From the NCBI RefSeq assembly GCF_004364775.1, contig NZ_SOAL01000001.1, positions 124,001 through 188,000 on the forward strand: 64,000 bases of DNA, given 5' to 3'. Positions 1-64,000 of the stretch are shown here, in pieces. Below the pieces are notes generated by a model that did not search any database, was not told the origin of the DNA, and saw only the letters and a program-made list of their open reading frames with translations. Each line of letters begins with the position of its first letter. The stretch's first letter is position 1. The translations under genes were made by a program, and so were the position numbers. This stretch comes from Comamonas sp. JUb58 (GTDB taxonomy: Bacteria; Pseudomonadota; Gammaproteobacteria; Burkholderiales; Burkholderiaceae_C).

Positions 1-2179
1 GGTAGCAGCAACTGCCGGCGTAGAGAATCGACTCGGCCGGGTAGTTGGGATCGGCAATGCCACCGCCCTCTTGTTGGATGCGGTACAGCGCAAAGGCTGT
101 GTTCAGCTTGCCGTCCAGGATCTCCCCCTTCACCCCCAACTCCACATTGGAGCCGCGCACCGGTGCCAGCCCCGTGCCCGGGGCAGGTCCGGCCTTCAGG
201 TTGGCCTGGGGCCGGTAGATTTCCGCATAGCTGGCATAGGCGGTCCACGAAGGGTTCAGGTCATAGACCAGGCCGGCAAACGGCGTGACCTTGGTGGGCT
301 CGTCGTAGCGCGTAGCGGCGGCCAGGGTCCAGGGCGCTGTGGGGTCGAGCGCGCCGCTGCTGTTGACCCGGTTCCAGTACTGCTGGTCATATTTGAAGCG
401 GTTGACTCGCGCACCCACGACCAGCTTGGTGCGGTCGGCAATCTCCAGCCGCAAGGTGCCGTAGGCACCGATCTGGCGCTGCTTGTTGGGGTTGTAGTCA
501 CGTGTCCATCCGTTGGCCGTAGGCTCCTGCCACAGGCTGGTGTCGAGGTTGAACACATCGACGGGCTGGCCCACCACATTGGTGGCATAGGTGCTGCCCT
601 TCCAGCGGCTGGTGATGTCCTGGGCATCCACGCCCAGCAGCACCTCGTGCGTACGGCCCAGCAGATCGAATGCACCGCTCAGGTTCACATCGATCAGGTT
701 CTGCTCGTTCTGGTACCACTGCGGCGTACCACCCCAGTAGTGGCCCAGCCCGGTCAGCGGATCGACGGCTCCAAAGCCGAAAGCACCCCATGCGCTGCCC
801 TGCTGACGCGCCTGGGTCGCATTGGCACGCAAGGTCCAGCGGTCGGCCAGCCGCCAGGTGAGCTTGGCAAACAGTTCCTTGGAGGTGCCATTCAAGTACG
901 ACCAGTCGGTGGTGAACCCGGTATTGCGCGGCAAGTGCAGATCGGCGCCATTGCTGTAACGGGGCAGCCAGGAAGTGGTGCCGTTTTCATGGATGTGCTG
1001 GTCGCGTGCGCCAAGCGCCAAGGTGGCGGCCGGTCCCAGGTCGGCTTCCAGCACGCCGTAGAGGAATGGCCGCTCCAGCGACCGGCGATCGACAAAGTAA
1101 TCGCGGTTCTCGTAGGCGATGACGGCGCGGCCGCGCAGCTTGCCATCAAAGGCCAGCGGGCCCGATGCGTCCAGCTCTGTGCGGTAGTTGTTCCAACGCC
1201 CGGCCAATGCGCTGATGCTGTACTGCGGCGTGGCGGTCGGCATCTTGCGCACCAGGTTGACGGCGCCACCGGGGTTGCCGGTGCCGTTGAGCAGGCCGGC
1301 GGCCCCGCGCAGCACTTCGATGCGGTCGTACTCGGCCATGTCATAAGCCACGTTGGCGTAATGGCCAGTGAACATCGGCGCGCCGCCATCGAGCTGGATG
1401 CTCTCGATCTTGAAGCCCCGCGCATACATATCGGGCAAGCGGGTGTTCTGGTCTTGCACGGTGATGCCCACCACCTGTGCCGCAGCCGCGCCCAGGTCCA
1501 CCAGGTTCTGGTCCTCCAGCCGCTGCTTGGTCAGCACCGTAACCGACTGCGGCATCTCCCGCATCGCCTGCGCCGTCTTGCCGATGGTGATGGCATCGCT
1601 GGTGTAGGAGCCCGTGCCCTCGGTCTCGCCCAGCCGCCTGGCCTGCACCCGCACCTCGCGCAAGGTGTAGTCGCCGGGCGCAGCGGCAGGCGCTGCTTCT
1701 GGCGTATCAGCATCGCTGTCGGCCTCGGCCTTGGATGCGGCCAATACCGTCAGCGTGCCGCTGGGCGTTAGCGCCAGGCGCAGGCCGCTGCCCTGCAGCG
1801 CCTGCTGGGCAGCGTCTTCCACCGTCAGCTGGGCGTTGATGGCGGGGGCCTGGCGACCGGCCAGCAGGCGCGGGTCGGCGCTGATCGAGCGGCCGCCTTC
1901 GCGCGCAATGCGGGCCAGGGTATCGGCCAGCGGTGCAGCCGGCAGCGACCAGGCCCTGGCGGCCGCAGAAGGCTGGGCAGCGCCAGGCGCCGCAGCAGTT
2001 GTGCTGGCGGGCTGCGCCCAGCTGGTGGAGGGCAGCAGGCTGCCGCCCAGCAGCAGTGCGCCCAAGGTGGCGGCCAGCGGATGCAGCGGCAAACGGGGCC
2101 GGCGGAGGGAGCGAACCAGGGGACGGCAAGAAGGGGATGGCGAGGATGTCATGGATAGCGGTCGATAAGGGATAAACAT
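1..2179 (-). CDS. TonB-dependent siderophore receptor with STN signalling domain (3' end outside window)
   Basis: Outer-membrane receptor of the FecA/FpvA/FoxA transducer type, predicted to import a ferric siderophore and to signal its presence to the FecR/FecI pair encoded just upstream. About 726 codons are visible and the C-terminal barrel end is missing at the window edge. The N-terminus has a signal peptide ending around SWA|Q, then a secretin/TonB short N-terminal (STN) region (AAPLADTLARIAREGG..., roughly residues 70-125), a plug with GTGSYTSDAITIGKT and RIEVLRGAAGLLNGTGNPGG, then beta-barrel repeats. I chose the ATG at 2177-2179 because AGAGGG lies about 9 bases upstream; an in-frame ATG at 2152 is the alternative. 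The substrate cannot be told from sequence. Confidence 0.88.
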   Translation of the reverse strand, partial: MFIPYRPLSMTSSPSPSCRPLVRSLRRPRLPLHPLAATLGALLLGGSLLPSTSWAQPASTTAAAPGAAQPSAAARAWSLPAAPLADTLARIAREGGRSISADPRLLAGRQAPAINAQLTVEDAAQQALQGSGLRLALTPSGTLTVLAASKAEADSDADTPEAAPAAAPGDYTLREVRVQARRLGETEGTGSYTSDAITIGKTAQAMREMPQSVTVLTKQRLEDQNLVDLGAAAAQVVGITVQDQNTRLPDMYARGFKIESIQLDGGAPMFTGHYANVAYDMAEYDRIEVLRGAAGLLNGTGNPGGAVNLVRKMPTATPQYSISALAGRWNNYRTELDASGPLAFDGKLRGRAVIAYENRDYFVDRRSLERPFLYGVLEADLGPAATLALGARDQHIHENGTTSWLPRYSNGADLHLPRNTGFTTDWSYLNGTSKELFAKLTWRLADRWTLRANATQARQQGSAWGAFGFGAVDPLTGLGHYWGGTPQWYQNEQNLIDVNLSGAFDLLGRTHEVLLGVDAQDITSRWKGSTYATNVVGQPVDVFNLDTSLWQEPTANGWTRDYNPNKQRQIGAYGTLRLEIADRTKLVVGARVNRFKYDQQYWNRVNSSGALDPTAPWTLAAATRYDEPTKVTPFAGLVYDLNPSWTAYASYAEIYRPQANLKAGPAPGTGLAPVRGSNVELGVKGEILDGKLNTAFALYRIQQEGGGIADPNYPAESILYAGSCCY

Positions 2180-2261
2180 GTCTTCATCCCTCTTGTGCAA
2201 CGAGGACCGCAAAATCCCTCAGCTTGCGCAAAATATTTTTTCTGCGAAGAGTGCCCGCCGC

Positions 2262-3284
2262 TCAATCCGCGTTGTCGCGCAAGCCGATCAGGGTGAGCCA
2301 GCTGCCCCAGTGCCGCACGGTGACCGGCTGGGTATCGACCAGGTCCTGCAACACCCGCTGCGGGTCATCGAGCGAGAACACGCCAAAGATCGGCAGCTGC
2401 GCCGCCTCGGGGCTGATGCGCAGCACACCCGGCATATAGGGGCGCAGCGCATCCACCACCAGCGCCAAGGGCTGGTTGCGCACATCGATCACGCCCTGGG
2501 CCCAGGCGTCGGCGGCCAGGCCTGGCGCCTCCAGTGCAATGTGGTCATCGCCAAAGCGTGCCGCCTCACCGGCCTGCAGCACTTGTTCCAGCCCACTGCG
2601 CGTGGTGATGCGCACACTGTGCTCCAGCACCTGCACCAGGGTCTGGCCCAGCGCGTCGAGCTGCCGCACCATGAAGTGGGTGCCCAGGGCCTGTACCCTG
2701 CCCTGCGCGCTTTGCACCACAAAGGGCCGGTCAGCGCCCAAGGGTGCGACCTTGGCCAACACGGCACCGGCACGCAAATGCAGCAAGCGCAGGCTGGCGC
2801 TGTAGCGGATATCCAGCGCCGAGCGCGCATCGAGCAGCAGCTCGCTGCCATCGGGCAGGCGCTGGGCCAAACGCTCGGCGGTGCGGGTGCTGAGATCGGC
2901 CACCAGCGCCTGCCAGGGGCTTTGCCGGTAGGCCAGCACAGCGGCGGTGGCGCTGCCCAACACGACGGCCAGGCTGCCACGCAGCACGCGCCGGCGCGAT
3001 GCGCTGGGCACAGGTGCCAGCAAGGCCTGGCGCCCTAGCTGCGCGGCCGGCCCGGCATCCCGCATCTGCGCCAGCGCGCCAGCAACACCGCCCGTGCTGC
3101 CCGCGCCAACGGCCCCGGCACCCAGGCGGGATTGCAAGGCATCCCAGGCTGGCGGGTGCGCGGCATCGGCCTGCAGCCAGGCCTCAAAGGCCTGGTGGTC
3201 GCTGGCACTGGTCTGGCCGGAGCCGAGCTTGACCAGCCAGTCAATCGCCTGGTCGGTGGCGCTGTCGATGCTGCGTGCCTTCAC
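2262..3284 (-). CDS. FecR-type anti-sigma/transmembrane regulator
   Basis: Inner-membrane sensor that should relay receptor occupancy to the ECF sigma factor encoded by the preceding gene. The 340-residue protein has the N-terminal FecR domain (DQAIDWLVKLGSGQTSASDHQAFEAWL, with the conserved W spacing), a single membrane segment near residues 95-115, and a periplasmic FecR domain with LPDGSELLLDARSALDI and ALGTHFMVR. It starts with GTG, and that GTG shares four bases (GTGA) with the sigma gene stop, so the two are translationally coupled. The segment before the membrane helix reads SRRRVLRG, a twin-arginine-like motif. The receptor start follows after an 82-base gap. Confidence 0.9.
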   Translation of the reverse strand: MKARSIDSATDQAIDWLVKLGSGQTSASDHQAFEAWLQADAAHPPAWDALQSRLGAGAVGAGSTGGVAGALAQMRDAGPAAQLGRQALLAPVPSASRRRVLRGSLAVVLGSATAAVLAYRQSPWQALVADLSTRTAERLAQRLPDGSELLLDARSALDIRYSASLRLLHLRAGAVLAKVAPLGADRPFVVQSAQGRVQALGTHFMVRQLDALGQTLVQVLEHSVRITTRSGLEQVLQAGEAARFGDDHIALEAPGLAADAWAQGVIDVRNQPLALVVDALRPYMPGVLRISPEAAQLPIFGVFSLDDPQRVLQDLVDTQPVTVRHWGSWLTLIGLRDNAD

Positions 3285-3796
3285 GTGCGGGGCTCGTCCA
3301 GCATGTAGAGGTGAACAAAGGCCTGCCTCACATAGCGCTCCACCGATGCCACGGAGACACCCATGCTCTGGGCGATCTCGCTGTGCTTGAGACCATCGAG
3401 CTGGCGCAGCAAAAAGGCCTGCCGCACCTTGGCCGGCAGGCCCTGCAACGCGCGGTCCAAGGTCTCCACCGCCTCGCGTACCAGGGCATAGTCCTCGGCC
3501 GACAAGGCCAGCGCCTGCGGCTGGGCAGCCAGCGCATCCAGCCAGGCCTGCTCCAGCTCACGCCGGCGCCAGAACTCATACAGCACGCGCTGCGCCAAGG
3601 TGGTGAGGTAGGCACGCGGCTCCAGCAGCGCGGCGGCCTGGCCGCCCAGCATCAGGCGCACAAAGGTGTCATGCGCCAGATCGCTGGCCTGGTGCGTATC
3701 GCCCAGACGGCGCCGCAGCCAAGCCCGCAGCCAGCCATGGTGGTCGGCATAGAGCATGGCAACTTCGGGGTGCTGGCAAGAGGCTGGGGGCGGCAT
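3281..3796 (-). CDS. ECF RNA polymerase sigma factor, FecI type
   Basis: Extracytoplasmic-function sigma factor predicted to transcribe the adjacent receptor gene. Sigma region 2 is seen in LYADHHGWLRAWLRRRLGDTHQASDLAHDTFVRLM and region 4 in LPAKVRQAFLLRQLDGLKHSEIAQSMGVSVASVERYV, both typical of FecI. The open frame extends to a TTG at 3841, but that codon abuts the Fur-like palindrome, so I prefer the ATG at 3796, giving 171 residues. No convincing ribosome site is seen for this ATG. An AGGAGG lies about 36 bases upstream of it, so an intermediate TTG near 3817 is possible. It leads the first cassette. Confidence 0.9.
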   Translation of the reverse strand: MPPPASCQHPEVAMLYADHHGWLRAWLRRRLGDTHQASDLAHDTFVRLMLGGQAAALLEPRAYLTTLAQRVLYEFWRRRELEQAWLDALAAQPQALALSAEDYALVREAVETLDRALQGLPAKVRQAFLLRQLDGLKHSEIAQSMGVSVASVERYVRQAFVHLYMLDEPRT

Positions 3797-3841
3797 GGAC
3801 AGGGAGAAAAGGGACAAAGGTGAAGCCGGGCCCCTCCTCAA

Positions 3842-3860
3842 ACAAGAATCATTCTTAATA
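3842..3860 (-). promoter_or_regulatory. Fur-box-like operator upstream of first fecI-type gene
   Basis: Perfect 13-base inverted repeat AAGAATCATTCTT at 3844-3856, about 48 bases before the preferred ATG of the sigma gene. The same palindrome occurs at the same place before the other two sigma genes (7987-7999 and 12336-12348). It resembles the AT-rich inverted hexamers of Fur boxes. That Fur binds here is inference. Confidence 0.7.
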
Positions 3861-3898
3861 AATTGTACCCAGATCCCAAAGCCGTGCGGGCGCCTGCG

Positions 3899-6382
3899 TC
3901 AATAGCTGGCGCGCAGCACCAGCGATACGTTCCGGGGTGTACCGAAATAGTTGCGGCTGGCGGTGGTGCCCAGGGTTTCGACGTAGCGGCGATCGAACAG
4001 ATTGTTCAGCGACAGCGCGGCCGACAGGTGGCGGTTGAAGCGGTAGCCCACACGCAGATTGGCCGTGGCAAAACCGCCCTGGCGAATGTCCACCCCGCTG
4101 CTTTGCGTGTACATACGGCTCTGTGCGCTGATACCACCGCCCACGCTCCAGCCCTGCAGCAGACCGCCAAAATCCTGCGGCGCAAAAGCATATTGTGTCG
4201 AGAGCCGGAAGATATGCTTGGGGATGTAGGTCAGCAAGGGCTGGCCCACGTTGGAAGCGTTGCCATCCTTCAGGTATTTGGTGGTGTTGTAGGTGTAGCC
4301 GGCAGAGAGGTTCCAGTTCGAGGCCAGCTTGCCGTTGATCTCGCCCTCGATACCTTGGCTCTGCACCAGTCCAGCGGCGACGTAGCAGGCGCCATTCCAT
4401 GTATCGCAGACATGCGAACCATCCGGATCGGTGACTGAGCGGTTCTTGTCGCGCATGCGGAAGACGGCCAGCGAGGCCTGTAGCTTGCGGTCCATCAATT
4501 CGGCCTTGATACCCGCCTCTGTCTGCCAACCTACGCGCGGCTGCAGGCGCTGGCCGTTCACGTCCTTGTCACCTTGCGGCACAAAGATATCGGCGTAGCT
4601 CATATAGGCACTGACCTGGTCATTGATATCCCAGATCAACCCGCCATAGGGCGTGAACTCGTTGTGCGCCTTGCTGTAGTCGCTCCAGCTGGTGTCGCCT
4701 ATGCTTTGCGAATCGATCAGGAAGCGGGACATCCGTCCCCCAACGACCAGAGTCAGCGGGTCAGCAAGCTTGAGTTGCAGCGAGCCGTAGACGCCGGACT
4801 GGGTCTCGCGTTCCGCAAATGTGGGCTTGCCTTCTGCCAGGTCTGAAGCGGCAATGCTAGGGTTGAACAGATCCATGCCGCTGAAGTATGACCAGGCATA
4901 GCCGCCCTGGATGTCGACCTTGCTGCGGTTGAATCCCAAGGTCAGGCGGTGTTGTCGGCCCAGCAGTTCAAAGGGGCCGCTGATGTTCATGTCGATGTCC
5001 TGGTTTTCCACCGGCCAATTGGTCTTGCGGCCGCTGAAGTCCGTGGTCTGGCTCACCGGGTCCAGTGGAGCAGTGCTCTCCAGGTAGGCAGAGTCGAAAT
5101 TGGTACGCCGCTTACGCAGCGAAACCTTGGCGCGCCAGTCGTCGCCCAGCTTATGCGTCAGCTCGGCTGCAAGCTCGGTGATGGGGTATTCCCAGCGCTG
5201 CCAGTCTGCGCCGACCGACGCCGACCGCGACACATCCAGAAAGCTGCCATCGGCATAAGTAGGCAGGCCCGCTGAGCGCCCTGTCAACTTGCTCTTCTGG
5301 TGGGTGGCAGTGAGCGACAGCATGGTGCTGGGGGTCAGGTCCCAGTCCAGCGTGCCATAGGCGAGCTGCTGGCGGTTGTGGGCCGAGCGGTAGTGGAAAT
5401 CGCGGTCCTCAGCGGCCAGCACCATGCGTCCGCGCAAGCTGCCCACTTCGTTGAGCGGACCGGTGATGTCGAGCTCGGAGCGGTGGTTGTTCCAGGATCC
5501 GGCAGACAGCATGACGGATGCCTGCAATTGGTCCAGCGGACCCTTGCGAACCAGATTGACCGTGCCGCCTGGCTCCCCCGAGCCCTGCAACAGGCCCGCG
5601 GGTCCGCGCAACACCTCAATACGGTCATAGACGGCTGTATCGAGCTGCTTGTAGCCATTGATGATCTGGCGGCCTGCGGGCACACCGTCGTACTGCGCGT
5701 TCATCGTGTAGCCACGGCTGTAGAAAACGGCCGTGCCTTCGCCTTGAGAGACGGCAGAGATACCGGTAACCGAACGCAGTGCATCCTCCACCGTGGTCAG
5801 GTTCTGATCCTCCATGCGCTGGCGGGTGACGACCGAGATGGACTGCGCTGTTTCGCGCAGGCCCTGTACCGTCTTACCCAGGGTGATGCCCTGCGCCGCA
5901 TAGGAGCCTGAACCTTCGGTGGCGGCATCGCGCACCGCCTGCGCCTGGACCCGCACTTCCGACAACGTGGTCTCGCCCTCAACCGTCGCAGCCGCTGGCA
6001 CAGGGCGCTGCTGCAAGGTATAGCGACCGGCCGAGGTCTGCACCATGACCAGACCACTGCCAGCCAGCAGCCTTTGCAGCGCCATCTGCGGTGTGAAGCT
6101 GCCAGACAGGGCGGGACTGTGCTGGCCCTGCGTCAGCGCCGGATCGAAGGACAGCGCAATGCCAGCCGCAGCCGCTACCTCGGACACGGTGCGGCCCAGC
6201 GGGCCAGCGGCAAGCTCATAGCGCTGGGTGGGCTCCAGAGCTGCGCCAGAGGCTGTCGCCTCCTGGGCTGCCTGCACACTGCCGGCCAACAACAAGCCAC
6301 TTAGCAGGGCCAGTCGAACGGCATGCGAGACGGGCCTCAGTCGTGCAGAGAAGGGAGGGAGAGACAGGGGGCAAGCAGACAT
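3899..6382 (-). CDS. TonB-dependent siderophore receptor with STN signalling domain
   Basis: Second transducer-type outer-membrane receptor. From the ATG at 6382 it is 827 residues. AAGGA lies 8 bases upstream of this ATG, which decided the start over the TTG at 6403 and the ATG at 6391. A signal peptide (ALLSGLLLAGSVQA|A) is followed by the STN domain (YELAAGPLGRTVSEVAAAAGIALSFDPALT), a plug with GTSGQ-like features (GSYAAQGITLGKTVQGLRETAQSISVVT; IEVLRGPAGLLQGSGEPGG), and a barrel ending in LNNLFDRRYVETLG...VSLVLRASY, with the expected terminal aromatic. It is the third gene of a sigma-FecR-receptor cassette. It probably recognises a ferric siderophore such as a hydroxamate; the ligand is unknown. 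Confidence 0.92.
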   Translation of the reverse strand: MSACPLSLPPFSARLRPVSHAVRLALLSGLLLAGSVQAAQEATASGAALEPTQRYELAAGPLGRTVSEVAAAAGIALSFDPALTQGQHSPALSGSFTPQMALQRLLAGSGLVMVQTSAGRYTLQQRPVPAAATVEGETTLSEVRVQAQAVRDAATEGSGSYAAQGITLGKTVQGLRETAQSISVVTRQRMEDQNLTTVEDALRSVTGISAVSQGEGTAVFYSRGYTMNAQYDGVPAGRQIINGYKQLDTAVYDRIEVLRGPAGLLQGSGEPGGTVNLVRKGPLDQLQASVMLSAGSWNNHRSELDITGPLNEVGSLRGRMVLAAEDRDFHYRSAHNRQQLAYGTLDWDLTPSTMLSLTATHQKSKLTGRSAGLPTYADGSFLDVSRSASVGADWQRWEYPITELAAELTHKLGDDWRAKVSLRKRRTNFDSAYLESTAPLDPVSQTTDFSGRKTNWPVENQDIDMNISGPFELLGRQHRLTLGFNRSKVDIQGGYAWSYFSGMDLFNPSIAASDLAEGKPTFAERETQSGVYGSLQLKLADPLTLVVGGRMSRFLIDSQSIGDTSWSDYSKAHNEFTPYGGLIWDINDQVSAYMSYADIFVPQGDKDVNGQRLQPRVGWQTEAGIKAELMDRKLQASLAVFRMRDKNRSVTDPDGSHVCDTWNGACYVAAGLVQSQGIEGEINGKLASNWNLSAGYTYNTTKYLKDGNASNVGQPLLTYIPKHIFRLSTQYAFAPQDFGGLLQGWSVGGGISAQSRMYTQSSGVDIRQGGFATANLRVGYRFNRHLSAALSLNNLFDRRYVETLGTTASRNYFGTPRNVSLVLRASY

Positions 6383-6470
6383 AGACAGCATCCTTGTTGG
6401 CAAAAAGTGAAGGGTTCACTGCACTTGCCAAACAAGGCGCCAAAAAGTCTCAGCACTAACGCATTTATTT

Positions 6471-7424
6471 TCAAGAATCGCGGGTCACCGTTACCCAATA
6501 GCCACCCAAACGGCGGTGGATGGCCACGCCATAGGTCTGGGCCAGCATGGCCAAGGCACTGTCGGTATCAGCCAGCGGATAGGCACCAGAGACCAAGATC
6601 TGCGCCACTTCAGCGCTGCATTGCAGCAGGCCTTGCCGGTAACGCCCAAGCTCGGCGCAAACCTCGGCCAGCGGCATCGCGTCAGCCACCAGCATGCCCT
6701 GCACCCATGCCTGGGGCCTAGCGGGCACCACGGGGCCGGCACCGCGCGCATCCAACAGGATCGCGCTGCCAGCAGCTACCACCTGCACGGGCGCAGACGC
6801 ACTGCGCGGACTCACCTCCACCGCGCCTTGGCTTACCGCCAGATGCACAGAGCGACCACTATCGATATCACGCACGCTGAAGCGTGTGCCCAATGCCCGC
6901 AATCGCCCCTGTGCGGTAGCCACCAGCAGCGGCCGGTTGCGTCCGCTAGGGTCCGGTGCCGTTTCCAAAAAGATGGCACCTTGTTTGAGGCTCAGCAAGC
7001 GCTGCTGGTCATCGAACGCCACCCACACTCGGGCACCAGCATCCAGCAGCAGGCGGCTGCCGTCGGCCAACAGCACGCGGCGCTGCTGACTGCCCTCGGC
7101 ACGCAGCTCGCCCGCCTGCTCTGCCAAAACACGCCAGCCCAGCCAACCCGCTGGCACCACAGTCAGCAAAGCAGCCATACGCAGCACTGCTGCTCGGCGC
7201 TTGGGAGCCGCCAGCCGGTCACGGCGACCGAGTGCAGGCATGGCGACCTCCGCAGGCAAGCCGCCCAGTTTGTCCATCAGCAACTGGGCCCGCATCCAGG
7301 CTGCTGCATGGGCGGCGCTCGTCTGTTTCCAGCGCTCCAGGTCGGCATGCTCAGCAGCGCTCAATCCGCCATCATGCAGGCGCACCAGCCAGTCTGCAGC
7401 CTCATCCAGAATATGGGCTTGCAT
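6471..7424 (-). CDS. FecR-type anti-sigma/transmembrane regulator
   Basis: Second FecR. The N-terminal domain reads ILDEAADWLVRLHDGGLSAAEHADLERWKQTSAAHAAAW. A membrane helix follows (LRMAALLTVVPAGWLGW), then the periplasmic FecR domain with LADGSRLLLDAGARVWV and ALGTRFSVRDI. The ATG at 7424 sits two bases after the sigma gene stop. An in-frame ATG at 7448 would overlap the sigma gene by 22 bases, and I could not find a better ribosome site for it. Its role is to carry the signal from the receptor at 3899-6382 to the sigma factor. Confidence 0.9.
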   Translation of the reverse strand: MQAHILDEAADWLVRLHDGGLSAAEHADLERWKQTSAAHAAAWMRAQLLMDKLGGLPAEVAMPALGRRDRLAAPKRRAAVLRMAALLTVVPAGWLGWRVLAEQAGELRAEGSQQRRVLLADGSRLLLDAGARVWVAFDDQQRLLSLKQGAIFLETAPDPSGRNRPLLVATAQGRLRALGTRFSVRDIDSGRSVHLAVSQGAVEVSPRSASAPVQVVAAGSAILLDARGAGPVVPARPQAWVQGMLVADAMPLAEVCAELGRYRQGLLQCSAEVAQILVSGAYPLADTDSALAMLAQTYGVAIHRRLGGYWVTVTRDS

Positions 7425-7426
7425 GC

Positions 7427-7933
7427 TCAGTCCATCAAGGCCAGGCATTGGCGGAAAGCCTGGGCCATGTAGCGCTTGACACTGCTGAGCGAGACGCCCA
7501 GTTGCTCGGCAATGTCGGCATAAGCCAGGCCATCCAGCTGGGAGAGCAAGAATGTGCGGCGCACCACAGGAGGCAAGGTATCGAGCATGGCATCGATCTC
7601 ATGCAAGGCCTCCAGCACCAAGGCCCGCTCCTCGGGCGACGGGGCCAGCGGCTCGGGAAGCTGCGCCAGTGCTTCGAGGTAGGCACGCTCCAAGGCCTGG
7701 CGACGGCACCAGTTGACCAATACGCCCTTGGCGACAGTGGTGACATAAGCACGCGGGGATTCGAGCCGCTGCACCTCCCGCGCTTGCAGGATTCGCATAA
7801 AGGTGTCCTGCGCCAGATCTGCAGCATCAAAGGCATTGCCGACCTTGCGGCGCAACCAAGTTTGCAGCCAGTGGTGGTGGTCGCTGTAAAGGGTGGCAAC
7901 CTGCAGTGTTTGGAGAGGGTCGGCAGCGGGCAT
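7427..7933 (-). CDS. ECF RNA polymerase sigma factor, FecI type
   Basis: Second FecI-like sigma factor, 168 residues from the ATG at 7933. Region 2 is LYSDHHHWLQTWLRRKVGNAFDAADLAQDTFMRIL. Region 4 is LPPVVRRTFLLSQLDGLAYADIAEQLGVSLSSVKRYMAQAF, a clear helix-turn-helix. The frame stays open to a TTG at 7984, next to the Fur-like palindrome at 7987-7999, so the longer form is unlikely. It is expected to direct transcription of the receptor gene at 3899-6382 when that receptor is loaded. Confidence 0.9.
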   Translation of the reverse strand: MPAADPLQTLQVATLYSDHHHWLQTWLRRKVGNAFDAADLAQDTFMRILQAREVQRLESPRAYVTTVAKGVLVNWCRRQALERAYLEALAQLPEPLAPSPEERALVLEALHEIDAMLDTLPPVVRRTFLLSQLDGLAYADIAEQLGVSLSSVKRYMAQAFRQCLALMD

Positions 7934-7984
7934 GGAAAAGGCTTTGGCATGGCGCGTGCCCGCTGCGCAAAGCGCGGCACACAA

Positions 7985-8001
7985 TCAAGAATAATTCTTA
8001 T
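7985..8001 (-). promoter_or_regulatory. Fur-box-like operator upstream of second fecI-type gene
   Basis: Inverted repeat AAGAATAATTCTT at 7987-7999, differing only in the central base from the palindromes at 3844 and 12336. It is about 54 bases before the sigma ATG. The Fur assignment rests on resemblance and on position. Confidence 0.68.
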
Positions 8002-8085
8002 TCAATGGACTGTAGCCGCGCCAAGAAAGCCCAGGCCGCCGTCTTGTGGCGGCTTTGCCTGGCTCCCGCCCTCTTCAGTCTTTGC

Positions 8086-10644
8086 TTAAAACCGATACCG
8101 CGCCGTCAGCATCACATTGCGCGGGTCGCCAAAGAAGTTGGGGCCGTTGTCTGCGCCGATGGAGCTGTAGTAGTAGCGGTCGAACAGGTTGTTGATGTTC
8201 AGGTTCAGATCCAGCTGGCGGTTGACCTTGTAGCCCAGGCGCAGGCCGGCGACAGCGAAGCCGCCCTGGTGTACGCCCCAGGGGCTGTCGGTCCGACTTT
8301 GCACTTCCAGCGATCCGCCCACGCTCCAGCGCTGCCAATCGCCCGGCAGGCGGTAGTTGGTGGCCAGCTTGACGAGGGTACGCGGGATGTTGGAGGCATA
8401 GCGCTCGCCCAAGGTAAAGGTGCCAGCCGGGTCATAGGCCGATGCCGGGCTGCGCCGCTTGGCCGAGGCATAGGTGTAGCTGGCGGCCAGCTGCCAGCCG
8501 GGTTGCAGCTCGCCGCTCAGCTCCAGCTCCACGCCACGGCTGCGCACCTTGCCTGCCGATTGGTAGCAGCTGGTGGCACGGCCACCACAGGCCGATGCGG
8601 GCAAGGCATCGGGCAGGTTGTCCAGATCGATCTGGAAGATGGCGGCGCTGGCATTGAGCTTGCCGTCCAGGTATTCGCCCTTGATGCCCAGCTCAAAGTT
8701 GGTCCCGGTCTGCGGCGGCAGGCTGCCGCCATCGGCGCTTTCGTAGCTTTGCGGGTTGAAGATGCGTGTGCCGCTGGCATAGACCGAGTACTGGTCATTG
8801 AGCGTGTAGACCAGGCCTGCATAGGGCGTGAACTTGCGCGTTGCCTTGTCGTGCGTGGCACCGTAGGGGGTATCGCCATCAAACTGCACCTGGTCGCGTT
8901 CGAACCAGTCCAGGCGTGTGCCCAGGATCAGCTTGGTGGCATCGCCCAGCGCCAGGCGGCTCATGCCGTACAGGCTGGTCTGGTCCATCTCGGCCTTGCG
9001 CCCCCACAGGCCAAACTCGCCAATCGTCGGCTTGGGAATGCTGCCCGGGTCCCAGCTGAGGGGGTTGAAGGTGCCCAGAGTGAAGTTGCCATTGATGGTG
9101 GCGCCGCCGCCCACATCGTTCCAGCGGCTGCGGCGGTGGCTGGCGCCCACCACCAGGTCATGCGCGCGGCCCCAGGCGTTGAACTGGCCCGACAGCTGGG
9201 CATCGATGCTGCGCTGGGTGCGGTCGTAGTCATAGCCACCACCACCCAGACCGAACTGGGCCTGGCCCTGGCTGTCCAGCACCGGCGAGCGCAGGTAGGT
9301 GCCCAGCATGTGCATCTCGCTGTTGATGGCCGACGCGGCCAGGCGCGCCTTCCAGCCGTTGTCCAGGCGGTGCTCCAGATCGGCAAACACGGTCTTGCTG
9401 CGCTTGTCCCAGAAGGACCAGCTCGGGCTCATGCGGGTGGAGCGCGACAGCGGCAAAAAGCTGCCGTCGGGGTTGGTGCCCAGGCCGTTCCAGTCCACAC
9501 CGGGGTTGTCTTCATCGCTGAAGGAGCCGCCCACGGTCAAGGTGGTGGAGGCTGTCAGGTCGGCTTCGACAATCCCATAGACCAGGCTGCGCTTGTTCTT
9601 GGTGTCGTCGATGAAGGAGCCTTTGTCCTGGCGGCTGACCACGGTGCGGCCGCGCAAGGTGCCTGCCTCGTTCAAGGGGCCGCCCACATCGACCGAGGCC
9701 GTGTAGTTGTTCCAGCTGCCAGCGCTGGCGGTGACATTGCCCTCAAAGCTGCGGCCCGGGCGCTTGCGCACCAGGTTGATCGAGCCGCCCGGCGTGCCTG
9801 CGCCCTCGGTCAAGCCGGCGGCGCCGCGCATGATCTCGGCCCGGTCATACATGGACAGCGCGCCGGTGGACAGCGCCGCCTCCTCGTACTCGATCGGCAG
9901 GCCATCGACCAGCAGGTTGTTGATCTCAAAGCCGCGTGACGAAAAGCGGTAGCGCTCGCCGCCCCACTTGACCACCGTCAGACCCGGCGCCGCCTGTGCA
10001 ATGTCGGCCAGCGAGACCAGGCCCCGGTCCTCGATCTGCTGGCTGGTGATGACGGACACGGACTGCGGCGTCTCGCGCGGCGACAGGGCCAGCGGCGTGG
10101 CCGTGCGCATCTGCTGCGTGGTGTAGCTGCCCGTGCCTTCGGTGGCGCCACTGCGGTCGAGCGGCGCGGCGACCTTGACTTCAGGCAGGGTCTGCGCCTT
10201 GTCCGCGCCTTCGGCGGGCCGGGCTGTGGCGGCGGGGGCTGGTGCAGCCCGCAGGGTATAGACACCGACAGCGCGCGCCGCTACCGGCTCCAGGCCCGTA
10301 CCGGCCAAGAGGCGGGCCAGGCCCGCATCCACCGCATGGCGCCCTTGCAGGCCGGGCGACTGCTTGCCCGCCAGCAGCTGCGGCGGCATGCTGATGCTGA
10401 TACCGGCTTGCTCGGCAAAGCGGGCCAGGGCCTCGTCCAGCGGCCCCGCCGCAATCTGGTAGCTGCGCAGGTCAGCGGCCTGGCTGCTGGCTGGGCTGGC
10501 GGGGGTAGATGGCTGCTGCTGGGCATGGCCCAGGCTGGCACTGCAGGCCATGGCCAGCAGCGCGCTGCGCACGGCTGCGCTGAGGGGCCGGCGCAGCAAG
10601 GCTGGCGCGGCGGATTGGTTGGAACAGGTGAAAGCGGAACCCAT
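8086..10644 (-). CDS. TonB-dependent siderophore receptor with STN signalling domain
   Basis: Third transducer receptor, 852 residues. A signal peptide ends at SLGHA|QQQ. The STN domain is YQIAAGPLDEALARFAEQAGISISMPPQLL, the plug contains GTGSYTTQQMRTATPLALSPRETPQSVSVIT and RAEIMRGAAGLTEGAGTPGG, and the barrel ends in LNINNLFDRYYYSSIG...VMLTARYRF with a terminal Phe. GGAG about 9 bases upstream supports the ATG at 10644. It follows its FecR gene after a 113-base AT-rich gap. The plug pattern is that of the TIGR01783-type siderophore receptors; the ligand is unknown. Confidence 0.92.
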   Translation of the reverse strand: MGSAFTCSNQSAAPALLRRPLSAAVRSALLAMACSASLGHAQQQPSTPASPASSQAADLRSYQIAAGPLDEALARFAEQAGISISMPPQLLAGKQSPGLQGRHAVDAGLARLLAGTGLEPVAARAVGVYTLRAAPAPAATARPAEGADKAQTLPEVKVAAPLDRSGATEGTGSYTTQQMRTATPLALSPRETPQSVSVITSQQIEDRGLVSLADIAQAAPGLTVVKWGGERYRFSSRGFEINNLLVDGLPIEYEEAALSTGALSMYDRAEIMRGAAGLTEGAGTPGGSINLVRKRPGRSFEGNVTASAGSWNNYTASVDVGGPLNEAGTLRGRTVVSRQDKGSFIDDTKNKRSLVYGIVEADLTASTTLTVGGSFSDEDNPGVDWNGLGTNPDGSFLPLSRSTRMSPSWSFWDKRSKTVFADLEHRLDNGWKARLAASAINSEMHMLGTYLRSPVLDSQGQAQFGLGGGGYDYDRTQRSIDAQLSGQFNAWGRAHDLVVGASHRRSRWNDVGGGATINGNFTLGTFNPLSWDPGSIPKPTIGEFGLWGRKAEMDQTSLYGMSRLALGDATKLILGTRLDWFERDQVQFDGDTPYGATHDKATRKFTPYAGLVYTLNDQYSVYASGTRIFNPQSYESADGGSLPPQTGTNFELGIKGEYLDGKLNASAAIFQIDLDNLPDALPASACGGRATSCYQSAGKVRSRGVELELSGELQPGWQLAASYTYASAKRRSPASAYDPAGTFTLGERYASNIPRTLVKLATNYRLPGDWQRWSVGGSLEVQSRTDSPWGVHQGGFAVAGLRLGYKVNRQLDLNLNINNLFDRYYYSSIGADNGPNFFGDPRNVMLTARYRF

Positions 10645-10757
10645 GTCGGCGTACTCCGGATAGTGTCAATGAAGGTCTCTCAAGGCTTCACACGCCAAAT
10701 CCGGAAAAGGGACAGCTGGGAGCAAAAAATTTTGAAAAAGAAAAATCAGGCCGCTGG

Positions 10758-11768
10758 TTAGGAAGCGCCAGCCGGTACCAGGGTCACCCAATAGCGGCTG
10801 CGGTAGACGACATGCACCGGCAGCAGATCGGGCAGGCTGTCCAGCACCGGCGTGGTATCGCGCAGCTGAAAACTGCCCGACAGCCGCAGTTCGGCCACTG
10901 CCGGATCGCAACGCAGCAGGCCGCTGCGGTAGCGGCCCAGCTCGGCGGCAAAGTCGGCCAACCGCATATTGCGCACATGCAGTACCCCCCGGGTCCAGCT
11001 GTCCGCTTGCGGCGCCAGGGCTTCGATGGCGGAGGCGCTATCAGCATGCAGCTGCGCCTGCTGGCCGGCTTGCAGCACCACGGGGCTGCTGCCCGTTTGC
11101 GTGGGCTGCATCTCCACTGCCCCTTCAAGCACCGCCACGGCCGTCGCATCCCCTTGCACCCGCACGGTAAACCGGGTGCCCAGCGCACGCAGCCGCCCCT
11201 GGGGCGTGGCCACCACCAGCGGGCGCGCAGGTACCACCGGGTCGGCAGCGGTCTGTACATGGATGGCGCCCTGCTGCACGCGGATCAGGCGCAACGCGCT
11301 GTCGTAGCGCACATCGATGGCGGTGGCGGTATCGAGCTGGAGCTGGCTGCCATCGGCTAGCACCAGGGCACGCTGCTCGCCGGTGGCGGTGCGGTAATCG
11401 GCCAGCCAGCCCGCTTGCTCGCTGTGGCGCCAGGCCATCCAACCCACGGGGGCGGCCACCAGCAAGGCAGCCAGGCCGCGAATCGCTTGCCGGCGCTGGG
11501 CGGCGGGGCGGTCCAGCGCGGCCATCGCCAGTGATGGCGGTAGCTGCGCCATCTGGCCGGCCAGGCGCTCGGCCTTGTGCCAGGCCGCGGCATGCACAGG
11601 GTCAGCCGCCAGCCATTGCTGCCAGCGTGCCCGATCCTGCGCACTGGCGTCGCCTGCCTGCAGCAGAAAAAACCATTCGGCCGCCTGCAGTGCGGCCTGC
11701 TCGCTGATGGGGGTGGTGCTAGCTGCGGGCGCTGCTGCCTGGCCCGGGGCGGGATGCAAGGCGCTCAT
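10758..11768 (-). CDS. FecR-type anti-sigma/transmembrane regulator
   Basis: Third FecR, 336 residues from the ATG at 11768, which overlaps the sigma stop as ATGA. That coupling decided the start over an upstream frame extension to 11834. The N-terminal domain is EQAALQAAEWFFLLQAGDASAQDRARWQQWLAADP. A helix follows after RRQAIRGLAALLVAAPVGWMAW, then the periplasmic part with LADGSQLQLDTATAIDVRYD and ALGTRFTVRVQG. A short low-complexity Ala/Pro stretch precedes the FecR domain. Confidence 0.9.
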   Translation of the reverse strand: MSALHPAPGQAAAPAASTTPISEQAALQAAEWFFLLQAGDASAQDRARWQQWLAADPVHAAAWHKAERLAGQMAQLPPSLAMAALDRPAAQRRQAIRGLAALLVAAPVGWMAWRHSEQAGWLADYRTATGEQRALVLADGSQLQLDTATAIDVRYDSALRLIRVQQGAIHVQTAADPVVPARPLVVATPQGRLRALGTRFTVRVQGDATAVAVLEGAVEMQPTQTGSSPVVLQAGQQAQLHADSASAIEALAPQADSWTRGVLHVRNMRLADFAAELGRYRSGLLRCDPAVAELRLSGSFQLRDTTPVLDSLPDLLPVHVVYRSRYWVTLVPAGAS

Positions 11769-12292
11769 GGCATCAGCACGATGCAGCGTGCCATCGCCTG
11801 GGCCATATAGCGTTTGACCGTGCGTTCGCTGCATTGCAGGCGGCTGGCGATGTCGGCATAGGCCATGCCCTCTAGCTGCGCCAGCAGGAAGGCCGCACGC
11901 ACCGGCGCGGGCAGGCCATCCAGCACGGCATCGAGCTGCTGCAGGGTTTCCAGAATGATGGCCTGGTGCTCGGGCGATGGCGCGAGCAGCTCGGGCATCA
12001 GCGCCAGCGCTTCCAGGTAGGCCTGCTCCAGCGAGCGGCGGCGGTGCAGGTTGGCCACCAGGCGTTTGGCGACCAGGGTCAGGTAGGCACGCGGCTCGCG
12101 CAGCTGCCAGCCAGCTTGTTTCTCGGGGCTGTGCTCGGGTGCATCGAGCAGGCGCACAAAGGTGTCTTGCGCCAGGTCTGCCGCATCCCCGGCATGGCCC
12201 AGTTTGCGGCGCAGCCAGCCCTGCAACCAGCCATGGTGGTCAACATAAAGCCGGGCAAGGTCGCCGTGTGGCGTGGGGATGGAGGAAGACAT
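11765..12292 (-). CDS. ECF RNA polymerase sigma factor, FecI type
   Basis: Third FecI-like sigma factor, 175 residues from the ATG at 12292. Region 2 is LYVDHHGWLQGWLRRKLGHAGDAADLAQDTFVRLL. Region 4 is LPAPVRAAFLLAQLEGMAYADIASRLQCSERTVKRYM. It heads the third cassette and is preceded by the Fur-like palindrome at 12336-12348. It carries an extra short insert (APEHSPEKQAG) between regions 2.2 and 2.4 compared with the other two sigma factors here. Confidence 0.9.
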   Translation of the reverse strand: MSSSIPTPHGDLARLYVDHHGWLQGWLRRKLGHAGDAADLAQDTFVRLLDAPEHSPEKQAGWQLREPRAYLTLVAKRLVANLHRRRSLEQAYLEALALMPELLAPSPEHQAIILETLQQLDAVLDGLPAPVRAAFLLAQLEGMAYADIASRLQCSERTVKRYMAQAMARCIVLMP

Positions 12293-12333
12293 GGAGGGCC
12301 GGTTCTGTGCAGGCCCAGGGGTGCCGCATTCAA

Positions 12334-12352
12334 ACAAGAATCATTCTTATTT
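12334..12352 (-). promoter_or_regulatory. Fur-box-like operator upstream of third fecI-type gene
   Basis: Inverted repeat AAGAATCATTCTT at 12336-12348, identical in its 13-base core to the one at 3844-3856 and about 44 bases before the sigma ATG. Confidence 0.7.
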
Positions 12353-12786
12353 AATTTTAACCAGATCTTGTTTGGGCCCATCGGCTGCATCAATAAACAC
12401 CCAGGGAGTTGTGGCGAGAACGCATCAGCGCTACAACATTTCTGCGCAGCGGAGATCAGAACTGACGGCTTCTCGGCAACAGGGCTTTTCGGTCCACGAC
12501 ACCGCGATGAGGGTGTTCACTTACTAACCGCATGGCGCAGAGAAGACCATCCATGGCACGCGCCATACCGCAGACTGCGGGCCCTACATCCTTGAAAAAA
12601 TTCAATTTCTGATCTGCCGCAAGCGCAGCGCTTTATTCGGCTTTGCCAGTCTTGTCCTACATGCAGATTTTTGCGCGCTCGGTTAACGTGGCAGCACCCC
12701 ATTGCAAACAATTCCTAACAAGCTGTACACCGGGCGACGTTGGACTTGGCCGGTAGCGCAGCCTTCTTTTGCTTGGAAAGGCTCGT
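12353..12786. other. Intergenic region between third iron cassette and aspT
   Basis: This 430-base stretch separates divergent units. I see no credible gene in it. Short open frames have no ribosome site and no recognisable family. It must hold the promoter of the aspT-asdA pair. No clear -35/-10 pair stands out; a TTGCAA at about 12703 is the best -35-like hexamer. Confidence 0.5.
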
Positions 12787-14472
12787 ATGGATTGGCTCAG
12801 AGGTATCTTGCACCAGGCGCCGGAGATTGCGCTGTTTGCGGCCTTGGCGCTTGGCTATGGCATCGGCAAGCTGCGGTTTGGCTCGTTCCAGTTGGGGGGT
12901 GTGGCAGGCTCGCTGTTGGCGGCGGTGCTGATCAGCCAGGTGGGGGTTCAGATCGATTCGGGCATCAAGGCCGTGCTGTTTGCGCTGTTCATCTATGCCG
13001 TCGGTTTTGAGAGCGGTCCCCAGTTCTTCCGCTCCCTGGGCCGGCAGTCGATCAAGGAGATCCTGATGGCGGCGGTGGTGGCCATCTCGGGCCTGGTCAC
13101 CGTGGTGGTGCTGGCGCGGGTCTTCCACCTGGACAAGGGCTTGGCAGCGGGGCTGGCCGCCGGTGGCATGACGCAGTCGGCCATCATCGGCACGGCGGGC
13201 TCGGCCATCGAGAAGCTGGGCCTGGCCGCCGACGAGGTGCAGCGCATGCAGGCCAATGTGGCCATCGGCTATGCGGTGACCTATATCTTTGGCTCATTCG
13301 GCGCCATCTTGCTGTGCGTGAATGTGCTGCAGTGGCTGACTGGCCGCAAGATCCATGACGATGCCATCCAGGCCGAGCAGGAAATGCTCAAGGGTGTGCA
13401 TGTCTATGGCGCCGGCGAATCGCCTGCGGCGCCTGATCTGGTGGGCCGCATTTTCAAGGTCAAACAGTCGGGCGGCACGGTTGCCGAGCTGGAGGCCAGT
13501 GCCCAGCAAGGCCCGGCCACCATCGAGCGCATCCGCCGCAAGAATGCGCTGGTGGGTGTGGACCCGCAGCTGGTGCTGGAGGCCGGCGACATTGTGCTGC
13601 TGGTGGGCCGGCGTGCTGCTGTGGTGGCGCTGGGCGCCAGCATTGGCGATGAGCTGCAAAGCGCCGAAGACATGGACGTGGTGATGGTGCGCCGTGATGT
13701 GTCCATCACCAACAGCCAGTACCTCAACCGCAGCGTCAAAGACATCCTCGACTGCCTGACGCCCGAGTTCAAGCACGGCGTCTATGCGGTGGCACTGACG
13801 CGCTCGGGCTCGCCCTTGCCGATCACGCCTAAGACCTTGATCGTGCCCGGCGATGTGGTGACCCTGTTTGGCACGCCCCAGGATGTGCAGAATGCCGCGC
13901 AGTCGGTGGGCCCCATCCTCATCCCCAGCGACAAGACCGACTTTGTCTTCCACGGCCTGGGCATCACCGTCGGGCTGCTGATCGGTCTGCTGGTGCTGCG
14001 CATCGGCTCCATCCCCATCACCCTGGGCAGCGGCGGCGGCGCCCTGCTGGCGGGCCTGCTGTTTGGCTGGTGGCGCAGCCGCAAGCACACCTTGGGCAAT
14101 ATGCCCACCGCCGCTTCTACCTTGCTGCGCGACCTGGGCCTGGCCGGCTTTGTGGCCATGGTCGGCCTGCAATCGGGCCAGCAGGCGGTGAGCACGGTGA
14201 TGGAGCAAGGCCTGAGCCTGTTCCTGATGGGCATGGTGGTGACCATCGTGCCGCTGCTGATTGCGATGCTGTTTGGCAAGTATGTGCTGCGCTATGAGAA
14301 CGTGGCCATCTTTGCCGGGGCACTGTCGGGCGCGCGCAGCGCCAACCCGGCCTTTGGCGAGGTGCTGGACAAGGCGGGCAACGCCATCCCCACGGTGCCG
14401 TTTGCGATCACCTATGCGCTGGCCAATGTGTTTCTGACCCTGCTCGGGCCGCTGGTCATCGCCTTTGCCTGA
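12787..14472 (+). CDS. aspT: Aspartate:alanine antiporter (AAE/YidE-YbjL family)
   Basis: Membrane exchanger of 561 residues. Two hydrophobic halves with AspT/YidE/YbjL duplication signatures (LRFGSFQLGGVAGSLLAAVL; GGMTQSAIIGTAGSAI; ALSGARSANPAFGEVLD) flank two TrkA-C/RCK-like cytoplasmic domains (about residues 200-370). The ATG at 12787 has AAGG 8-11 bases upstream; the frame also opens at a TTG at 12769. The neighbour 103 bases downstream is aspartate 4-decarboxylase. By the known Tetragenococcus and Comamonas-type system, the antiporter swaps external aspartate for internal alanine, and the decarboxylation consumes a proton. The substrate call leans on this neighbour. Confidence 0.85.
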   Translation: MDWLRGILHQAPEIALFAALALGYGIGKLRFGSFQLGGVAGSLLAAVLISQVGVQIDSGIKAVLFALFIYAVGFESGPQFFRSLGRQSIKEILMAAVVAISGLVTVVVLARVFHLDKGLAAGLAAGGMTQSAIIGTAGSAIEKLGLAADEVQRMQANVAIGYAVTYIFGSFGAILLCVNVLQWLTGRKIHDDAIQAEQEMLKGVHVYGAGESPAAPDLVGRIFKVKQSGGTVAELEASAQQGPATIERIRRKNALVGVDPQLVLEAGDIVLLVGRRAAVVALGASIGDELQSAEDMDVVMVRRDVSITNSQYLNRSVKDILDCLTPEFKHGVYAVALTRSGSPLPITPKTLIVPGDVVTLFGTPQDVQNAAQSVGPILIPSDKTDFVFHGLGITVGLLIGLLVLRIGSIPITLGSGGGALLAGLLFGWWRSRKHTLGNMPTAASTLLRDLGLAGFVAMVGLQSGQQAVSTVMEQGLSLFLMGMVVTIVPLLIAMLFGKYVLRYENVAIFAGALSGARSANPAFGEVLDKAGNAIPTVPFAITYALANVFLTLLGPLVIAFA

Positions 14473-14503
14473 GCGGCGCGGCGGTTCTCGCCTATCTCCA
14501 TGA

Positions 14504-16186
<1,683 letters not shown>

Positions 16187-16210
16187 GCGTTGGGCAGGTG
16201 CAGCAGGCCG

Positions 16211-18601
16211 CTAGAACAGCTCCTGCTGCCTTGAGGTCAAGCTGTTGAAGTCCTCCCCCAGCGGCTGCAGGATCGAATCAGCAATCGGCTGCAGCTGCTT
16301 GCTCAGGTAGTGCTCATAGTCGATAGGCGACTGGCGCACCTCCAGGGGCTCGGGTCCGTTCTTGCCCATCACATAGCGGATCCAGCCGCCGCCTTGGTAC
16401 TGCAACGGGCGGCCCAGGCGCAGGTTGTAGTCATCGGCCATGCGCGCGGCACGCACTTGCGGCGGCAGGTTGGCCACATAGGCATCCAGCCGGTGGCGCA
16501 GGCGTTTGCGGTAGACCAGCAAATCATCGTTTTGGCCCGCCAGGGTGGCCTGCGCATAGTCGATGACAAAGTCGCGGTACGGCAGCCCCTGGAACACACG
16601 CGAGAGCAGCCCTTCCTGGAACTGGCGCGCCAGCAGCGTCCAGTCACTGCGCGCCATCTCCAGGCCCCGGTAGACCATGGCCTCCTTGCCATCGGCATCC
16701 ACGCTCAGGCCCGCATAGCGCTTCTTGCTGCCCACGTCCGAGCCCCGGATGGTGGGCATGAAGAACTTCTTGTAGTGCGTGTCGAACTCGATCTCGAGAA
16801 AGCTCTCCAGGTTCTGTTCCTGGCGCAGGCCTTGCGTCCACCAGGCATTGATGTCATTGACCAGCGAGGTGGCCACCGCATGCGCCTCTTGGTTGCTGTG
16901 GGCACGGCCCAGCCAGATGAAGATCGAATCCGTATCCCCGTAGATGACCTCGTAGCCGCGCTGCTGCACCAGCGCCTTGGTGCGCTTGACCATCTCATGG
17001 CCGCGCAGGGTGATCGACGAGATCAGCGCCGGGTTGAAAAAGCGGCATTCCGTCGCGCCCAGCACCCCGGCGAAGGAGTTCATCACCAGTTTGAGCGCTT
17101 GTGACAGCGGCTCGTTCTTGCTGCGCTTGGCCTCGTCACGCGCGCGCCAGAGCGTGGTAACGATCTCGGGCAGGCAGTGCTTGTCGCGCGAGAAGCGCGT
17201 GTCCATCGGTCCGCGAATCAACGACGCGGTATCACCGGCATGCAGGCCTTCGGCCAGGCCCACCGGATCGACCAGGTAGGTGCGGATGATGGAGGGGTAG
17301 AGGCTTTTGTAATCGAGCACCACCACCGAGTCATAAAAGCCGGGCCGCGAATCCAGCACATAGCCGCCGGGTGAGGACTTGCCCCGCACATCGCCCACAT
17401 TGGGCGCCACATAACCCTGGCGGTGCATGCGCGGCAGGTAGTGGTGGCTGAACGCGGCTATCGAGCCGCCAAACTGGTCCAGCTGCAGGCCGGTGGCATG
17501 CGCGCGTTCCATCGCAAACTGCAGCAGCTGGGCCTTGTCAAAAATGCGCAGCACCAACTCACAATCGCGGATGTTGTAGGTAGCCAGCGCGGGCTTGTCC
17601 TCCTGGTAGCGGCGCTCGATCTCGGCCATCTTGTCGTACTCGTCGCCAATGTCCTTGCCCTCGCCCAGCAAGGCCTGGGCCACGTTCTCCAGGCTGAACG
17701 ATGGAAAGCTCCAGACCGCCGCCCGCAAGGCCTCGATGCCATCGATGACCGCACGGCCCGGCATCGGCGCAAACCAGTAGTCTTGCTTGCCCGGGTGCGC
17801 CCGCCAGGCAATGGGCCGGCCCTCGCGCCCCAGCAGCAGCGGCGTGGCGCAATCGTCTGCCGTCTTTTGCAGCACCCGCAAGTCGAACTGGATCACATTC
17901 CAGCCGACGATCACATCCGGGTCATGGCGCGCAAACCAGTCGTTGAGCTGCTCGATCATCGCCAGGCGGCTGGCGCAATAGATCAGCACGAAATCGCTGC
18001 TTGCTTCGCTGGGTTCAGCCTGCGCATCGGGCGCCGAAGCATCGCCCAGCATGAACACTACCCGCTGGCCCACACCATCCAGCGCAATCGAATACAGATC
18101 CTGGTGCTGGCTGGTCTCAATATCGAGCGACACCAGCTTGAGCGCCGGCCGGTATGCGGGCGCAGGCAACAGCTTGCAGTCCACCACGGTACTGCCTTGC
18201 AACAGACCACCTTCGATCTGCACACCCGCCGTGATGAACCGCTCCATCAAATAGCGCTCATGGGGCCGCACATCGGCTTCGAGCAGCGACACATCCAGCT
18301 GCTTCAACCCACGTGCGAGCTTGCCCAACTGCCGGTAGTGTTTGGCATAGACGCCCAAGACCGGCTCCTGCTGAAAACTCTTGAGGGCCAGTTCGCGCAG
18401 ATCCATATCCGGCATGGCCAGCAACTGCGTCTGCACCACCACCCGGTGCCGCGCCTCGACAAACGCGACCGACGCTTGCCGCGTCAGCAGCACTTTCAGC
18501 GGACCAGCATCGGTCGCCAGCCAGTACTCAATCTCGGTACCCGCAGCCGTGTCCCGCCAATGGCGGGTCAGGATGAATCCTTGGTGGGGGGTGGTGGGCA
18601 C
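16211..18601 (-). CDS. polB: DNA polymerase II (family B)
   Basis: Damage-tolerant replicative-type polymerase with proofreading, about 796 residues from the GTG at 18601. The exonuclease motifs are LVSLDIET (about residue 160), NVIQFDLRVL and YNIRDCEL. The polymerase motifs are VVLDYKSLYPSI (about 430), KLVMNSFAGVLG (about 504) and YGDTDSIF (about 555). The fit to E. coli Pol II (783 aa) is good. No ATG is available near the N-terminus. The frame runs upstream to a TTG at 18700 into AT-rich islet DNA, so I take the GTG next to the conserved GFILTRHWRD. In E. coli polB is SOS-induced; no clear LexA box is visible here. Confidence 0.93.
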   Translation of the reverse strand: MPTTPHQGFILTRHWRDTAAGTEIEYWLATDAGPLKVLLTRQASVAFVEARHRVVVQTQLLAMPDMDLRELALKSFQQEPVLGVYAKHYRQLGKLARGLKQLDVSLLEADVRPHERYLMERFITAGVQIEGGLLQGSTVVDCKLLPAPAYRPALKLVSLDIETSQHQDLYSIALDGVGQRVVFMLGDASAPDAQAEPSEASSDFVLIYCASRLAMIEQLNDWFARHDPDVIVGWNVIQFDLRVLQKTADDCATPLLLGREGRPIAWRAHPGKQDYWFAPMPGRAVIDGIEALRAAVWSFPSFSLENVAQALLGEGKDIGDEYDKMAEIERRYQEDKPALATYNIRDCELVLRIFDKAQLLQFAMERAHATGLQLDQFGGSIAAFSHHYLPRMHRQGYVAPNVGDVRGKSSPGGYVLDSRPGFYDSVVVLDYKSLYPSIIRTYLVDPVGLAEGLHAGDTASLIRGPMDTRFSRDKHCLPEIVTTLWRARDEAKRSKNEPLSQALKLVMNSFAGVLGATECRFFNPALISSITLRGHEMVKRTKALVQQRGYEVIYGDTDSIFIWLGRAHSNQEAHAVATSLVNDINAWWTQGLRQEQNLESFLEIEFDTHYKKFFMPTIRGSDVGSKKRYAGLSVDADGKEAMVYRGLEMARSDWTLLARQFQEGLLSRVFQGLPYRDFVIDYAQATLAGQNDDLLVYRKRLRHRLDAYVANLPPQVRAARMADDYNLRLGRPLQYQGGGWIRYVMGKNGPEPLEVRQSPIDYEHYLSKQLQPIADSILQPLGEDFNSLTSRQQELF

Positions 18602-18778
18602 GGAAGGGCAGAAGAAAGAGGAAAAAAGCGCCGCAGAACCTGCGATCAGGGCCGCTAGGTATTGTGCACGCGGAGAGATATCAAATGTAAACGGGTGCAA
18701 ATCACCGAGCGCTCTTCGCCACTCTTATGTATCGTTCATCTCTATCAAATTTCTTACTTTGATAGAAAGATTAATTTA

Positions 18779-19582
18779 ATGACATTATTCAGAGTACCAG
18801 GACCCATCGGCGTCAATGTTTCCAACAACTCAGGACCAGGCCCCGAGTTCTCAGCGAGCCTCGGAAATTTTCAAGCGCCAACCACGGGCTGGACTGGAGA
18901 TATTTTCCCAAGCTCATTTTCCCAAACTCCCTCAGTCATGAGAAAAATGACAAAAACAACAGATCTTGTAGAGCAAATCGACAATGATTACGCTGATATT
19001 TGCCACAACATGAGGAGTGAAGCATTTGGCAAACTCATGATGGATTATCGTGATGAAGCCGTGGCATATACACAGACTAGAACAGCTGAACTACATCGGT
19101 GGGACGAGCAGGCAAAGGCAAGAACGCTCACTTGGTTTAACAGCTCAGACGATGAAATTCGAGACTATTTATTACCACGGTTAGGCTCCACAATGAGGGT
19201 TTTGAAATCTCTAACCCCTGACAACTTTGACTATGACACAGGAGAGAATAGGCAGCTCTCAGGCTGTTTACCCGGACAGGGTATGTTCGAAGAAGGTGCC
19301 ATTGCCTCCGTTTGCCCTATTGATACCGAGAGGCATCGAATCCTCATCAATATGAAATTCTTCACTATTCCCAAGCGGGGAGTAACTTTCGGTACCAATA
19401 TCTTTACGGGGAAAGACTCGCAGCTACAGACTTTAATTCATGAGGTCACCCACTTCAATGATGTTGCCAGTTCAACCGATGATTTTTATAGTAACAAAAA
19501 CGCATTGTTTCATGCAAAGCATCCAAAGGCACGAATGAATGCAGACAGCCTAGCCGGCTATATTCTTGGAATTAATATTTAA
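18779..19582 (+). CDS. Putative aspzincin (M35, lysine-specific-like) metallopeptidase, candidate toxin effector
   Basis: The 267-residue protein lies in AT-rich DNA unlike its neighbours. It has no signal peptide or membrane segment. The C-terminal half carries the aspzincin zinc site: LIHEVTHF (HExxH at residues 221-225) followed by STDDFY, whose Asp at about 235 would be the third ligand. The family's trailing pattern NALFHAKHPKARMNADSLAGYI matches the ALxLAxxxPxxAxxNADSYxYF region of M35 enzymes. The N-terminal half has no recognisable domain. Fungal and bacterial secreted M35 enzymes normally have leader sequences. Lack of one, plus a Sec-exported protein directly downstream, suggests delivery by a specialised system such as type VI secretion. 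The family call is from motifs; the role is inference. AAAG near 18768 is a weak ribosome site. Confidence 0.72.
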   Translation: MTLFRVPGPIGVNVSNNSGPGPEFSASLGNFQAPTTGWTGDIFPSSFSQTPSVMRKMTKTTDLVEQIDNDYADICHNMRSEAFGKLMMDYRDEAVAYTQTRTAELHRWDEQAKARTLTWFNSSDDEIRDYLLPRLGSTMRVLKSLTPDNFDYDTGENRQLSGCLPGQGMFEEGAIASVCPIDTERHRILINMKFFTIPKRGVTFGTNIFTGKDSQLQTLIHEVTHFNDVASSTDDFYSNKNALFHAKHPKARMNADSLAGYILGINI

Positions 19583-19604
19583 TTATTACAAGCACAGAAA
19601 AATC

Positions 19605-20039
19605 ATGAGATTTCTTAAAGCAACATTAGCTTCATTGATCTATATTTCTTCACCTCTTGCTTATTCGTGCGTCATTCCCGATCTGCAGTACTATATTAAA
19701 TTCAGCCCAGACACCTCAGAGCTTGGGAAGGAAGAAGCAACAAAGATTGCAAAATGGCTCATCGACTGGAGAGAAAAAGAGGGCATTAAATACGCCATCG
19801 TCTTCTCAAACATAACCAAAGAAGACCGCGATTTCAACCAGGTTTCCAATCAAAGGGTTAAAAATATAGCATCGCTTCTAACACCTTTACTAGAAGAAAA
19901 AACGGAAATCAAATATGGCACATCCATCCGAAATTATTCAGTGGAAAAATCAAAATATGATGATCTGAATGAGATTCAAATATCGATCCAGCCTGAGTGC
20001 AAAAGGACTGGAAATTGCTGCGGCGGAAACAGCAGGTGA
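19605..20039 (+). CDS. Exported OmpA-like small protein, candidate immunity partner
   Basis: The 144-residue protein begins with a clear Sec signal (MRFLKATLASLIYISSPLAYS|C; a cysteine follows, so lipoprotein processing is conceivable but the lipobox is poor). The mature part resembles a degenerate OmpA C-terminal domain: YIKFSPDTSELGKEEATKIAKWL at the start, and FNQVSNQRVKNIASLL, like the NxxLSxxRAxxV helix, though the usual Asp of the peptidoglycan site is not obvious. It is AT-rich and starts 22 bases after the metallopeptidase stop, so the two are probably co-transcribed. A periplasmic protein paired with a signal-less peptidase fits an immunity role. This is inference. Confidence 0.6.
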   Translation: MRFLKATLASLIYISSPLAYSCVIPDLQYYIKFSPDTSELGKEEATKIAKWLIDWREKEGIKYAIVFSNITKEDRDFNQVSNQRVKNIASLLTPLLEEKTEIKYGTSIRNYSVEKSKYDDLNEIQISIQPECKRTGNCCGGNSR

Positions 20040-20304
20040 TCTTGCAATGACACAGCCCATACCGTCAGCGCTGTTCCTGTGGGCGATCGTTATAGAAAGA
20101 GTTACCTCCAAAGGAGGAACGTTCATTCATCTCCCCATGCCTTTGCGCACCGATTGCCGCTGCAGATCCAGTCTAGGTGAAAAGGATACTTGGCATGCTG
20201 ATACCGCGAAGCGATGGCCAGTGAAGCTGCGACCTGCGCGTTAGCGGGTGCAGAAAGATAGGAAAACAGCATTGGCAACGCACTTGAAAACCTGCGCGCA
20301 ACAA
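20040..20304. other. Intergenic remnant between islet genes and tRNA-Pro terminator
   Basis: About 265 bases of intermediate composition. Short open frames exist but show no family features or ribosome sites. I see no gene, and no copy of the tRNA 3' end that would mark an attachment site. Confidence 0.4.
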
Positions 20305-20338
20305 AAGAAAAAGGACTTAGCTCTTTCGAGCTAAGTCC
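20305..20338 (-). terminator. Rho-independent terminator after tRNA-Pro
   Basis: Perfect 11-base-pair stem GGACTTAGCTC (20313-20323) and GAGCTAAGTCC (20328-20338) with a TTTC loop. On the minus strand it is followed by TTTTTCTTTTG. It ends the tRNA-Pro transcript. Confidence 0.88.
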
Positions 20339-20347
20339 TTGTCTTTT

Positions 20348-20424
20348 TGGTCGGAATGGCGGGATTCGAACTCGCGACCCCTTGCACCCCATGCAAGTGC
20401 GCTACCAGGCTGCGCTACATTCCG
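20348..20424 (-). tRNA. tRNA-Pro (anticodon GGG)
   Basis: Full cloverleaf on the minus strand: acceptor CGGAATG/CATTCCG with C1-G72 as usual for bacterial tRNA-Pro, D arm GCGC-AGCCTGGTA-GCGC, anticodon stem CTTGC/GCAAG with loop ATGGGGT (anticodon GGG), T loop TTCGAAT, discriminator A and encoded CCA at 20350-20348. It is the last gene of the thrS-to-merR block. Confidence 0.96.
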
Positions 20425-20442
20425 AAGACTTGAATTATATAC

Positions 20443-20874
20443 CTAGTTTTCGGGGTCTCCGGAAAGAATGCGACGAATTTCTTGCAACTCGATCGCGGCC
20501 TGCTGCCAGCTCAGCGGTTCCAGGCTTTCGGGCATGCCGGCAGCCAGCGCATCGGCGCCCTCTTCCTGCAGTGCGAACATGCTGTCGTCTTCCAGCGCAT
20601 CGAGCATGGCCTGGCCGCGCGGCAGCGACTGGAGCTGGTTGCGCGCACCGCTGATCGTGAAGCCGCGCTCATAGAGCAGCTCACGGATGCGGCGGATCAT
20701 CAGCACCTCGTGGTGCTGGTAATAGCGGCGGTTGCCCCGGCGCTTGACCGGGCGCAGCTGCGTGAACTCCTGCTCCCAGTAGCGCAGCACATGCGGCTTG
20801 ACGTCGCACAGCACCGATACCTCACCGATGGTGAAGTAGCGCTTGGCAGGAATGGGGGGCAGCTGTTTTTCCAT
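20443..20874 (-). CDS. MerR-family transcriptional regulator
   Basis: The 143-residue protein has an N-terminal MerR winged helix: RYFTIGEVSVLCDVKPHVLRYWEQEFTQLRPVKRRGNRRYYQHHEVLMIRRIRELLYERGFTI. There is no cysteine pair typical of metal sensors in the C-terminal part. It sits directly downstream of ihfA, the standard place for this conserved, poorly characterised MerR homologue in proteobacteria. The ATG at 20874 is chosen over the TTG at 20880. Regulated genes are unknown. Confidence 0.9.
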   Translation of the reverse strand: MEKQLPPIPAKRYFTIGEVSVLCDVKPHVLRYWEQEFTQLRPVKRRGNRRYYQHHEVLMIRRIRELLYERGFTISGARNQLQSLPRGQAMLDALEDDSMFALQEEGADALAAGMPESLEPLSWQQAAIELQEIRRILSGDPEN

Positions 20875-20987
20875 GGACAAATTGTAAACAGCCGCGAAAG
20901 CGGCCGTGTTGCATATAGGCGAAAGCGGGCGACGGTTTGACCTTCAGTGCCAACGCACTGCAGGCGGCCGCGCGCCCAGGGCCTGCG

Positions 20988-21314
20988 TCATTCCATGTCG
21001 GCCGGTGCCTGCACCGAATCCTTGAGCTTGCCGCTGGCATGGAAGGTCACCACACGGCGCGCCTCGATCGGCACCTCTTCTCCGGTGCGCGGATTGCGGC
21101 CGGGGCGGGCTTTCTTCATGCGCACCTGGAAGTTGCCAAAGCTCGACAGCTTCACATCTTCGCCCTTGATCAAGCTCTCCGAGATCAGGTCGAAAAAGGC
21201 ATCGACCATGTCCTTGGCTTCGCGCTTGTTCAGGCCGATGTTGTCAAACAGCATGTCGGCCAGCTGCGCCTTGGTCAGCGCAGGTTGTTCCAGGCTCTCA
21301 ACGGTGAATTCCAT
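20988..21314 (-). CDS. ihfA: Integration host factor subunit alpha
   Basis: DNA-bending nucleoid protein, 108 residues, partner of IhfB. The HU/IHF fold is plain: [86 protein letters not shown], with the Pro of the intercalating beta arm in [13 protein letters not shown] 7 bases before the ATG at 21314 fixes the start; the frame is open further upstream into pheT. The short 22-base gap to pheT indicates co-transcription. Confidence 0.96.
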
Positions 21315-21336
21315 ATAGCAATCCTCGCGTGTGGGA

Positions 21337-23790
21337 TCAGCGCAGACGCGCACCCAGGCTTTGTGTGAGTTGTTCCACCACGGCCTGCACGGCCGCTTCG
21401 ATCTCGGTGTCTTCCAGCGCGCGTTCGTCATGGCCCAGGCTCAGACGCACGGCCAGGCTCTTCTCGTCCTGGGCCAGGCTGCCGGCAGCGGCTTCTTCGC
21501 CGGCCTTGAGCTTCTTGGGCCGGAACACGTCAAACAGCACGGCACTGCGCAGGATAGCACCTGCGCTGGCAGCCGTGATGGCCTGCATGATCTGGGCGTG
21601 GGTGACGGCTTCCTTGACAACGACGGCGATGTCGCGCTCGACCATCTGGTGCTTGGCCACCGGTGCGAACACCGGCACTTGGCGTGCCAGCACGGCATCA
21701 AGGGCAAGCTCGAACATCACCGGCGCCTGGGCCAGATCCCATTCCTGGCGCCACTGGGGGTGCAGCTCGCCGACAAAGCCGATGGCCTTGCCGTCCAGCA
21801 GCACGCGGGCGCAACGGCCGGGGTGCAGCGCGGGGTGCTCGGCCGCTTCAAACACCGGCTTGAGCGGTGCGAGCAGTGCCTCTACATCGCCCTTGACGTC
21901 GTAGAAATCAACCTTGGTCTCGTCGCGGCCCCATTGCAGCTGGTCAGCTGCGCCGTAGGCCAGGCCGGCCACGCGCATGGGCTGGTGGAAGCCCTTGACG
22001 GTGGTGTCGGACTCGACGACCGAGTCGTCCTTGAAGAACACGCGGCCCAGCTCGAACACGCGCACGCGCTGTGCCTTGCGGTCCACATTGAACTTGAGCA
22101 CCTGCAGCAGCGAGCCCAGCAACGAAGAGCGCATCACGCTCAGGTGGCTGGCGATGGGGTTGAGCAGCTTGATGGCCTGGTTGTTGCCAGCCAGCTCCTG
22201 CTCCCACTTTTCTTCAACAAAGCTGAAGTTGATGGTTTCCTGGTAGCCCAGGCCGGCCAGCGCATGGCGCACGGCGTAGGGGCTGCGGGAGTTCTCGGCA
22301 CGCAGTTTGGGCGAGATCGGCGCCAGCGGCTTGCTGGTGGGCAGATTCTCATAGCCAATCATCCGCGCGATTTCTTCAACCAGGTCTTCTTCCAAGTTGA
22401 TGTCGAAGCGGAAGGTGGGCGCGGTCACGCTGATCACGCCTTCTTGCGCCACGGTGGCGGGCAGGCCCAGGCCGTTCAGCGCATCCAGACATTGCTGCTG
22501 GGTCACGGGCATGCCGATGACCTTGGCCGCACGTGCCACGCGCAGTTGCACCGTCTTGGGCGCTGGCATGTTGGGCTGCTGGTCGTCCATGGCGGCCACC
22601 TGGGTCTCAGGCGTGCCGCAGATCTCCAGCACCAGCTGGGTGATGCGCTCGATGTGCTCGGTGGTGAACTGGGGGTCCACACCGCGCTCGAAGCGGTGGC
22701 CCGCGTCGGTCGAGAAGTTGAAATGGCGCGAGCGACCGGCCACCGCCTTGGGGAACCAGAAGGCCGCTTCGATGTAGATGTTCTTGGTGTCGTCGGACAC
22801 GGCGGTGGCATCGCCACCCATGATGCCAGCCAGCGACTCCAGGCCGTGCTCGTCCGCGATCACGCCGACCTTGAGGAAGTCGTCGATCGTGATGGTGTTG
22901 CCGTTGAGCAGCTTGAGCGTTTCGCCCTGCTTGCCCCAGCGCACGCTCAGGCCACAGCTGATCTTGTCCAGATCGAAGATGTGGCTGGGACGGCCCAGCT
23001 CGAACATCACATAGTTGGAGATGTCGACCAGGGGGCTGACAGCGCGTTGGCCGCAGCGGGCCAGGCGGTCCAGCATCCACTGCGGGGTCTTGACCTGGGT
23101 GTTGACGTTGCGCACGATGCGGCCGGAGAAACGGCCGCACAGGTCGGTCGCCTCGATCTTGACGGGCAGCTTGTCTTGCGAAGCCACGGCCGCAGCCGGG
23201 AAGGACAGGGCCTTGAGCGGCGTGCCGGTCAGTGCCGACAGCTCGCGAGCCACGCCGTAGACCGACAGGCAGTGCGCCAGGTTGGGCGTGAGCTTGAGGG
23301 TGAACAAGGTGTCATCGAGGTTCAGGTACTCGCGCACGTTCTGGCCCAGTGGCGCATCGGCGGGCAGCTCCAGCAGACCGCCGTGGTCGTCGGCAATGCC
23401 CAGCTCCTTGGCCGAGCACAGCATGCCAAAGCTTTGCACGCCACGCAGCTTGCCGATCTTGATCTTGAAGGGCTTGCCATCCGCGCCGGGAGGCAGCTCG
23501 GCGCCCACGGTGGCGCAAGGGATGCGGATGCCCACGCGCGCATTGGGCGCGCCGCAGACGATGTTGAGCAGCTCCGGGCCGCCCACATCGACCTGGCAGA
23601 CACGCAGGCGGTCGGCATCAGGGTGTTGCACGGCTTCTTTGATCTCACCGACAACGATGCCGGTGAAGGGAGGTGCGACGGGGTCGAGCTCTTCGACCTC
23701 GAGACCCGCCATGGTCAAGGTATCGGCCAGCTCTTGGGTGGTCAGCGACGGGTTGCAGTATTGGCGCAACCAGGATTCAGGAAATTGCAT
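21337..23790 (-). CDS. pheT: Phenylalanine--tRNA ligase beta subunit
   Basis: Beta chain of the alpha2-beta2 PheRS, 817 residues. Visible parts are the N-terminal tRNA-binding domain ([36 protein letters not shown]...), the B3/B4 editing region around residues 210-380 ([23 protein letters not shown]), the B5 domain, the catalytic-like core and a C-terminal anticodon-binding FDX-ACB domain ([32 protein letters not shown]). It follows pheS with a 150-base gap. Confidence 0.97.
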
Positions 23791-23940
23791 AGTCGGACTC
23801 TTTGGCGTTCAGGCCTGCTGCGCCATCTTGGGCATCGGCAGGCCGGGCGTTCTTGCTTTTCAAAGGGGAGCGGGTGGCAGCACATGCTGCCGGGTGGCTG
23901 GGGATCACATTGCAGACCTGCAGCACCGCCCGCTCCGTTT

Positions 23941-24996
23941 TCAGGACTGGAACTGCGACAGGAAGCGGATGTCGCCGTCAAAGAACAGGCGCAGGTCATT
24001 GACGCCATAACGCAGCATGGTCAGGCGGTCAGGGCCCATGCCAAAGGCAAAGCCAATGTATTTCTCGGGGTCCAGGCCCATGTTGCGCACCACGTTGGGG
24101 TGCACCTGGCCGGCGCCCGAGACTTCCAGCCAGCGGCCGGCCAGCGGTCCGCTTTGGAACTGGATGTCGATCTCGGCCGAGGGTTCGGTGAACGGGAAGA
24201 AGCTGGGGCGGAAGCGCAGCACCAGGTCATCCTGCTCGAAGAAGGTCTTGCAGAAGTCGGTGAACACGACCTTGAGGTCCTTGAAGCTCACGTTCTCACC
24301 GATCCACAGGCCTTCGCACTGGTGGAACATCGGCGAGTGGGTGGCGTCCGAATCCACGCGGTAGGTGCGGCCCGGCGCGATCACGCGAATCTCGGGCATG
24401 GTCTGGCCGGCGTCGATCAGGTTGCGGTAGCGCTTGACGTGCTGGACCGCATGGCGCACCTGCATCGGGCTGGTGTGCGTGCGCAGCAGGTTGGGCGCGT
24501 GCTGCGTGCCGCCTTCCACATAGAAGGTGTCGTGCATGGAACGCGCGGGATGGTCTTCCGGCGTGTTGAGTGCGGTGAAGTTGAACCAGTCGGATTCGAT
24601 CTCGGGGCCTTCGGCCACATCGAAGCCCATGGAGCCGAAGATGCCTTCGATGCGCTCCATCGTGATGGACACGGGGTGCAGACCACCGCTGCCGCGACGG
24701 CGGCCGGGCAGGCTCACATCCAGCACTTCGGCCTTGAGGTGGGCTTGCAGCTCGGCATCGGCCAGCGCCTTGCGGCGTGCCGTCAAGGCCGCCTCAATCG
24801 CCTGCTTGGCCACGTTGATGGCGGCACCGCGCGATTTTTTCTCTTCGACGGAAAGCTGCGCCATGCCCTTCATGAGCTCGGTCATCTTGCCCGACTTGCC
24901 CAGAAACTGCGCCTTGGCGTTTTCCAGATCAGCGGGGGTATGGGCCTGCGCAAACAACTGTTGCGCGCTTTCGACCAGAGAATCCAACTCGTTCAT
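23941..24996 (-). CDS. pheS: Phenylalanine--tRNA ligase alpha subunit
   Basis: Catalytic chain of PheRS, 351 residues from the ATG at 24996 ([14 protein letters not shown]). It has an N-terminal coiled coil and class II motifs: [12 protein letters not shown] (motif 1 region), [27 protein letters not shown] (motif 2) and [18 protein letters not shown] (motif 3). The frame opens further at 25056, inside the upstream terminator, so the shorter form is right. Transcription must pass the hairpin at 25047-25087 or start after it. Confidence 0.97.
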
Positions 24997-25046
24997 ATCG
25001 ACTCTTATCGACTTAGGTGCCGGGCCGCCAAAAGCAGCCTGGCGAT

Positions 25047-25087
25047 AAAAAAACAAGGGCTAGCGCCTTTTCAAGCCCTAGCCCTTG
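25047..25087 (-). terminator. Intrinsic terminator or attenuator between rplT and pheS
   Basis: On the minus strand CAAGGGCTAG (25087-25078) pairs with CTAGCCCTTG (25063-25054), followed by TTTTTTT (25053-25047). It ends the ribosomal-protein message or meters read-through to pheST. I looked for a Phe-rich leader peptide in the 50 bases upstream and found none. Confidence 0.8.
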
Positions 25088-25138
25088 CTGTGTGTGCACC
25101 AGCAGCTACTAAATCAACAGTAACTACCGATCGTGACC

Positions 25139-25498
25139 TTAGGCAGCCAGCTTGGCCTTGACTTGGTCGACGATAGCTGCAAAAGCAGCCTTGTCGTGCA
25201 CGGCGATATCGGCCAGCATCTTGCGGTCGATTTCAATGGCAGCCTTCTTCAGGCCGTTGGCGAACTGGCTGTAGGTCAGGCCCAGTTCACGGGAAGCGGC
25301 ATTGATACGGGCGATCCACAGTTGGCGGAACACGCGCTTCTTGGTACGACGGTCACGGTAGGCGTACTGGCCTGCCTTCATTACCGCTTGCTTAGCAACG
25401 CGGAAGACGTTACCACGGCGACCACGGAAACCCTTAGCGAGGGCCAGAACTTTTTTGTGACGGGCGCGTGCCGTTACACCACGTTTGACGCGAGGCAT
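25139..25498 (-). CDS. rplT: 50S ribosomal protein L20
   Basis: The 119-residue protein [23 protein letters not shown]... is a complete match to bacterial L20, including [44 protein letters not shown]. It binds 23S rRNA early in 50S assembly. In enterobacteria and Firmicutes L20 represses its own operon; no homologous operator could be confirmed by eye here. Confidence 0.98.
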
Positions 25499-25524
25499 GT
25501 GTTTTCTCCTAGTTCGTCAGTGAA

Positions 25525-25728
25525 TTACAGGCCCATGCCGGGCAACATTTGTGCGACGTGACCCATGTTGGTCTCATGCACAGCGGTTGCACCACGCAGA
25601 TGGCGCTTGTTCTTGGTGGTCTTCTTGGTCAAGATGTGACGCTTGAAGGCTTGACCGCGCTTGACGGTGCCACCTGGACGAACGCGAAAACGCTTCTTCG
25701 CGCTGCTTTTGGTCTTCATTTTGGGCAT
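25525..25728 (-). CDS. rpmI: 50S ribosomal protein L35
   Basis: The 67-residue protein [25 protein letters not shown]...[22 protein letters not shown] is typical L35. The start at 25728 fits the family; the open frame extends 15 codons upstream. AGGAG-like AAGGAG lies just before this ATG. rplT follows 26 bases downstream. Confidence 0.97.
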
Positions 25729-25915
25729 GTGAATGCTCCTTATGTTTGTGCTCGTGAGGCGTTCCATCGCCATGATGGAACTTGTTATGGCCCCGAGCCA
25801 CTTTTGTGACAGACCTAGATCAGATCTACTCTATCAATGCGCAGAGTGTTGACGGCACCCAGCTGAGGCACCAGGGCCGAAACCCCGGACTCAGGCAAGC
25901 ACTGCTGCTACCCTG

Positions 25916-25944
25916 CTAAAAACCGAAAGCGGCCTAAGCCGCTT
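25916..25944 (-). terminator. Intrinsic terminator between infC and rpmI
   Basis: Minus strand stem AAGCGGC/GCCGCTT (25944-25927) with a TTAG loop, then TCGGTTTTT. It follows the infC stop by about 30 bases and precedes a roughly 190-base rpmI leader. Strength is moderate because the T run is offset from the stem. Confidence 0.6.
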
Positions 25945-25973
25945 GTCGGTAATCCGGTATTCTAACCGCTTCT

Positions 25974-26582
25974 TTAAGCTGTGGCTACTGGGGAGGAATT
26001 ACCCTCCACCGGCTTGCCAGCAGCAGCGCCACCGGGCTTCTTGCGCGCCGGAGCGATCATCATGATCATCTGGCGGCCTTCCAGCTTGGGGAACTGCTCG
26101 ACCTGGATCAGGTCGGCCAGCTCGTCGCGGATGCGGTTGAGCAGGTCCATGCCCAGGTTCTGGTGGGTGATTTCACGACCACGGAAGCGCAGGGTCACCT
26201 TGACCTTGTCGCCTTCAGCCAGGAAGCGCTTGATGTTGCGCATCTTGACGTTGTAGTCGCCATCATCAGTACCAGGACGGAACTTGATTTCCTTGATTTC
26301 GATGACGGTTTGCTTGGCCTTGGCCTCGGCCGCCTTCTTCTGCTCCAGATACTTGAACTTGCCGTAGTCCATCAGGCGGCAAACCGGAGGCGTGGCCGTG
26401 GCGACGATCTCGACCAGGTCAACGTCCAGCTCTCCGGCCATGCGCAGCGCTTCCATCAGCGGCACGATGCCCAGGGGTTCATTATCAGGACCGGACAGAC
26501 GCACTTCTTGTGCCTGAATCTCACGATTCAGGCGGTGTTTGCGTTCTTCGCGGTGGCGGCGATCACGGAATTCAGTAGCTAT
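25974..26582 (-). CDS. infC: Translation initiation factor IF-3 (probable ATA start)
   Basis: IF3 binds the 30S subunit and screens start codons and initiator tRNA. The 202-residue product has the N-domain ([45 protein letters not shown]), linker and C-domain ([45 protein letters not shown]). No ATG fits. A GTG at 26591 opens the frame, but it lies inside AGGGTGA, which itself makes a good ribosome site spaced for an ATA at 26582-26580 encoding the family's usual N-terminus ([M]ATEFRDRR). Rare infC start codons (AUU in E. coli) are a known autoregulatory device. Confidence 0.93.
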
Positions 26583-26676
26583 GGCTTTCACCCTAAAAAT
26601 TTAAAAGCTACGACAGCGTAGCTGCTATTTATGCAGTCCACGCTGTCCAAAGCTTTTCAGCGCCTGGGTAGGCTTG

Positions 26677-28608
26677 TTAGGCTTTAGCGGCGATGTCCTG
26701 GGCAATCAGTTCGACGAATGCATCAACGGACATCACACCGAGGTCTTTACCGCCCCGGGCGCGCACTGCTACGGCTCCGGCTGCCTTTTCCTTGTCGCCG
26801 GCGACAAGAATATAGGGCAGCTTTTGCAACGAATGCTCCCGTATTTTATACGTAATCTTCTCGTTGCGCAGATCGGTAACCACACGCAGCCCTTGGAACG
26901 GCAAGGCCTTACGCAGTTTGTCGGCCACTTCCTGCACGTAGGCGCCTTGCGCGTCGGTGATGTTGAGCACCGCGATTTGCGTGGGCGCCAGCCAGGCGGG
27001 CAGCGCGCCAGCGTGCTGCTCGATCAGGATGCCGATGAAGCGCTCCAGCGATCCCACGATCGCACGGTGCAGCATGATCGGGCGGTGGCGCTCGCCGTCT
27101 TCGCCGACGAACTCGGCATCGAGGCGCTCGGGCAGGTTCGGGTCGACCTGGATGGTGCCGCACTGCCATTCACGGCCCAGTGCGTCCTTCAGGGTGTACT
27201 CGATCTTGGGGCCGTAGAAGGCGCCCTCACCCGGCAGGTATTCAAACTCGCAACCCGAGGCACGCAGGCCTTCGGCCAGCGCTGCTTCGGCCGCATCCCA
27301 GCTCTCGTCGGTGCCGATGCGCTTTTCAGGGCGGGTCGACAGGCGGTAGAGGATGTTGGTAAAGCCAAAGTCGGCATAGACCTTTTGCAGCAGCGCGGTG
27401 AACGCGGTCACCTCGGCCTGGATCTGCTCGGGCAGGCAGAAGATGTGGCCGTCATCCTGCGTGAAGGCACGCACGCGCATGATGCCGTGCAGCGAGCCGG
27501 TGGGCTCATTGCGGTGGCAGGCGCCGAACTCACCAAAGCGCAGTGGCAGATCGCGGTAGCTCTTGATGCCTTGTTTGTAGATGAGGATGTGGCCGGGGCA
27601 GTTCATCGGCTTGAGTGCGTACTCGCGCTTTTCCGACTCGGTCGTGAACATGTTCTCGCGGTACTTGTCCCAGTGGCCGGTCTTCTCCCACAGTGTCTTG
27701 TCCAGGATCTGCGGGCCCTTCACCTCCTGGTAGCCGTTGTCGCGGTACACCTTGCGCATGTACTGCTCCACCTCTTGCCAGATCGACCAGCCCTTGGGGT
27801 GCCAGAACACGGTGCCAGGCGAGTGCTCGTCGATGTGGAACAGGTCGAGTTCGCGGCCCAGCTTGCGGTGGTCGCGCTTTTCGGCCTCTTCCAGCATCGT
27901 CAGGTACTGCTGCAGATCGTCCTTGCTGGCCCAGGCCGTGCCGTAGATGCGTTGCAGCATCTCGTTGTTGTGGTCGCCGCGCCAGTAGGCGCCCGCCACC
28001 TTCATCAGCTTGAAGTGCTTGAGCTTGCCGGTGCTGGGCACGTGGGGGCCACGGCACAGGTCTTCGAACGCGCCTTCGCGGTACAGGCTCACATCTTCAT
28101 TGCTGGGGATGGAGGCAATGATCTCGGCCTTGTAGTTCTCACCCAGTCCCTTGAAGTAGGCCACGGCTTCGTCACGCGGCAGCACGCGGCGCACAACGGC
28201 CTCGTCCTTGTTGGCCAGCTCGGTCATGCGCTTTTCAATCGCCACCAGGTCTTCGGGTGTGAAGGGGCGCTTGTAGGCGAAGTCGTAGTAGAAACCGTTG
28301 TCGATCACCGGACCGATGGTCACCTGGGCTTCAGGGAACAGTTCCTTGACGGCGTAGGCCAGCAAGTGGGCGGTGGAGTGGCGGATCACTTCCAGGCCGT
28401 CAGCGTCCTTGGCCGTCACGATGGACAGCGGCATGTCGCGGTCGATGACAAAGCTGGTGTCCACCACCTTGGCGTTGTCGCCCAGACCCACCTTGCCAGC
28501 CAGCGCGGCCTTGGCCAGGCCGGCGCCAATCGATGCAGCGACCTCGGCCACCGACACGGGGCCCGGATAGTCGCGCTTGGAGCCATCGGGAAGCGTAATT
28601 TGAACCAT
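26677..28608 (-). CDS. thrS: Threonine--tRNA ligase
   Basis: Class II synthetase charging tRNA-Thr, 643 residues. It has an N-terminal TGS domain ([24 protein letters not shown]), the second additional domain with editing function ([34 protein letters not shown]), a catalytic core with [48 protein letters not shown], and a C-terminal anticodon-binding domain. AGGAT 5 bases before the ATG supports the start. Its 5' leader contains a threonine-rich leader peptide and an attenuator (28656-28774), so supply should rise when charged tRNA-Thr falls. Confidence 0.97.
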
Positions 28609-28655
28609 GAGAAATCCTAAATAATCGTGCTGTACAGAGCCGCGCTGCCCAGAAA

Positions 28656-28774
28656 AGCAAAAAGCGCGGAGCTTGTCCGCGCTTTGGTGTGAGGAGACGA
28701 AATCGTCGTACAGGCGCGAACCACCGGCCTTATTGGCCAGTCAAACCCCAAGTGGTTGTAGTTCGCGGTGTCAT
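28656..28774 (-). promoter_or_regulatory. Transcription attenuator in thrS leader
   Basis: Four segments on the minus strand fit a classical attenuator. Segment 1 (CCGCGAAC, inside leader codons 3-5) pairs with segment 2 (GTGGTTCGCGC at 28724-28714). Segment 2 can instead pair through TTCGCGC with GCGCGGA of segment 3 (28685-28676). Segment 3 pairs with segment 4 (28670-28661) as a 10-base-pair terminator stem AAAGCGCGGA/TCCGCGCTTT with a five-base loop, followed by a run of Ts. A ribosome stalled on the Thr codons would mask segment 1, favour 2:3 and let transcription reach thrS. Confidence 0.82.
28730..28774 (-). CDS. thrS leader peptide ([14 protein letters not shown])
   Basis: A 14-codon frame with ATG at 28774-28772 and TAA at 28732-28730. 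Six of 14 codons are threonine, four of them consecutive (ACT ACA ACC ACT). GAAAGG lies about 10 bases upstream as a ribosome site. It stops just before the segments of the attenuator that can rearrange, and thrS begins 121 bases further on. The composition and the match to the regulated gene make chance unlikely. Confidence 0.82.
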
Positions 28775-28926
28775 AACCGATGTTGCCTTTCTCGCTCTTA
28801 CCAGTGGATGAAATCTAAAACGACTGTCATTTTCCCACATTCTGATGCAATCTGCTGGTCTTCCCGCAATCCAGTCGCCAACAGGCTTGCCATAATCAAA
28901 ACGATAGCAGACCTTGACGATTAGAT

Positions 28927-29679
28927 ATGCCCTATCGCTACGCCCGATCTGTTGGAATGTCCGCCTGCCTGGCTGCGTTATTGCTGCAAGGGGGCTGCTC
29001 CAGCACCCCTCCCACCCGTGGCAAAGTCCCCGAACGCGATATGCAGGCCCAGGAATGGGGCCAGTCCGATGTGAACCGCATGGCCACCTTGAGCATGCGC
29101 GCCAATCTGCAAAGCCTGTATGTGTTGATGGACAAGCTCTACCGCCGCAATCCGCAGGAATGGCGCAAGGGCGGTTTTGACAACCGCGAAGCGGCTATGA
29201 AGGCGGTGCGCGAGGCGATAGAAAACCAGCAACCCTGGCCGGATCTATTGGATCAGCGCGACATTGCCGGCATGAGCATGGCCCTGGCGCCCGAATTTGC
29301 CGGCGACCGGGTCGCCGCCTTCACCTGGGCCACGGCCGACATGCTGATCACCGCCTACGGCGGCCGCACCACCTTCTACTTGATCCATGGGCTCGATGCC
29401 CAGTCGGTCTACAACGCCTCGCGCAATCTGGAGATTGCCAACTGGATGCTCACCCACCGCAAACTGGGCAATGGCCAGGCCATGCTGCTGAGCAATGAGC
29501 TCAATGCCAACGAACGCAACCTGAGCTTTGAGCGCGAATTTGGCAAGATGATTGCCCGCAATGACCTGATGGCCGATGTCGTGTCCGAGAAATACCGGCG
29601 CGCGGTGATTGGCTATGTGCAGGGTCTGGCCGGCGGCAGCCTGCTGCAGTTCCTGCCGGTGCAAGCGGTGGCGCATTAA
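28927..29679 (+). CDS. Conserved hypothetical lipoprotein
   Basis: The 250-residue protein has a lipoprotein signal with lipobox LLQGGC (Cys about residue 24). I recognise no functional domain. The mature part is soluble, mostly helical and rich in charged residues (DNREAAMKAVREAIENQQPWPDLLDQRDIAGMSMALAPEFAGDRVAAFTWATADMLITAYGGRTTFYLIHGLDAQSVYNASRNLEIANW). Similar proteins are widespread as uncharacterised lipoproteins in Burkholderiales. It is transcribed divergently from thrS. Confidence 0.8.
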   Translation: MPYRYARSVGMSACLAALLLQGGCSSTPPTRGKVPERDMQAQEWGQSDVNRMATLSMRANLQSLYVLMDKLYRRNPQEWRKGGFDNREAAMKAVREAIENQQPWPDLLDQRDIAGMSMALAPEFAGDRVAAFTWATADMLITAYGGRTTFYLIHGLDAQSVYNASRNLEIANWMLTHRKLGNGQAMLLSNELNANERNLSFEREFGKMIARNDLMADVVSEKYRRAVIGYVQGLAGGSLLQFLPVQAVAH

Positions 29680-29720
29680 CGGCACCCACCGCCCCCCCCT
29701 GCTTTCCCCAACCAGTTGAT

Positions 29721-30194
29721 TCAGCGCGCAGGCAGCGGCAAATGCAGGCTGCGCTTGAGCGTGGCCAGCGCGATCGAAGTGTTGAAGCGCTGGATATTCT
29801 GGTCGCCATCAAACAGCCGCTGGGTGATGGCCTGGTACTCCTGCATGTCGCGGGCCGTCACCACCAGCAGGTAATCGGTCTGGCCGGTGACCATATAGCA
29901 CTGCTGCACGGCGGGCTCGGCCGCCACCCGGGCACGAAAGCCCAGGGTCAGCGCATCCAGCTCATTGACCAGTTGCACCTCGATAAAGATGGTCAGCGGC
30001 CGGCCCACGGCTTCCGGGTTGAGCAAGGCGGTATTGGCGGCGATGACCCCGCTGTCCTGCAAGCGGCGAATGCGGCGCTGCACGGCAGCGGGCGACAGGT
30101 TCACCTGCTCGGCCACCTCGCGCTGGGGCCGCAGGTTGTCGCGCTGCAGGATGGCCAGAATGGCCAGGTCGAAGACATCGAGTTCAACATTCAT
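29721..30194 (-). CDS. Lrp/AsnC-family transcriptional regulator
   Basis: The 157-residue regulator has an N-terminal helix-turn-helix (DVFDLAILAILQRDNLRPQREVAEQVNLSPAAVQRRIRRLQDSGVI) and a C-terminal RAM amino-acid sensing domain (FIEVQLVNELDALTLGFRARVAAEPAVQQCYMVTGQTDYLLVVTARDMQEYQAI). It is divergent from the RhtA-like exporter, with about 100 bases between the starts. Control of that exporter by an amino acid is a reasonable inference. Confidence 0.93.
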   Translation of the reverse strand: MNVELDVFDLAILAILQRDNLRPQREVAEQVNLSPAAVQRRIRRLQDSGVIAANTALLNPEAVGRPLTIFIEVQLVNELDALTLGFRARVAAEPAVQQCYMVTGQTDYLLVVTARDMQEYQAITQRLFDGDQNIQRFNTSIALATLKRSLHLPLPAR

Positions 30195-30295
30195 CGCAAG
30201 GGCCTGGAGGAGAAGCGCACAGCAAGAGCGAAACTTGCATTTGGCACCGATTTTTCGAGCAATTTACTTCGCTCAGCTGCAATATTATCTCGGCC

Positions 30296-31207
30296 ATGCA
30301 AGATTCTCTCTGGCAGCGCCTGCTGCCCTCCTTGGCGGTGTTGGGCTCAGTCAGTGCGCTGTGCCTGGGCACCAGCTTTGCCAAACACCTGTTCCCGGTC
30401 GTCGGCGCCCAGGGCACCACCGCCTTGCGCGTGGGCTTTTCCGCGCTGTTGCTGCTGCTTATCTGGCGCCCCTGGCGCTTTGGGCCCACCAAGGCGCACC
30501 TGGGGCAGATTGCGATCTTTGGCGTGGTGCTGGGCCTGATGAACCTGCTGTTCTACATGGCCATCAAGCGCCTGCCCTTTGGCGTGACGGTGGCCATCGA
30601 GTTTGTCGGCCCGCTGTCGGTGGCGGTCTGGACCTCGCGCCGCGTGCTGGACCTGGTCTGGCTGGGGCTGGCTGCGCTGGGCCTGTTCCTGCTGCTGGTA
30701 CTGCCGATGTTTGGCGTACAGACCGCCGCGCTCGATCCGGTGGGCCTGTGCTTTGCGATCATGGCCTCGGCCTGCTGGGCCGGCTATATCGTGCTGGGCA
30801 AGCGCGCCGGCCATATGCATGGCGGCATGGTGGTGTCGCTGGCGCTGCTGACTGCCGCCATCGTGGTGGTGCCCTTTGGCATTGCCGAGGCGGGCGCCAA
30901 GCTGCTGCAACCCTCCATCCTGCTCTATGGGCTGGCGGTAGCCGCCGTCTCCAGCGCCATTCCCTACAACTTGGAGATGTTTGCACTCAAACGCCTGAGC
31001 TCGGGCGCCTTCTCCACCATGCTCGCAACCGAGCCCGCCATTGCCGCCATCGCCGGCATGCTGGTGTTGGGCGAGCTGCTGACCGCCACCCAGTGGTCCG
31101 CCATTGGCCTGATCATGGTGGCCGCAATGGGTAGCGCGCTGACGGCCAAGCCTTCTGCACCGCCGCAGGCCGCAGCACCCAAACCGGAGGGGCAGGCCGT
31201 CGCCTGA
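30296..31207 (+). CDS. rhtA: RhtA-type threonine/homoserine exporter (EamA family)
   Basis: Inner-membrane permease of 303 residues with ten hydrophobic segments in two EamA halves. The signature stretches FAKHLFPVVGAQGTTALRVGFSALLL, GLMNLLFYMAIKRLPFGVTVAIEFVGPLSVAV and IPYNLEMFALKRLSSGAFSTMLATEPAIAAIAGM align well with RhtA of E. coli. It should export threonine, homoserine or related amino acids. The gene pairs with a divergent Lrp-like regulator and ends at a strong terminator. Confidence 0.85.
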   Translation: MQDSLWQRLLPSLAVLGSVSALCLGTSFAKHLFPVVGAQGTTALRVGFSALLLLLIWRPWRFGPTKAHLGQIAIFGVVLGLMNLLFYMAIKRLPFGVTVAIEFVGPLSVAVWTSRRVLDLVWLGLAALGLFLLLVLPMFGVQTAALDPVGLCFAIMASACWAGYIVLGKRAGHMHGGMVVSLALLTAAIVVVPFGIAEAGAKLLQPSILLYGLAVAAVSSAIPYNLEMFALKRLSSGAFSTMLATEPAIAAIAGMLVLGELLTATQWSAIGLIMVAAMGSALTAKPSAPPQAAAPKPEGQAVA

Positions 31208-31227
31208 TTGCAGCCCCAACCGGCCAT

Positions 31228-31266
31228 GCAAAAAGCGCCTGCCGCAGAGACGGCAAGCGCTTTTTT
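31228..31266 (+). terminator. Bidirectional terminator between rhtA and murA-like gene
   Basis: Stem-loop AAAAAGCGC-CTGCCG / CGGCA-AGCGCTTTTTT lies between the converging genes and has A and T tracts on the two sides, so it can stop transcription from both directions. Confidence 0.82.
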
Positions 31267-31286
31267 ATGCGTACGTGGCAGAAGGC

Positions 31287-32588
31287 TTAGTTCTCGCCCG
31301 CCCACTCCACCTTGGCGCCCAGGCTCTGCAGGTTCTCTACAAAGCGCGGATGTGCGCGCTTGATGGGCGCGGCATTGCGGATCTCGGAGCGGCCTTCGAT
31401 GCTGGCGGCCACCATGAACAAGGCAATCGCCACGCGGATGATGTAGGGGCTCTCCACGACAGCAGGGCTCAGCGGGTTGCCACCCAGGGTGACGATGCGG
31501 TGCGGATCGGACGAGAACACATGGGCGCCGAACTTGGACAGCTCACCCGTCCAACCCAGCGCGCCATCATAGACCTTGTTCCAGAACATCGCATTGCCTT
31601 CGGCACGCACGCCCAGCGCGATGAAGATCGGCAGCAGATCGACCGGGAAATAAGGCCAGGGCGCGGCCTCGACCTTGGTAAGCACATTGCGGGTAAACGG
31701 CGTCTCGACCTTGAGCGGGCCCTTGCGGATGGCACGCGACCAGCCGTCCTTGTGTTCGATCTGCACGCCAAACTTGGCAAAGGTGCGGTCGATCAGCGGG
31801 AAGTTGTCGGGCGTGCGGTTGCGCACCTGCACATCGCCGCCGGTGATCGCGCCCAGCGCCAGGAAGGTGGTGATCTCGTGGAAGTCTTCCTCGAAGTGGA
31901 ACTCGCCGCCGCCCAGTTGCTCGACGCCATGCACCGTCAGGCGCGAGGTGCCGATGCCCTCGATCTTGGCGCCCAGCATCACCATAAAGCGGCAGAACTC
32001 CTGCACATGCGGCTCGCAGGCGGCATTGGTCAGCACCGAGCTGCCCTTGCCGGTAGCGGCGCACAGCACAAAGTTCTCGGTGGTGGTGACCGAGGCGTAG
32101 TCCAGCCAGTGCTGGGTGGCCTGCAGCGGGCCATCGCAGCGCACGATCAGCGAACCCTCGCCATGCTCCACCCGGCCGCCAAAGCGGCGGAACACCTCGA
32201 TATGCGGATCGATCTCGCGCACACCCAGGGTGCAGCCCTTGACGTTGTCCTCCAGCCGCGCCACGCCAAAGCGGGCCAGCAGCGGCGGCACCAGCATGAT
32301 GGACGAGCGCATCTCCTCGGGCAGGTGGTGCTTGCAGGCATCAAAGTGGGTATCGCGGTGGTGCAGCTTGAGCACGCCGCTGGCGTAGTCCATCTGCACG
32401 CTGGAGCCGAGCTTGCCGAAGATGTCCAGGATCTTGCGCACATCGGTGATGTCCGGAACGCCATGGAGCACCAGAGGCTGCGCCGTCAACAACGTGGCGC
32501 ACAGCACAGGCAAAACGGCATTCTTGTTGGACGAGGGAATGATGCGGCCCTGCAAAGGGGTGCCGCCGTGCACGATGAGTTTGGACAT
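31287..32588 (-). CDS. MurA-like enolpyruvyl transferase (divergent homologue)
   Basis: The 433-residue protein has the EPSP synthase/MurA fold. Conserved MurA residues are present: K22-N23 (SSNKNAVLPVL), the reactive cysteine C119 with R124 (GCTLGVREIDPH), the catalytic Asp D317 (YFPVDLLPIF) and an Arg at 385. The canonical ENRF motif is replaced by FWNKVYDG, and the C-terminal DRGYERIEEKL region reads IKRAHPRFVENL. Canonical MurA transfers enolpyruvate from PEP to UDP-GlcNAc. This protein may do the same as a second copy or act on another nucleotide sugar. It is monocistronic and has no peptidoglycan neighbours. Confidence 0.85.
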   Translation of the reverse strand: MSKLIVHGGTPLQGRIIPSSNKNAVLPVLCATLLTAQPLVLHGVPDITDVRKILDIFGKLGSSVQMDYASGVLKLHHRDTHFDACKHHLPEEMRSSIMLVPPLLARFGVARLEDNVKGCTLGVREIDPHIEVFRRFGGRVEHGEGSLIVRCDGPLQATQHWLDYASVTTTENFVLCAATGKGSSVLTNAACEPHVQEFCRFMVMLGAKIEGIGTSRLTVHGVEQLGGGEFHFEEDFHEITTFLALGAITGGDVQVRNRTPDNFPLIDRTFAKFGVQIEHKDGWSRAIRKGPLKVETPFTRNVLTKVEAAPWPYFPVDLLPIFIALGVRAEGNAMFWNKVYDGALGWTGELSKFGAHVFSSDPHRIVTLGGNPLSPAVVESPYIIRVAIALFMVAASIEGRSEIRNAAPIKRAHPRFVENLQSLGAKVEWAGEN

Positions 32589-32676
32589 GGATGGGGGGAG
32601 GTCGCGAATTCTTGAGTGGCCCGGGGCAGTGTGCGCTATCCGGGCTGACCCTGCATGTTACAGCGTCAAAAACAAC

Positions 32677-32703
32677 AAAAGGCACTCGGTGGGAGTGCCT
32701 TTT
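32677..32703 (-). terminator. Terminator after metQ-like gene
   Basis: Stem AAAAGGCACTC/GAGTGCCTTTT with a short loop. On the minus strand it is followed by a T-rich tract (TTTTGTTGTTTTTG). It lies 66 bases past the MetQ stop and upstream of the MurA-like gene. Confidence 0.82.
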
Positions 32704-32768
32704 GTAAATACCCGTCAACAAAATATGCGGGATGCTGCTAGGCCCTGCTAGGGCAGCTTGCTAGCCGA

Positions 32769-33557
32769 TCAGAACGCGGGAACCACGGCGCCCTTGTACT
32801 TTTCCAGGATGAATTTCTTCACATCGTCGCCATGCAGCGCGCGGGTCAGCTTGGCAATCGCCTCGTCATTGGCGCGGTCAGCACGGGCGGCAATGATGTT
32901 GGTGTAGGGCGAATCAGCACCTTCGATGAACAGCGCATCCTTGGTGGGGTTGAGCTTGGCTTCGATCGCATAGTTGGTGTTGATCAGGGCCAGATCCACA
33001 TCACCCAGCGCGCGTGGCAGCAAAGGCGCTTCCAATTCCTTGAACTTCAGCTTCTTGGGGTTCTTGGCGATGTCCAGCGGGGTGGAGGTCAGCTTGGAGG
33101 CGTCCTTGAGCTCGATCAGACCGTGCTTTTGCAGCAGCAGCAAGGCGCGGCCGCCGTTGGAGGGGTCATTGGGGATGGCCACGGTGGCGCCGTCCTTCAA
33201 GTCCTTGATGTTCTTGATCTTGCTGGAGTAGGCGCCAAAGGGCTCCACATGCACCTTGCCATTGGGCACTTGCACCAGCGAGCTCTTGCGGTCCTTGTTG
33301 TAGCTGTCCAGGTAAGGCTGGTGCTGGAAGAAGTTGGCATCGAGCTGCTTGTCTTCCACGGCCGCGTTAGGCTGGATGTAGTCGCTGAACTCGCGCACTT
33401 GCAGATCCACACCTTCAGCCTTCAGCTTGGGCTTGATGAAATTCAGAATCTCGGCATGTGGCACCGGCGAGGCCGCCACTTTCAGCACTACATCTGCCGC
33501 ATGGGCAGACACGGCCAGGGCCGCAATAGCAAGAACAGAAAGCGTTTTTTTGAACAT
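32769..33557 (-). CDS. metQ: MetQ/NlpA-family substrate-binding protein (methionine-type ABC importer)
   Basis: Periplasmic solute-binding protein of 262 residues. A Sec signal peptide ends AVSAHA|AD. There is no lipobox cysteine, so it appears soluble rather than a lipoprotein, which differs from E. coli MetQ. The NlpA/MetQ core is clear: VAASPVPHAEILNFIKPKLKAEGVDLQVREFSDYIQPNAAVEDKQLDANFFQHQPYLDSYN and PNDPSNGGRALLLLQKHGLI. The ATG at 33557 is preferred over an upstream frame start at 33665. No ATPase or permease gene is adjacent. Confidence 0.88.
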   Translation of the reverse strand: MFKKTLSVLAIAALAVSAHAADVVLKVAASPVPHAEILNFIKPKLKAEGVDLQVREFSDYIQPNAAVEDKQLDANFFQHQPYLDSYNKDRKSSLVQVPNGKVHVEPFGAYSSKIKNIKDLKDGATVAIPNDPSNGGRALLLLQKHGLIELKDASKLTSTPLDIAKNPKKLKFKELEAPLLPRALGDVDLALINTNYAIEAKLNPTKDALFIEGADSPYTNIIAARADRANDEAIAKLTRALHGDDVKKFILEKYKGAVVPAF

Positions 33558-33744
33558 GGTGTTTTTGACAAATGAGAAAGACCAGCCCCGGCAACTACTT
33601 GGATTTCTCTTGATGGGACTGAACCAAGATGGTGCAAGTCTAGCCTTATTTGGCATATCACTCAAAGAAAATAAAGAGATTTGGTTATAAAGAATTTGAT
33701 CTTAATACCCGCTCGCTACAGTCTGCGGGCTTGAAGAGCGGGCT

Positions 33745-34023
33745 ATGCTTGCGCCCATGTCTACCCCGTTTGACCCCGATCAGCTGCTGCGCCTGCTCAC
33801 CACGACGATGCCCTTTGGCAAGTACCAGGGCCGCGCCATTGCCGACCTGCCTGGCAACTACCTGAACTGGTTTGCCCGTGAAGGCTTTCCCAAAGGCGAT
33901 CTGGGCCGGCTGCTGGCACTGATGCACGAGATCGACCACAACGGCCTGGGCGAGTTGCTGCGCCCGCTGCGCGCCAGCCTGCAAGCGAGCGGGCAGCCAG
34001 TTGGGCAACCCCTGCGCCCATAA
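33745..34023 (+). CDS. DUF3820-family small protein
   Basis: The 92-residue protein matches the DUF3820/QSregVF_b family by its core TMPFGKYQGRAIADLPGNYLNWFAREGFPKGDLGRLLALMHEIDHNGL. The family's function is not established. Start ATG 33745 or 33757 (MSTPFDPDQ) cannot be decided by ribosome site. The gene is cytosolic, alone on its strand, and converges with the alanine-rich protein gene. Confidence 0.85.
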   Translation: MLAPMSTPFDPDQLLRLLTTTMPFGKYQGRAIADLPGNYLNWFAREGFPKGDLGRLLALMHEIDHNGLGELLRPLRASLQASGQPVGQPLRP

Positions 34024-34054
34024 AAAAACCCGCAGGCTGCAAGCAGCTGCGGGT
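34022..34054 (-). terminator. Terminator after alanine-rich protein gene
   Basis: Minus strand: ACCCGCA/TGCGGGT stem (34054-34028) with internal GCTGC/GCAGC pairing, followed by TTTTTTT. It lies about 25 bases after the stop at 34079. Confidence 0.85.
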
Positions 34055-34078
34055 GGGTTCAGGCCATTGCGGCGCTGA

Positions 34079-34534
34079 TTATTTGACGGCGGAGCGGGCT
34101 GCGTCGGCCTTAGCCTTGGCTTCATCGGCCTGCTTTTGCAGCGCGGCGGCTTCGGATTCTGCCTTCTTGGCTTCCGCTTCCTTAGCGGCGGCTTCTTCCT
34201 TGCCCTTGTCACCGCCCATGGCGCCTGCCATGGCACTGCCGGCCATCGTGCCAGCAACGGCGCCCACGGCGGCTGCGCCCATGGTGCCCATCATGCCGGA
34301 GCCTCCTGCGGCAGGGGCCGCTGCAGCAGGGGCAGCAGCTGCTGCTGGAGCGGCCGCAGGTGCAGCGGCGGCTGGCGTCGCAGGCTTGGCTGCCGGCGCT
34401 GGTGCTGCCTTTTGCGTAGCTGCTGGGCGCTTGACACCGCCACCCATGCGCTTGGCGTGGGCCAGGCCTGGCAGAACCAGACCGGCAATGGTCAAAGCAA
34501 GAACGGATGCAGAGGTGCGAAAAGAGGGGTTCAC
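34079..34534 (-). CDS. Exported alanine/proline-rich protein of unknown function
   Basis: About 151 residues from a GTG at 34534, chosen because GGAA precedes it and because it gives a well-formed signal peptide (MNPSFRTSASVLALTIAGLVLPGLAHA|K). A frame extension to the ATG at 34591 would bury the signal. The mature chain has a long Ala/Pro low-complexity linker, a Gly/Met/Ala hydrophobic patch (GGSGMMGTMGAAAVGAVAGTMAGSAMAGAMGG) that could insert in a membrane, and a charged Ala/Glu/Lys C-terminal coiled coil. I recognise no family. The KRMGGG opening recalls Tim44-like exported proteins, but the Tim44 domain is absent. Confidence 0.65.
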   Translation of the reverse strand: MNPSFRTSASVLALTIAGLVLPGLAHAKRMGGGVKRPAATQKAAPAPAAKPATPAAAAPAAAPAAAAAPAAAAPAAGGSGMMGTMGAAAVGAVAGTMAGSAMAGAMGGDKGKEEAAAKEAEAKKAESEAAALQKQADEAKAKADAARSAVK

Positions 34535-34763
34535 AACGAATTTCCAGATAAAAGGCCAGGGCTGCAGGCGTGGTGCCTGCGTGCCTACCATGGGTACATA
34601 AGGGGAAACGCTGCAAATTCAAGTGCTTGGCAGCACGGCTTGCAGCGGTATGGCTCGGCTTTGGTTATTCGTTATGCGTAGCGCGCAGCTACAAATATTG
34701 TAGAGCAAGCGCTAGGCCAGGAGGCATCTACAAGACCTTGGGCGCCGTCAGCAATCGCGCGCA

Positions 34764-35411
34764 TCAGGCAGCGCCTATGCTCGCCAGCCCGCTGTACACC
34801 CACCAGGCCAGGGCCAGCATCATCACGCCGGTGAAGCCATCCATCACGCGCCAGGCCTGGGGCTTGGCAAACAGGGTTTGCAGGCGCCGGCCGGCGCTGG
34901 CCAGCATCACAAACCAGGCCAGGCTGGCGCTGGCAGCACCCAGTACAAAGATCCATTTCAGGCTGCCATCCTGGCGCGCACCGATCGAGCCGACCAGCAC
35001 GACGGTATCCAGGTAGACATGGGGGTTGAACAAGGTGATGACGACCAGCGCCCCCAGCACACGCCACAGGCCACGCCGGGCCGCCGTGGCGGGCGCGCCG
35101 TCCGCATCGGCAGTCGGTGCTGCGCCAGCAGGCATCGCGGCACGCCACAGCGCCATCAGGCCATAGGCCAGCAAAAACAGCGCGCCGCCCAAGGTCAGGT
35201 AGTAGGCCAAGGTGGGCGAATCCCCCAGCACCTGGGCCATGCCGGCCACGCCGATGCCGATCAGCAGCGCATCGCTGAACACGCACCAGGCGACGCAGGC
35301 GCGCACATGCTCACCGCTCACGGCCTGGCGCAGTACATAGAGGTTTTGCGCGCCGATCGATACGATCAGGGAAAGGCAGACGGTGAAACCGGCCAGCCAG
35401 GTAGAAGTCAT
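34764..35411 (-). CDS. argO: LysE/ArgO-family amino acid exporter
   Basis: Inner-membrane exporter of about 215 residues with five or six hydrophobic helices. LysE/ArgO signatures are AGFTVCLSLIVSIGAQNLYVLRQAV near the N-terminus and LGALVVITLFNPHVYLDTVVLVGSIGA in the middle. It probably exports arginine and/or lysine. The start is ATG 35411, consistent with the family; an ATG at 35426 is possible. It is divergent from an ArgP-like LysR regulator, the standard pairing, which supports the substrate. Confidence 0.9.
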   Translation of the reverse strand: MTSTWLAGFTVCLSLIVSIGAQNLYVLRQAVSGEHVRACVAWCVFSDALLIGIGVAGMAQVLGDSPTLAYYLTLGGALFLLAYGLMALWRAAMPAGAAPTADADGAPATAARRGLWRVLGALVVITLFNPHVYLDTVVLVGSIGARQDGSLKWIFVLGAASASLAWFVMLASAGRRLQTLFAKPQAWRVMDGFTGVMMLALAWWVYSGLASIGAA

Positions 35412-35496
35412 GCTTGTTGTCCACATGGCAGCTATTGTGCGGCGCACCAATAAATAAGTAAAATTAAACAATCTTAGCCAAATGAAGCAAAACTAA

Positions 35497-36399
35497 ATGC
35501 TCGACTACCTGGGACTGGCCGCGCTGGCGGCCGTGGTGCGCGAGGGCAGCTTTGAGCGCGCCGCCAAGAAACTCCATGTCACCCCGTCGGCGGTGTCGCA
35601 GCGCATCAAGCAGCTGGAAGAGCGTACCGGCCAGGTGCTGGTACAGCGCGGCAACCCCTGCACGGGCACCGAGGCCGGCCAGCGCCTGTGCCTGCATCTG
35701 GAACAGGTGGCCCTGCTGGAAAATGCCCTGCGCCGCAGCAACCCCGATCTGCTGCCCGATGCGCCGGTGGCGCCGACGATCAAGCTGGCGGTGAATGCCG
35801 ATTCGCTCTCGACCTGGTTCATGGATGCAATGGCCGAGTTCACCGCCAGCGGCAATGAGCTGCTGGACCTGCGCGTCGATGACCAGGACCACACCGCCCA
35901 GGCGCTGCGCGAAGGGGCGGTGCTGGGCGCCGTGACCGGCACCAGCGGCCAGATCCCCGGCTGCAACAGCTGGCCGCTGGGCACGATGCGCTATGTGGCC
36001 GCAGCCAGCCCCGGCTTTATGGCGCGCTACTTTGCAGACGGCGTCAGCACCCAGACCCTGGCCCAGGCGCCCATCATGACCTTTGACCGCAAGGACCGGC
36101 TGCAGGACCAGTGGCTGCAAGCCCAGGGCATGGCCCCCAGAGGCAGTGGGCCCCGGCATTTTCTGCCGTCCAACCAGGGCTATGTGCGGGCCTGCGAGAT
36201 CGGCATGGGCTGGGGCATGCACCCCACGGTGCTGATTGCCGAGCAACTGGCGCGTGGCAGCCTGGTGCCACTGGTGCCTGATACTCCGCTGGACCTGCCG
36301 CTGTACTGGGCACTGCCGCGCAGCGCACAAGCCAGCCTGGCCCGGCTGACCGACTGCGTCATGCGCGCAGCCAGCCGCGTGCTCACGCCTGCCGCTTGA
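35497..36399 (+). CDS. argP: LysR-family regulator ArgP (IciA)
   Basis: The 300-residue LysR protein has the N-terminal helix-turn-helix LGLAALAAVVREGSFERAAKKLHVTPSAVSQRIKQLEERTGQVLVQR and an ArgP-like effector domain (LAVNADSLSTWFMDAM; FLPSNQGYVRACEIGMGWGMHPTVL). The known ArgP activates argO in response to arginine and is antagonised by lysine. The 85-base divergent intergenic region with argO should contain its site. Confidence 0.9.
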   Translation: MLDYLGLAALAAVVREGSFERAAKKLHVTPSAVSQRIKQLEERTGQVLVQRGNPCTGTEAGQRLCLHLEQVALLENALRRSNPDLLPDAPVAPTIKLAVNADSLSTWFMDAMAEFTASGNELLDLRVDDQDHTAQALREGAVLGAVTGTSGQIPGCNSWPLGTMRYVAAASPGFMARYFADGVSTQTLAQAPIMTFDRKDRLQDQWLQAQGMAPRGSGPRHFLPSNQGYVRACEIGMGWGMHPTVLIAEQLARGSLVPLVPDTPLDLPLYWALPRSAQASLARLTDCVMRAASRVLTPAA

Positions 36400-36533
36400 G
36401 CATTTCTGCCATGGCGTTGTCAGCACAGCGCAGGCCTGTGCGCCTATGATGCGAGCAGTTGCAGCGCCAGATAAGCAACCGGGGCGCTGCCGCAGAGGGA
36501 GGTATCCATGGTTTTCATTAGAAAGAGCACAGC

Positions 36534-37520
36534 ATGATTGAGGTGCAGGATCTCATCGTCGACTACCCCGGCCACCGCGCGCTGCATGGCGTCAGCCTGC
36601 AGATCGAGGCAGGCACGGTGACCGCCCTGGTGGGCCCCAATGGCGCCGGCAAATCCACCTTGCTGCGCTGCATTACCGGGCTGGAGGCGCCGTTGAGCGG
36701 CAGCACTCGGGTTGCGGGCATCGATGTGCAGCAAGAACCCCGCCGCGCCCACCAGTACATGGGCTATCTGTCGGATTTCTTCGGCCTCTACGAAACCCTG
36801 AGCGTGGCCCAGTGCCTGCAGTACGCGGCAGAGAGCCAAGGCCTGAGCCGCAAGGAAGCCACTGCGCGCGTGCATACCGTGGCCGAGCAGCTCGCGCTCA
36901 GCAGCAAGCTGGGCAATGCCACGCGCAGCCTCTCGCGCGGCCAGCGCCAGCGGGTCGCCATTGGCCAGGCCATCATCCACCAGCCCCAGGTGCTGCTGCT
37001 CGATGAGCCGGCCAGCGGGCTGGACCCGGAAGCCCGCAGCAGCCTCTCGACCCTGTTCCGCCAGCTGCAGGCCCAGGGCATGACCCTGGTCGTCTCCAGC
37101 CACATCCTGAGCGAGCTGGACGAGTACTGCAGCCATATCCTGTCGATCCGCGAGGGCCGCATCACCAGCCACGGGCCCTTGAATGCCGTGGCAGGCGCGG
37201 GCGGCAGCAGCGCCCTGCCTTCCGAGCTGGTGATGCAGCTGGAGCTGGCGACACCACTGGCCCAGCCCGAGCTGGCCCTGGCCGGCTACCGCCTGGTGGA
37301 CATGCGCGCTGGCCGCGAGGGCAGCGCCAGCCACATTCTGTGGATTGGCATGCCTGCGCAAGACACTGCTGCCCGCGTGCAGCTGCTGCAACAGCTGGTG
37401 GCCCATGGCGCGCAAGTGCTGGGCTACCAGGAGGCGCGCACCAGCCTGCAGGAGCGCTACCAGCAAAGCCTGGAAGCACCTGCTGATCCACAAGCGCTGT
37501 TTGCCAAGGAGTGGCCATGA
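36534..37520 (+). CDS. ABC transporter ATP-binding protein
   Basis: The 328-residue ATPase has Walker A GPNGAGKST (about residue 35), signature LSRGQRQRVAIGQ, Walker B QVLLLDEPASGLDPEARS and the switch His in VVSSHIL. The C-terminal extension of about 100 residues resembles the CcmA/NatA group of drug or lipid exporters. It overlaps the permease gene by four bases (ATGA), so both halves are made together. Substrate unknown. Confidence 0.9.
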   Translation: MIEVQDLIVDYPGHRALHGVSLQIEAGTVTALVGPNGAGKSTLLRCITGLEAPLSGSTRVAGIDVQQEPRRAHQYMGYLSDFFGLYETLSVAQCLQYAAESQGLSRKEATARVHTVAEQLALSSKLGNATRSLSRGQRQRVAIGQAIIHQPQVLLLDEPASGLDPEARSSLSTLFRQLQAQGMTLVVSSHILSELDEYCSHILSIREGRITSHGPLNAVAGAGGSSALPSELVMQLELATPLAQPELALAGYRLVDMRAGREGSASHILWIGMPAQDTAARVQLLQQLVAHGAQVLGYQEARTSLQERYQQSLEAPADPQALFAKEWP

Positions 37521-38881
37521 ATCCGGAATTTCGCCGCCAGCTCAGCCTGGAGCTGAGCCCTGCGCGTTTGGTGCTGATGCCCGCCATCTTGCTGATGCTG
37601 GCCATCTGCGTGTTTGTCATCGAGGGCAAGCAACCCCTGCTGTACCTGCACAAGGGCGCCCTCACCCTGGTGGGCCTGCTGGCCGCCTGCGTGGGCACTT
37701 TCACAGCGCTGTCCAGCATCAACGATGAGCTCAACGAGCGCACCTGGGACCAGCAGCGCATGAGCGCGATGTGCCCCTGGCGCATGGCCTGGGGCAAGCT
37801 GCTGGGCGGCCCCAGCTACGCCTGGTACGGCGCCCTGCTGTGCAGCGCTGCCGCCCTGCTCTGCGGCTTCTGGCTGGGCGAGCTGGCCGACACCATCCTG
37901 GTGCTGGTGCTCAGCATCGTGGGCGCCTGCGCGCTGCACTGCGCGATGATGGCCAGCCGCCTCTACAGCATGGACCCCAACAAACCCGCCACCAGCCGCA
38001 ATGTCTGGGTGCTGGTGGTGCTGGTGTTTCTGTTGCTGCAACTGGCCAGCAGCCTGGTGGTGGGGCTGGGCAGCCTGCTGGGCGGTGACGGTGGCGGCGC
38101 CTGGTGGGGTCTGCAACTGGGCTCGGGCGCACTGCTGCTGATTTTTGCCGCCGCCAGCCTTCTGCTTGGTCTGCTGGCGCTGTGGCGGGCCATGTCGATG
38201 CAGCTGTCGGTGCCGACCACGCCCTGGGCCTGGGCGCTGGGCAATGCGGCCACCGGCCTGCTGCTGGTGGGCCTGGTGCCCACGGGCACCGGCCGGGCGT
38301 TGACCGGCATGCTGCTGCTGGCACTGGCAACCTACTACGCGGCGGCGCTGGAGAGCCAGGTGCCGCAGCGCTGGCGCGCCCTGCTCTACAGCGCGCAACA
38401 CGGCCAATGGCGGCGCTTTTGGCAGAACATGCCGCTGTGGCCCATCAGCTGGTGCATGGCCTTTGCGGTGCTGCTGCCGGCCTATTTGCTGTGGAATGCC
38501 GATCCGCTGTCCAACCGCGGCCAACTGGGCCCGCTGGCCTTCATGGTGCTGCTGCATGTGCTGCGCGACTGCGGCATCTACCTGGTGTTCTCACTGCGCA
38601 AAAGCAGCCGCTCGCCGCTGGGCATGACCTTGCTGGTGGTGTTTGTGCTCAGCGCCCTGTTGCCGGCCATGTTCTGGTCGCTGGGCCTGGCGCCGCTGTT
38701 CGAGCCGCTGTTTGGCGCCTTTGACCCGCGCCTGTCGTCCAACTTTGCGCATGCACCGGCCCTGGGCTGGCTGGCCTGGGTCGGCATGCTGCTGCAGCTG
38801 GCGGTGCTCGCCGTGGTACTGGTCTGGCGCTTCAAGGCCATCACCCCACGCACGGGCAGCAACGACCTGTTTGCACTCTAG
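37517..38881 (+). CDS. ABC transporter permease (ABC-2 type)
   Basis: The 454-residue membrane protein has ten to twelve hydrophobic segments. AAGGAG sits 6 bases before the ATG at 37517, which overlaps the ATPase stop. No periplasmic binding protein gene is adjacent, as expected of an exporter. Long Leu/Ala-rich helices dominate, and the central loop contains ALYSAQHGQWRRFWQNM. I cannot name a substrate. Confidence 0.82.
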   Translation: MNPEFRRQLSLELSPARLVLMPAILLMLAICVFVIEGKQPLLYLHKGALTLVGLLAACVGTFTALSSINDELNERTWDQQRMSAMCPWRMAWGKLLGGPSYAWYGALLCSAAALLCGFWLGELADTILVLVLSIVGACALHCAMMASRLYSMDPNKPATSRNVWVLVVLVFLLLQLASSLVVGLGSLLGGDGGGAWWGLQLGSGALLLIFAAASLLLGLLALWRAMSMQLSVPTTPWAWALGNAATGLLLVGLVPTGTGRALTGMLLLALATYYAAALESQVPQRWRALLYSAQHGQWRRFWQNMPLWPISWCMAFAVLLPAYLLWNADPLSNRGQLGPLAFMVLLHVLRDCGIYLVFSLRKSSRSPLGMTLLVVFVLSALLPAMFWSLGLAPLFEPLFGAFDPRLSSNFAHAPALGWLAWVGMLLQLAVLAVVLVWRFKAITPRTGSNDLFAL

Positions 38882-39621
38882 CCAAACACCCAGGCGCCGA
38901 TCCAGGGCGCAGCCAGCACATTGAGAGCGCCGGCAATCATCATCACCAGCGAGGCGGCCACACCTTGCTGGGGACCGGCCATCTGCGCCTTGGCAACGCC
39001 CGAACCGTGGGCCGATCCGCCCAGCATGGCCCCCGCTGCCACCCGGCTGCGCAGCCGGGGCAAGAGACGCAGTACCAGGCCACCAATCAGCATGCCGGTC
39101 ACCCCGGTGAGCAGCACAAACAAGGCAGCCAGGTCCAGCGGGCCACCGATGGCACGCTCGGCCTCCACCGCAAAGGGCGTGGTCACCGAGCGCATCGCTA
39201 GCCCTTTTTGCAGCAAGGGCGACAGGCCCAGCCAGCGCGCCAGCCACACCGACGTCAGGATGGACACCGTGCTGGCCACCAGCACGCCGGCCAAAATCGA
39301 CATCCAGTGCTTGCGCACCATCTGGCGGTAGTCATACAGCGGCAGCGCAAAGGCGACGGTCGTCGGCCCCAGCAGCCACACCAGCCAGTGGGTATGGGTG
39401 CGGTAGTCCTCGTAGCCAATGCCCAGCAACAGCAGTGCGGCCACCAGCACCAGAGGCGTGCCGATGATGGGCATCAGCAGCGTGTGCGGATAGCGCCGGT
39501 ACAGCCGCTTGTTGAGGTAGTAGCACAGCAGGGTCAGCAGCAGTGACAGCAGCGCGGCGCTGCCATGGCTCAGCGGCCACAGCGGTAACCACGCGGTCGA
39601 GAGGACAGGCGCGGCAGTCAT
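38878..39621 (-). CDS. LrgB/CidB (YohK)-family membrane protein
   Basis: The 247-residue protein has about eight hydrophobic helices and the LrgB signature HWLVWLLGPTTVAFALPLYDYRQMVRKHW and KGLAMRSVTTPFAVEAERAIGGPLDLAALFVLLTG, with SAHGSGVAKA near the end. The family is linked to holin-like control of murein hydrolases and to glycolate or pyruvate transport. The start overlaps the upstream LrgA-like stop by four bases. The gene runs toward the ABC permease and overlaps its stop by four bases tail to tail. Confidence 0.9.
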   Translation of the reverse strand: MTAAPVLSTAWLPLWPLSHGSAALLSLLLTLLCYYLNKRLYRRYPHTLLMPIIGTPLVLVAALLLLGIGYEDYRTHTHWLVWLLGPTTVAFALPLYDYRQMVRKHWMSILAGVLVASTVSILTSVWLARWLGLSPLLQKGLAMRSVTTPFAVEAERAIGGPLDLAALFVLLTGVTGMLIGGLVLRLLPRLRSRVAAGAMLGGSAHGSGVAKAQMAGPQQGVAASLVMMIAGALNVLAAPWIGAWVFG

Positions 39622-40103
39622 CGCGCCCCTCCCGCAGCGGCCTTGGCGCTACGCTGCTGGCTGCGCTTGCGCTGGGCCAGGCGCAGCTCCAGCCGGTAGA
39701 CCGCATCGACCACCAACGCGGTGGCCACCATCACACAGGCAGTGCTCAGCACAATCACCAGCACAATGCGCAGCCCCTGGCTGCGTACCAGGTCGCCATA
39801 GTTGACGACCACCAGCATCGCCGGGATGAAGAACAGCAGCATGTCCGACAGCAGCCAGCGCGTGCCCTGTGCCAGCCAGCGGCCGGGCACGGCGCGGCTA
39901 AACAGTCCCAGCGCCAGTGCAGCAAAGCCAATCAGGCCCGCCGGCGTACGCCAGCCCATATGGCTGCGCAGTGCCTCGGCCGCCAGCCAGATGGCGCAGA
40001 GCAGCGCCACCTGCCACAGCGTGCCTGCCGCCTGGCGGACCTGCCGGGGCAGCCCCATGCCTGCGGATCTGCCCTCGCCCGCCACCCTGTTATCGCTTGT
40101 CAT
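39618..40103 (-). CDS. LrgA/CidA-family holin-like protein
   Basis: The 161-residue membrane protein has four helices. RTPAGLIGFAALALGLF and LLSDMLLFFIPAMLVVVNYGDLVRSQGLRIVLVIVLSTACVMVATALVVDAVYRLE are the CidA/LrgA pattern. It is co-transcribed with the LrgB-like gene and divergent from a LysR gene, matching the known CidR-CidAB arrangement. The N-terminus is longer than usual by about 20 residues; an ATG at codon 16 is also possible. Confidence 0.88.
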   Translation of the reverse strand: MTSDNRVAGEGRSAGMGLPRQVRQAAGTLWQVALLCAIWLAAEALRSHMGWRTPAGLIGFAALALGLFSRAVPGRWLAQGTRWLLSDMLLFFIPAMLVVVNYGDLVRSQGLRIVLVIVLSTACVMVATALVVDAVYRLELRLAQRKRSQQRSAKAAAGGAR

Positions 40104-40257
40104 GCCGTCCTCAGTCTGGCCCTTGGGCCAGTGGCAGTGGCGGCGGTGCGGCCCCTTGCCTCACCATGCTGCACTGCACAAAACGTATTGTAAAAATGGC
40201 ATGACCATTCGTAAAATGACTTATTTTTATAAATTCCATTCCATATAGGAATTCACC

Positions 40258-41142
40258 ATGGACCTGCGAGCGCTGCGCTACTTTGTCGAGGTGGTCAACC
40301 GCAATAGCTTCACCCGCGCGGCGGAGGCGCTGTATGTCACCCAGCCCACCATCAGCAAGATGGTGAAGGCTCTGGAAGACGAGCTGGGCGGCCCGCTGCT
40401 GCTGCGCGAAGGCCGCAAGCTGCAGCTGACCGATGCCGGGCGCGTGGTATTTGAGCGCGGCCAGACGCTGCTGCAAGAGGCCAGCCGCCTGCGCCAGGAA
40501 GTGGCCGAGGTGGATGGCATCGCGCGCGGCACGCTCAGCGTGGGCGTGTCCCCCACCACGGGCCACTACATGGCGCCCATCTTTGCGCAGTACCGCAAAC
40601 TCTATCCTGGCGTGCAGCTGCAGCTGCATGAGCGCGGCGCCCGGGCGCTGGAACAAGCGGTGGCAGAGGGCGAGATTGATGTGGCCATGGGCCTGTTGCG
40701 TGCGGGCAGCCCCTTGGCCAGCCTGCGCATACACACCCACCATACCGTGGCCGTTTTTGCCCATGCGCGCGCGCCCCAGGGGCAAAGCCAGGTGCGCTGG
40801 CAGGAGCTGGCTGCCCTGCCCTTTGTGATGTACGAGAGCGACTTTGCGCTGTACGAAGGCGTGCAGAGCTGCTGCGCGCAGGCGGGCTTTGAGCCGCAGA
40901 TCGCGCTGCAAAGCCGTTACTGGGATTTGATTGGCGACCTGGTCGCCGCCGATGCCGGCATTGCCATCATGTTCGACCATGTGGCCAGCCGCTTTGACCC
41001 GGTCCAGGTGCGCTGCCTGCCCGTGGTCGATCCCACCCTGAGCCATGATTTTGGCCTCACCTGGCGGCCTCAGAACCTGTCCAAGGCCGCCAGCGCCTGG
41101 CTGGCGCTATGCCAGGCGCGCTATCCGCAGGCCCGGGCATAA
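40258..41142 (+). CDS. LysR-family regulator, probably of the lrgAB/cidAB pair
   Basis: The 294-residue protein has an N-terminal helix-turn-helix (MDLRALRYFVEVVNRNSFTRAAEALYVTQPTISKMVKALEDELGGPLLLREGRKLQLTDAG) and a LysR substrate-binding domain (GTLSVGVSPTTGHYMAPIFAQYRKLYPGVQL). It is divergent from the LrgA-like gene with 154 bases between starts. The region is AT-rich close to the start (ATTCCATTCCATATAGGAATTCACC), and AGGAATTC provides the ribosome site. A CidR-like role is inference from position. Confidence 0.9.
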   Translation: MDLRALRYFVEVVNRNSFTRAAEALYVTQPTISKMVKALEDELGGPLLLREGRKLQLTDAGRVVFERGQTLLQEASRLRQEVAEVDGIARGTLSVGVSPTTGHYMAPIFAQYRKLYPGVQLQLHERGARALEQAVAEGEIDVAMGLLRAGSPLASLRIHTHHTVAVFAHARAPQGQSQVRWQELAALPFVMYESDFALYEGVQSCCAQAGFEPQIALQSRYWDLIGDLVAADAGIAIMFDHVASRFDPVQVRCLPVVDPTLSHDFGLTWRPQNLSKAASAWLALCQARYPQARA

Positions 41143-41152
41143 ACCCAAGGCC

Positions 41153-41722
41153 TCAGACCTGGGGCATAAAGCCGTCTTGCCGGCCTGGGTCAGCTGCGCT
41201 GATGCGCGCTGCAGGTGCGGGGCTGCTGGCAGCGGCCACCGGTGCCGCCTCAGGCACCTTGGCCGGTTGGCGCAGCGGGTGGAAGTTCAGCAGCTGGGTG
41301 GCCATCATGGTCTCGACCATGAAACAGCACAGCGCCGAGACAAAGCTGACCACGCCCATGCCAAAGCTGAACATGGCGGCCAGCGACCAGCTGGTGGCGT
41401 CGATCTCGGTCTTGGTGGTCTGGCCGACGAAGAGCAGGATGATGGTCAGCGCAATCAAGGCGCCACACAGCGTCAGCAGGCCGATGCAGAGGTTGGCCAG
41501 GCGCCCGCGCCGGCGCAGAAAGTTCAGCTCCAGCAGGGAGCGCTGCACATAGTCCTCGTCCTTGGAGGCCATCATGCGGTCTTCCAGCACGCGGCCCCGG
41601 TCGATGATGCGCGCCAGCCGGCCGGCGACGGCGCCGATCATGCCCGCCACACCGGTGAGAAAGAAAACGGGAGCCACAGCCAGCTGGATGCTGTGGGTGA
41701 TGTTGCTGACGTCGATGGACAT
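41153..41722 (-). CDS. DUF2721 membrane protein
   Basis: The 189-residue protein has three helices. The core ITHSIQLAVAPVFFLTGVAGMIGAVAGRLARIIDRGRVLEDR, with the following NFLRRRGRLANLCIGLLTLCGALIALTIILLFVGQ, is the DUF2721 pattern. I chose the ATG at 41722 because it fits the family start. The open frame extends further upstream through a MITE-like element to 41866, which would be an artefact. Function unknown. Confidence 0.88.
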   Translation of the reverse strand: MSIDVSNITHSIQLAVAPVFFLTGVAGMIGAVAGRLARIIDRGRVLEDRMMASKDEDYVQRSLLELNFLRRRGRLANLCIGLLTLCGALIALTIILLFVGQTTKTEIDATSWSLAAMFSFGMGVVSFVSALCCFMVETMMATQLLNFHPLRQPAKVPEAAPVAAASSPAPAARISAADPGRQDGFMPQV

Positions 41723-41766
41723 GGTGTTGGTGCAGAGATGGTGGACAAACTGCGCTGCAGCACACG

Positions 41767-41935
41767 CTAGGGACCCTCTGCAAAACTCCCTGCCGTGGTC
41801 TGAACGCGGTCTCGGGCGATCCGCTGCGTTGTCTTCCTTGTCAATAGCTACGGCTATTGACTGCAAAAGACGCCTTGCGTCTCATCCCGATCCGCGTCCA
41901 TCCCGCTTGGCGAGGATTTTGCAGAGCATCCCTAG
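41767..41935. mobile_element. MITE-like non-autonomous element with IS5-type terminal inverted repeats
   Basis: Inverted repeats GGACCCTCTGCAAAACTCC (41771-41789) and, reading inward from the other end, GGATGCTCTGCAAAATCC (41931-41914) flank about 125 bases without a gene. Both ends abut CTAG (41767-41770 and 41932-41935), a likely target duplication. An internal palindrome CAATAGCTACGGCTATTG lies at about 41851. The TCTGCAAAA ends are those of IS5-group transposons. No transposase is present, so it must be mobilised in trans. Confidence 0.65.
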
Positions 41936-42080
41936 TGCAGGCTGCGACGCCTGCGATGAACACTGCAAAATTCAAGCCAACATTCTCGCACCAAATAGGT
42001 GCAAACCCTAATACCTTTTTTGCCCTGTTTCTGGGCTGATTTGAAGCAAATTGTGTGCTTCCCAGTGCAGAGACCGGCGT

Positions 42081-42296
42081 TCAGTAGTGCGGCGGCAGCT
42101 CGTCGCGTGCACCTGGCGCAACACCTCCGGTCTCGGGCATGCGCTGCTGCAGGTCCTTGACCAGGTGCAGCAGGCGGTCGATCTGCTGCTGTTGCTTGTA
42201 GATCGTCAGGTTGAGCTCTTCGAGCAGGTCATCGGCATAGGCTGCCTTGATCTCCAAGGCTTCAAGGCGCTGCTGCAGGGGTTCGAGGGTGGACAT
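42081..42296 (-). CDS. slyX: SlyX-family protein
   Basis: The 71-residue protein is predicted as one long coiled coil, LEPLQQRLEALEIKAAYADDLLEELNLTIYKQQQQIDRLLHLVKDLQQRM, followed by a short Pro-rich tail ending DELPPHY, the SlyX hallmark. The biochemical role is unknown. It stands between an element-bearing intergenic region and an aminotransferase terminator. Confidence 0.9.
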   Translation of the reverse strand: MSTLEPLQQRLEALEIKAAYADDLLEELNLTIYKQQQQIDRLLHLVKDLQQRMPETGGVAPGARDELPPHY

Positions 42297-42326
42297 GGCG
42301 GCTCCTGGCTAAAAACGGGGCGGGCG

Positions 42327-42370
42327 AGTAAAAGAATAACGCCGGCATGTGACAGCGCACATGCCGGCGT
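42327..42370 (-). terminator. Terminator after the PLP aminotransferase gene
   Basis: A 13-base-pair stem ACGCCGGCATGTG/CACATGCCGGCGT (42370-42339) with a short loop, then TTATTCTTTTA on the minus strand. It lies 20 bases past the stop at 42390. Confidence 0.85.
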
Positions 42371-42389
42371 CCCAGGTGGGTGGGAGTGC

Positions 42390-43586
42390 TTACAGCGCCT
42401 TGGCCAGGCGGGCAATGCCCTCTTCGATACGTGCAATATCAGCGGTGGCAAAGGACAGGCGCAGGGTCGAGGTATCGGGGTTCTGGGCAAAGAATGGCGT
42501 GCCGGGCACAAAGGCCACGCCCTGCTCGATGGCGCGCTTGGCCAGCGCATTGCCGTCCGTCTCCTGGCCCCGGGCGCCCGTCAGCTGCACCCAGATGAAC
42601 ATGCCGCCCAGCGGCTGCACAAAGCGCACTGCATCGCCCAGCTGGCTGCGCAGGCCGTCGCCCATCGCCTTGCTGCGCGCCGCGTAGGTCGTGCGCACGC
42701 GGTCCAGGGTGGCGGGCATGCGGCCGGCCTTCAGGTACTGGGCGGCGGTGGCCTGGCTGAAGGTGCTGGTATGGGCATCGCTGAACTGCTTGCACATGAC
42801 GCACTTGCCCAGCAGCTCAGCCGGTGCAATCAGCCAACCCAGGCGCAGACCAGGGCTGAGCACCTTGCTCATGCTGCCGCAGTGGGCCAGGTAGTCGCGG
42901 CTGCCGGGCACGCTGTCCGACAGCGCCAGCATGCTGGGCGGTGGCGGTGCATCAAAGTACAGGTCGCCATAGGGGTCGTCCTCAACCACCAAAGTCTGGT
43001 GGCGCACGGCCATTTCCAGAATCTGGCGGCGGCGCTCCAGGCTCAGCAGCGCACCGCTGGGGTTGCCAAAAGTGGGGATCAGGTAGACCAGCTTGGGCTG
43101 GTGCTCGGCAATCAGTTGCTCCAGCGCTTCGGGGATGACGCCGTTCTCATCGGTAGGAGCGCTGATGACTTCGGCGCCATAGAGGCGGAAGCACTGGATG
43201 GTGGCCAGGAAGGTCGGGCCTTCGACGATCACCTTGTCACCGGGCGAGATCATGGTCTTGCCCAGCAGGTCCAGCGCCTGCTGGCTGCCGGTGGTGACGA
43301 TCAGCTGATCGGGCGTCAGCGACTGCACGCCCTTGGCCGCCATCAGGCCCACGATCTGCTCGCGGAACGGTTGGTAGCCCTCCGTTGCGCCGTACTGCAG
43401 CGCAGCGCCCGGCTCCTCTTTCAGCGCCGCATTGGCCGCTGCCTGCACACCGTCCACGTCGAACATGGCTGCATCCGGAAAGCCCCCGGCAAAACTGATG
43501 ATGCCGGGCTTGCCCAGCAGCTTGAACAGTTCACGGATGGCGGACGTCTCGACATTGTCGAGGCGGGAGGCAAAGCGCAGTGTCAT
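42390..43586 (-). CDS. PLP-dependent aminotransferase (MocR/LysN-like, class I/II)
   Basis: The 398-residue enzyme (ATG 43586, with GAGAG 8 bases upstream) has fold-type I signatures: the FAGGFPDAAMF opening, GATEGYQPFREQI, NPSGALLSLERR, VVEDDPYGDLYF (cofactor Asp about 204) and the PLP lysine K241 in HCGSMSKVLSPGLRLGW. The nearest well-known relatives are 2-aminoadipate aminotransferases and valine-pyruvate type enzymes. The specific amino acid cannot be told from sequence. Confidence 0.9.
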   Translation of the reverse strand: MTLRFASRLDNVETSAIRELFKLLGKPGIISFAGGFPDAAMFDVDGVQAAANAALKEEPGAALQYGATEGYQPFREQIVGLMAAKGVQSLTPDQLIVTTGSQQALDLLGKTMISPGDKVIVEGPTFLATIQCFRLYGAEVISAPTDENGVIPEALEQLIAEHQPKLVYLIPTFGNPSGALLSLERRRQILEMAVRHQTLVVEDDPYGDLYFDAPPPPSMLALSDSVPGSRDYLAHCGSMSKVLSPGLRLGWLIAPAELLGKCVMCKQFSDAHTSTFSQATAAQYLKAGRMPATLDRVRTTYAARSKAMGDGLRSQLGDAVRFVQPLGGMFIWVQLTGARGQETDGNALAKRAIEQGVAFVPGTPFFAQNPDTSTLRLSFATADIARIEEGIARLAKAL

Positions 43587-43749
43587 GGAGTGTTCTCTCA
43601 AATCAAAAAAGAGCAGCCCGGTCGATCGACGGGCCGCCCTGGCATTTTGCTACTTTTTACCGCCCCCATGCGTCGCTCTGGCATCGCCAGTGGCCCTCCA
43701 AATGCCTTTGCCTATCGACTATGCTTGCGCCCTAAAGGATTCTGACAAC

Positions 43750-44787
43750 ATGCGCATCGCCGCTTTCTTCATTGTTTTGGTCAAATTGCTGGCCTCGTTG
43801 CTCATGCTGCTGGGCGTGGTCTGGGCCTGTGGCGCGCTGTGGTTTCAGCTGGCACAGTCGGTCAAGTCGGGCTCGGCCCGGGGACTGCTGCTGGGGGTCT
43901 GGGTCGGGGTGGGCCTGTACTGCATCTACCTGCTGTGGCAGCAGCGCATGCCCAAGGGCCTGCTGATCTATGGGCTGCTGTTTGCCGCCATCCTTGCCTG
44001 GTGGGCCAGCATCCAGCCCTCCAACACGCGCAAATGGGCGCCCGATGTGGCCCAGCAGCTGTCGGGCACGGTCCAGGGCGACCTGGTGCAACTGCACAAT
44101 GTGCGCAATTTTGACTGGCAGACCCCCAGCAAGGCCACGGTGCGCTGGGAAGACCGCAACTACGACCTGCGCCAGCTCGTGTCGGTGGACATGAGCACCT
44201 CGTACTGGATGGGCCCGGCCATTGCCCATACCCTGGTGTCCTTCGGCTTTGAGGACGGCAAGGGCCCGCGCCGCTATCTGACCTTCTCGGTGGAGATCCG
44301 CAAGGAACAGGGCGAGCAGTTCTCGGCCGTGGGTGGCTTCTTCAAGCAGTTCGAGCAAAGCCTGGTGGCCGCCGATGAGCGCGACATCCTGCGCGTACGC
44401 AGCAATATTCGGGGAGAAGAGGTCTACCTGTACAGCGTGGCCATGCCGCGCGCTGCCATGCGCTCGCTGTTCATCGCCTATGTGGACAAGGCCAATGCGC
44501 TGGTCGAGACGCCGCAGTTCTACCACACGCTGTTTGCCAACTGCACCACCATCGTGTTCGAGATGGTGCGCCGCATTGTGCCGGGCCTGCCAATGGACTG
44601 GCGCCTGCTGGCCAGCGGCTACCTGCCCCAGTATGTGGACAGCCTGGGCGCCCTCGCCCGGCCGCATGACTTTGAGGCCATCCATGAGGCGGCCCACATC
44701 AACGCCCGCGCCAAGGCCGTGCGCCCGGGTGAGGATTTCTCGGCCGCCATCCGCCAGGGCGTGCCGCAGGTGCCACTGCAGCCCTGA
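43750..44787 (+). CDS. DUF4105 (Lnb N-terminal periplasmic domain-like) membrane protein
   Basis: The 345-residue protein begins with two or three N-terminal helices (to about residue 95). The periplasmic domain matches DUF4105: VRNFDWQTPSKATVRWEDRNYDLRQLVSVDMSTSYWMGPAIAHTLVSFGFEDGKGPRRYLTFSVEIRKEQGEQF, with the conserved YHTLFANCTTIVFEMVRR. The conserved Cys and His suggest a papain-like hydrolase, but activity is not proven. AAGGA 11 bases upstream supports the ATG at 43750. The frame opens further upstream antisense to the aminotransferase gene, which I regard as an artefact. Confidence 0.88.
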   Translation: MRIAAFFIVLVKLLASLLMLLGVVWACGALWFQLAQSVKSGSARGLLLGVWVGVGLYCIYLLWQQRMPKGLLIYGLLFAAILAWWASIQPSNTRKWAPDVAQQLSGTVQGDLVQLHNVRNFDWQTPSKATVRWEDRNYDLRQLVSVDMSTSYWMGPAIAHTLVSFGFEDGKGPRRYLTFSVEIRKEQGEQFSAVGGFFKQFEQSLVAADERDILRVRSNIRGEEVYLYSVAMPRAAMRSLFIAYVDKANALVETPQFYHTLFANCTTIVFEMVRRIVPGLPMDWRLLASGYLPQYVDSLGALARPHDFEAIHEAAHINARAKAVRPGEDFSAAIRQGVPQVPLQP

Positions 44788-44847
44788 TGCAGGGACCCAG
44801 GCTCGGGCCTTGCCAGATAATGGCAGCCGAGCCTGCAAAAAAACACG

Positions 44848-45501
44848 ATGAAAACCGCTGATATCCAACCCTTCTTCGCCACCTTGAAGGCGGCCAATCC
44901 CTCGCCCCAGACTGAGCTGGAATACACCTCGGTGTTCGAGCTGCTCGCCGCCGTGCTGCTGTCCGCCCAGGCCACCGATGTGGGGGTCAACAAGGCCACC
45001 CGCAAACTCTTCCCGTTCGCCAACACGCCCCAGGCCATCCTGGCGCTGGGGCTGGAAGGCCTGGAGGGCTATATCAAGACCATCGGCCTGTACCGCAGCA
45101 AGGCCAAGCACCTGATGGAGACCTGCCGCATTCTGGTGGAACGCCATGATGGCCAAGTGCCCGACACGCGCGAGGCGCTGGAAGCCCTGCCCGGCGTGGG
45201 CCGCAAAACCGCCAATGTGGTGCTCAATGTGGCCTTTGGCCAGCCCACCATGGCGGTGGACACCCATATCTTCCGCGTCAGCAACCGCACCGGTCTGGCG
45301 CCCGGCAAGAACCCGCTGGAAGTGGAAAAGCAGCTGATGCAGCGCGTGCCCGATGACTATGCCGTCGATTCGCACCACTGGCTGATCCTGCTGGGCCGCT
45401 ATGTCTGCCAGGCGCGCAAGCCGCGCTGCTGGGAATGCCTGGTCAGCGGCTACTGCGATTTCTCGCCCAAGACGCCGCCACCCCAAGGCGCGCTGCGCTG
45501 A
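44848..45501 (+). CDS. nth: Endonuclease III (DNA glycosylase/AP lyase)
   Basis: Base-excision repair enzyme that removes oxidised pyrimidines, 217 residues. The helix-hairpin-helix LPGVGRKTANVVL carries the catalytic Lys K120, and VDTHIFRV carries Asp D138. The [4Fe-4S] ligands are C187, C194, C197 and C203 in the pattern Cx6Cx2Cx5C, the same positions as in E. coli Nth. It converges with cobT. Confidence 0.97.
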   Translation: MKTADIQPFFATLKAANPSPQTELEYTSVFELLAAVLLSAQATDVGVNKATRKLFPFANTPQAILALGLEGLEGYIKTIGLYRSKAKHLMETCRILVERHDGQVPDTREALEALPGVGRKTANVVLNVAFGQPTMAVDTHIFRVSNRTGLAPGKNPLEVEKQLMQRVPDDYAVDSHHWLILLGRYVCQARKPRCWECLVSGYCDFSPKTPPPQGALR

Positions 45502-45516
45502 TCGCAGCGGCAGGCA

Positions 45517-46599
45517 TCAGACGTTGCTCTGGGTGCTGACCCCCGCCGATGCAAAGCTGGCCATGTCGCGCAGCATCGCGCAGGCGGACTCCAGCAGCGG
45601 CCAGGCCAGCGCCGCACCCGAGCCTTCGCCCAGGCGCAGTTGCCAGTCGAGCAGCGGCTGGGCCTGCAAGGCCGCCAGCAAGTGGCTATGGCCCGGCTCG
45701 CCCGAGCGGTGGGCATAGACGCAGCGCTCCAGCACCCCGGGCTGCAGGCGTGATGCCACCAGCACCGCAGCGCTGGTGATAAAGCCATCGACCACAATCA
45801 CACGGCGCTCCAGCGCAGCCTGCAGCACCGCGCCCACCATGGTCGCAACTTCCAGCCCGCCCATCGCTGCCAGCACGGCCAGCGGCTCCTGCACATCGGC
45901 ATGGCGCGCCAGCACCCGGCGCAGCACAGCAGCCTTGCGGGCCACGCCCTCACCACTCAAGCCCGTGCCTGCACCGGTCACCGTCTCCACATCCAGATTG
46001 CAGAGCCGTGCCAAGAGCAGCGATGCGCTGGAGGTATTGCCAATGCCCATCTCGCCCAGCAACAAGGCATTGCCAGGCAAGGCCTGCAGCAGCGCGCGGC
46101 CATTGGCAATGGCCGCTTCGCACTGCGCCATGCTCATCGCAGGGCCCAGGCTGCTGTCTTGCGTGCCGGGGGCAATCTTGCGCAGCCAGAGGCGGGGAGC
46201 GCCTGGGGGCAGCACCTCGGCATGGGGTTCAAAATCACGGGCCACGCCGCAATCGACCACATTCAGCGCCACGCCATGCTGGCGCGAGAGCACGCTTACC
46301 GCCGCGCCACCGGCCAGAAAATTACCCACCATCTGCCAGGTCACATCCGCCGGGAAGGCCGACACGCCCTGCGCCACCAGGCCATGGTCCGCCGCAAACA
46401 CCACCATCTGGGGATCGGCCAAGCGGGGCTGGGTATCGCCCAGGATGCAGGCGATGCGCAAAGCCAGCGCTTCGAGCATGCCCAGCGAGCCCAGCGGCTT
46501 GGTCTTGTTGTCCAGCAGTTGCTGCACTTGCTGGCGGAAGGCGGCATCGTCGACGGAGGCGATGTGGGGGATGAGCGGAGAGAACGAGGATTCGGACAT
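45517..46599 (-). CDS. cobT: Nicotinate-nucleotide--dimethylbenzimidazole phosphoribosyltransferase
   Basis: Activates 5,6-dimethylbenzimidazole to alpha-ribazole phosphate for the lower ligand of B12, about 360 residues from the ATG at 46599. CobT signatures are KTKPLGSLG near the N-terminus, FAADHGLVAQGVSAFPADVTWQMVGNFLAGGAAV, EMGIGNTSSASLL, TGLSGEGVARKA and the C-terminal LGEGSGAALAWPLLESA with the catalytic Glu. It is the last cobalamin gene in the minus-strand run, 149 bases after a small secreted-protein gene that has its own terminator. Confidence 0.96.
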   Translation of the reverse strand: MSESSFSPLIPHIASVDDAAFRQQVQQLLDNKTKPLGSLGMLEALALRIACILGDTQPRLADPQMVVFAADHGLVAQGVSAFPADVTWQMVGNFLAGGAAVSVLSRQHGVALNVVDCGVARDFEPHAEVLPPGAPRLWLRKIAPGTQDSSLGPAMSMAQCEAAIANGRALLQALPGNALLLGEMGIGNTSSASLLLARLCNLDVETVTGAGTGLSGEGVARKAAVLRRVLARHADVQEPLAVLAAMGGLEVATMVGAVLQAALERRVIVVDGFITSAAVLVASRLQPGVLERCVYAHRSGEPGHSHLLAALQAQPLLDWQLRLGEGSGAALAWPLLESACAMLRDMASFASAGVSTQSNV

Positions 46600-46689
46600 G
46601 ATCAAGCTAGGGAGCAGGGCAAGGCGATACGCCAAGCCGCCAGTATCGCCCTGCCCGCACAGGTTTGCAGCCCCCAGCCCGCAATCCAA

Positions 46690-46728
46690 TGAAAAACGCT
46701 CTGCGCAGCAAATGCTGGGCAGAGCGTT
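46690..46728 (-). terminator. Terminator after small exported protein gene
   Basis: Stem AACGCTCTGC/GCAGAGCGTT with a loop of about 14 bases and TTTTTC on the minus strand. It follows the stop at 46749 by about 20 bases and so separates cobT from the genes upstream. Confidence 0.82.
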
Positions 46729-46748
46729 GTTGGACTGGATCAGTCAGC

Positions 46749-47186
46749 TTACTTGGCAGGCACCGTATAGGTGTACTCGCGCAGAATGCCACCGCCTTGC
46801 ACCGAGCCGCTGTCCTGGCCCTGGGCCACGCGGCCTACGCAGGCACGGCGGTCTTCGTCGGTCTTGAAGACGGCGCAGCGTGCGGTGGCGTTTTCGCGGA
46901 AGCTGGAACCTGGATCGGTCAGCTGGCCCTGGCGTGCGGCTTGGCGCGCAGCAGCTGCTTCGCGGGCGCTGGAGCTGCCTTCGGCCACATCGGCATTGGC
47001 GCGGGCATCGCCACGCATTTCACCACGCTTGTGGTGGGCACCGTGTGGGCCATGCGGCATGGGCTTCGCATGCTTGGCAGGGGGTGGTGGGGGTGGCGGT
47101 GCGGATTGGGCGCTGGCATAGCCGGCGGTGCCCAGGGCGAGGGCCATCGCGGCCATTTGCAAAGTCTGACGGAACATGTTTTTCAT
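46749..47186 (-). CDS. Small exported protein of unknown function
   Basis: The 145-residue protein has a Sec signal peptide (MKNMFRQTLQMAAMALALGTAGYASA|QS). AAGGATGA about 8 bases upstream fixes the ATG at 47186. The mature part starts with Pro- and His-rich low complexity (PPPPPPPAKHAKPMPHGPHGAHHKRG), then an Ala-rich helical region, and ends with two cysteines about 11 residues apart (CAVFKTDEDRRAC) near GGGILREYTYTVPAK. The His-rich segment may bind metal, but this is a guess. I recognise no family. Confidence 0.75.
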   Translation of the reverse strand: MKNMFRQTLQMAAMALALGTAGYASAQSAPPPPPPPAKHAKPMPHGPHGAHHKRGEMRGDARANADVAEGSSSAREAAAARQAARQGQLTDPGSSFRENATARCAVFKTDEDRRACVGRVAQGQDSGSVQGGGILREYTYTVPAK

Positions 47187-47310
47187 AGCGATCATCCTTA
47201 TCGGTGATGAGAAGCAACACGAACAGCATGCCTGCGCGGCAGGCACGCCCCTATCGGCCCAATCCGCCAGTGCTTGCAATATTTGGCCTACAGGCAAAAG
47301 CCTTGGCCAT

Positions 47311-48765
47311 TCAGGGCAAGCGGTCCCCAAACCACTCGCCCACCCCTTGGGCCATGCGCTCAAACACCTGGTCCAGGCTGGGTGCGTCATGGCCAAACAG
47401 CGCATGGATCACGGCAGCGTTCTCAAACAGGCCATGCACATAGGTGCCCAGCACCTGCGGCGCCCCGCCCTGCCACAGCAGGCCCGGCAACAGCTCTTGC
47501 GCGGGCTGGGCTGCGCTGGCCTGCATATCGGGGCGCAGTTCGGTCTGGCCATGGTGGATTTCATAACCCGTCACCACCAGGCCGCTCAGGCCCTGCCAGG
47601 GCGCCTGCACAGCAGGCAGCAGCAGGCGCGTGGGTTGCACATTCTTTTGCTGTGCAAACAAGGTCACCAGCGGCAGCAAGCCCAGGCCGGCGGCATTGCC
47701 GTCTACCCCATGCAGATCGACCAGCGCCTCGCCCAGCATCTGCAGGCCGCCGCAAATACCCAGCACCCGCTTGCCGGCCTGCGCATGGCGGGCAACGGCG
47801 GCATCCAGCCCCTGCTGGCGCATCCAGGCCAGATCGGCAGCGGTGGCCTTGCTGCCCGGCAGGATCACCCAGTCCGCATCGCTCAACTGCGCGGGCGTGC
47901 GGGCCCAGACCACGCGCACGCCGGGCAGTTGCAGCAGCGGCTGGAACTCATCGAGGTTGCTGATACGCGGGTAGGCCACGATGGCGATGCAGGTGTGCAC
48001 GGCCTGCCCCTGGCCGCCACTGCCCCGGTCGTCGAACACGCCATCTTCCTCGGGCAGGCCGTGCTGGAACTGCATCGGAATGCAGGCCACCGTCGGCACG
48101 CCGGTCTTGTCTTGCAGCATCTGCGGCGCGGGCGCCAGCAAGGCCGCGTCGCCCCGGAACTTGTTGAGCACAAAGCCCTTGATCAGGCCTTGCTCCTCGG
48201 GCGGCAGCAGCGCCCAGGTGCCGTAGAGGTGGGCAAAGGCCCCGCCCCGGTCGATATCGGACACCAGCAGGCAGTGCGCATCGCAGTGCCGCGCCACGCG
48301 CATATTGACCACATCGCTGCTGTGCAGGTTGATCTCGGCGGGCGAACCCGCACCCTCGATCACCACCACATCGTTCTCGGCGCGCAGCGCATCGAGCGCC
48401 TGCGCAATCTGCGGCCACACCTTGAGGCTGCGACCGCGCCAGGGCATTTTGGACAGCGCCTCGTCCACCTGGCCAAACAGCACGACTTGGCTGCGGGTAT
48501 CGGCCTCGGGCTTGAGCAGCAACGGGTTCATGCGCACATCGGGTACGGCGCCTGCGGCCAGCGCCTGCAGGTACTGGGCCGTGCCGATCTCGCCCCACTG
48601 GCCATCGGGCGTGGCCACCACGCGGGCGTTGTTGCTCATGTTCTGCGCCTTGAAGGGCGCCACCTTGTAGCCCTGGGCCCGGTACCAGGCGCACAGCGCC
48701 GTGGCCACCCAGCTCTTGCCGGCGCCACTGCTGGTGCCCAGCACCATGATGCAGCGCGCGCTCAT
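47311..48765 (-). CDS. cobQ: Cobyric acid synthase
   Basis: Glutamine-dependent amidase that converts adenosylcobyrinic acid a,c-diamide to adenosylcobyric acid, 484 residues from the ATG at 48765. The N-terminal BioD-like ATPase domain has IMVLGTSSGAGKSW and FKAQNMSNNARV. The C-terminal glutamine amidotransferase-like domain has the cysteine nucleophile C338 (LGICGGLQMLG) and a late YEIHHGQT. The ATG overlaps the DUF3037 stop as ATGA. Confidence 0.96.
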   Translation of the reverse strand: MSARCIMVLGTSSGAGKSWVATALCAWYRAQGYKVAPFKAQNMSNNARVVATPDGQWGEIGTAQYLQALAAGAVPDVRMNPLLLKPEADTRSQVVLFGQVDEALSKMPWRGRSLKVWPQIAQALDALRAENDVVVIEGAGSPAEINLHSSDVVNMRVARHCDAHCLLVSDIDRGGAFAHLYGTWALLPPEEQGLIKGFVLNKFRGDAALLAPAPQMLQDKTGVPTVACIPMQFQHGLPEEDGVFDDRGSGGQGQAVHTCIAIVAYPRISNLDEFQPLLQLPGVRVVWARTPAQLSDADWVILPGSKATAADLAWMRQQGLDAAVARHAQAGKRVLGICGGLQMLGEALVDLHGVDGNAAGLGLLPLVTLFAQQKNVQPTRLLLPAVQAPWQGLSGLVVTGYEIHHGQTELRPDMQASAAQPAQELLPGLLWQGGAPQVLGTYVHGLFENAAVIHALFGHDAPSLDQVFERMAQGVGEWFGDRLP

Positions 48766-49166
48766 CGAGCTGCGCTGCCCAGCGGCAGCACCATGCGCGC
48801 CATGATGCGCTCCAGCGCCGAGCCCGCATCGCTGCACAGGCCCGTGTGTACCGGCGAGGTCTGGATCATGCTGCTGCGCTTGGCGGTAAGCCAGTGGAAG
48901 CGCGCACGGTACGGCAGCTGGCCGATGGGCCCAGCCTCGGGCACGCCAGCGCAAATGGCCACGATGCTGCCCAGGTGGCGGTAGACCGCTTGCAGATCGA
49001 CGTCCGGATCCAGTGCCAGCAGGCGCGCATCATCCAGCGCGATCGCGGCCTGCAGATAGCCGCTGCGCTGGCAGGACAGGATCACGCCAGCGTTGATGAA
49101 CTCTTCCCGCTCGACCCGGGGCACCACGCGCACGATAGCGTAGTCATACACATCATGCGCGTGCAT
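48762..49166 (-). CDS. DUF3037 family protein
   Basis: The 134-residue protein begins MHAHDVYDYAIVRVVPRVEREEFINAGVILSCQRSGYLQAAI, the DUF3037 pattern, with no other recognised domain. It overlaps both the upstream kinase stop (14 bases) and the downstream cobQ start (4 bases). DUF3037 genes commonly sit beside HipA-like kinase genes. The function is unknown, and possible antitoxin or partner roles are inference. Confidence 0.9.
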   Translation of the reverse strand: MHAHDVYDYAIVRVVPRVEREEFINAGVILSCQRSGYLQAAIALDDARLLALDPDVDLQAVYRHLGSIVAICAGVPEAGPIGQLPYRARFHWLTAKRSSMIQTSPVHTGLCSDAGSALERIMARMVLPLGSAAR

Positions 49167-49959
49167 CGATGGCTCCTTGCAACCAGCGGCCACGCGCTTG
49201 CAGGCGGGCCAGAAAATACTTCACATAGGCGGCGCGGTGCGCCTGCGGATCGGCCAGCAGCGGGCTGTTGCGGTCTTCCGCCGCCTTGGCCAGAAAGCAA
49301 TCGGGCACCGTGGCCAGAATGGCGCTCAGCACCGGCTCGTTCAGCTGCGCGGCCAGCGCCTCGTCCACCTCGGCCAGCTGGCTGGCCTGGGCCAGCAGCA
49401 CATGGTCGGCAATCGGCGCAAAGGGCTTGCCCGGGTCGGCCACCGTGCCATCCCAGGCATGGTGGAAGGTCAGGGTCGCGCCATGGTCAATCAGCCAGGG
49501 CTTGCGCTGCCACATCAGCATATTGGTGTTGCGGGCCGTGCGGTCCACATTGCTGACCAGCGCATCGAACCAGACCAGGCGCGAGGCGAAATCGTCGCTG
49601 ACCGCATCGACGGCCGGATCAAAATTGACCGAGCCAGGCAGGTAGTCCAGACCGACATTGAGGCCATCGCTGGCCCGGATCAGGTCCTGGATCTCGGGAT
49701 CGGGCTCGGTCTGCGCCAGCTTGGCATGCAGCATGGCCAGCACCAGCTCGGGCAAGGGCAGGTCCAGCGCGCGGGCAATGCCGCCGCAGATGAGCTCGCC
49801 CATCAGCGCGCGCACGCCCTGGCCAGCCCCCCGGAACTTGAGCACATACATGCCCAGATCGTCCGCCTCGACGACGGCCGGCATCGAGCCGCCCTCGCGC
49901 AGCGGCGTCACATAGCGCTCCACCAAGACGGTGCGCAGTTGCAAAGTTTGTAAATCCAT
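49153..49959 (-). CDS. HipA-like kinase domain protein (HipA_2 type)
   Basis: The 268-residue protein carries a HipA-type kinase fold. ATP-site Lys lies in YVLKFRGAGQG (about 41), the catalytic loop FDALVSNVDRTARNTNMLMW has Asp about 139, and the metal-binding Asp is in LIDHGATLTF (about 158). It lacks the N-terminal couple domain and any HipB-like DNA-binding partner. It starts 38 bases after cobC and overlaps the DUF3037 gene. Its substrate is unknown. Known HipA kinases phosphorylate glutamyl-tRNA synthetase and give persistence. Confidence 0.85.
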   Translation of the reverse strand: MDLQTLQLRTVLVERYVTPLREGGSMPAVVEADDLGMYVLKFRGAGQGVRALMGELICGGIARALDLPLPELVLAMLHAKLAQTEPDPEIQDLIRASDGLNVGLDYLPGSVNFDPAVDAVSDDFASRLVWFDALVSNVDRTARNTNMLMWQRKPWLIDHGATLTFHHAWDGTVADPGKPFAPIADHVLLAQASQLAEVDEALAAQLNEPVLSAILATVPDCFLAKAAEDRNSPLLADPQAHRAAYVKYFLARLQARGRWLQGAIDARA

Positions 49960-49996
49960 GCCAAATGGTAGCGGTTGCCGCATGTCCTCGCCGGGC

Positions 49997-50998
49997 CTAA
50001 GCATCTGCCAGCGACAGCCAGGCCCGCGCCAGCGCCGCCTGCGCCACCGGCGCCATCACGCCCAGGCGCACATGACCGGGCAGGCCAAAGCTGCGGGCAT
50101 CGCGCAGCTTGATGCCCTGGCTGCGCAGTGCCACCAAGCGCGCGGCCATATCGGCCTGGGCCAGCGGCAGGTGCGCGACAATATAATTGGCCTGGTGGCC
50201 GGGCAGCACCGCCCAGCCCAGGCGCTCGCACAGCGCCAGTTGCCGGCCCTTCCAGTGACGCAAGGTGTCCAGGCTGCGTGCCAGCCAGGCCTGCACCTCG
50301 GGGGTCACCCAGGCCTGCAGCATGGCCACGCCATGCGCACCCACCACCCATGACGGCGCCAGTGCCCGCAGCGCGTCGATCTGCGCCTGCGCTGTGCCCT
50401 CGGGGGCAATTGCATAGGCAGCGCGCACCCCCGTCATGCCCAGCGCCTTGTTGGGCGTCCACAGCTGCCACAGCGCAGCCATGTCGCGCTCTGGCGCAGG
50501 GCCTTCCAGCCACAGCGGCCGGTAGGCGCAATCCAGCACCAGGCCATGGTGGCTGGCATCGTCAGGCAAAGCCTGCCAGATATCTTCGACCCGGCCCAGC
50601 GGGCTGGAGGGTTCGCAGGCCCAGTGCAGGCCGTCACCCCAGGTCGTATTGCGGCTGCTGCGACGCAGGCCCCACACCTCCGCCGCCTGGGCGTAGTCGC
50701 CATAGCTATGGCGCGGCAGGCTGACCTTGGTGGCGCCTTGGCGCAGCGCATGCTGGGTCAGGCGGTGGATCAGCTCGCTGCTGCTGCCGCCGATGACCAG
50801 GCGCTCGGGCGCCACGGCGTGGAAGGACGCCAGCTGCAGGCGCAGCGCCGTGTACTGCGGATCGGGGTACTGCGCCAGGTGCGCCGCCTGCAAGGCCGAC
50901 ACCGCCTCTGGGCAGGGGCCGCAGGCATTGCGGTTGGTGGAAAAATCATGCGCCGGTACGCCCAAGGCGTCGGTGCCACCATGCTCGTTATCAGCCAT
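49997..50998 (-). CDS. cobC: Threonine-phosphate decarboxylase-like aminotransferase of cobalamin synthesis
   Basis: PLP enzyme giving (R)-1-amino-2-propanol phosphate (or an equivalent role) for the corrinoid side chain, 333 residues. It has fold-type I features: AHDFSTNRNACGPCPEAV, SSSELIHRLTQHALR, LVLDCAYRPLWLEG with the cofactor Asp, and WTPNKALGMTGVRAAYA with PLP lysine K184. It overlaps the cobD/cbiB gene by 8 bases. In the Pseudomonas naming this is CobC. Confidence 0.9.
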   Translation of the reverse strand: MADNEHGGTDALGVPAHDFSTNRNACGPCPEAVSALQAAHLAQYPDPQYTALRLQLASFHAVAPERLVIGGSSSELIHRLTQHALRQGATKVSLPRHSYGDYAQAAEVWGLRRSSRNTTWGDGLHWACEPSSPLGRVEDIWQALPDDASHHGLVLDCAYRPLWLEGPAPERDMAALWQLWTPNKALGMTGVRAAYAIAPEGTAQAQIDALRALAPSWVVGAHGVAMLQAWVTPEVQAWLARSLDTLRHWKGRQLALCERLGWAVLPGHQANYIVAHLPLAQADMAARLVALRSQGIKLRDARSFGLPGHVRLGVMAPVAQAALARAWLSLADA

Positions 50999-52085
50999 GG
51001 GCCAAGGCTCCTTGCGCCATCAAGGCGATTCCTATCTTTATCGCCAAACCCAGGGCCAGTAGCAAGGCGCACAGCGCCTGCGCCCACACCACCCGGCCCG
51101 CCAAGGCCAGCGCCCGCTGCACATCCTGGGCCTGCGGCGGCCGGCCTTGCGGGTTGAGCTGGTACACACCGGGTTTGGACAGGTGCACACCCAGCACCCG
51201 CGCCATCGCCCCCATGGGCCAGCCGCCGTTGGGCGATGGCGTGACCGCTGCATCGCGCCGCAAGCCGGACCAGGACAGTCCGCCCGCCAGCAGCGCCAGC
51301 CAGGCTGCGGTAATGCGGGCCGGCAACCAGTTCAGCACATCATCGGCCCAGGCCGCCCATTTGCCGGCCCATCGCCAGTGGCGGCGCTGCGCGCCCTGGC
51401 CGCGCCAGCCGGGGTAGCCCCACATGGCATCGGCCGTGTTGGCCAGCCGGTACAGCGCCGCGCCCGGCAGGCCAGCCACCGCAAACCAGAACAGCGGCGC
51501 CAGCACCGAATCGCTCAGGTTCTCAGCCAAGGTCTCGATCGCGCTCTCGCGCACTGTCGCTGCATCAAGCTGCGCGGTGTCGCGGCTTACCAGCCAGGAC
51601 AGGCGGGCCCGGCCCGCTTGCAGCGATTCGCCGAGCGCGGCCTCGACCGCCAGCACCTCGCTGCGCAGCATACGCCAGGACAGCAAAGGTTTAAGCAGCA
51701 GTCCGGCCACAAGGCCACCCAGCCACCAAGGCGCTGCCTGCAGCAGATACATGAGGCCCGCATACACCCCCCAAGCGCCGACCGCCAGCAGGCACCAGGC
51801 CAGCGCCGCCAGCACAAAGCGCCCGTAGGCGCGCTGCTGCGCCTGGCGCGGCGCAATCGCCTGGCCCAGCAGGCCCAGCAGCTTGCCCATATAGACAACC
51901 GGGTGCAGCCGCACGGGTGGCTCGCCCCACCACCAATCGACCAGCAAGGCCAGCAATACGGCCAGCAAGGCCGCCATCGGTGCCTGCCAGTGCAGCACAG
52001 GGCCAGTATCTGTCAAGGCCTGGACCAGTTGCAGCAGCGGGCTGCCACCGGCCAGCGCCAGCGCCCCCAGGCCGCCATCGCTCAT
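50991..52085 (-). CDS. cobD: Adenosylcobinamide-phosphate synthase (CobD/CbiB)
   Basis: Membrane enzyme that attaches aminopropanol phosphate to cobyric acid, 364 residues. ATG 52085 overlaps the bluB stop by four bases. CbiB signatures are DWWWGEPPVRLHPVVYMGKLL, SRDTAQLDAATVRESAIETLAENLSDSVLAPLFWF and RLANTADAMWGYPG. The C-terminal part has PNGGWPMGAMARVLGV. About five hydrophobic helices. The 'cobD' symbol follows the aerobic-pathway naming; the anaerobic name is cbiB. Confidence 0.94.
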   Translation of the reverse strand: MSDGGLGALALAGGSPLLQLVQALTDTGPVLHWQAPMAALLAVLLALLVDWWWGEPPVRLHPVVYMGKLLGLLGQAIAPRQAQQRAYGRFVLAALAWCLLAVGAWGVYAGLMYLLQAAPWWLGGLVAGLLLKPLLSWRMLRSEVLAVEAALGESLQAGRARLSWLVSRDTAQLDAATVRESAIETLAENLSDSVLAPLFWFAVAGLPGAALYRLANTADAMWGYPGWRGQGAQRRHWRWAGKWAAWADDVLNWLPARITAAWLALLAGGLSWSGLRRDAAVTPSPNGGWPMGAMARVLGVHLSKPGVYQLNPQGRPPQAQDVQRALALAGRVVWAQALCALLLALGLAIKIGIALMAQGALAHG

Positions 52086-52771
52086 GGCTGCGGTCCTTGG
52101 TCTGGCTGCCAGCACTCGTCCATCAGCATCTGCTGCAAAGGCGCGCGGCTGGCCCAGCGTTCCTGCTGCAGCATGGGCTCGGCATAGTAGGCCTCCACAG
52201 GGCCCAGGCACAAAACAGCCAGCGGGTGCGCGCCGGCAGGCATGGCCAGCAACTGCGCCAGCACCTGGGGCTCGAACAGCGATACCCAGCCCATCCCCAG
52301 CCCTTCGGCACGCGCAGCCAGCCAGAGGTTCTGGATCGCGCAGGCGGTGCTGGCCACATCCATCTCAGGCAAGGTACGACGGCCAAACACATGGGCTTCT
52401 CGCCCGGGCGGCATGGCCACCACCAGCACCTCGGCCGCCTGCAGCACGCCCTGCACCTTGAGCTTCATAAAGTCGGCCTCGCGCTCGCCCATCGCCTGGG
52501 CGGTACGCAGGCGCTCATCCTCCACCAGCGCATGGATGCGGCTGCGCATCTGCACATCGCGCACACGGATAAAGCGCCAGGGCTGCATAAAGCCGACGCT
52601 GGGCGCATGGTGCGCCGCGCGCAGCAGGCGCAGCAGCACGGCCTCGTCCACCTGGCCGCCGGCAAAGTGGCGCATGTCGCGCCGCTCATGGATGGCGCGG
52701 TAGACGGCTGCGCGCTCGGCCTCGCTGAATGCGGTGGCGGCAATCGTGGGGGCGGGGTTGGTGTCGCTCAT
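52082..52771 (-). CDS. bluB: 5,6-dimethylbenzimidazole synthase
   Basis: Flavin-destructase that cleaves reduced FMN with oxygen to give 5,6-dimethylbenzimidazole, the B12 lower ligand, 229 residues. The nitroreductase-like fold shows ERRDMRHFAGGQVDEAVLLRLLRAAHHAPSVGFMQPWRFIRVRD. LPEMDVASTACAIQNLWLAARAEGLGMGWVSLF carries the conserved Asp characteristic of BluB. The ATG at 52771 is 22 bases after cobO. An aerobic ligand route suits an obligate or facultative aerobe. Confidence 0.95.
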   Translation of the reverse strand: MSDTNPAPTIAATAFSEAERAAVYRAIHERRDMRHFAGGQVDEAVLLRLLRAAHHAPSVGFMQPWRFIRVRDVQMRSRIHALVEDERLRTAQAMGEREADFMKLKVQGVLQAAEVLVVAMPPGREAHVFGRRTLPEMDVASTACAIQNLWLAARAEGLGMGWVSLFEPQVLAQLLAMPAGAHPLAVLCLGPVEAYYAEPMLQQERWASRAPLQQMLMDECWQPDQGPQP

Positions 52772-52793
52772 GCCAGCAATCGGCTGTGCTGCC

Positions 52794-53363
52794 TCAGTCT
52801 TCAATGCCGCGCTGCGCCGGGATGCCGGCCTTGAACGCATGCTTGATCAGGGTCATCTCGGTGACGGTGTCGGCCACATCGATGATCTCCTGTGGGCAGC
52901 GCCGGCCGGTGATGCAGACATGCACCTCCTTGGGCCGGGCGGCCAGGGTGTCCAGCACCTCTTGCAAAGGCAGCCAGCCATAGATCAGTGGGTAGGTGAT
53001 CTCGTCGAGCACCACCAGAAAATACTCACCCGACAGGATAGAGGCCTTGGCCTTTTCCCAACCATCGCGCGCCAGCTGGCCGCTGTGCTCCAGGTCGCGG
53101 CTCTTCCAGCTGAAGCCATCGCCCAGGCCTTCGACCGGCAGGCCCACCTGCTCGGCCAGGCGGTGCTCGCCAAAACGGGCGGTCGGCACCTTCATGAACT
53201 GGTAGACCTTGACGGCCTTGCCCCGGCCCGTCGCGCGGAAGGCCAGGCCAAAGGCCGCCGTGCTCTTGCCCTTGCCGTCACCGGTGTTGACGATCACCAG
53301 GCCACGGCGCTCGCCCTCTGGCTTTTCATAAGGCTTTTCGCTGGGTGGCGTTTCAATCTGCAT
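52794..53363 (-). CDS. cobO: Cob(I)yrinic acid a,c-diamide adenosyltransferase
   Basis: CobA/CobO-type adenosyltransferase, 189 residues, that adds the upper adenosyl ligand from ATP to cobalt. The P-loop is NTGDGKGKSTAAFG (about residue 26) and VLDEITYPLIYGWL gives the Walker B acid. CITGRRCPQEIIDVADTVTEMTLIKHAFKAGIPAQRGIE is the CobA-type C-terminus. It lies 75 bases after btuD. Confidence 0.96.
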   Translation of the reverse strand: MQIETPPSEKPYEKPEGERRGLVIVNTGDGKGKSTAAFGLAFRATGRGKAVKVYQFMKVPTARFGEHRLAEQVGLPVEGLGDGFSWKSRDLEHSGQLARDGWEKAKASILSGEYFLVVLDEITYPLIYGWLPLQEVLDTLAARPKEVHVCITGRRCPQEIIDVADTVTEMTLIKHAFKAGIPAQRGIED

Positions 53364-53438
53364 CGCAATCTTTCCTTGTTTCGTTGTGTCGTTGGAAGCG
53401 GGGCCAGGCCCCGTTTCACAAAAGGTTCAGCGCCAGCG

Positions 53439-54248
53439 TTAGCCGGCCTGCGCAGCGGTGGCCGTGCGCGGCAAGGCCATCCACACGCCATCAATGGCAC
53501 GCACCTGGATGCGGTGGTCAAACACGGCCTCCAGCGCGGCATGGGTGGCCGGGTCATCACAGCGGCCCTGGTGCAGCACCCTGCCCGCCTGCAGCACCAG
53601 CATATGGTCGGCCAGCAGCGCCACGGAAATCTCATGGAGCACGCTGACCACCGTAGTGCCCTGGGCCGTCAAGGCCCGCATGCTGTCCACCCAGTCGGTC
53701 TGGTGCGGCGGGTCCAGATTGGCCAGCGGTTCATCCATCAGCAGCACCTGGGCCTGTACGGCCATCGCGCGGGCCAGCAGCACACGCTGGCGCTCTCCGC
53801 CCGATAGCTCGGCCACCGGCCGGTGGCGCCAGTCCCAGGCATGAGCTGCGCGCAGGCATTGCTCGACCACCGCATGGTCTTCGCTGCTGGGCGCCGCAAA
53901 CCAGGGCTGGTGCGGCAGGCGGCCCAGCATGGCCACATCCATCACCGTCAGCTCCTGCGTCACCACCTCGCCCTGGCCCAGCCAGGCCAGCGCCTGGGCG
54001 CGCTGCTTGCGTGGCCAGCGCTGCAAATCCTTGCCCAGCAGTGCCACATCGCCCTGCAGCTGTGCTGCCGGCCACAGGCCGCCCAGCACCTTGAGCAGGC
54101 TCGATTTGCCTGCGCCATTGGGGCCGACAATGCTGGTCCAGCGGCCTTGGGCAAACTGGGCGTTGACGCCTTGCAGAATCGGCCGCGCATGCACAGCGGC
54201 ATGGATATTGTTGGCAGTCAGCGCAGCGGGGGTTGTAGTGGTCAGCAT
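53439..54248 (-). CDS. btuD: Cobalamin ABC transporter ATP-binding protein
   Basis: ATPase for corrinoid import, 269 residues. Walker A is VGPNGAGKSSLLK, the signature is AELSGGERQRVLLAR, Walker B is VLLMDEPLANLDPPHQ and the switch His is in VSVLHEISVALLADH, as in FecE/BtuD proteins. The start ATG overlaps the permease stop by one base (TGATG). Neighbouring permease and binding protein complete the transporter. Confidence 0.94.
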   Translation of the reverse strand: MLTTTTPAALTANNIHAAVHARPILQGVNAQFAQGRWTSIVGPNGAGKSSLLKVLGGLWPAAQLQGDVALLGKDLQRWPRKQRAQALAWLGQGEVVTQELTVMDVAMLGRLPHQPWFAAPSSEDHAVVEQCLRAAHAWDWRHRPVAELSGGERQRVLLARAMAVQAQVLLMDEPLANLDPPHQTDWVDSMRALTAQGTTVVSVLHEISVALLADHMLVLQAGRVLHQGRCDDPATHAALEAVFDHRIQVRAIDGVWMALPRTATAAQAG

Positions 54249-55303
54249 CACAGGCCTCCTGCCGATCGGGTGCTGCGGTGCATGCGCCAGAGCAGATAAG
54301 TGCCGCCCAGCGCGGCGGTGAGCACACCCACCGGCAGCTCTTGCGGGGCCACCAGCCAGCGTGCCAGGATATCGGCCGCTAGCAGCAGCACACCGCCCAT
54401 CGCGGCGGCCAGCACGGTGCTGCGGCCATGGCCCACCTGCACCAGGCTGCGCACCAGGTGCGGGGCAGCCAGGCCCACAAAGGCAATCAGCCCGGTCTGC
54501 GCGACCGAGGTGCCGGTGGCCAGGGCCAGCACGGCTACCAGGCCATAGCGCAGCGGCGCCAGCGGCAGGCCCAGGCTGGCAGCGGTTGCCTCGCCCAGGG
54601 TCAGGCCATCCAGCACCCGGGCGCAACACCACGTGGCCAGCACGCAGACCAGCAGCACGGCGGCCATCAGCGCGCAGCCCTCCCAGCCGACAAAGGCCGA
54701 GGTGCCCAGCGTAAAGGCCTGCATGGCCTGCAGAATATCGGGGTGGCGCAGCTCCAAAAGATCGCGCATGGCGCCCAGCACCACGCCCACGATCACGCCG
54801 GCCAGCAGCAGGCGCAAGGTGTTTTGCACATTGCGCGCCAGCACCACCGTCAGCGCCACCGCACAGGCCGCGCCAACAAAGGCCATGCCGGTCATGCCCA
54901 GGCGGTAGAGCAGATTCAGGCTGGTGACGGACGAGCCCAGCAGCACCAGGCCCAGCGCACTGCCCAGCGAGGCGCCGGAGGCACTGCCCAGCAAATAGGG
55001 ATCGGCCAGCGGGTTGCGAAACAGGCCCTGGGCCACGGCCCCGGCCAGGCCCAGCAGGCCACCGGCGAGCCAGGCACCCAAGGAACGCGGCAGGCGGATA
55101 TCGACCACGATCTGCCAGGAGGTCGGGTCATCGCGCATGCGCAGCACGCTCTCCCAACCAGTGCTGCCCACACTGGCGCCCACCAGCAGCAGCACGACGC
55201 TGAGCACCAGCAACACCAGCGCCAGCCAGGCACTGCGGCGCAGGCCGGGAGCGGCCTCGCGCAGCGCTGCGGGCGCAGGTGCAGAGCTGGGCAAAGCGGC
55301 CAT
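54248..55303 (-). CDS. btuC: Cobalamin ABC transporter permease
   Basis: FecCD/BtuC-family permease, 351 residues, with about ten helices: SWQIVVDIRLPRSLGAWLAGGLLGLAGAVAQGLFRNPLADPYLLGSASGASLGSALG, then TGLIAFVGLAAPHLVRSLVQVGHGRSTVLAAAMGGVLLLAADILARWL. Coupled to btuF by the same TGATG overlap. It forms the channel for corrinoids delivered by BtuF. Confidence 0.95.
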   Translation of the reverse strand: MAALPSSAPAPAALREAAPGLRRSAWLALVLLVLSVVLLLVGASVGSTGWESVLRMRDDPTSWQIVVDIRLPRSLGAWLAGGLLGLAGAVAQGLFRNPLADPYLLGSASGASLGSALGLVLLGSSVTSLNLLYRLGMTGMAFVGAACAVALTVVLARNVQNTLRLLLAGVIVGVVLGAMRDLLELRHPDILQAMQAFTLGTSAFVGWEGCALMAAVLLVCVLATWCCARVLDGLTLGEATAASLGLPLAPLRYGLVAVLALATGTSVAQTGLIAFVGLAAPHLVRSLVQVGHGRSTVLAAAMGGVLLLAADILARWLVAPQELPVGVLTAALGGTYLLWRMHRSTRSAGGL

Positions 55304-56304
55304 CAGCGCGCCACCGCTGCCTTGCCAGGCGCCTTGTCGGCCAGGCAGCGCGCCATCAGCGCCGCGGCCTGGGCCATGCGTGGGCCGGGTCGCACGATGG
55401 CATACGACTCTTCATCGCTGAACACGCAGACCCGGCCCGCCTTGACGGCCAGGAGGTTGTTCCAGCCCGGGTAGCTGGTAGCAGCCTGCATGCTGCGGTT
55501 GCCCAGCATGATCACATCGGGCTGGGCGCGCAGCAAAAACTCCGGGCTCAGCCGGGGAAAGGGGCCCAGCTCGGCCGGCACCACATTGTCGGCACCCAGC
55601 TGGGTCAGGGTCTCGCCAATAAAGGACTGGGGGCCGGCCGCATAAGGGCCCCGGCTCACTTCAAAGTAGACCCGGGTATGGCGCGTGCGCTCGGGCAGCC
55701 CGCGCACCACCGCATCAATGCCAGACTCCAGCTCGCGCCAGACCCGGTCTGCGCCCTGCGCCTGGGGCACGCCCAGCAGCTGGCCCAGGGTGCCCAGCAC
55801 GCGGTGGATGTCGGCCTTGGACTTCACATCCAGCGCCACCACCTTCAGGCCCAGCGCCTGCAAACGCTCGGCCGCCTTGGAGGCATCGGACAGCAGCACC
55901 ACATCAGGCTTGAGCGCCACCACCGATTCGACGCTCGGGTCCAGCCCGCCGCCCACCACCGGCAGCTTCTTGACCGAGGCAGGCCAGTCCGAATAGCGGT
56001 CCACGCCCACCAGGCGGTCGCAGAGGCCGAGCGCGCAGGTGCTCTCGGTCAGCGATGGCAAGAGGCTCACGATGCGCTGCGGCGCTTGCGCCAGCTGGAC
56101 CTTGCGGCCCCGGTCATCAACGATGGCCGCGGGGCTGACCAGGTCCTGGTCCTTCCAGACCGGCGCGTTGGCAAAGGGTTGCAGGCGCAGTTCATCGACG
56201 CTGGCAGACGGTGCAGCTTGGGCCATCGGCAAGGCGAGCATCAGCGCCACGCAGGCCAGCGTTTTTTGCAAAAGAGGTCGGGGAGCCATCAACAAAGCCA
56301 TCAT
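55303..56304 (-). CDS. btuF: Cobalamin-binding periplasmic protein
   Basis: Helical-backbone binding protein of 333 residues with a signal peptide ending PMAQA|APS. The BtuF/FecB-type fold shows APQRIVSLLPSLTESTCALGLCDRLVGVDRYSDWPASVKKLPVVGGGLDPSVESVVALKPDVVLLSD. The N-terminal 40 residues after the signal are longer than usual. It should pass corrinoids from BtuB to BtuCD. Confidence 0.92.
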   Translation of the reverse strand: MMALLMAPRPLLQKTLACVALMLALPMAQAAPSASVDELRLQPFANAPVWKDQDLVSPAAIVDDRGRKVQLAQAPQRIVSLLPSLTESTCALGLCDRLVGVDRYSDWPASVKKLPVVGGGLDPSVESVVALKPDVVLLSDASKAAERLQALGLKVVALDVKSKADIHRVLGTLGQLLGVPQAQGADRVWRELESGIDAVVRGLPERTRHTRVYFEVSRGPYAAGPQSFIGETLTQLGADNVVPAELGPFPRLSPEFLLRAQPDVIMLGNRSMQAATSYPGWNNLLAVKAGRVCVFSDEESYAIVRPGPRMAQAAALMARCLADKAPGKAAVAR

Positions 56305-56897
56305 TTCATCTGCAGCGGCAAGCCCGCCGCCATCAGTTGTACGCGGTTGCAGGCCGCTGCCGCCTGCTGGTTCAGCAGACCCAGCGCATCGACAAAGGCG
56401 CGCACCTCGCGGCCCATCGGAATCACGCCCAGGCCAATCTCATTGCTGACCAGAATCACAGGGCCAGTCGCTGCCTGCAGGGCAGCGATAAAGGCATCGC
56501 ACTGCGCCTGCCAGGCTTGCGCAGGCGGAGTCGCTGGCGGCTCCATCGGCATCCGCCAGTTGGTCAGCCACAGGGTCAGGCAATCCACCACCAACAAGTG
56601 CTCTGGCCGGCTGTGGGCCTGCAGCAGCTGGGCGACATCGCGCGGCGCTTCCAGGGTGGCCAGTTGCGGCACGCGCTCGCGGCGGTCACGCTGGTGGCGC
56701 GCAATGCGCTGCTCCATCTCGGCGTCATAGGCGGTGCCGGTGGCGATCAGGCTGGCGCTGCGGCCAGCATCGGCCTGCAGCCAGGCACGCGCCAGCAGCT
56801 CGGCCTGGCGCGATTTGCCCGATTTCTGCCCGCCCAGCAGCAGCAGCTTCAGCGGCGCGCCATCGACGTGGAAAATAGCTTCATCCATGCCGCGCAT
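56301..56897 (-). CDS. cobU: Adenosylcobinamide kinase/guanylyltransferase
   Basis: Bifunctional enzyme (CobU/CobP) that phosphorylates adenosylcobinamide and adds GMP, 198 residues. P-loop LLLGGQKSGKSRQAELLA (about residues 19-36), the RHQRDRRERVPQLATLEAP motif with the GMP-accepting His, LVVDCLTLWLTN (Walker B) and VSNEIGLGVIPMGREVRAFVDALGLLNQQAA. Start either 56897 or 56888; cobB ends at 56899, one base away, so the genes are packed. Confidence 0.95.
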   Translation of the reverse strand: MRGMDEAIFHVDGAPLKLLLLGGQKSGKSRQAELLARAWLQADAGRSASLIATGTAYDAEMEQRIARHQRDRRERVPQLATLEAPRDVAQLLQAHSRPEHLLVVDCLTLWLTNWRMPMEPPATPPAQAWQAQCDAFIAALQAATGPVILVSNEIGLGVIPMGREVRAFVDALGLLNQQAAAACNRVQLMAAGLPLQMK

Positions 56898-56898
56898 C

Positions 56899-58320
56899 TT
56901 AGGCGTTCAGCGCCTCGCAGCGCCAGGCCTGCGGATCGACCACCGGCATGTCCACCCCCAGCAAGGCGGCCACCGCCTGCGGGCAGGAGGGGAACCAGGC
57001 ATGGAAATAGCTGGCATGGATGCTGCCCTGCTGGTAGACGGCTTCGCCCTTGCCGCTTTCGGCCGCTTGGCCCGGGCGGCTGCTGCGCGCCACTTCCTGG
57101 GCCTCGCTCTGCAGCTTGGAATAGTGAAAGGTGTGGCCGCGCAGCATGCCCCAGGGCGTCAGTAGCTGCTGCATGCCCAGGCCCGCCAAACGCTGCTGCA
57201 TCACCGCCTGCGCCGGCAGCAAGCCCCACAAGCTATGCCAGCGGCTGTCCAGATCGGTCAGGCCTTCGGCCAGCGCCACCATGCCGCCGCATTCGGCCCA
57301 GACGGGCTTGCGCTGCTCCAGGTGCGCCTGCAGATCCAGCTGCACGCCGGCATTGGCCTTGAGCGCCTGCAGGTGCAGCTCCGGATAGCCACCGGGCAGC
57401 CAGAGCGCATCGCAGGCGGGCAGGCGCTCCCCGGCAATGGGCGAGAAAAAGGCCAGCTCGGCACCCATGGCCTGCAGGCATTCCAGATTGGCGGTGTAGA
57501 TAAAACTGAAAGCGGCGTCGCGGGCCACCGCAATGCGCCGCCCGGCCAGCCAGGCGGGCACCGGTGCGGCGGCAGCAGGTGCAGTAAAGGCCACCGTCCA
57601 GCGCTGCTGCCATTCCTGCCAATCCAGTTGGCCCAGCGGCGTTTGCGCCAGCACATCGGCGGCGGCATCCAGGCGCTCGGCGGCGTCATGCAGTTCATGG
57701 GCGGCCACCAGGCCCAGATGGCGCTCGGGCAGCAGGTTGGCGCGCGGCTTGGCGGCATCCAGGCTGATCTGGTGCATCGCGCCCAGCCACAGGGCCGGGT
57801 CGCGCAGGCCGCTGCGCAGCATCTCGCCATGGTGGGCGGTGGCCACGCGGTTGGCCAGCACGCCGGCCAGTTGCAGGCCCGGATCATAGTGCTGCAAACC
57901 ATGGGCAATGGCGCCAAAGGTGGCCGCCATGGCCGATGCATCGACCACGACCACGGCGGAGATGCCCAGCGACTTGGCCAGCTCGGCGGCGCTGTTGGCG
58001 CCATCGAACAGGCCCATCACGCCTTCGATCAGCAGCACATCGTTGCTCTGCGCGGCCTGAAACAGGCGCGCGCGCACATCGGCTTCACCGTTCATCCAGC
58101 GGTCCAGCGCATGCACCGGTTGGCCGCTGGCCAGGCGCAGCCACTGCGGGTCGAGAAAATCCGGACCGCACTTGAACACCTGCACCCGCCGGCCCTGGCG
58201 GGCATGCAGACGGGCCAAGGCCGCTGTCACCGTGGTCTTGCCCTGGCCGGATGCGGGCGCCGCAATCAGCAGCGCCACGCAAGAGGCCATTGAGTGGTCC
58301 TGAACCGTCATCTCTGTCAT
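56899..58320 (-). CDS. cobB: Cobyrinic acid a,c-diamide synthase
   Basis: Glutamine-dependent amidase CobB/CbiA, 473 residues. The N-terminal ATPase domain has LIAAPASGQGKTTVTAAL and FKCGPDFLDPQWLRLASGQPVHALDRWM. The C-terminal amidotransferase-like domain has the Cys C344 in WAECGGMVALAEGL and FHYSKLQ near its end. It starts 22 bases after btuB. It accepts cobyrinic acid or its a,c-unamidated form, which places the pathway entry in this window. Confidence 0.95.
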   Translation of the reverse strand: MTEMTVQDHSMASCVALLIAAPASGQGKTTVTAALARLHARQGRRVQVFKCGPDFLDPQWLRLASGQPVHALDRWMNGEADVRARLFQAAQSNDVLLIEGVMGLFDGANSAAELAKSLGISAVVVVDASAMAATFGAIAHGLQHYDPGLQLAGVLANRVATAHHGEMLRSGLRDPALWLGAMHQISLDAAKPRANLLPERHLGLVAAHELHDAAERLDAAADVLAQTPLGQLDWQEWQQRWTVAFTAPAAAAPVPAWLAGRRIAVARDAAFSFIYTANLECLQAMGAELAFFSPIAGERLPACDALWLPGGYPELHLQALKANAGVQLDLQAHLEQRKPVWAECGGMVALAEGLTDLDSRWHSLWGLLPAQAVMQQRLAGLGMQQLLTPWGMLRGHTFHYSKLQSEAQEVARSSRPGQAAESGKGEAVYQQGSIHASYFHAWFPSCPQAVAALLGVDMPVVDPQAWRCEALNA

Positions 58321-58342
58321 GGCTGGCTTATCCCCTCTGCGC

Positions 58343-60244
58343 TCAGCGCGGCATCCACTTCACACCCACATACACGCTGCGCCCTTCGGTGGCGTAGGTG
58401 CGTGCAGTCTGGTAGCGTTTGTCGGTCAGGTTGTTGATCCGGGCGATCAGGTTCACATCCTTGACAATCTCGGTCTGCGCCGACAGGTTGAACAAGGTGT
58501 AGCCGCCCAGCACATTGGTGTTGGCAGCATTGTCAAAGCGCTTGGCGCTGGTCTGCAGGTCGGCGGCCCAGGTCCATCCTGCGGCACGCGTCTCGGCACC
58601 CAGGGTGGCGAAGCGCTTGGCGCGGCGCGCCAGCAGCTTGTCGTTTTCGGTGTCGCGCGGGTTCTGGAAGTCGACCGAACCATGCAGGTTGAAAGCGCCC
58701 AGCTTGGTGGTGCCCGCCAGGGTAATGCCTTCCAGGCGCGCCTTGCCCACATTGGCGTAGCAGCCGTACTCACTCTCACACGTGCCCGGCGACGAGTAAT
58801 TGATCAGGTCGGTCACCCGGTTGCGGTAGGCCGTGGCCGAGAAGCTGTTGGCGCCTTGCGCCCAGCGCAGGCCCAGCTCGGCATTGCGGCTTTTCTCGGG
58901 GCGCAGCGATGCATCGCCATACTCGCTGAAGCGCTGGTAGAGCGTGGGCACGCGGAAGGCCGAGCCCACCGTCGCCGTGGCGCGCCAGTTGGTCGCAAAG
59001 GCATAGCCGTAGGCGGCGCTGCCGGTGGTCTTGCTGCCAAACTCGCTGTCGTCATCGCGGCGCAGGTTCAGCTGCACCGTATGCGGGCCGGTGTTCAGGC
59101 CATAGCCCAGTGCCAGCGCGTTCTGGTGGCGGTCGCGGTCAATGCCGCCATTGGTCAGCGCGTCGTCGCGCCGCTCCAGCGCGGCCGTCAAGGTGTGCAC
59201 GCCCAGGCGCCATTCGTTCTGGAACAGGTAGTTCTGCAGGCGGGTGTCCGTCTGGTAAGGCGACGGCCGGGTTTCGTAATAGTCGCGCGACTGTGTGAAC
59301 TGCAGCTTGGTGCTGTATTGCTCGGTCCATTGCGCCTGCCAGTTCAGGCCCAGCGCATACATCTTGTTGAGGCTGCGGTCGTCCTCGGTCAGGCTGCTGT
59401 CATAGCCCGAGTTCACATCGCTGGCCAGCAAGGTGGCCTCCAGCCGGTGCTGGCGGTTGATCTGGTAGCCCAGGCGGCCGCTGACCGCATTGCTGCGGTA
59501 GTCGTCCTTGTCCGGGTTGGCGGTGGCCACCGTACGGGCATTGAAGCCATCGGTCTGTGAGCGGTTCAGGCCCAGAGCGTAATCCCAGCCGCCGGCGCTG
59601 CCGGAGATGCCGGCCTCAGCCGTGAAGGTGCCCCGGTTGCCAAAGCCCAGGCCCACATAGGGCTGGGGCACGCCGCCCTCGCCCTTCTTGGTGAAGATCT
59701 GCACCACGCCGCCCATTGCGTCCGAGCCGTAGACGGCAGCGGCCGGGCCGCGCAGCACTTCGATGCGGTCGATCAGCGCCAGCGGAATCGATTGCCAGGA
59801 GGCGCCGCCGGTCGATTGCGAATCCATGCGTACGCCGTCGACATAGACAGCGGTGAAACGCGAATCCGCACCGCGCATGAACACGCTGGTGGTCGTGCCG
59901 GGCCCGCCGTTGCGCGAAATCTGGATGCCCGGCACCCGCGCCAGCACATCGGCCACGCTGCCTGGGCCCTGGCGCTCGATGGTCTGCGCATCGATGATGG
60001 ACATATCAGCGACCAGATCGGACAACGGTTGCTCGATGCGATTGGCGGTCACTACCATCTCTTGCAGGTTCTTACCCTCTGTTTCCTGGGCTGCTGCGGC
60101 CTGCTGCGCCTGTGCGGGCAGCGCAAAAAATGGCAGTGCTGTCGCGACTGCCAAAGCCAGAAATGTGGGGGTATGGAGGGTGCCGGAGCGGGGCGCAAAC
60201 GCGGGACGCGCGCCGCGGCGTGTCATGGAAGTAGAGGAAAACAT
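58343..60244 (-). CDS. btuB: TonB-dependent vitamin B12 receptor
   Basis: Outer-membrane corrinoid importer, about 633 residues from the ATG at 60244 (a later ATG at 60226 is possible; neither has a strong ribosome site). A signal peptide ends LPAQA|QQA. The TonB-box-like segment LQEMVVTANRIEQPLSDLVADMSIID leads to the plug with IEVLRGPAAAVYGSDAMGGVVQIFTKK and a short barrel typical of BtuB, ending VYVGVKWMPR. It has no STN domain, unlike the receptors at the left. It is preceded by the cobalamin riboswitch. Confidence 0.93.
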   Translation of the reverse strand: MFSSTSMTRRGARPAFAPRSGTLHTPTFLALAVATALPFFALPAQAQQAAAAQETEGKNLQEMVVTANRIEQPLSDLVADMSIIDAQTIERQGPGSVADVLARVPGIQISRNGGPGTTTSVFMRGADSRFTAVYVDGVRMDSQSTGGASWQSIPLALIDRIEVLRGPAAAVYGSDAMGGVVQIFTKKGEGGVPQPYVGLGFGNRGTFTAEAGISGSAGGWDYALGLNRSQTDGFNARTVATANPDKDDYRSNAVSGRLGYQINRQHRLEATLLASDVNSGYDSSLTEDDRSLNKMYALGLNWQAQWTEQYSTKLQFTQSRDYYETRPSPYQTDTRLQNYLFQNEWRLGVHTLTAALERRDDALTNGGIDRDRHQNALALGYGLNTGPHTVQLNLRRDDDSEFGSKTTGSAAYGYAFATNWRATATVGSAFRVPTLYQRFSEYGDASLRPEKSRNAELGLRWAQGANSFSATAYRNRVTDLINYSSPGTCESEYGCYANVGKARLEGITLAGTTKLGAFNLHGSVDFQNPRDTENDKLLARRAKRFATLGAETRAAGWTWAADLQTSAKRFDNAANTNVLGGYTLFNLSAQTEIVKDVNLIARINNLTDKRYQTARTYATEGRSVYVGVKWMPR

Positions 60245-60345
60245 GCACTGAGTTGGTGATGAACCACCCCGCGCCAGCCTCCCCGCCGGCAATGGGGAAC
60301 ACGGAGGCCGCAGCAAGACCTCAGCCACGCGCCTCCACTATTGTT

Positions 60346-60562
60346 GGCCGGTATCCGGGCTGGCGATGACACAGCACACGCCTTCCCAAACACTTGTTCA
60401 AGGTATTCAGTGGCATAGTGGTGGCTGTGGATGGCGCAAAAGCCAACCATCGCTTACCGTTGCGGGGGCAGCGCAGGTTGCGTAAGGCTTGTAGGGCACA
60501 AGCGCCGCTCCTGCTTCCCGTTGAACTGCCCCCATGTGAACCACTGGGGCGAGCACCAACGG
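60346..60562 (-). promoter_or_regulatory. Cobalamin riboswitch controlling btuB-cob operon
   Basis: On the minus strand the expected conserved elements occur in order: TTGGTGCTCG (60560-60551), GCTGCCCCCGCAACGGTAAGCG, GCCACTG, GGGAAGGCG and the B12 box AGCCCGGATACCGGCC at its end (about 60361-60346). The switch sits about 100 bases before btuB. On binding adenosylcobalamin it should block expression of btuB and the genes behind it. All the elements are seen; structure was not computed. Confidence 0.92.
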
Positions 60563-60612
60563 GTACAATTTTAGCGTTAAACCCATTGCGCACTTAAGAA
60601 GACTGTCTCTCT

Positions 60613-60828
60613 ATGGCCACTACGCCTTCTATGGATCTGATGCTTGAGCGGGTGGAGGCACTGCTGAGCCGCCATGAGGCTTTGCAACGCGCCCACGCCC
60701 AATTGCAAGAGCAAGTCACCACCCTGACCCAGGAGCGCGACTCCCTCCAATCGCGCCTGACAGCGGCCCGCGCCCGCGTGGATGCACTGATCGAACGCCT
60801 GCCCAAGACCTTTGACCAGGACGAATGA
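60613..60828 (+). CDS. ZapB-like coiled-coil protein (TIGR02449 type)
   Basis: The 71-residue protein is predicted almost entirely as a coiled coil: MDLMLERVEALLSRHEALQRAHAQLQEQVTTLTQERDSLQSRLTAARARVDALIERLPKT. Genes of this type stand directly upstream of zapA in proteobacteria and probably act with it in the divisome. It overlaps zapA by four bases. Confidence 0.88.
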   Translation: MATTPSMDLMLERVEALLSRHEALQRAHAQLQEQVTTLTQERDSLQSRLTAARARVDALIERLPKTFDQDE

Positions 60829-61247
60829 TGAAACAGCTGGAAGTACACATCATGCAGCAAAGCTATATGCTGGGCTGCCCCGAAGGCCAGGAAGCACGCT
60901 TGCTGGCCGCAGTAAAGCATGTGGACGAGGCCATGAGCGGCATCCGCGACGCGGGCAAGATCCGCGGCCGTGAGCGCATCGCCGTGCTTGCTGCCCTCAA
61001 TGTCGCCTTTGATCTGCTGGATTTGCAGGTGCAAAACAGCCAGCTCAGCCAGACGGCGGACGCGCTGCAGGCGCAAGCCGCTGCCCAGTCTGCCGCAATG
61101 GCCGAGGCCCAAGCCCAGCCCGCTGCCGGCGGCCAGGCCAGCCTGGACTGGGACGAGCCCCGCCTGCAGTCGGTGATGCAAAGGCTGGACGCCGCACTGG
61201 CGCCCGCGCCGGCCAAGGCCGCCGAAACCCTGGGCACCAGCGCCTGA
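60825..61247 (+). CDS. zapA: Cell division protein ZapA
   Basis: FtsZ-ring stabiliser, 140 residues. The ZapA fold starts KQLEVHIMQQSYMLGCPEGQEARLLAAVKHVDEAMSGIRDAGKIRGRERIAVLAALNVAFDLLDL, then coiled coil. The C-terminal Ala/Pro extension of about 45 residues is longer than usual. Start ATG 60825 or the adjacent ATG 60828. 6S RNA follows, as in many beta- and gammaproteobacteria. Confidence 0.92.
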   Translation: MMKQLEVHIMQQSYMLGCPEGQEARLLAAVKHVDEAMSGIRDAGKIRGRERIAVLAALNVAFDLLDLQVQNSQLSQTADALQAQAAAQSAAMAEAQAQPAAGGQASLDWDEPRLQSVMQRLDAALAPAPAKAAETLGTSA

Positions 61248-61421
61248 GGCCTGGCGGCAAGCTGGCGCCAACACCAGATTGCCGCCCCATGCAATGCCTC
61301 CACGCAAAATACCACCCTTTCCATTGCTCAATATAGCTAGCCAGCTATCTTTTTTGACCAATCCAGGCACATTGAATTGCAGTTTTGGTGGGTGCGGCAG
61401 GCGCGAGCGATTACAATGGAA

Positions 61422-61601
61422 GCGTTCGCAGCCCTGCTGGACTTTATAGTTCCTTGAACCAATGCTCTACGAGCACGGGCTTGGTACATCACCTATTGAG
61501 CGTGATCGTCTCGCGTCAGATGAACCCAACGATAGGTTGCCCTTGCCCACCTGAACCCCCGGTTCAGGATGACGGTCCAGTGGATCCGCTGCGAACACCT
61601 G
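61422..61601 (+). ncRNA. ssrS: 6S RNA
   Basis: Closing stem GTTCGCAGC (about 61424) pairs perfectly with GCTGCGAAC (about 61588-61596), and CTGGAC pairs with GTCCAG further in. A TGAACC...GGTTCA hairpin near the 3' half matches the 6S element. A TACAAT -10 box at about 61412 puts the start near 61422. The position just after zapA is the conserved one. 6S RNA binds sigma70 RNA polymerase and damps transcription in stationary phase. Confidence 0.85.
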
Positions 61602-61657
61602 TTTTCTTCGGGCAGGCTGCCCAACCTGTCTTCTCCTCTCCGCGACAGCGGGGTTTC

Positions 61658-61684
61658 AGGCCACCTGTTTCAGGTGGCCTTTTT
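61658..61684 (+). terminator. Intrinsic terminator downstream of 6S RNA
   Basis: Stem AGGCCACCTG with AGGTGGCCT and a TTTC loop, followed by TTTTT on the plus strand. It lies 56 bases after the 6S closing stem and 10 bases before the next start codon. Confidence 0.82.
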
Positions 61685-61694
61685 ACTGTGCACC

Positions 61695-62516
61695 ATGACT
61701 GATCCCCTCGTTTTGCTGCCGCTGTCGTTTCTGGGCTTGATTGGCGGATTTCTGGCAGGCCTGCTGGGCATTGGCGGCGGCATGGTGCTGGTGCCCTTCA
61801 TCACCTACATCCTGGGCACCCAGGGCGTGGCGCCCGAGCTGGCGATCAAGATGGCGATTGCCACCTCGATGGCGACCATTGTCTTTACCTCGATGTCCAG
61901 CGTGCGCGCCCACCACCAGCATGGCGCCGTGCGCTGGGATCTTGTCAAACGCCTGGCCCCGGGCATTGTGCTGGGCGGCCTGCTGGCCAGCCTGGGCATT
62001 TTTGCCGTGCTCAAGGGCAGCTACCTGGGTTTGTTCTTTGGGCTGTTCATTGGCTATTCGGCACTGCGCATGTTCCGCAAGCCCAACAGCAAGGCCATGC
62101 GCAGCATGCCGGGCACCGGCGGGCAGCTGGCAGCCGGCGGTGTGATTGGCTGCCTCTCGGGCCTGGTGGGTGCTGGCGGCGCCTTCATCAGTGTGCCTTT
62201 CATGACCTGGTGCAGCGTGCCCATGCACAACGCGGTGGCAACCAGCTCGGCGCTGGGCTTTCCGATTGCGGTCACCAATGTCATCGGCTTCATGGTGGCC
62301 GGCCTGCACCTGCAGGGCCTGCCACCGCATTCGCTGGGCTATATCTGGCTGCCCGGCCTGGCCGCCATCGCCACCTGCAGCGTGCTGACCGCACCGCTGG
62401 GCGCCCGCGCCGCGCACCGCCTGCCGGTGGCCCAGCTCAAGAAGATCTTTGGCGGCATCCTGCTGTGCCTGGCGCTCTACATGCTCTACAAGAGCCTGGC
62501 GGCCTGGCAGGTCTGA
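61695..62516 (+). CDS. TauE/SafE-family sulfite exporter-type permease
   Basis: The 273-residue membrane protein has eight hydrophobic helices. TauE/SafE (DUF81) signature LGLIGGFLAGLLGIGGGMVLVPFITYIL near the N-terminus is repeated as GVIGCLSGLVGAGGAFISVPFMTW in the second half. The ATG at 61695 lies just after the 6S terminator, so the frame extension to 61569, which runs through the terminator, is not used. Substrate unknown; family members export sulfite or sulfoacetate. Confidence 0.9.
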   Translation: MTDPLVLLPLSFLGLIGGFLAGLLGIGGGMVLVPFITYILGTQGVAPELAIKMAIATSMATIVFTSMSSVRAHHQHGAVRWDLVKRLAPGIVLGGLLASLGIFAVLKGSYLGLFFGLFIGYSALRMFRKPNSKAMRSMPGTGGQLAAGGVIGCLSGLVGAGGAFISVPFMTWCSVPMHNAVATSSALGFPIAVTNVIGFMVAGLHLQGLPPHSLGYIWLPGLAAIATCSVLTAPLGARAAHRLPVAQLKKIFGGILLCLALYMLYKSLAAWQV

Positions 62517-62532
62517 GGCTCTCCTGCGCCGG

Positions 62533-63915
62533 CTAGATGATGCGCGAGAAGCGCGCCCGGTTGCGGTCGGCCTGCAGGTTCTTGTCGAACACCATGGCCA
62601 CACCGCGCACAAAGTACCAGCCCAGCTCCGTCACGCTGATCGCCTCGTCGCTCAGCTGCACCAGGCCCTGGTCCTGCAGCTCGCGCAGCTGGGCCAGCTC
62701 GGAGGCAAAATACTGCGCAAAATCAATCAGCCAGGCCTGCTCCAGCGATTCAATCGCCAGGCTGCCCTGGCACATCAGGCCCATGATCACCGCGCGGCGC
62801 AGCAGGTCATCGCGCGTCAGCGCCAGGCCGCGCACCACGGGGATCTGGCCCTGGTCGATCAGGTCGTAATACTCTTCCAGGGTCTTGGCATTCTGGCTGT
62901 AGGTGGCGCCGATGCGGCCAATGGCCGAGACGCCCAGCGCCAGCAGATCGCAATCGGGCTGGGTGCTGTAACCCTGGAAGTTGCGGTGCAGGCGGCCCTG
63001 GCGCTTGGCCACCGCCAAGGCATCATCGGGCAGCGCGAAATGGTCCATGCCCACATAGACATAGCCGGCGCCTTCCAGCGCAGCCAGGGCCTGGGCCAGC
63101 ATGGCCAGCTTGTCGGCCGGGCTGGGCAAGTCCTGCGCCTGGATGCGGCGCTGCGGCTTGAAGCGCTCGGGCAGGTGCGCATAGGCGTAGAGCGCAATGC
63201 GGTCGGGCCGCAGCGCATTGACCTGCTCCATCGTGCGCGCAAAGCTGGCCGGGCTTTGCAGCGGCAGACCATAGATCAGGTCGATATTGATCGATTCAAA
63301 GCCGATCTCGCGCGCCTGCGCCACCAAGGCAAACACCTGGTCGGCGGGCTGCTCGCGGTGCACGGCCTTTTGCACCAGCGGGTCAAAATCCTGCACGCCA
63401 AAGCTCAGGCGGTTGAAGCCCAGCTGGTAGAGGTGCAGCAGGCGCTCGCGGCTCACGGTGCGCGGGTCGATCTCGATCGAGTACTCGCCGCCCGGCTGCA
63501 GATGGAAGCGCTGCTTGACCATGTCCATCAGGCGGCTCAGGCCGGCGTCTGTCAAAAAGGTGGGCGAGCCCCCACCCAGGTGCAGCTGGCTGATGGTCGA
63601 GCGCGTGCCGAGATGGGCCAGTTGCAGGTCCAGCTCGCGCTCCAGGTAGTCCAGGTACTCGTCGGCCCGCTCGGCATGCTTGGTGATGATCTTGTTGCAG
63701 GCGCAGTAGTAGCACAGCGAGGCGCAGAACGGCACATGCACATACAGGGACAGCGGCGCCAGCCTGGCCGCCAGGCCGCTGCCGCGTTGCGCCAGCGCCT
63801 GCTTGTACTCATTCGCAGCAAAGGCTTCAACAAATCGGTCTGCGGTAGGATACGACGTGTAACGGGGGCCAGGGACGTCAAAACGGCGCAGCAGTTCGGG
63901 GGTCAGGGAAATCAT
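62533..63915 (-). CDS. hemN: Oxygen-independent coproporphyrinogen III oxidase
   Basis: Radical SAM enzyme that makes protoporphyrinogen IX without oxygen, 460 residues. The [4Fe-4S] cysteines are C64, C68 and C71 in VPFCASLCYYCACNK. GPRYTSYPTA near the N-terminus, HLGGGSPTFL, SFGVQDFDPLVQKAVHREQ and the C-terminal HemN extension distinguish it from HemW. An FNR-type site 53 bases upstream fits anaerobic induction. Confidence 0.95.
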   Translation of the reverse strand: MISLTPELLRRFDVPGPRYTSYPTADRFVEAFAANEYKQALAQRGSGLAARLAPLSLYVHVPFCASLCYYCACNKIITKHAERADEYLDYLERELDLQLAHLGTRSTISQLHLGGGSPTFLTDAGLSRLMDMVKQRFHLQPGGEYSIEIDPRTVSRERLLHLYQLGFNRLSFGVQDFDPLVQKAVHREQPADQVFALVAQAREIGFESINIDLIYGLPLQSPASFARTMEQVNALRPDRIALYAYAHLPERFKPQRRIQAQDLPSPADKLAMLAQALAALEGAGYVYVGMDHFALPDDALAVAKRQGRLHRNFQGYSTQPDCDLLALGVSAIGRIGATYSQNAKTLEEYYDLIDQGQIPVVRGLALTRDDLLRRAVIMGLMCQGSLAIESLEQAWLIDFAQYFASELAQLRELQDQGLVQLSDEAISVTELGWYFVRGVAMVFDKNLQADRNRARFSRII

Positions 63916-63967
63916 GGGGCTTCATCCTTGCGGACCCCCAATGTGCCCCAAGGCTTGCCACGCGTCC

Positions 63968-63981
63968 TTGATATACATCAA
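63968..63981 (-). promoter_or_regulatory. FNR/ANR-type site upstream of hemN
   Basis: TTGAT-N4-ATCAA at 63968-63981 is a perfect match to the FNR/Anr consensus. It lies 53 bases before the hemN ATG, a usual position for activation. Binding is inferred from the sequence. Confidence 0.8.
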
Positions 63982-64000
63982 GAACCCATTTGTCGCCTGC

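Follow-up and report, generated by a model that had tools for sequence, protein, structure and literature searches.

In Comamonas sp. JUb58, a short threonine-rich reading frame stands in front of thrS, a textbook gene for two other RNA-based controls, translational repression in E. coli and the T-box of the Firmicutes. This raises the question of what the frame does there. The stretch analysed, here called the window, comprises 64,000 nucleotides (contig NZ_SOAL01000001.1, positions 124,001 to 188,000). In our reading, which we hold with high confidence, the frame belongs to a threonine-responsive, ribosome-mediated transcription attenuator of thrS that senses charged tRNA-Thr and is common in the Burkholderiales. 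The type of mechanism is known; at thrS in this order, it would add a third solution of thrS control.

The leader ORF, read directly at 28774..28730 (coordinates of the leader region refer to the minus strand), extends from an ATG at 28774 to a TAA stop, with thrS 166 nt downstream, and is kept upstream of thrS. As the first-pass annotation had reported, six of its codons (2, 5, 6, 7, 8 and 12) specify threonine, codons 5-8 consecutively; codons 4-5 read CGA-ACT. The binomial probability of at least six threonines in 13 codons is 6e-6, a post hoc value computed against the 4.1% threonine of the window ORFs. A putative Shine-Dalgarno sequence, AGAAAGG (28786..28792), has its last base 11 nt upstream of the leader ATG. 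Its GAAAGG is complementary to CCTTTC in GGATCACCTCCTTTC, the presumed 16S 3' tail found in three of five genomes searched (two of the same genus and one from another family); no match was obtained in the window's own assembly or in one further same-genus genome. Judged from the letters, both the ORF and the ribosome-binding site expected of a ribosome-mediated attenuator are present and conserved. We infer a promoter from an alignment of 24 leader upstream regions, which points to a possible -10 element at 28829..28834, reading GAAAAT in the window and four near relatives, the remaining 19 having TAAAAT or TAGAAT; a consensus promoter scan gave no hit.

Segment 1, CGCGAAC (leader codons 3-5; 28761..28767), pairs with GTTCGCG of segment 2, GTTCGCGC (28714..28721), in a helix of -19.5 kcal/mol, within which the minimum free energy structure nests a small hairpin, GGCC-AATAA-GGCC, at the stop codon (28726..28738). 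Segment 2 would have segment 1 as its partner in termination and segment 3, GCGCGGAC (28675..28682), in antitermination (2:3, -16.3 kcal/mol). Segment 3, delimited by the terminator call and the duplex energies, forms the 5' side of the intrinsic terminator 3:4 (28661..28685; -17.4 kcal/mol), which consists of AAAGCGCGGA-CAAGC-TCCGCGCTTT followed by TTGCTTTTCT as far as 28651. These three helices compete with one another, and the duplex energies and the terminator confirm the alternative pairings and the T run that had been described earlier. Behind them lies thrS (26677..28608, minus strand), encoding a threonyl-tRNA synthetase (ThrRS) of 643 amino acids (NCBIfam TIGR00418, 719.6 bits).

According to our proposal, a ribosome would load on the leader at the AGAAAGG site. 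With ample Thr-tRNA it would reach the stop codon and leave segment 3 free, either because it covers the first part of segment 2 or because 1:2 pairs once it has been released; 3:4 would then form and transcription would stop near 28651-28660. With scarce Thr-tRNA it would stall on Thr codons 5-8 and cover segment 1, upon which 2:3 would pair and RNA polymerase would continue into thrS. We infer that stalling, termination and read-through take this course in the cell.

A first set of relatives, consisting of the own genome, 24 genomes of the same genus and 16 from other families of the order, yielded 30 loci, with 29 readable thrS upstreams. Leaders start with MTPRT in all 22 readable upstreams of the window's genus (own included). 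It had been proposed to check whether the Thr run and the stems are shared by relatives: comparison shows that the leader is kept before thrS and that the four-Thr run is not, many same-genus leaders reading MTPRTTSEMYFSC, with fewer Thr codons than the window (this form recurs in the Comamonas loci L054 and L095). A pattern scan of the named genomes found at least 117 stretches with the exact leader motif. Among the matches listed, thrS is located just downstream in 116 of 117: for 114, tblastn places it at a distance of 122-268 nt on the same strand, and in two further stretches the ThrS N-terminus can be recognised although the locus ends within it; the one remaining locus stops 43 nt past the leader start. 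Comamonadaceae genera, the Roseateles-Leptothrix group and Massilia-Janthinobacterium relatives are among the matches listed.

Within the window's family, the exact motif is present in 74 of 100 genera and the reversed pattern in none of the 100. The remaining 26 genera were read by eye; 11 have a diverged leader, 14 have none and one (L370) is unscored. By the same reading, 10 of the 14 leaderless genera retain a GC-rich hairpin with a T-rich tail just before thrS (loci L345, L346, L347, L351, L352, L354, L355, L364, L366 and L369). In a sample of 150 genomes spread evenly over the order, nine carry the exact motif, in each case within about 210 nt of thrS on its 5' side. For further analysis, leaders were collected from 179 loci (L029 and L031 were left out), 174 of which gave a usable thrS start (L071, L077, L079, L095 and L130 did not). 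The exact pattern occurs in 149 of these, some being the same place fetched twice, and 126 leaders were left after removal of near-duplicates. A terminator between ORF and gene is a regular feature of this collection, as 125 of the 126 non-redundant leaders have a hairpin of -10 kcal/mol or lower with a T tail (13 of 630 shuffles). As a separate observation, the ThrS of five same-genus loci (L019-L022 and L029) is just 70-72% identical to that of the window, the genus's other loci having 86-99%; the four of them with readable upstreams retain an MTPRT leader, which suggests either that thrS was exchanged while the leader was kept or that both were transferred.

Threonine enrichment can be assessed independently of the MTPRT motif. 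From the order sample of 150 genomes, four without a thrS at the cut-off and the partial G084 were excluded, which left 145 thrS upstreams. With tRNA genes masked, 29 of these contain a short ORF with a Thr run, versus 3 on the antisense strand and 1.8 (sd 1.3, maximum 6) in 50 shuffles of the 145 upstreams. Doubtful among the 29, though kept in the count, are three ORFs located 329-365 nt upstream (two of f36, one of f11), which probably form part of other genes, and an f45 ORF without leader-like shape; the 29 come from 15 of 50 families, a few of which are represented by doubtful ORFs. An unmasked count (33 sense, 39 antisense) was misleading because tRNA-Val sequence contributes to it, and was replaced by the masked one. 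Only two other residues exceeded their shuffle maximum: Phe (20 versus 5.5), owing to the T tails, and Met (4 versus 0.6, maximum 3), a small excess. Outside the order, 49 Gammaproteobacteria examined out of 64 sampled had no Thr-run excess (3 sense, 4 antisense) and gave no sign of the attenuator. Independent families have Thr runs in otherwise different leaders, e.g. MSFRTTTTGTLNLG, MFKRTTTTRISR, MFRTSTTTQS, MQLNRTTTTS and MAVRTTTTHP. In the 112 distinct leaders, threonine makes up 22.7% of the residues past position 5 (4.1% in window ORFs), so that the leaders are rich in codons for the amino acid to which the controlled gene is tied; the number of Thr codons per leader ranges from 2 to 9, with just two in 12 of the 112.

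To model the influence of ribosome position, RNA up to the terminator loop was folded under a ribosome-sized mask (assumed to reach from the A-site codon 16 nt in the 5' and 12 nt in the 3' direction), with upstream pairing of the core of the terminator 5' arm as the readout. For the window, the mean pairing probability is 0.006 in the free RNA and 0.02 with the ribosome at the stop codon, but rises to 0.96 when Thr6 occupies the A site. For 125 leaders (the 126 minus one with a poor hairpin), the means are 0.38 free, 0.61 stalled at Thr6 and 0.37 at stop; the difference between stalled and stop states has the expected direction in 69, the opposite one in 7 and neither in 49, compared with 24-38 expected and 9-26 in the wrong direction in five shuffle rounds. 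When the middle segment was shuffled, the values became 0.65 free, 0.66 stalled and 0.63 at stop, and ribosome position made little difference any more. In this model, what is distinctive of the real middle segments is thus their low arm pairing when unstalled, as shuffled ones pair equally well when stalled (0.66 versus 0.61). The divergent leaders of other families (24 minus three without a terminator) behave similarly: the 21 have means of 0.33 free, 0.59 stalled and 0.33 at stop, with 13 for, none against and 8 without clear difference, the shuffles giving 7.4 for and 2.8 against. In silico, the leader is therefore predicted to contain a ribosome-controlled antiterminator, clearly so for the window and partially across the set. 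Synteny, Thr-run excess and this state-dependent folding in both the window and the divergent leaders support the Thr attenuator of thrS put forward in the first-pass annotation; as far as sequence comparison can tell, leader and terminator form a conserved attenuator and not a chance ORF beside a hairpin.

Compensatory changes in the stems of close relatives, which had been proposed as a hallmark, turned out to be few, because the helices are nearly invariant within each group. Segment 2 is GTTCGCG-like in most Comamonadaceae, and many others have TAGTCG, which overlaps the stop codon; pairing partners change mainly between groups. Covariation was examined in sets of 60 and 31 leaders chosen from the 126 by their segment-2 motif, a choice that favours 1:2 and 2:3; 89-98% of the helix cells are canonical, too invariant within a group for strong covariation, and no two-sided change was found in 1:2 in either set. 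Middle segments were also swapped, with one random draw each. Comamonadaceae-type terminators lose the switch when joined to TAGTCG-type middles (16 for, 21 against); middles of the "other" type weaken it (30 for, 12 against). TAGTCG-type terminators keep it with Comamonadaceae-type middles (12 for, 2 against). The model thus lends support to co-adaptation of middle and terminator for the Comamonadaceae type only.

The beginning of the leader is conserved beyond its Thr content. All 83 listed exact matches (82 genomes; the own genome is in both lists) read ATGACACCGCG, although the search patterns allowed any base at the third position of codons 2 and 3, and the first leader nucleotides are almost invariant. 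Codon 4 is CGA in 123 and CGG in 3 of the 126 non-redundant leaders, and codon 5 is ACT in 110; in a script-selected set of 48 long ORFs of the window, ACT accounts for 5.7% and ACA for 7.1% of Thr codons. Across families, in-frame CGA-ACN is the most stable element: among 27 Arg-Thr sites in 26 order-sample genomes, in ORFs chosen for Arg-Thr, 22 use CGA and 20 have ACT next (CGA 22/24 and ACT 17/24 without three sites in terminator-sequence ORFs); one of the 26 genomes has a Thr run, yet no Arg-Thr ORF. Pairing in 1:2 was considered as the explanation of the CGAAC core; p is at most 0.05 in 49 of the 126 MTPRT-group leaders, but in 1 of 19 divergent ones, and as an explanation everywhere it was not supported. 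In the P site, CGA is held by a weak inosine-adenine wobble. Tentatively, and we consider this rather less than probable, the leader may read one sensitised site, the rare pair Arg CGA and Thr ACU, rather than count threonines: decoding after CGA would be slowed, and a single ACU would thereby come to depend strongly on charged tRNA-Thr(GGU). If true, this would explain the persistence of leaders with only Thr2 and Thr5. Common descent alone may also account for the conservation of CGA-ACU.

Other functions of these elements have to be weighed. The terminator could merely end upstream transcription, with the leader ORF being incidental. A tRNA-Val gene immediately precedes thrS in many Burkholderiales, and 99 of the 145 order-sample upstreams have a sense-strand tRNA gene (97 tRNA-Val(GAC), 2 tRNA-Asp); the hairpin retained in leaderless genera also fits such a role. 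The window, however, has no tRNA gene upstream of thrS and the neighbouring ORF on the leader's other side (28927..29679) is divergent, and neither the Thr-run excess nor the state-dependent folding would be explained, which makes this reading very unlikely. Autogenous control, in which ThrRS would bind its own leader as in E. coli thrS and the ORF would be secondary, concerns the same target gene, and the near-invariant first nucleotides could mark a binding site. Yet Thr-codon runs recur in leaders that have otherwise diverged in nucleotide sequence, and the leader ends in a terminator, at a median of about 48 nt before thrS in the non-redundant leaders, rather than in an operator spanning the thrS start; we consider this even less probable.

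The remaining possibility is that the leader encodes an arrest peptide of specific sequence (MTPRTT...), responding to, e.g., a drug or a general slowdown of translation instead of Thr-tRNA. All 126 pattern-selected leaders encode MTPRT, M, T, P and R being fixed or nearly so by the pattern itself, and the distinct peptides with two Thr alone would suit such an arrest. Other families, on the other hand, retain mostly Arg-Thr plus a Thr run, and a chain of 5-6 residues is short for arrest inside the exit tunnel; of all the readings this one appears the least credible. We therefore favour the Thr-tRNA-sensing attenuator, which has relatives among known systems.

In E. coli, pheST is controlled by an attenuator whose leader, pheM, is rich in the synthetase's own amino acid and is followed by a terminator/antiterminator. 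In its layout the thrS leader shares both features; it differs in amino acid, gene and organism (E. coli versus Burkholderiales). Rfam Thr_leader RF00506 is the thrABC leader of Gammaproteobacteria; it senses Thr-tRNA through Thr codons as proposed here, but controls biosynthesis instead. E. coli thrS has an autogenous translational operator, with tRNA-like hairpins bound by ThrRS, which also acts from the thrS leader, by translational repression and not attenuation. PMC1262725 mentions the pheST attenuator and describes classical attenuation of synthetase genes for Streptomyces trpS and leuS, i.e. in another phylum and with other amino acids, and reports no conserved RNA structure upstream of the threonine operons of Actinobacteria. 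The E. coli thr leader contains eight ACC codons according to PMC1183508, whereas codon 5 is mostly ACT in the thrS leaders. For Firmicutes thrS, PMC2494555 describes T-box control: gene, tRNA-Thr charging signal and transcription termination are the same as here, but the T-box reads uncharged tRNA directly, whereas the proposed sensor here is the translating ribosome.

At the gathering cut-off, Rfam 15 has no match to the leader, including RF00506 and T-box RF00230, and neither of these matched at E values up to 10. Four sub-threshold matches on the leader were rejected, the best being Yfr1 with 22.6 bits against a cut-off of 38. The impression that a Thr leader of thrS is little described in betaproteobacteria holds for open-access titles and the starts of abstracts, where no thrS leader peptide was reported for Betaproteobacteria. 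Passages of PMC2965389, PMC3766115, PMC4833913, PMC1262725, PMC1183508, PMC2494555 and PMC12323667 contain none either; thrS may be listed in some genome-wide attenuator table. The leader can thus be annotated as an RNA family of its own, and with its range of Thr codon numbers it offers a natural series in which sensitivity can be measured against codon number and context. Lower charging of Thr-tRNA, e.g. by ThrRS inhibitors, is predicted to result in more ThrRS in these bacteria.

How far the leader reaches past thrS is uncertain, because a hairpin with a T-rich tail is located between thrS and infC (26623..26606, minus strand). Control of pheST by the thrS leader is unlikely because of a strong terminator-like hairpin between rplT and pheS (25087..25047, minus strand), CAAGGGCTAG...CTAGCCCTTG followed by T7; no obvious Phe leader ORF was seen by eye between these two genes in the window. 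The start codon of infC is most likely ATA (AUA) at 26582..26580 (minus strand) rather than the listed GTG at 26591: ATA or ATC followed by GCT was seen by eye in each of the 22 loci (24 tried) that yielded an infC N-terminus, and the GTG is absent in 6 of the 22. E. coli infC starts at AUU, a case that the ATA start of the window resembles. Additionally, the window contains a cobalamin riboswitch (RF00174, 73.4 bits) at 60329..60573 on the minus strand.
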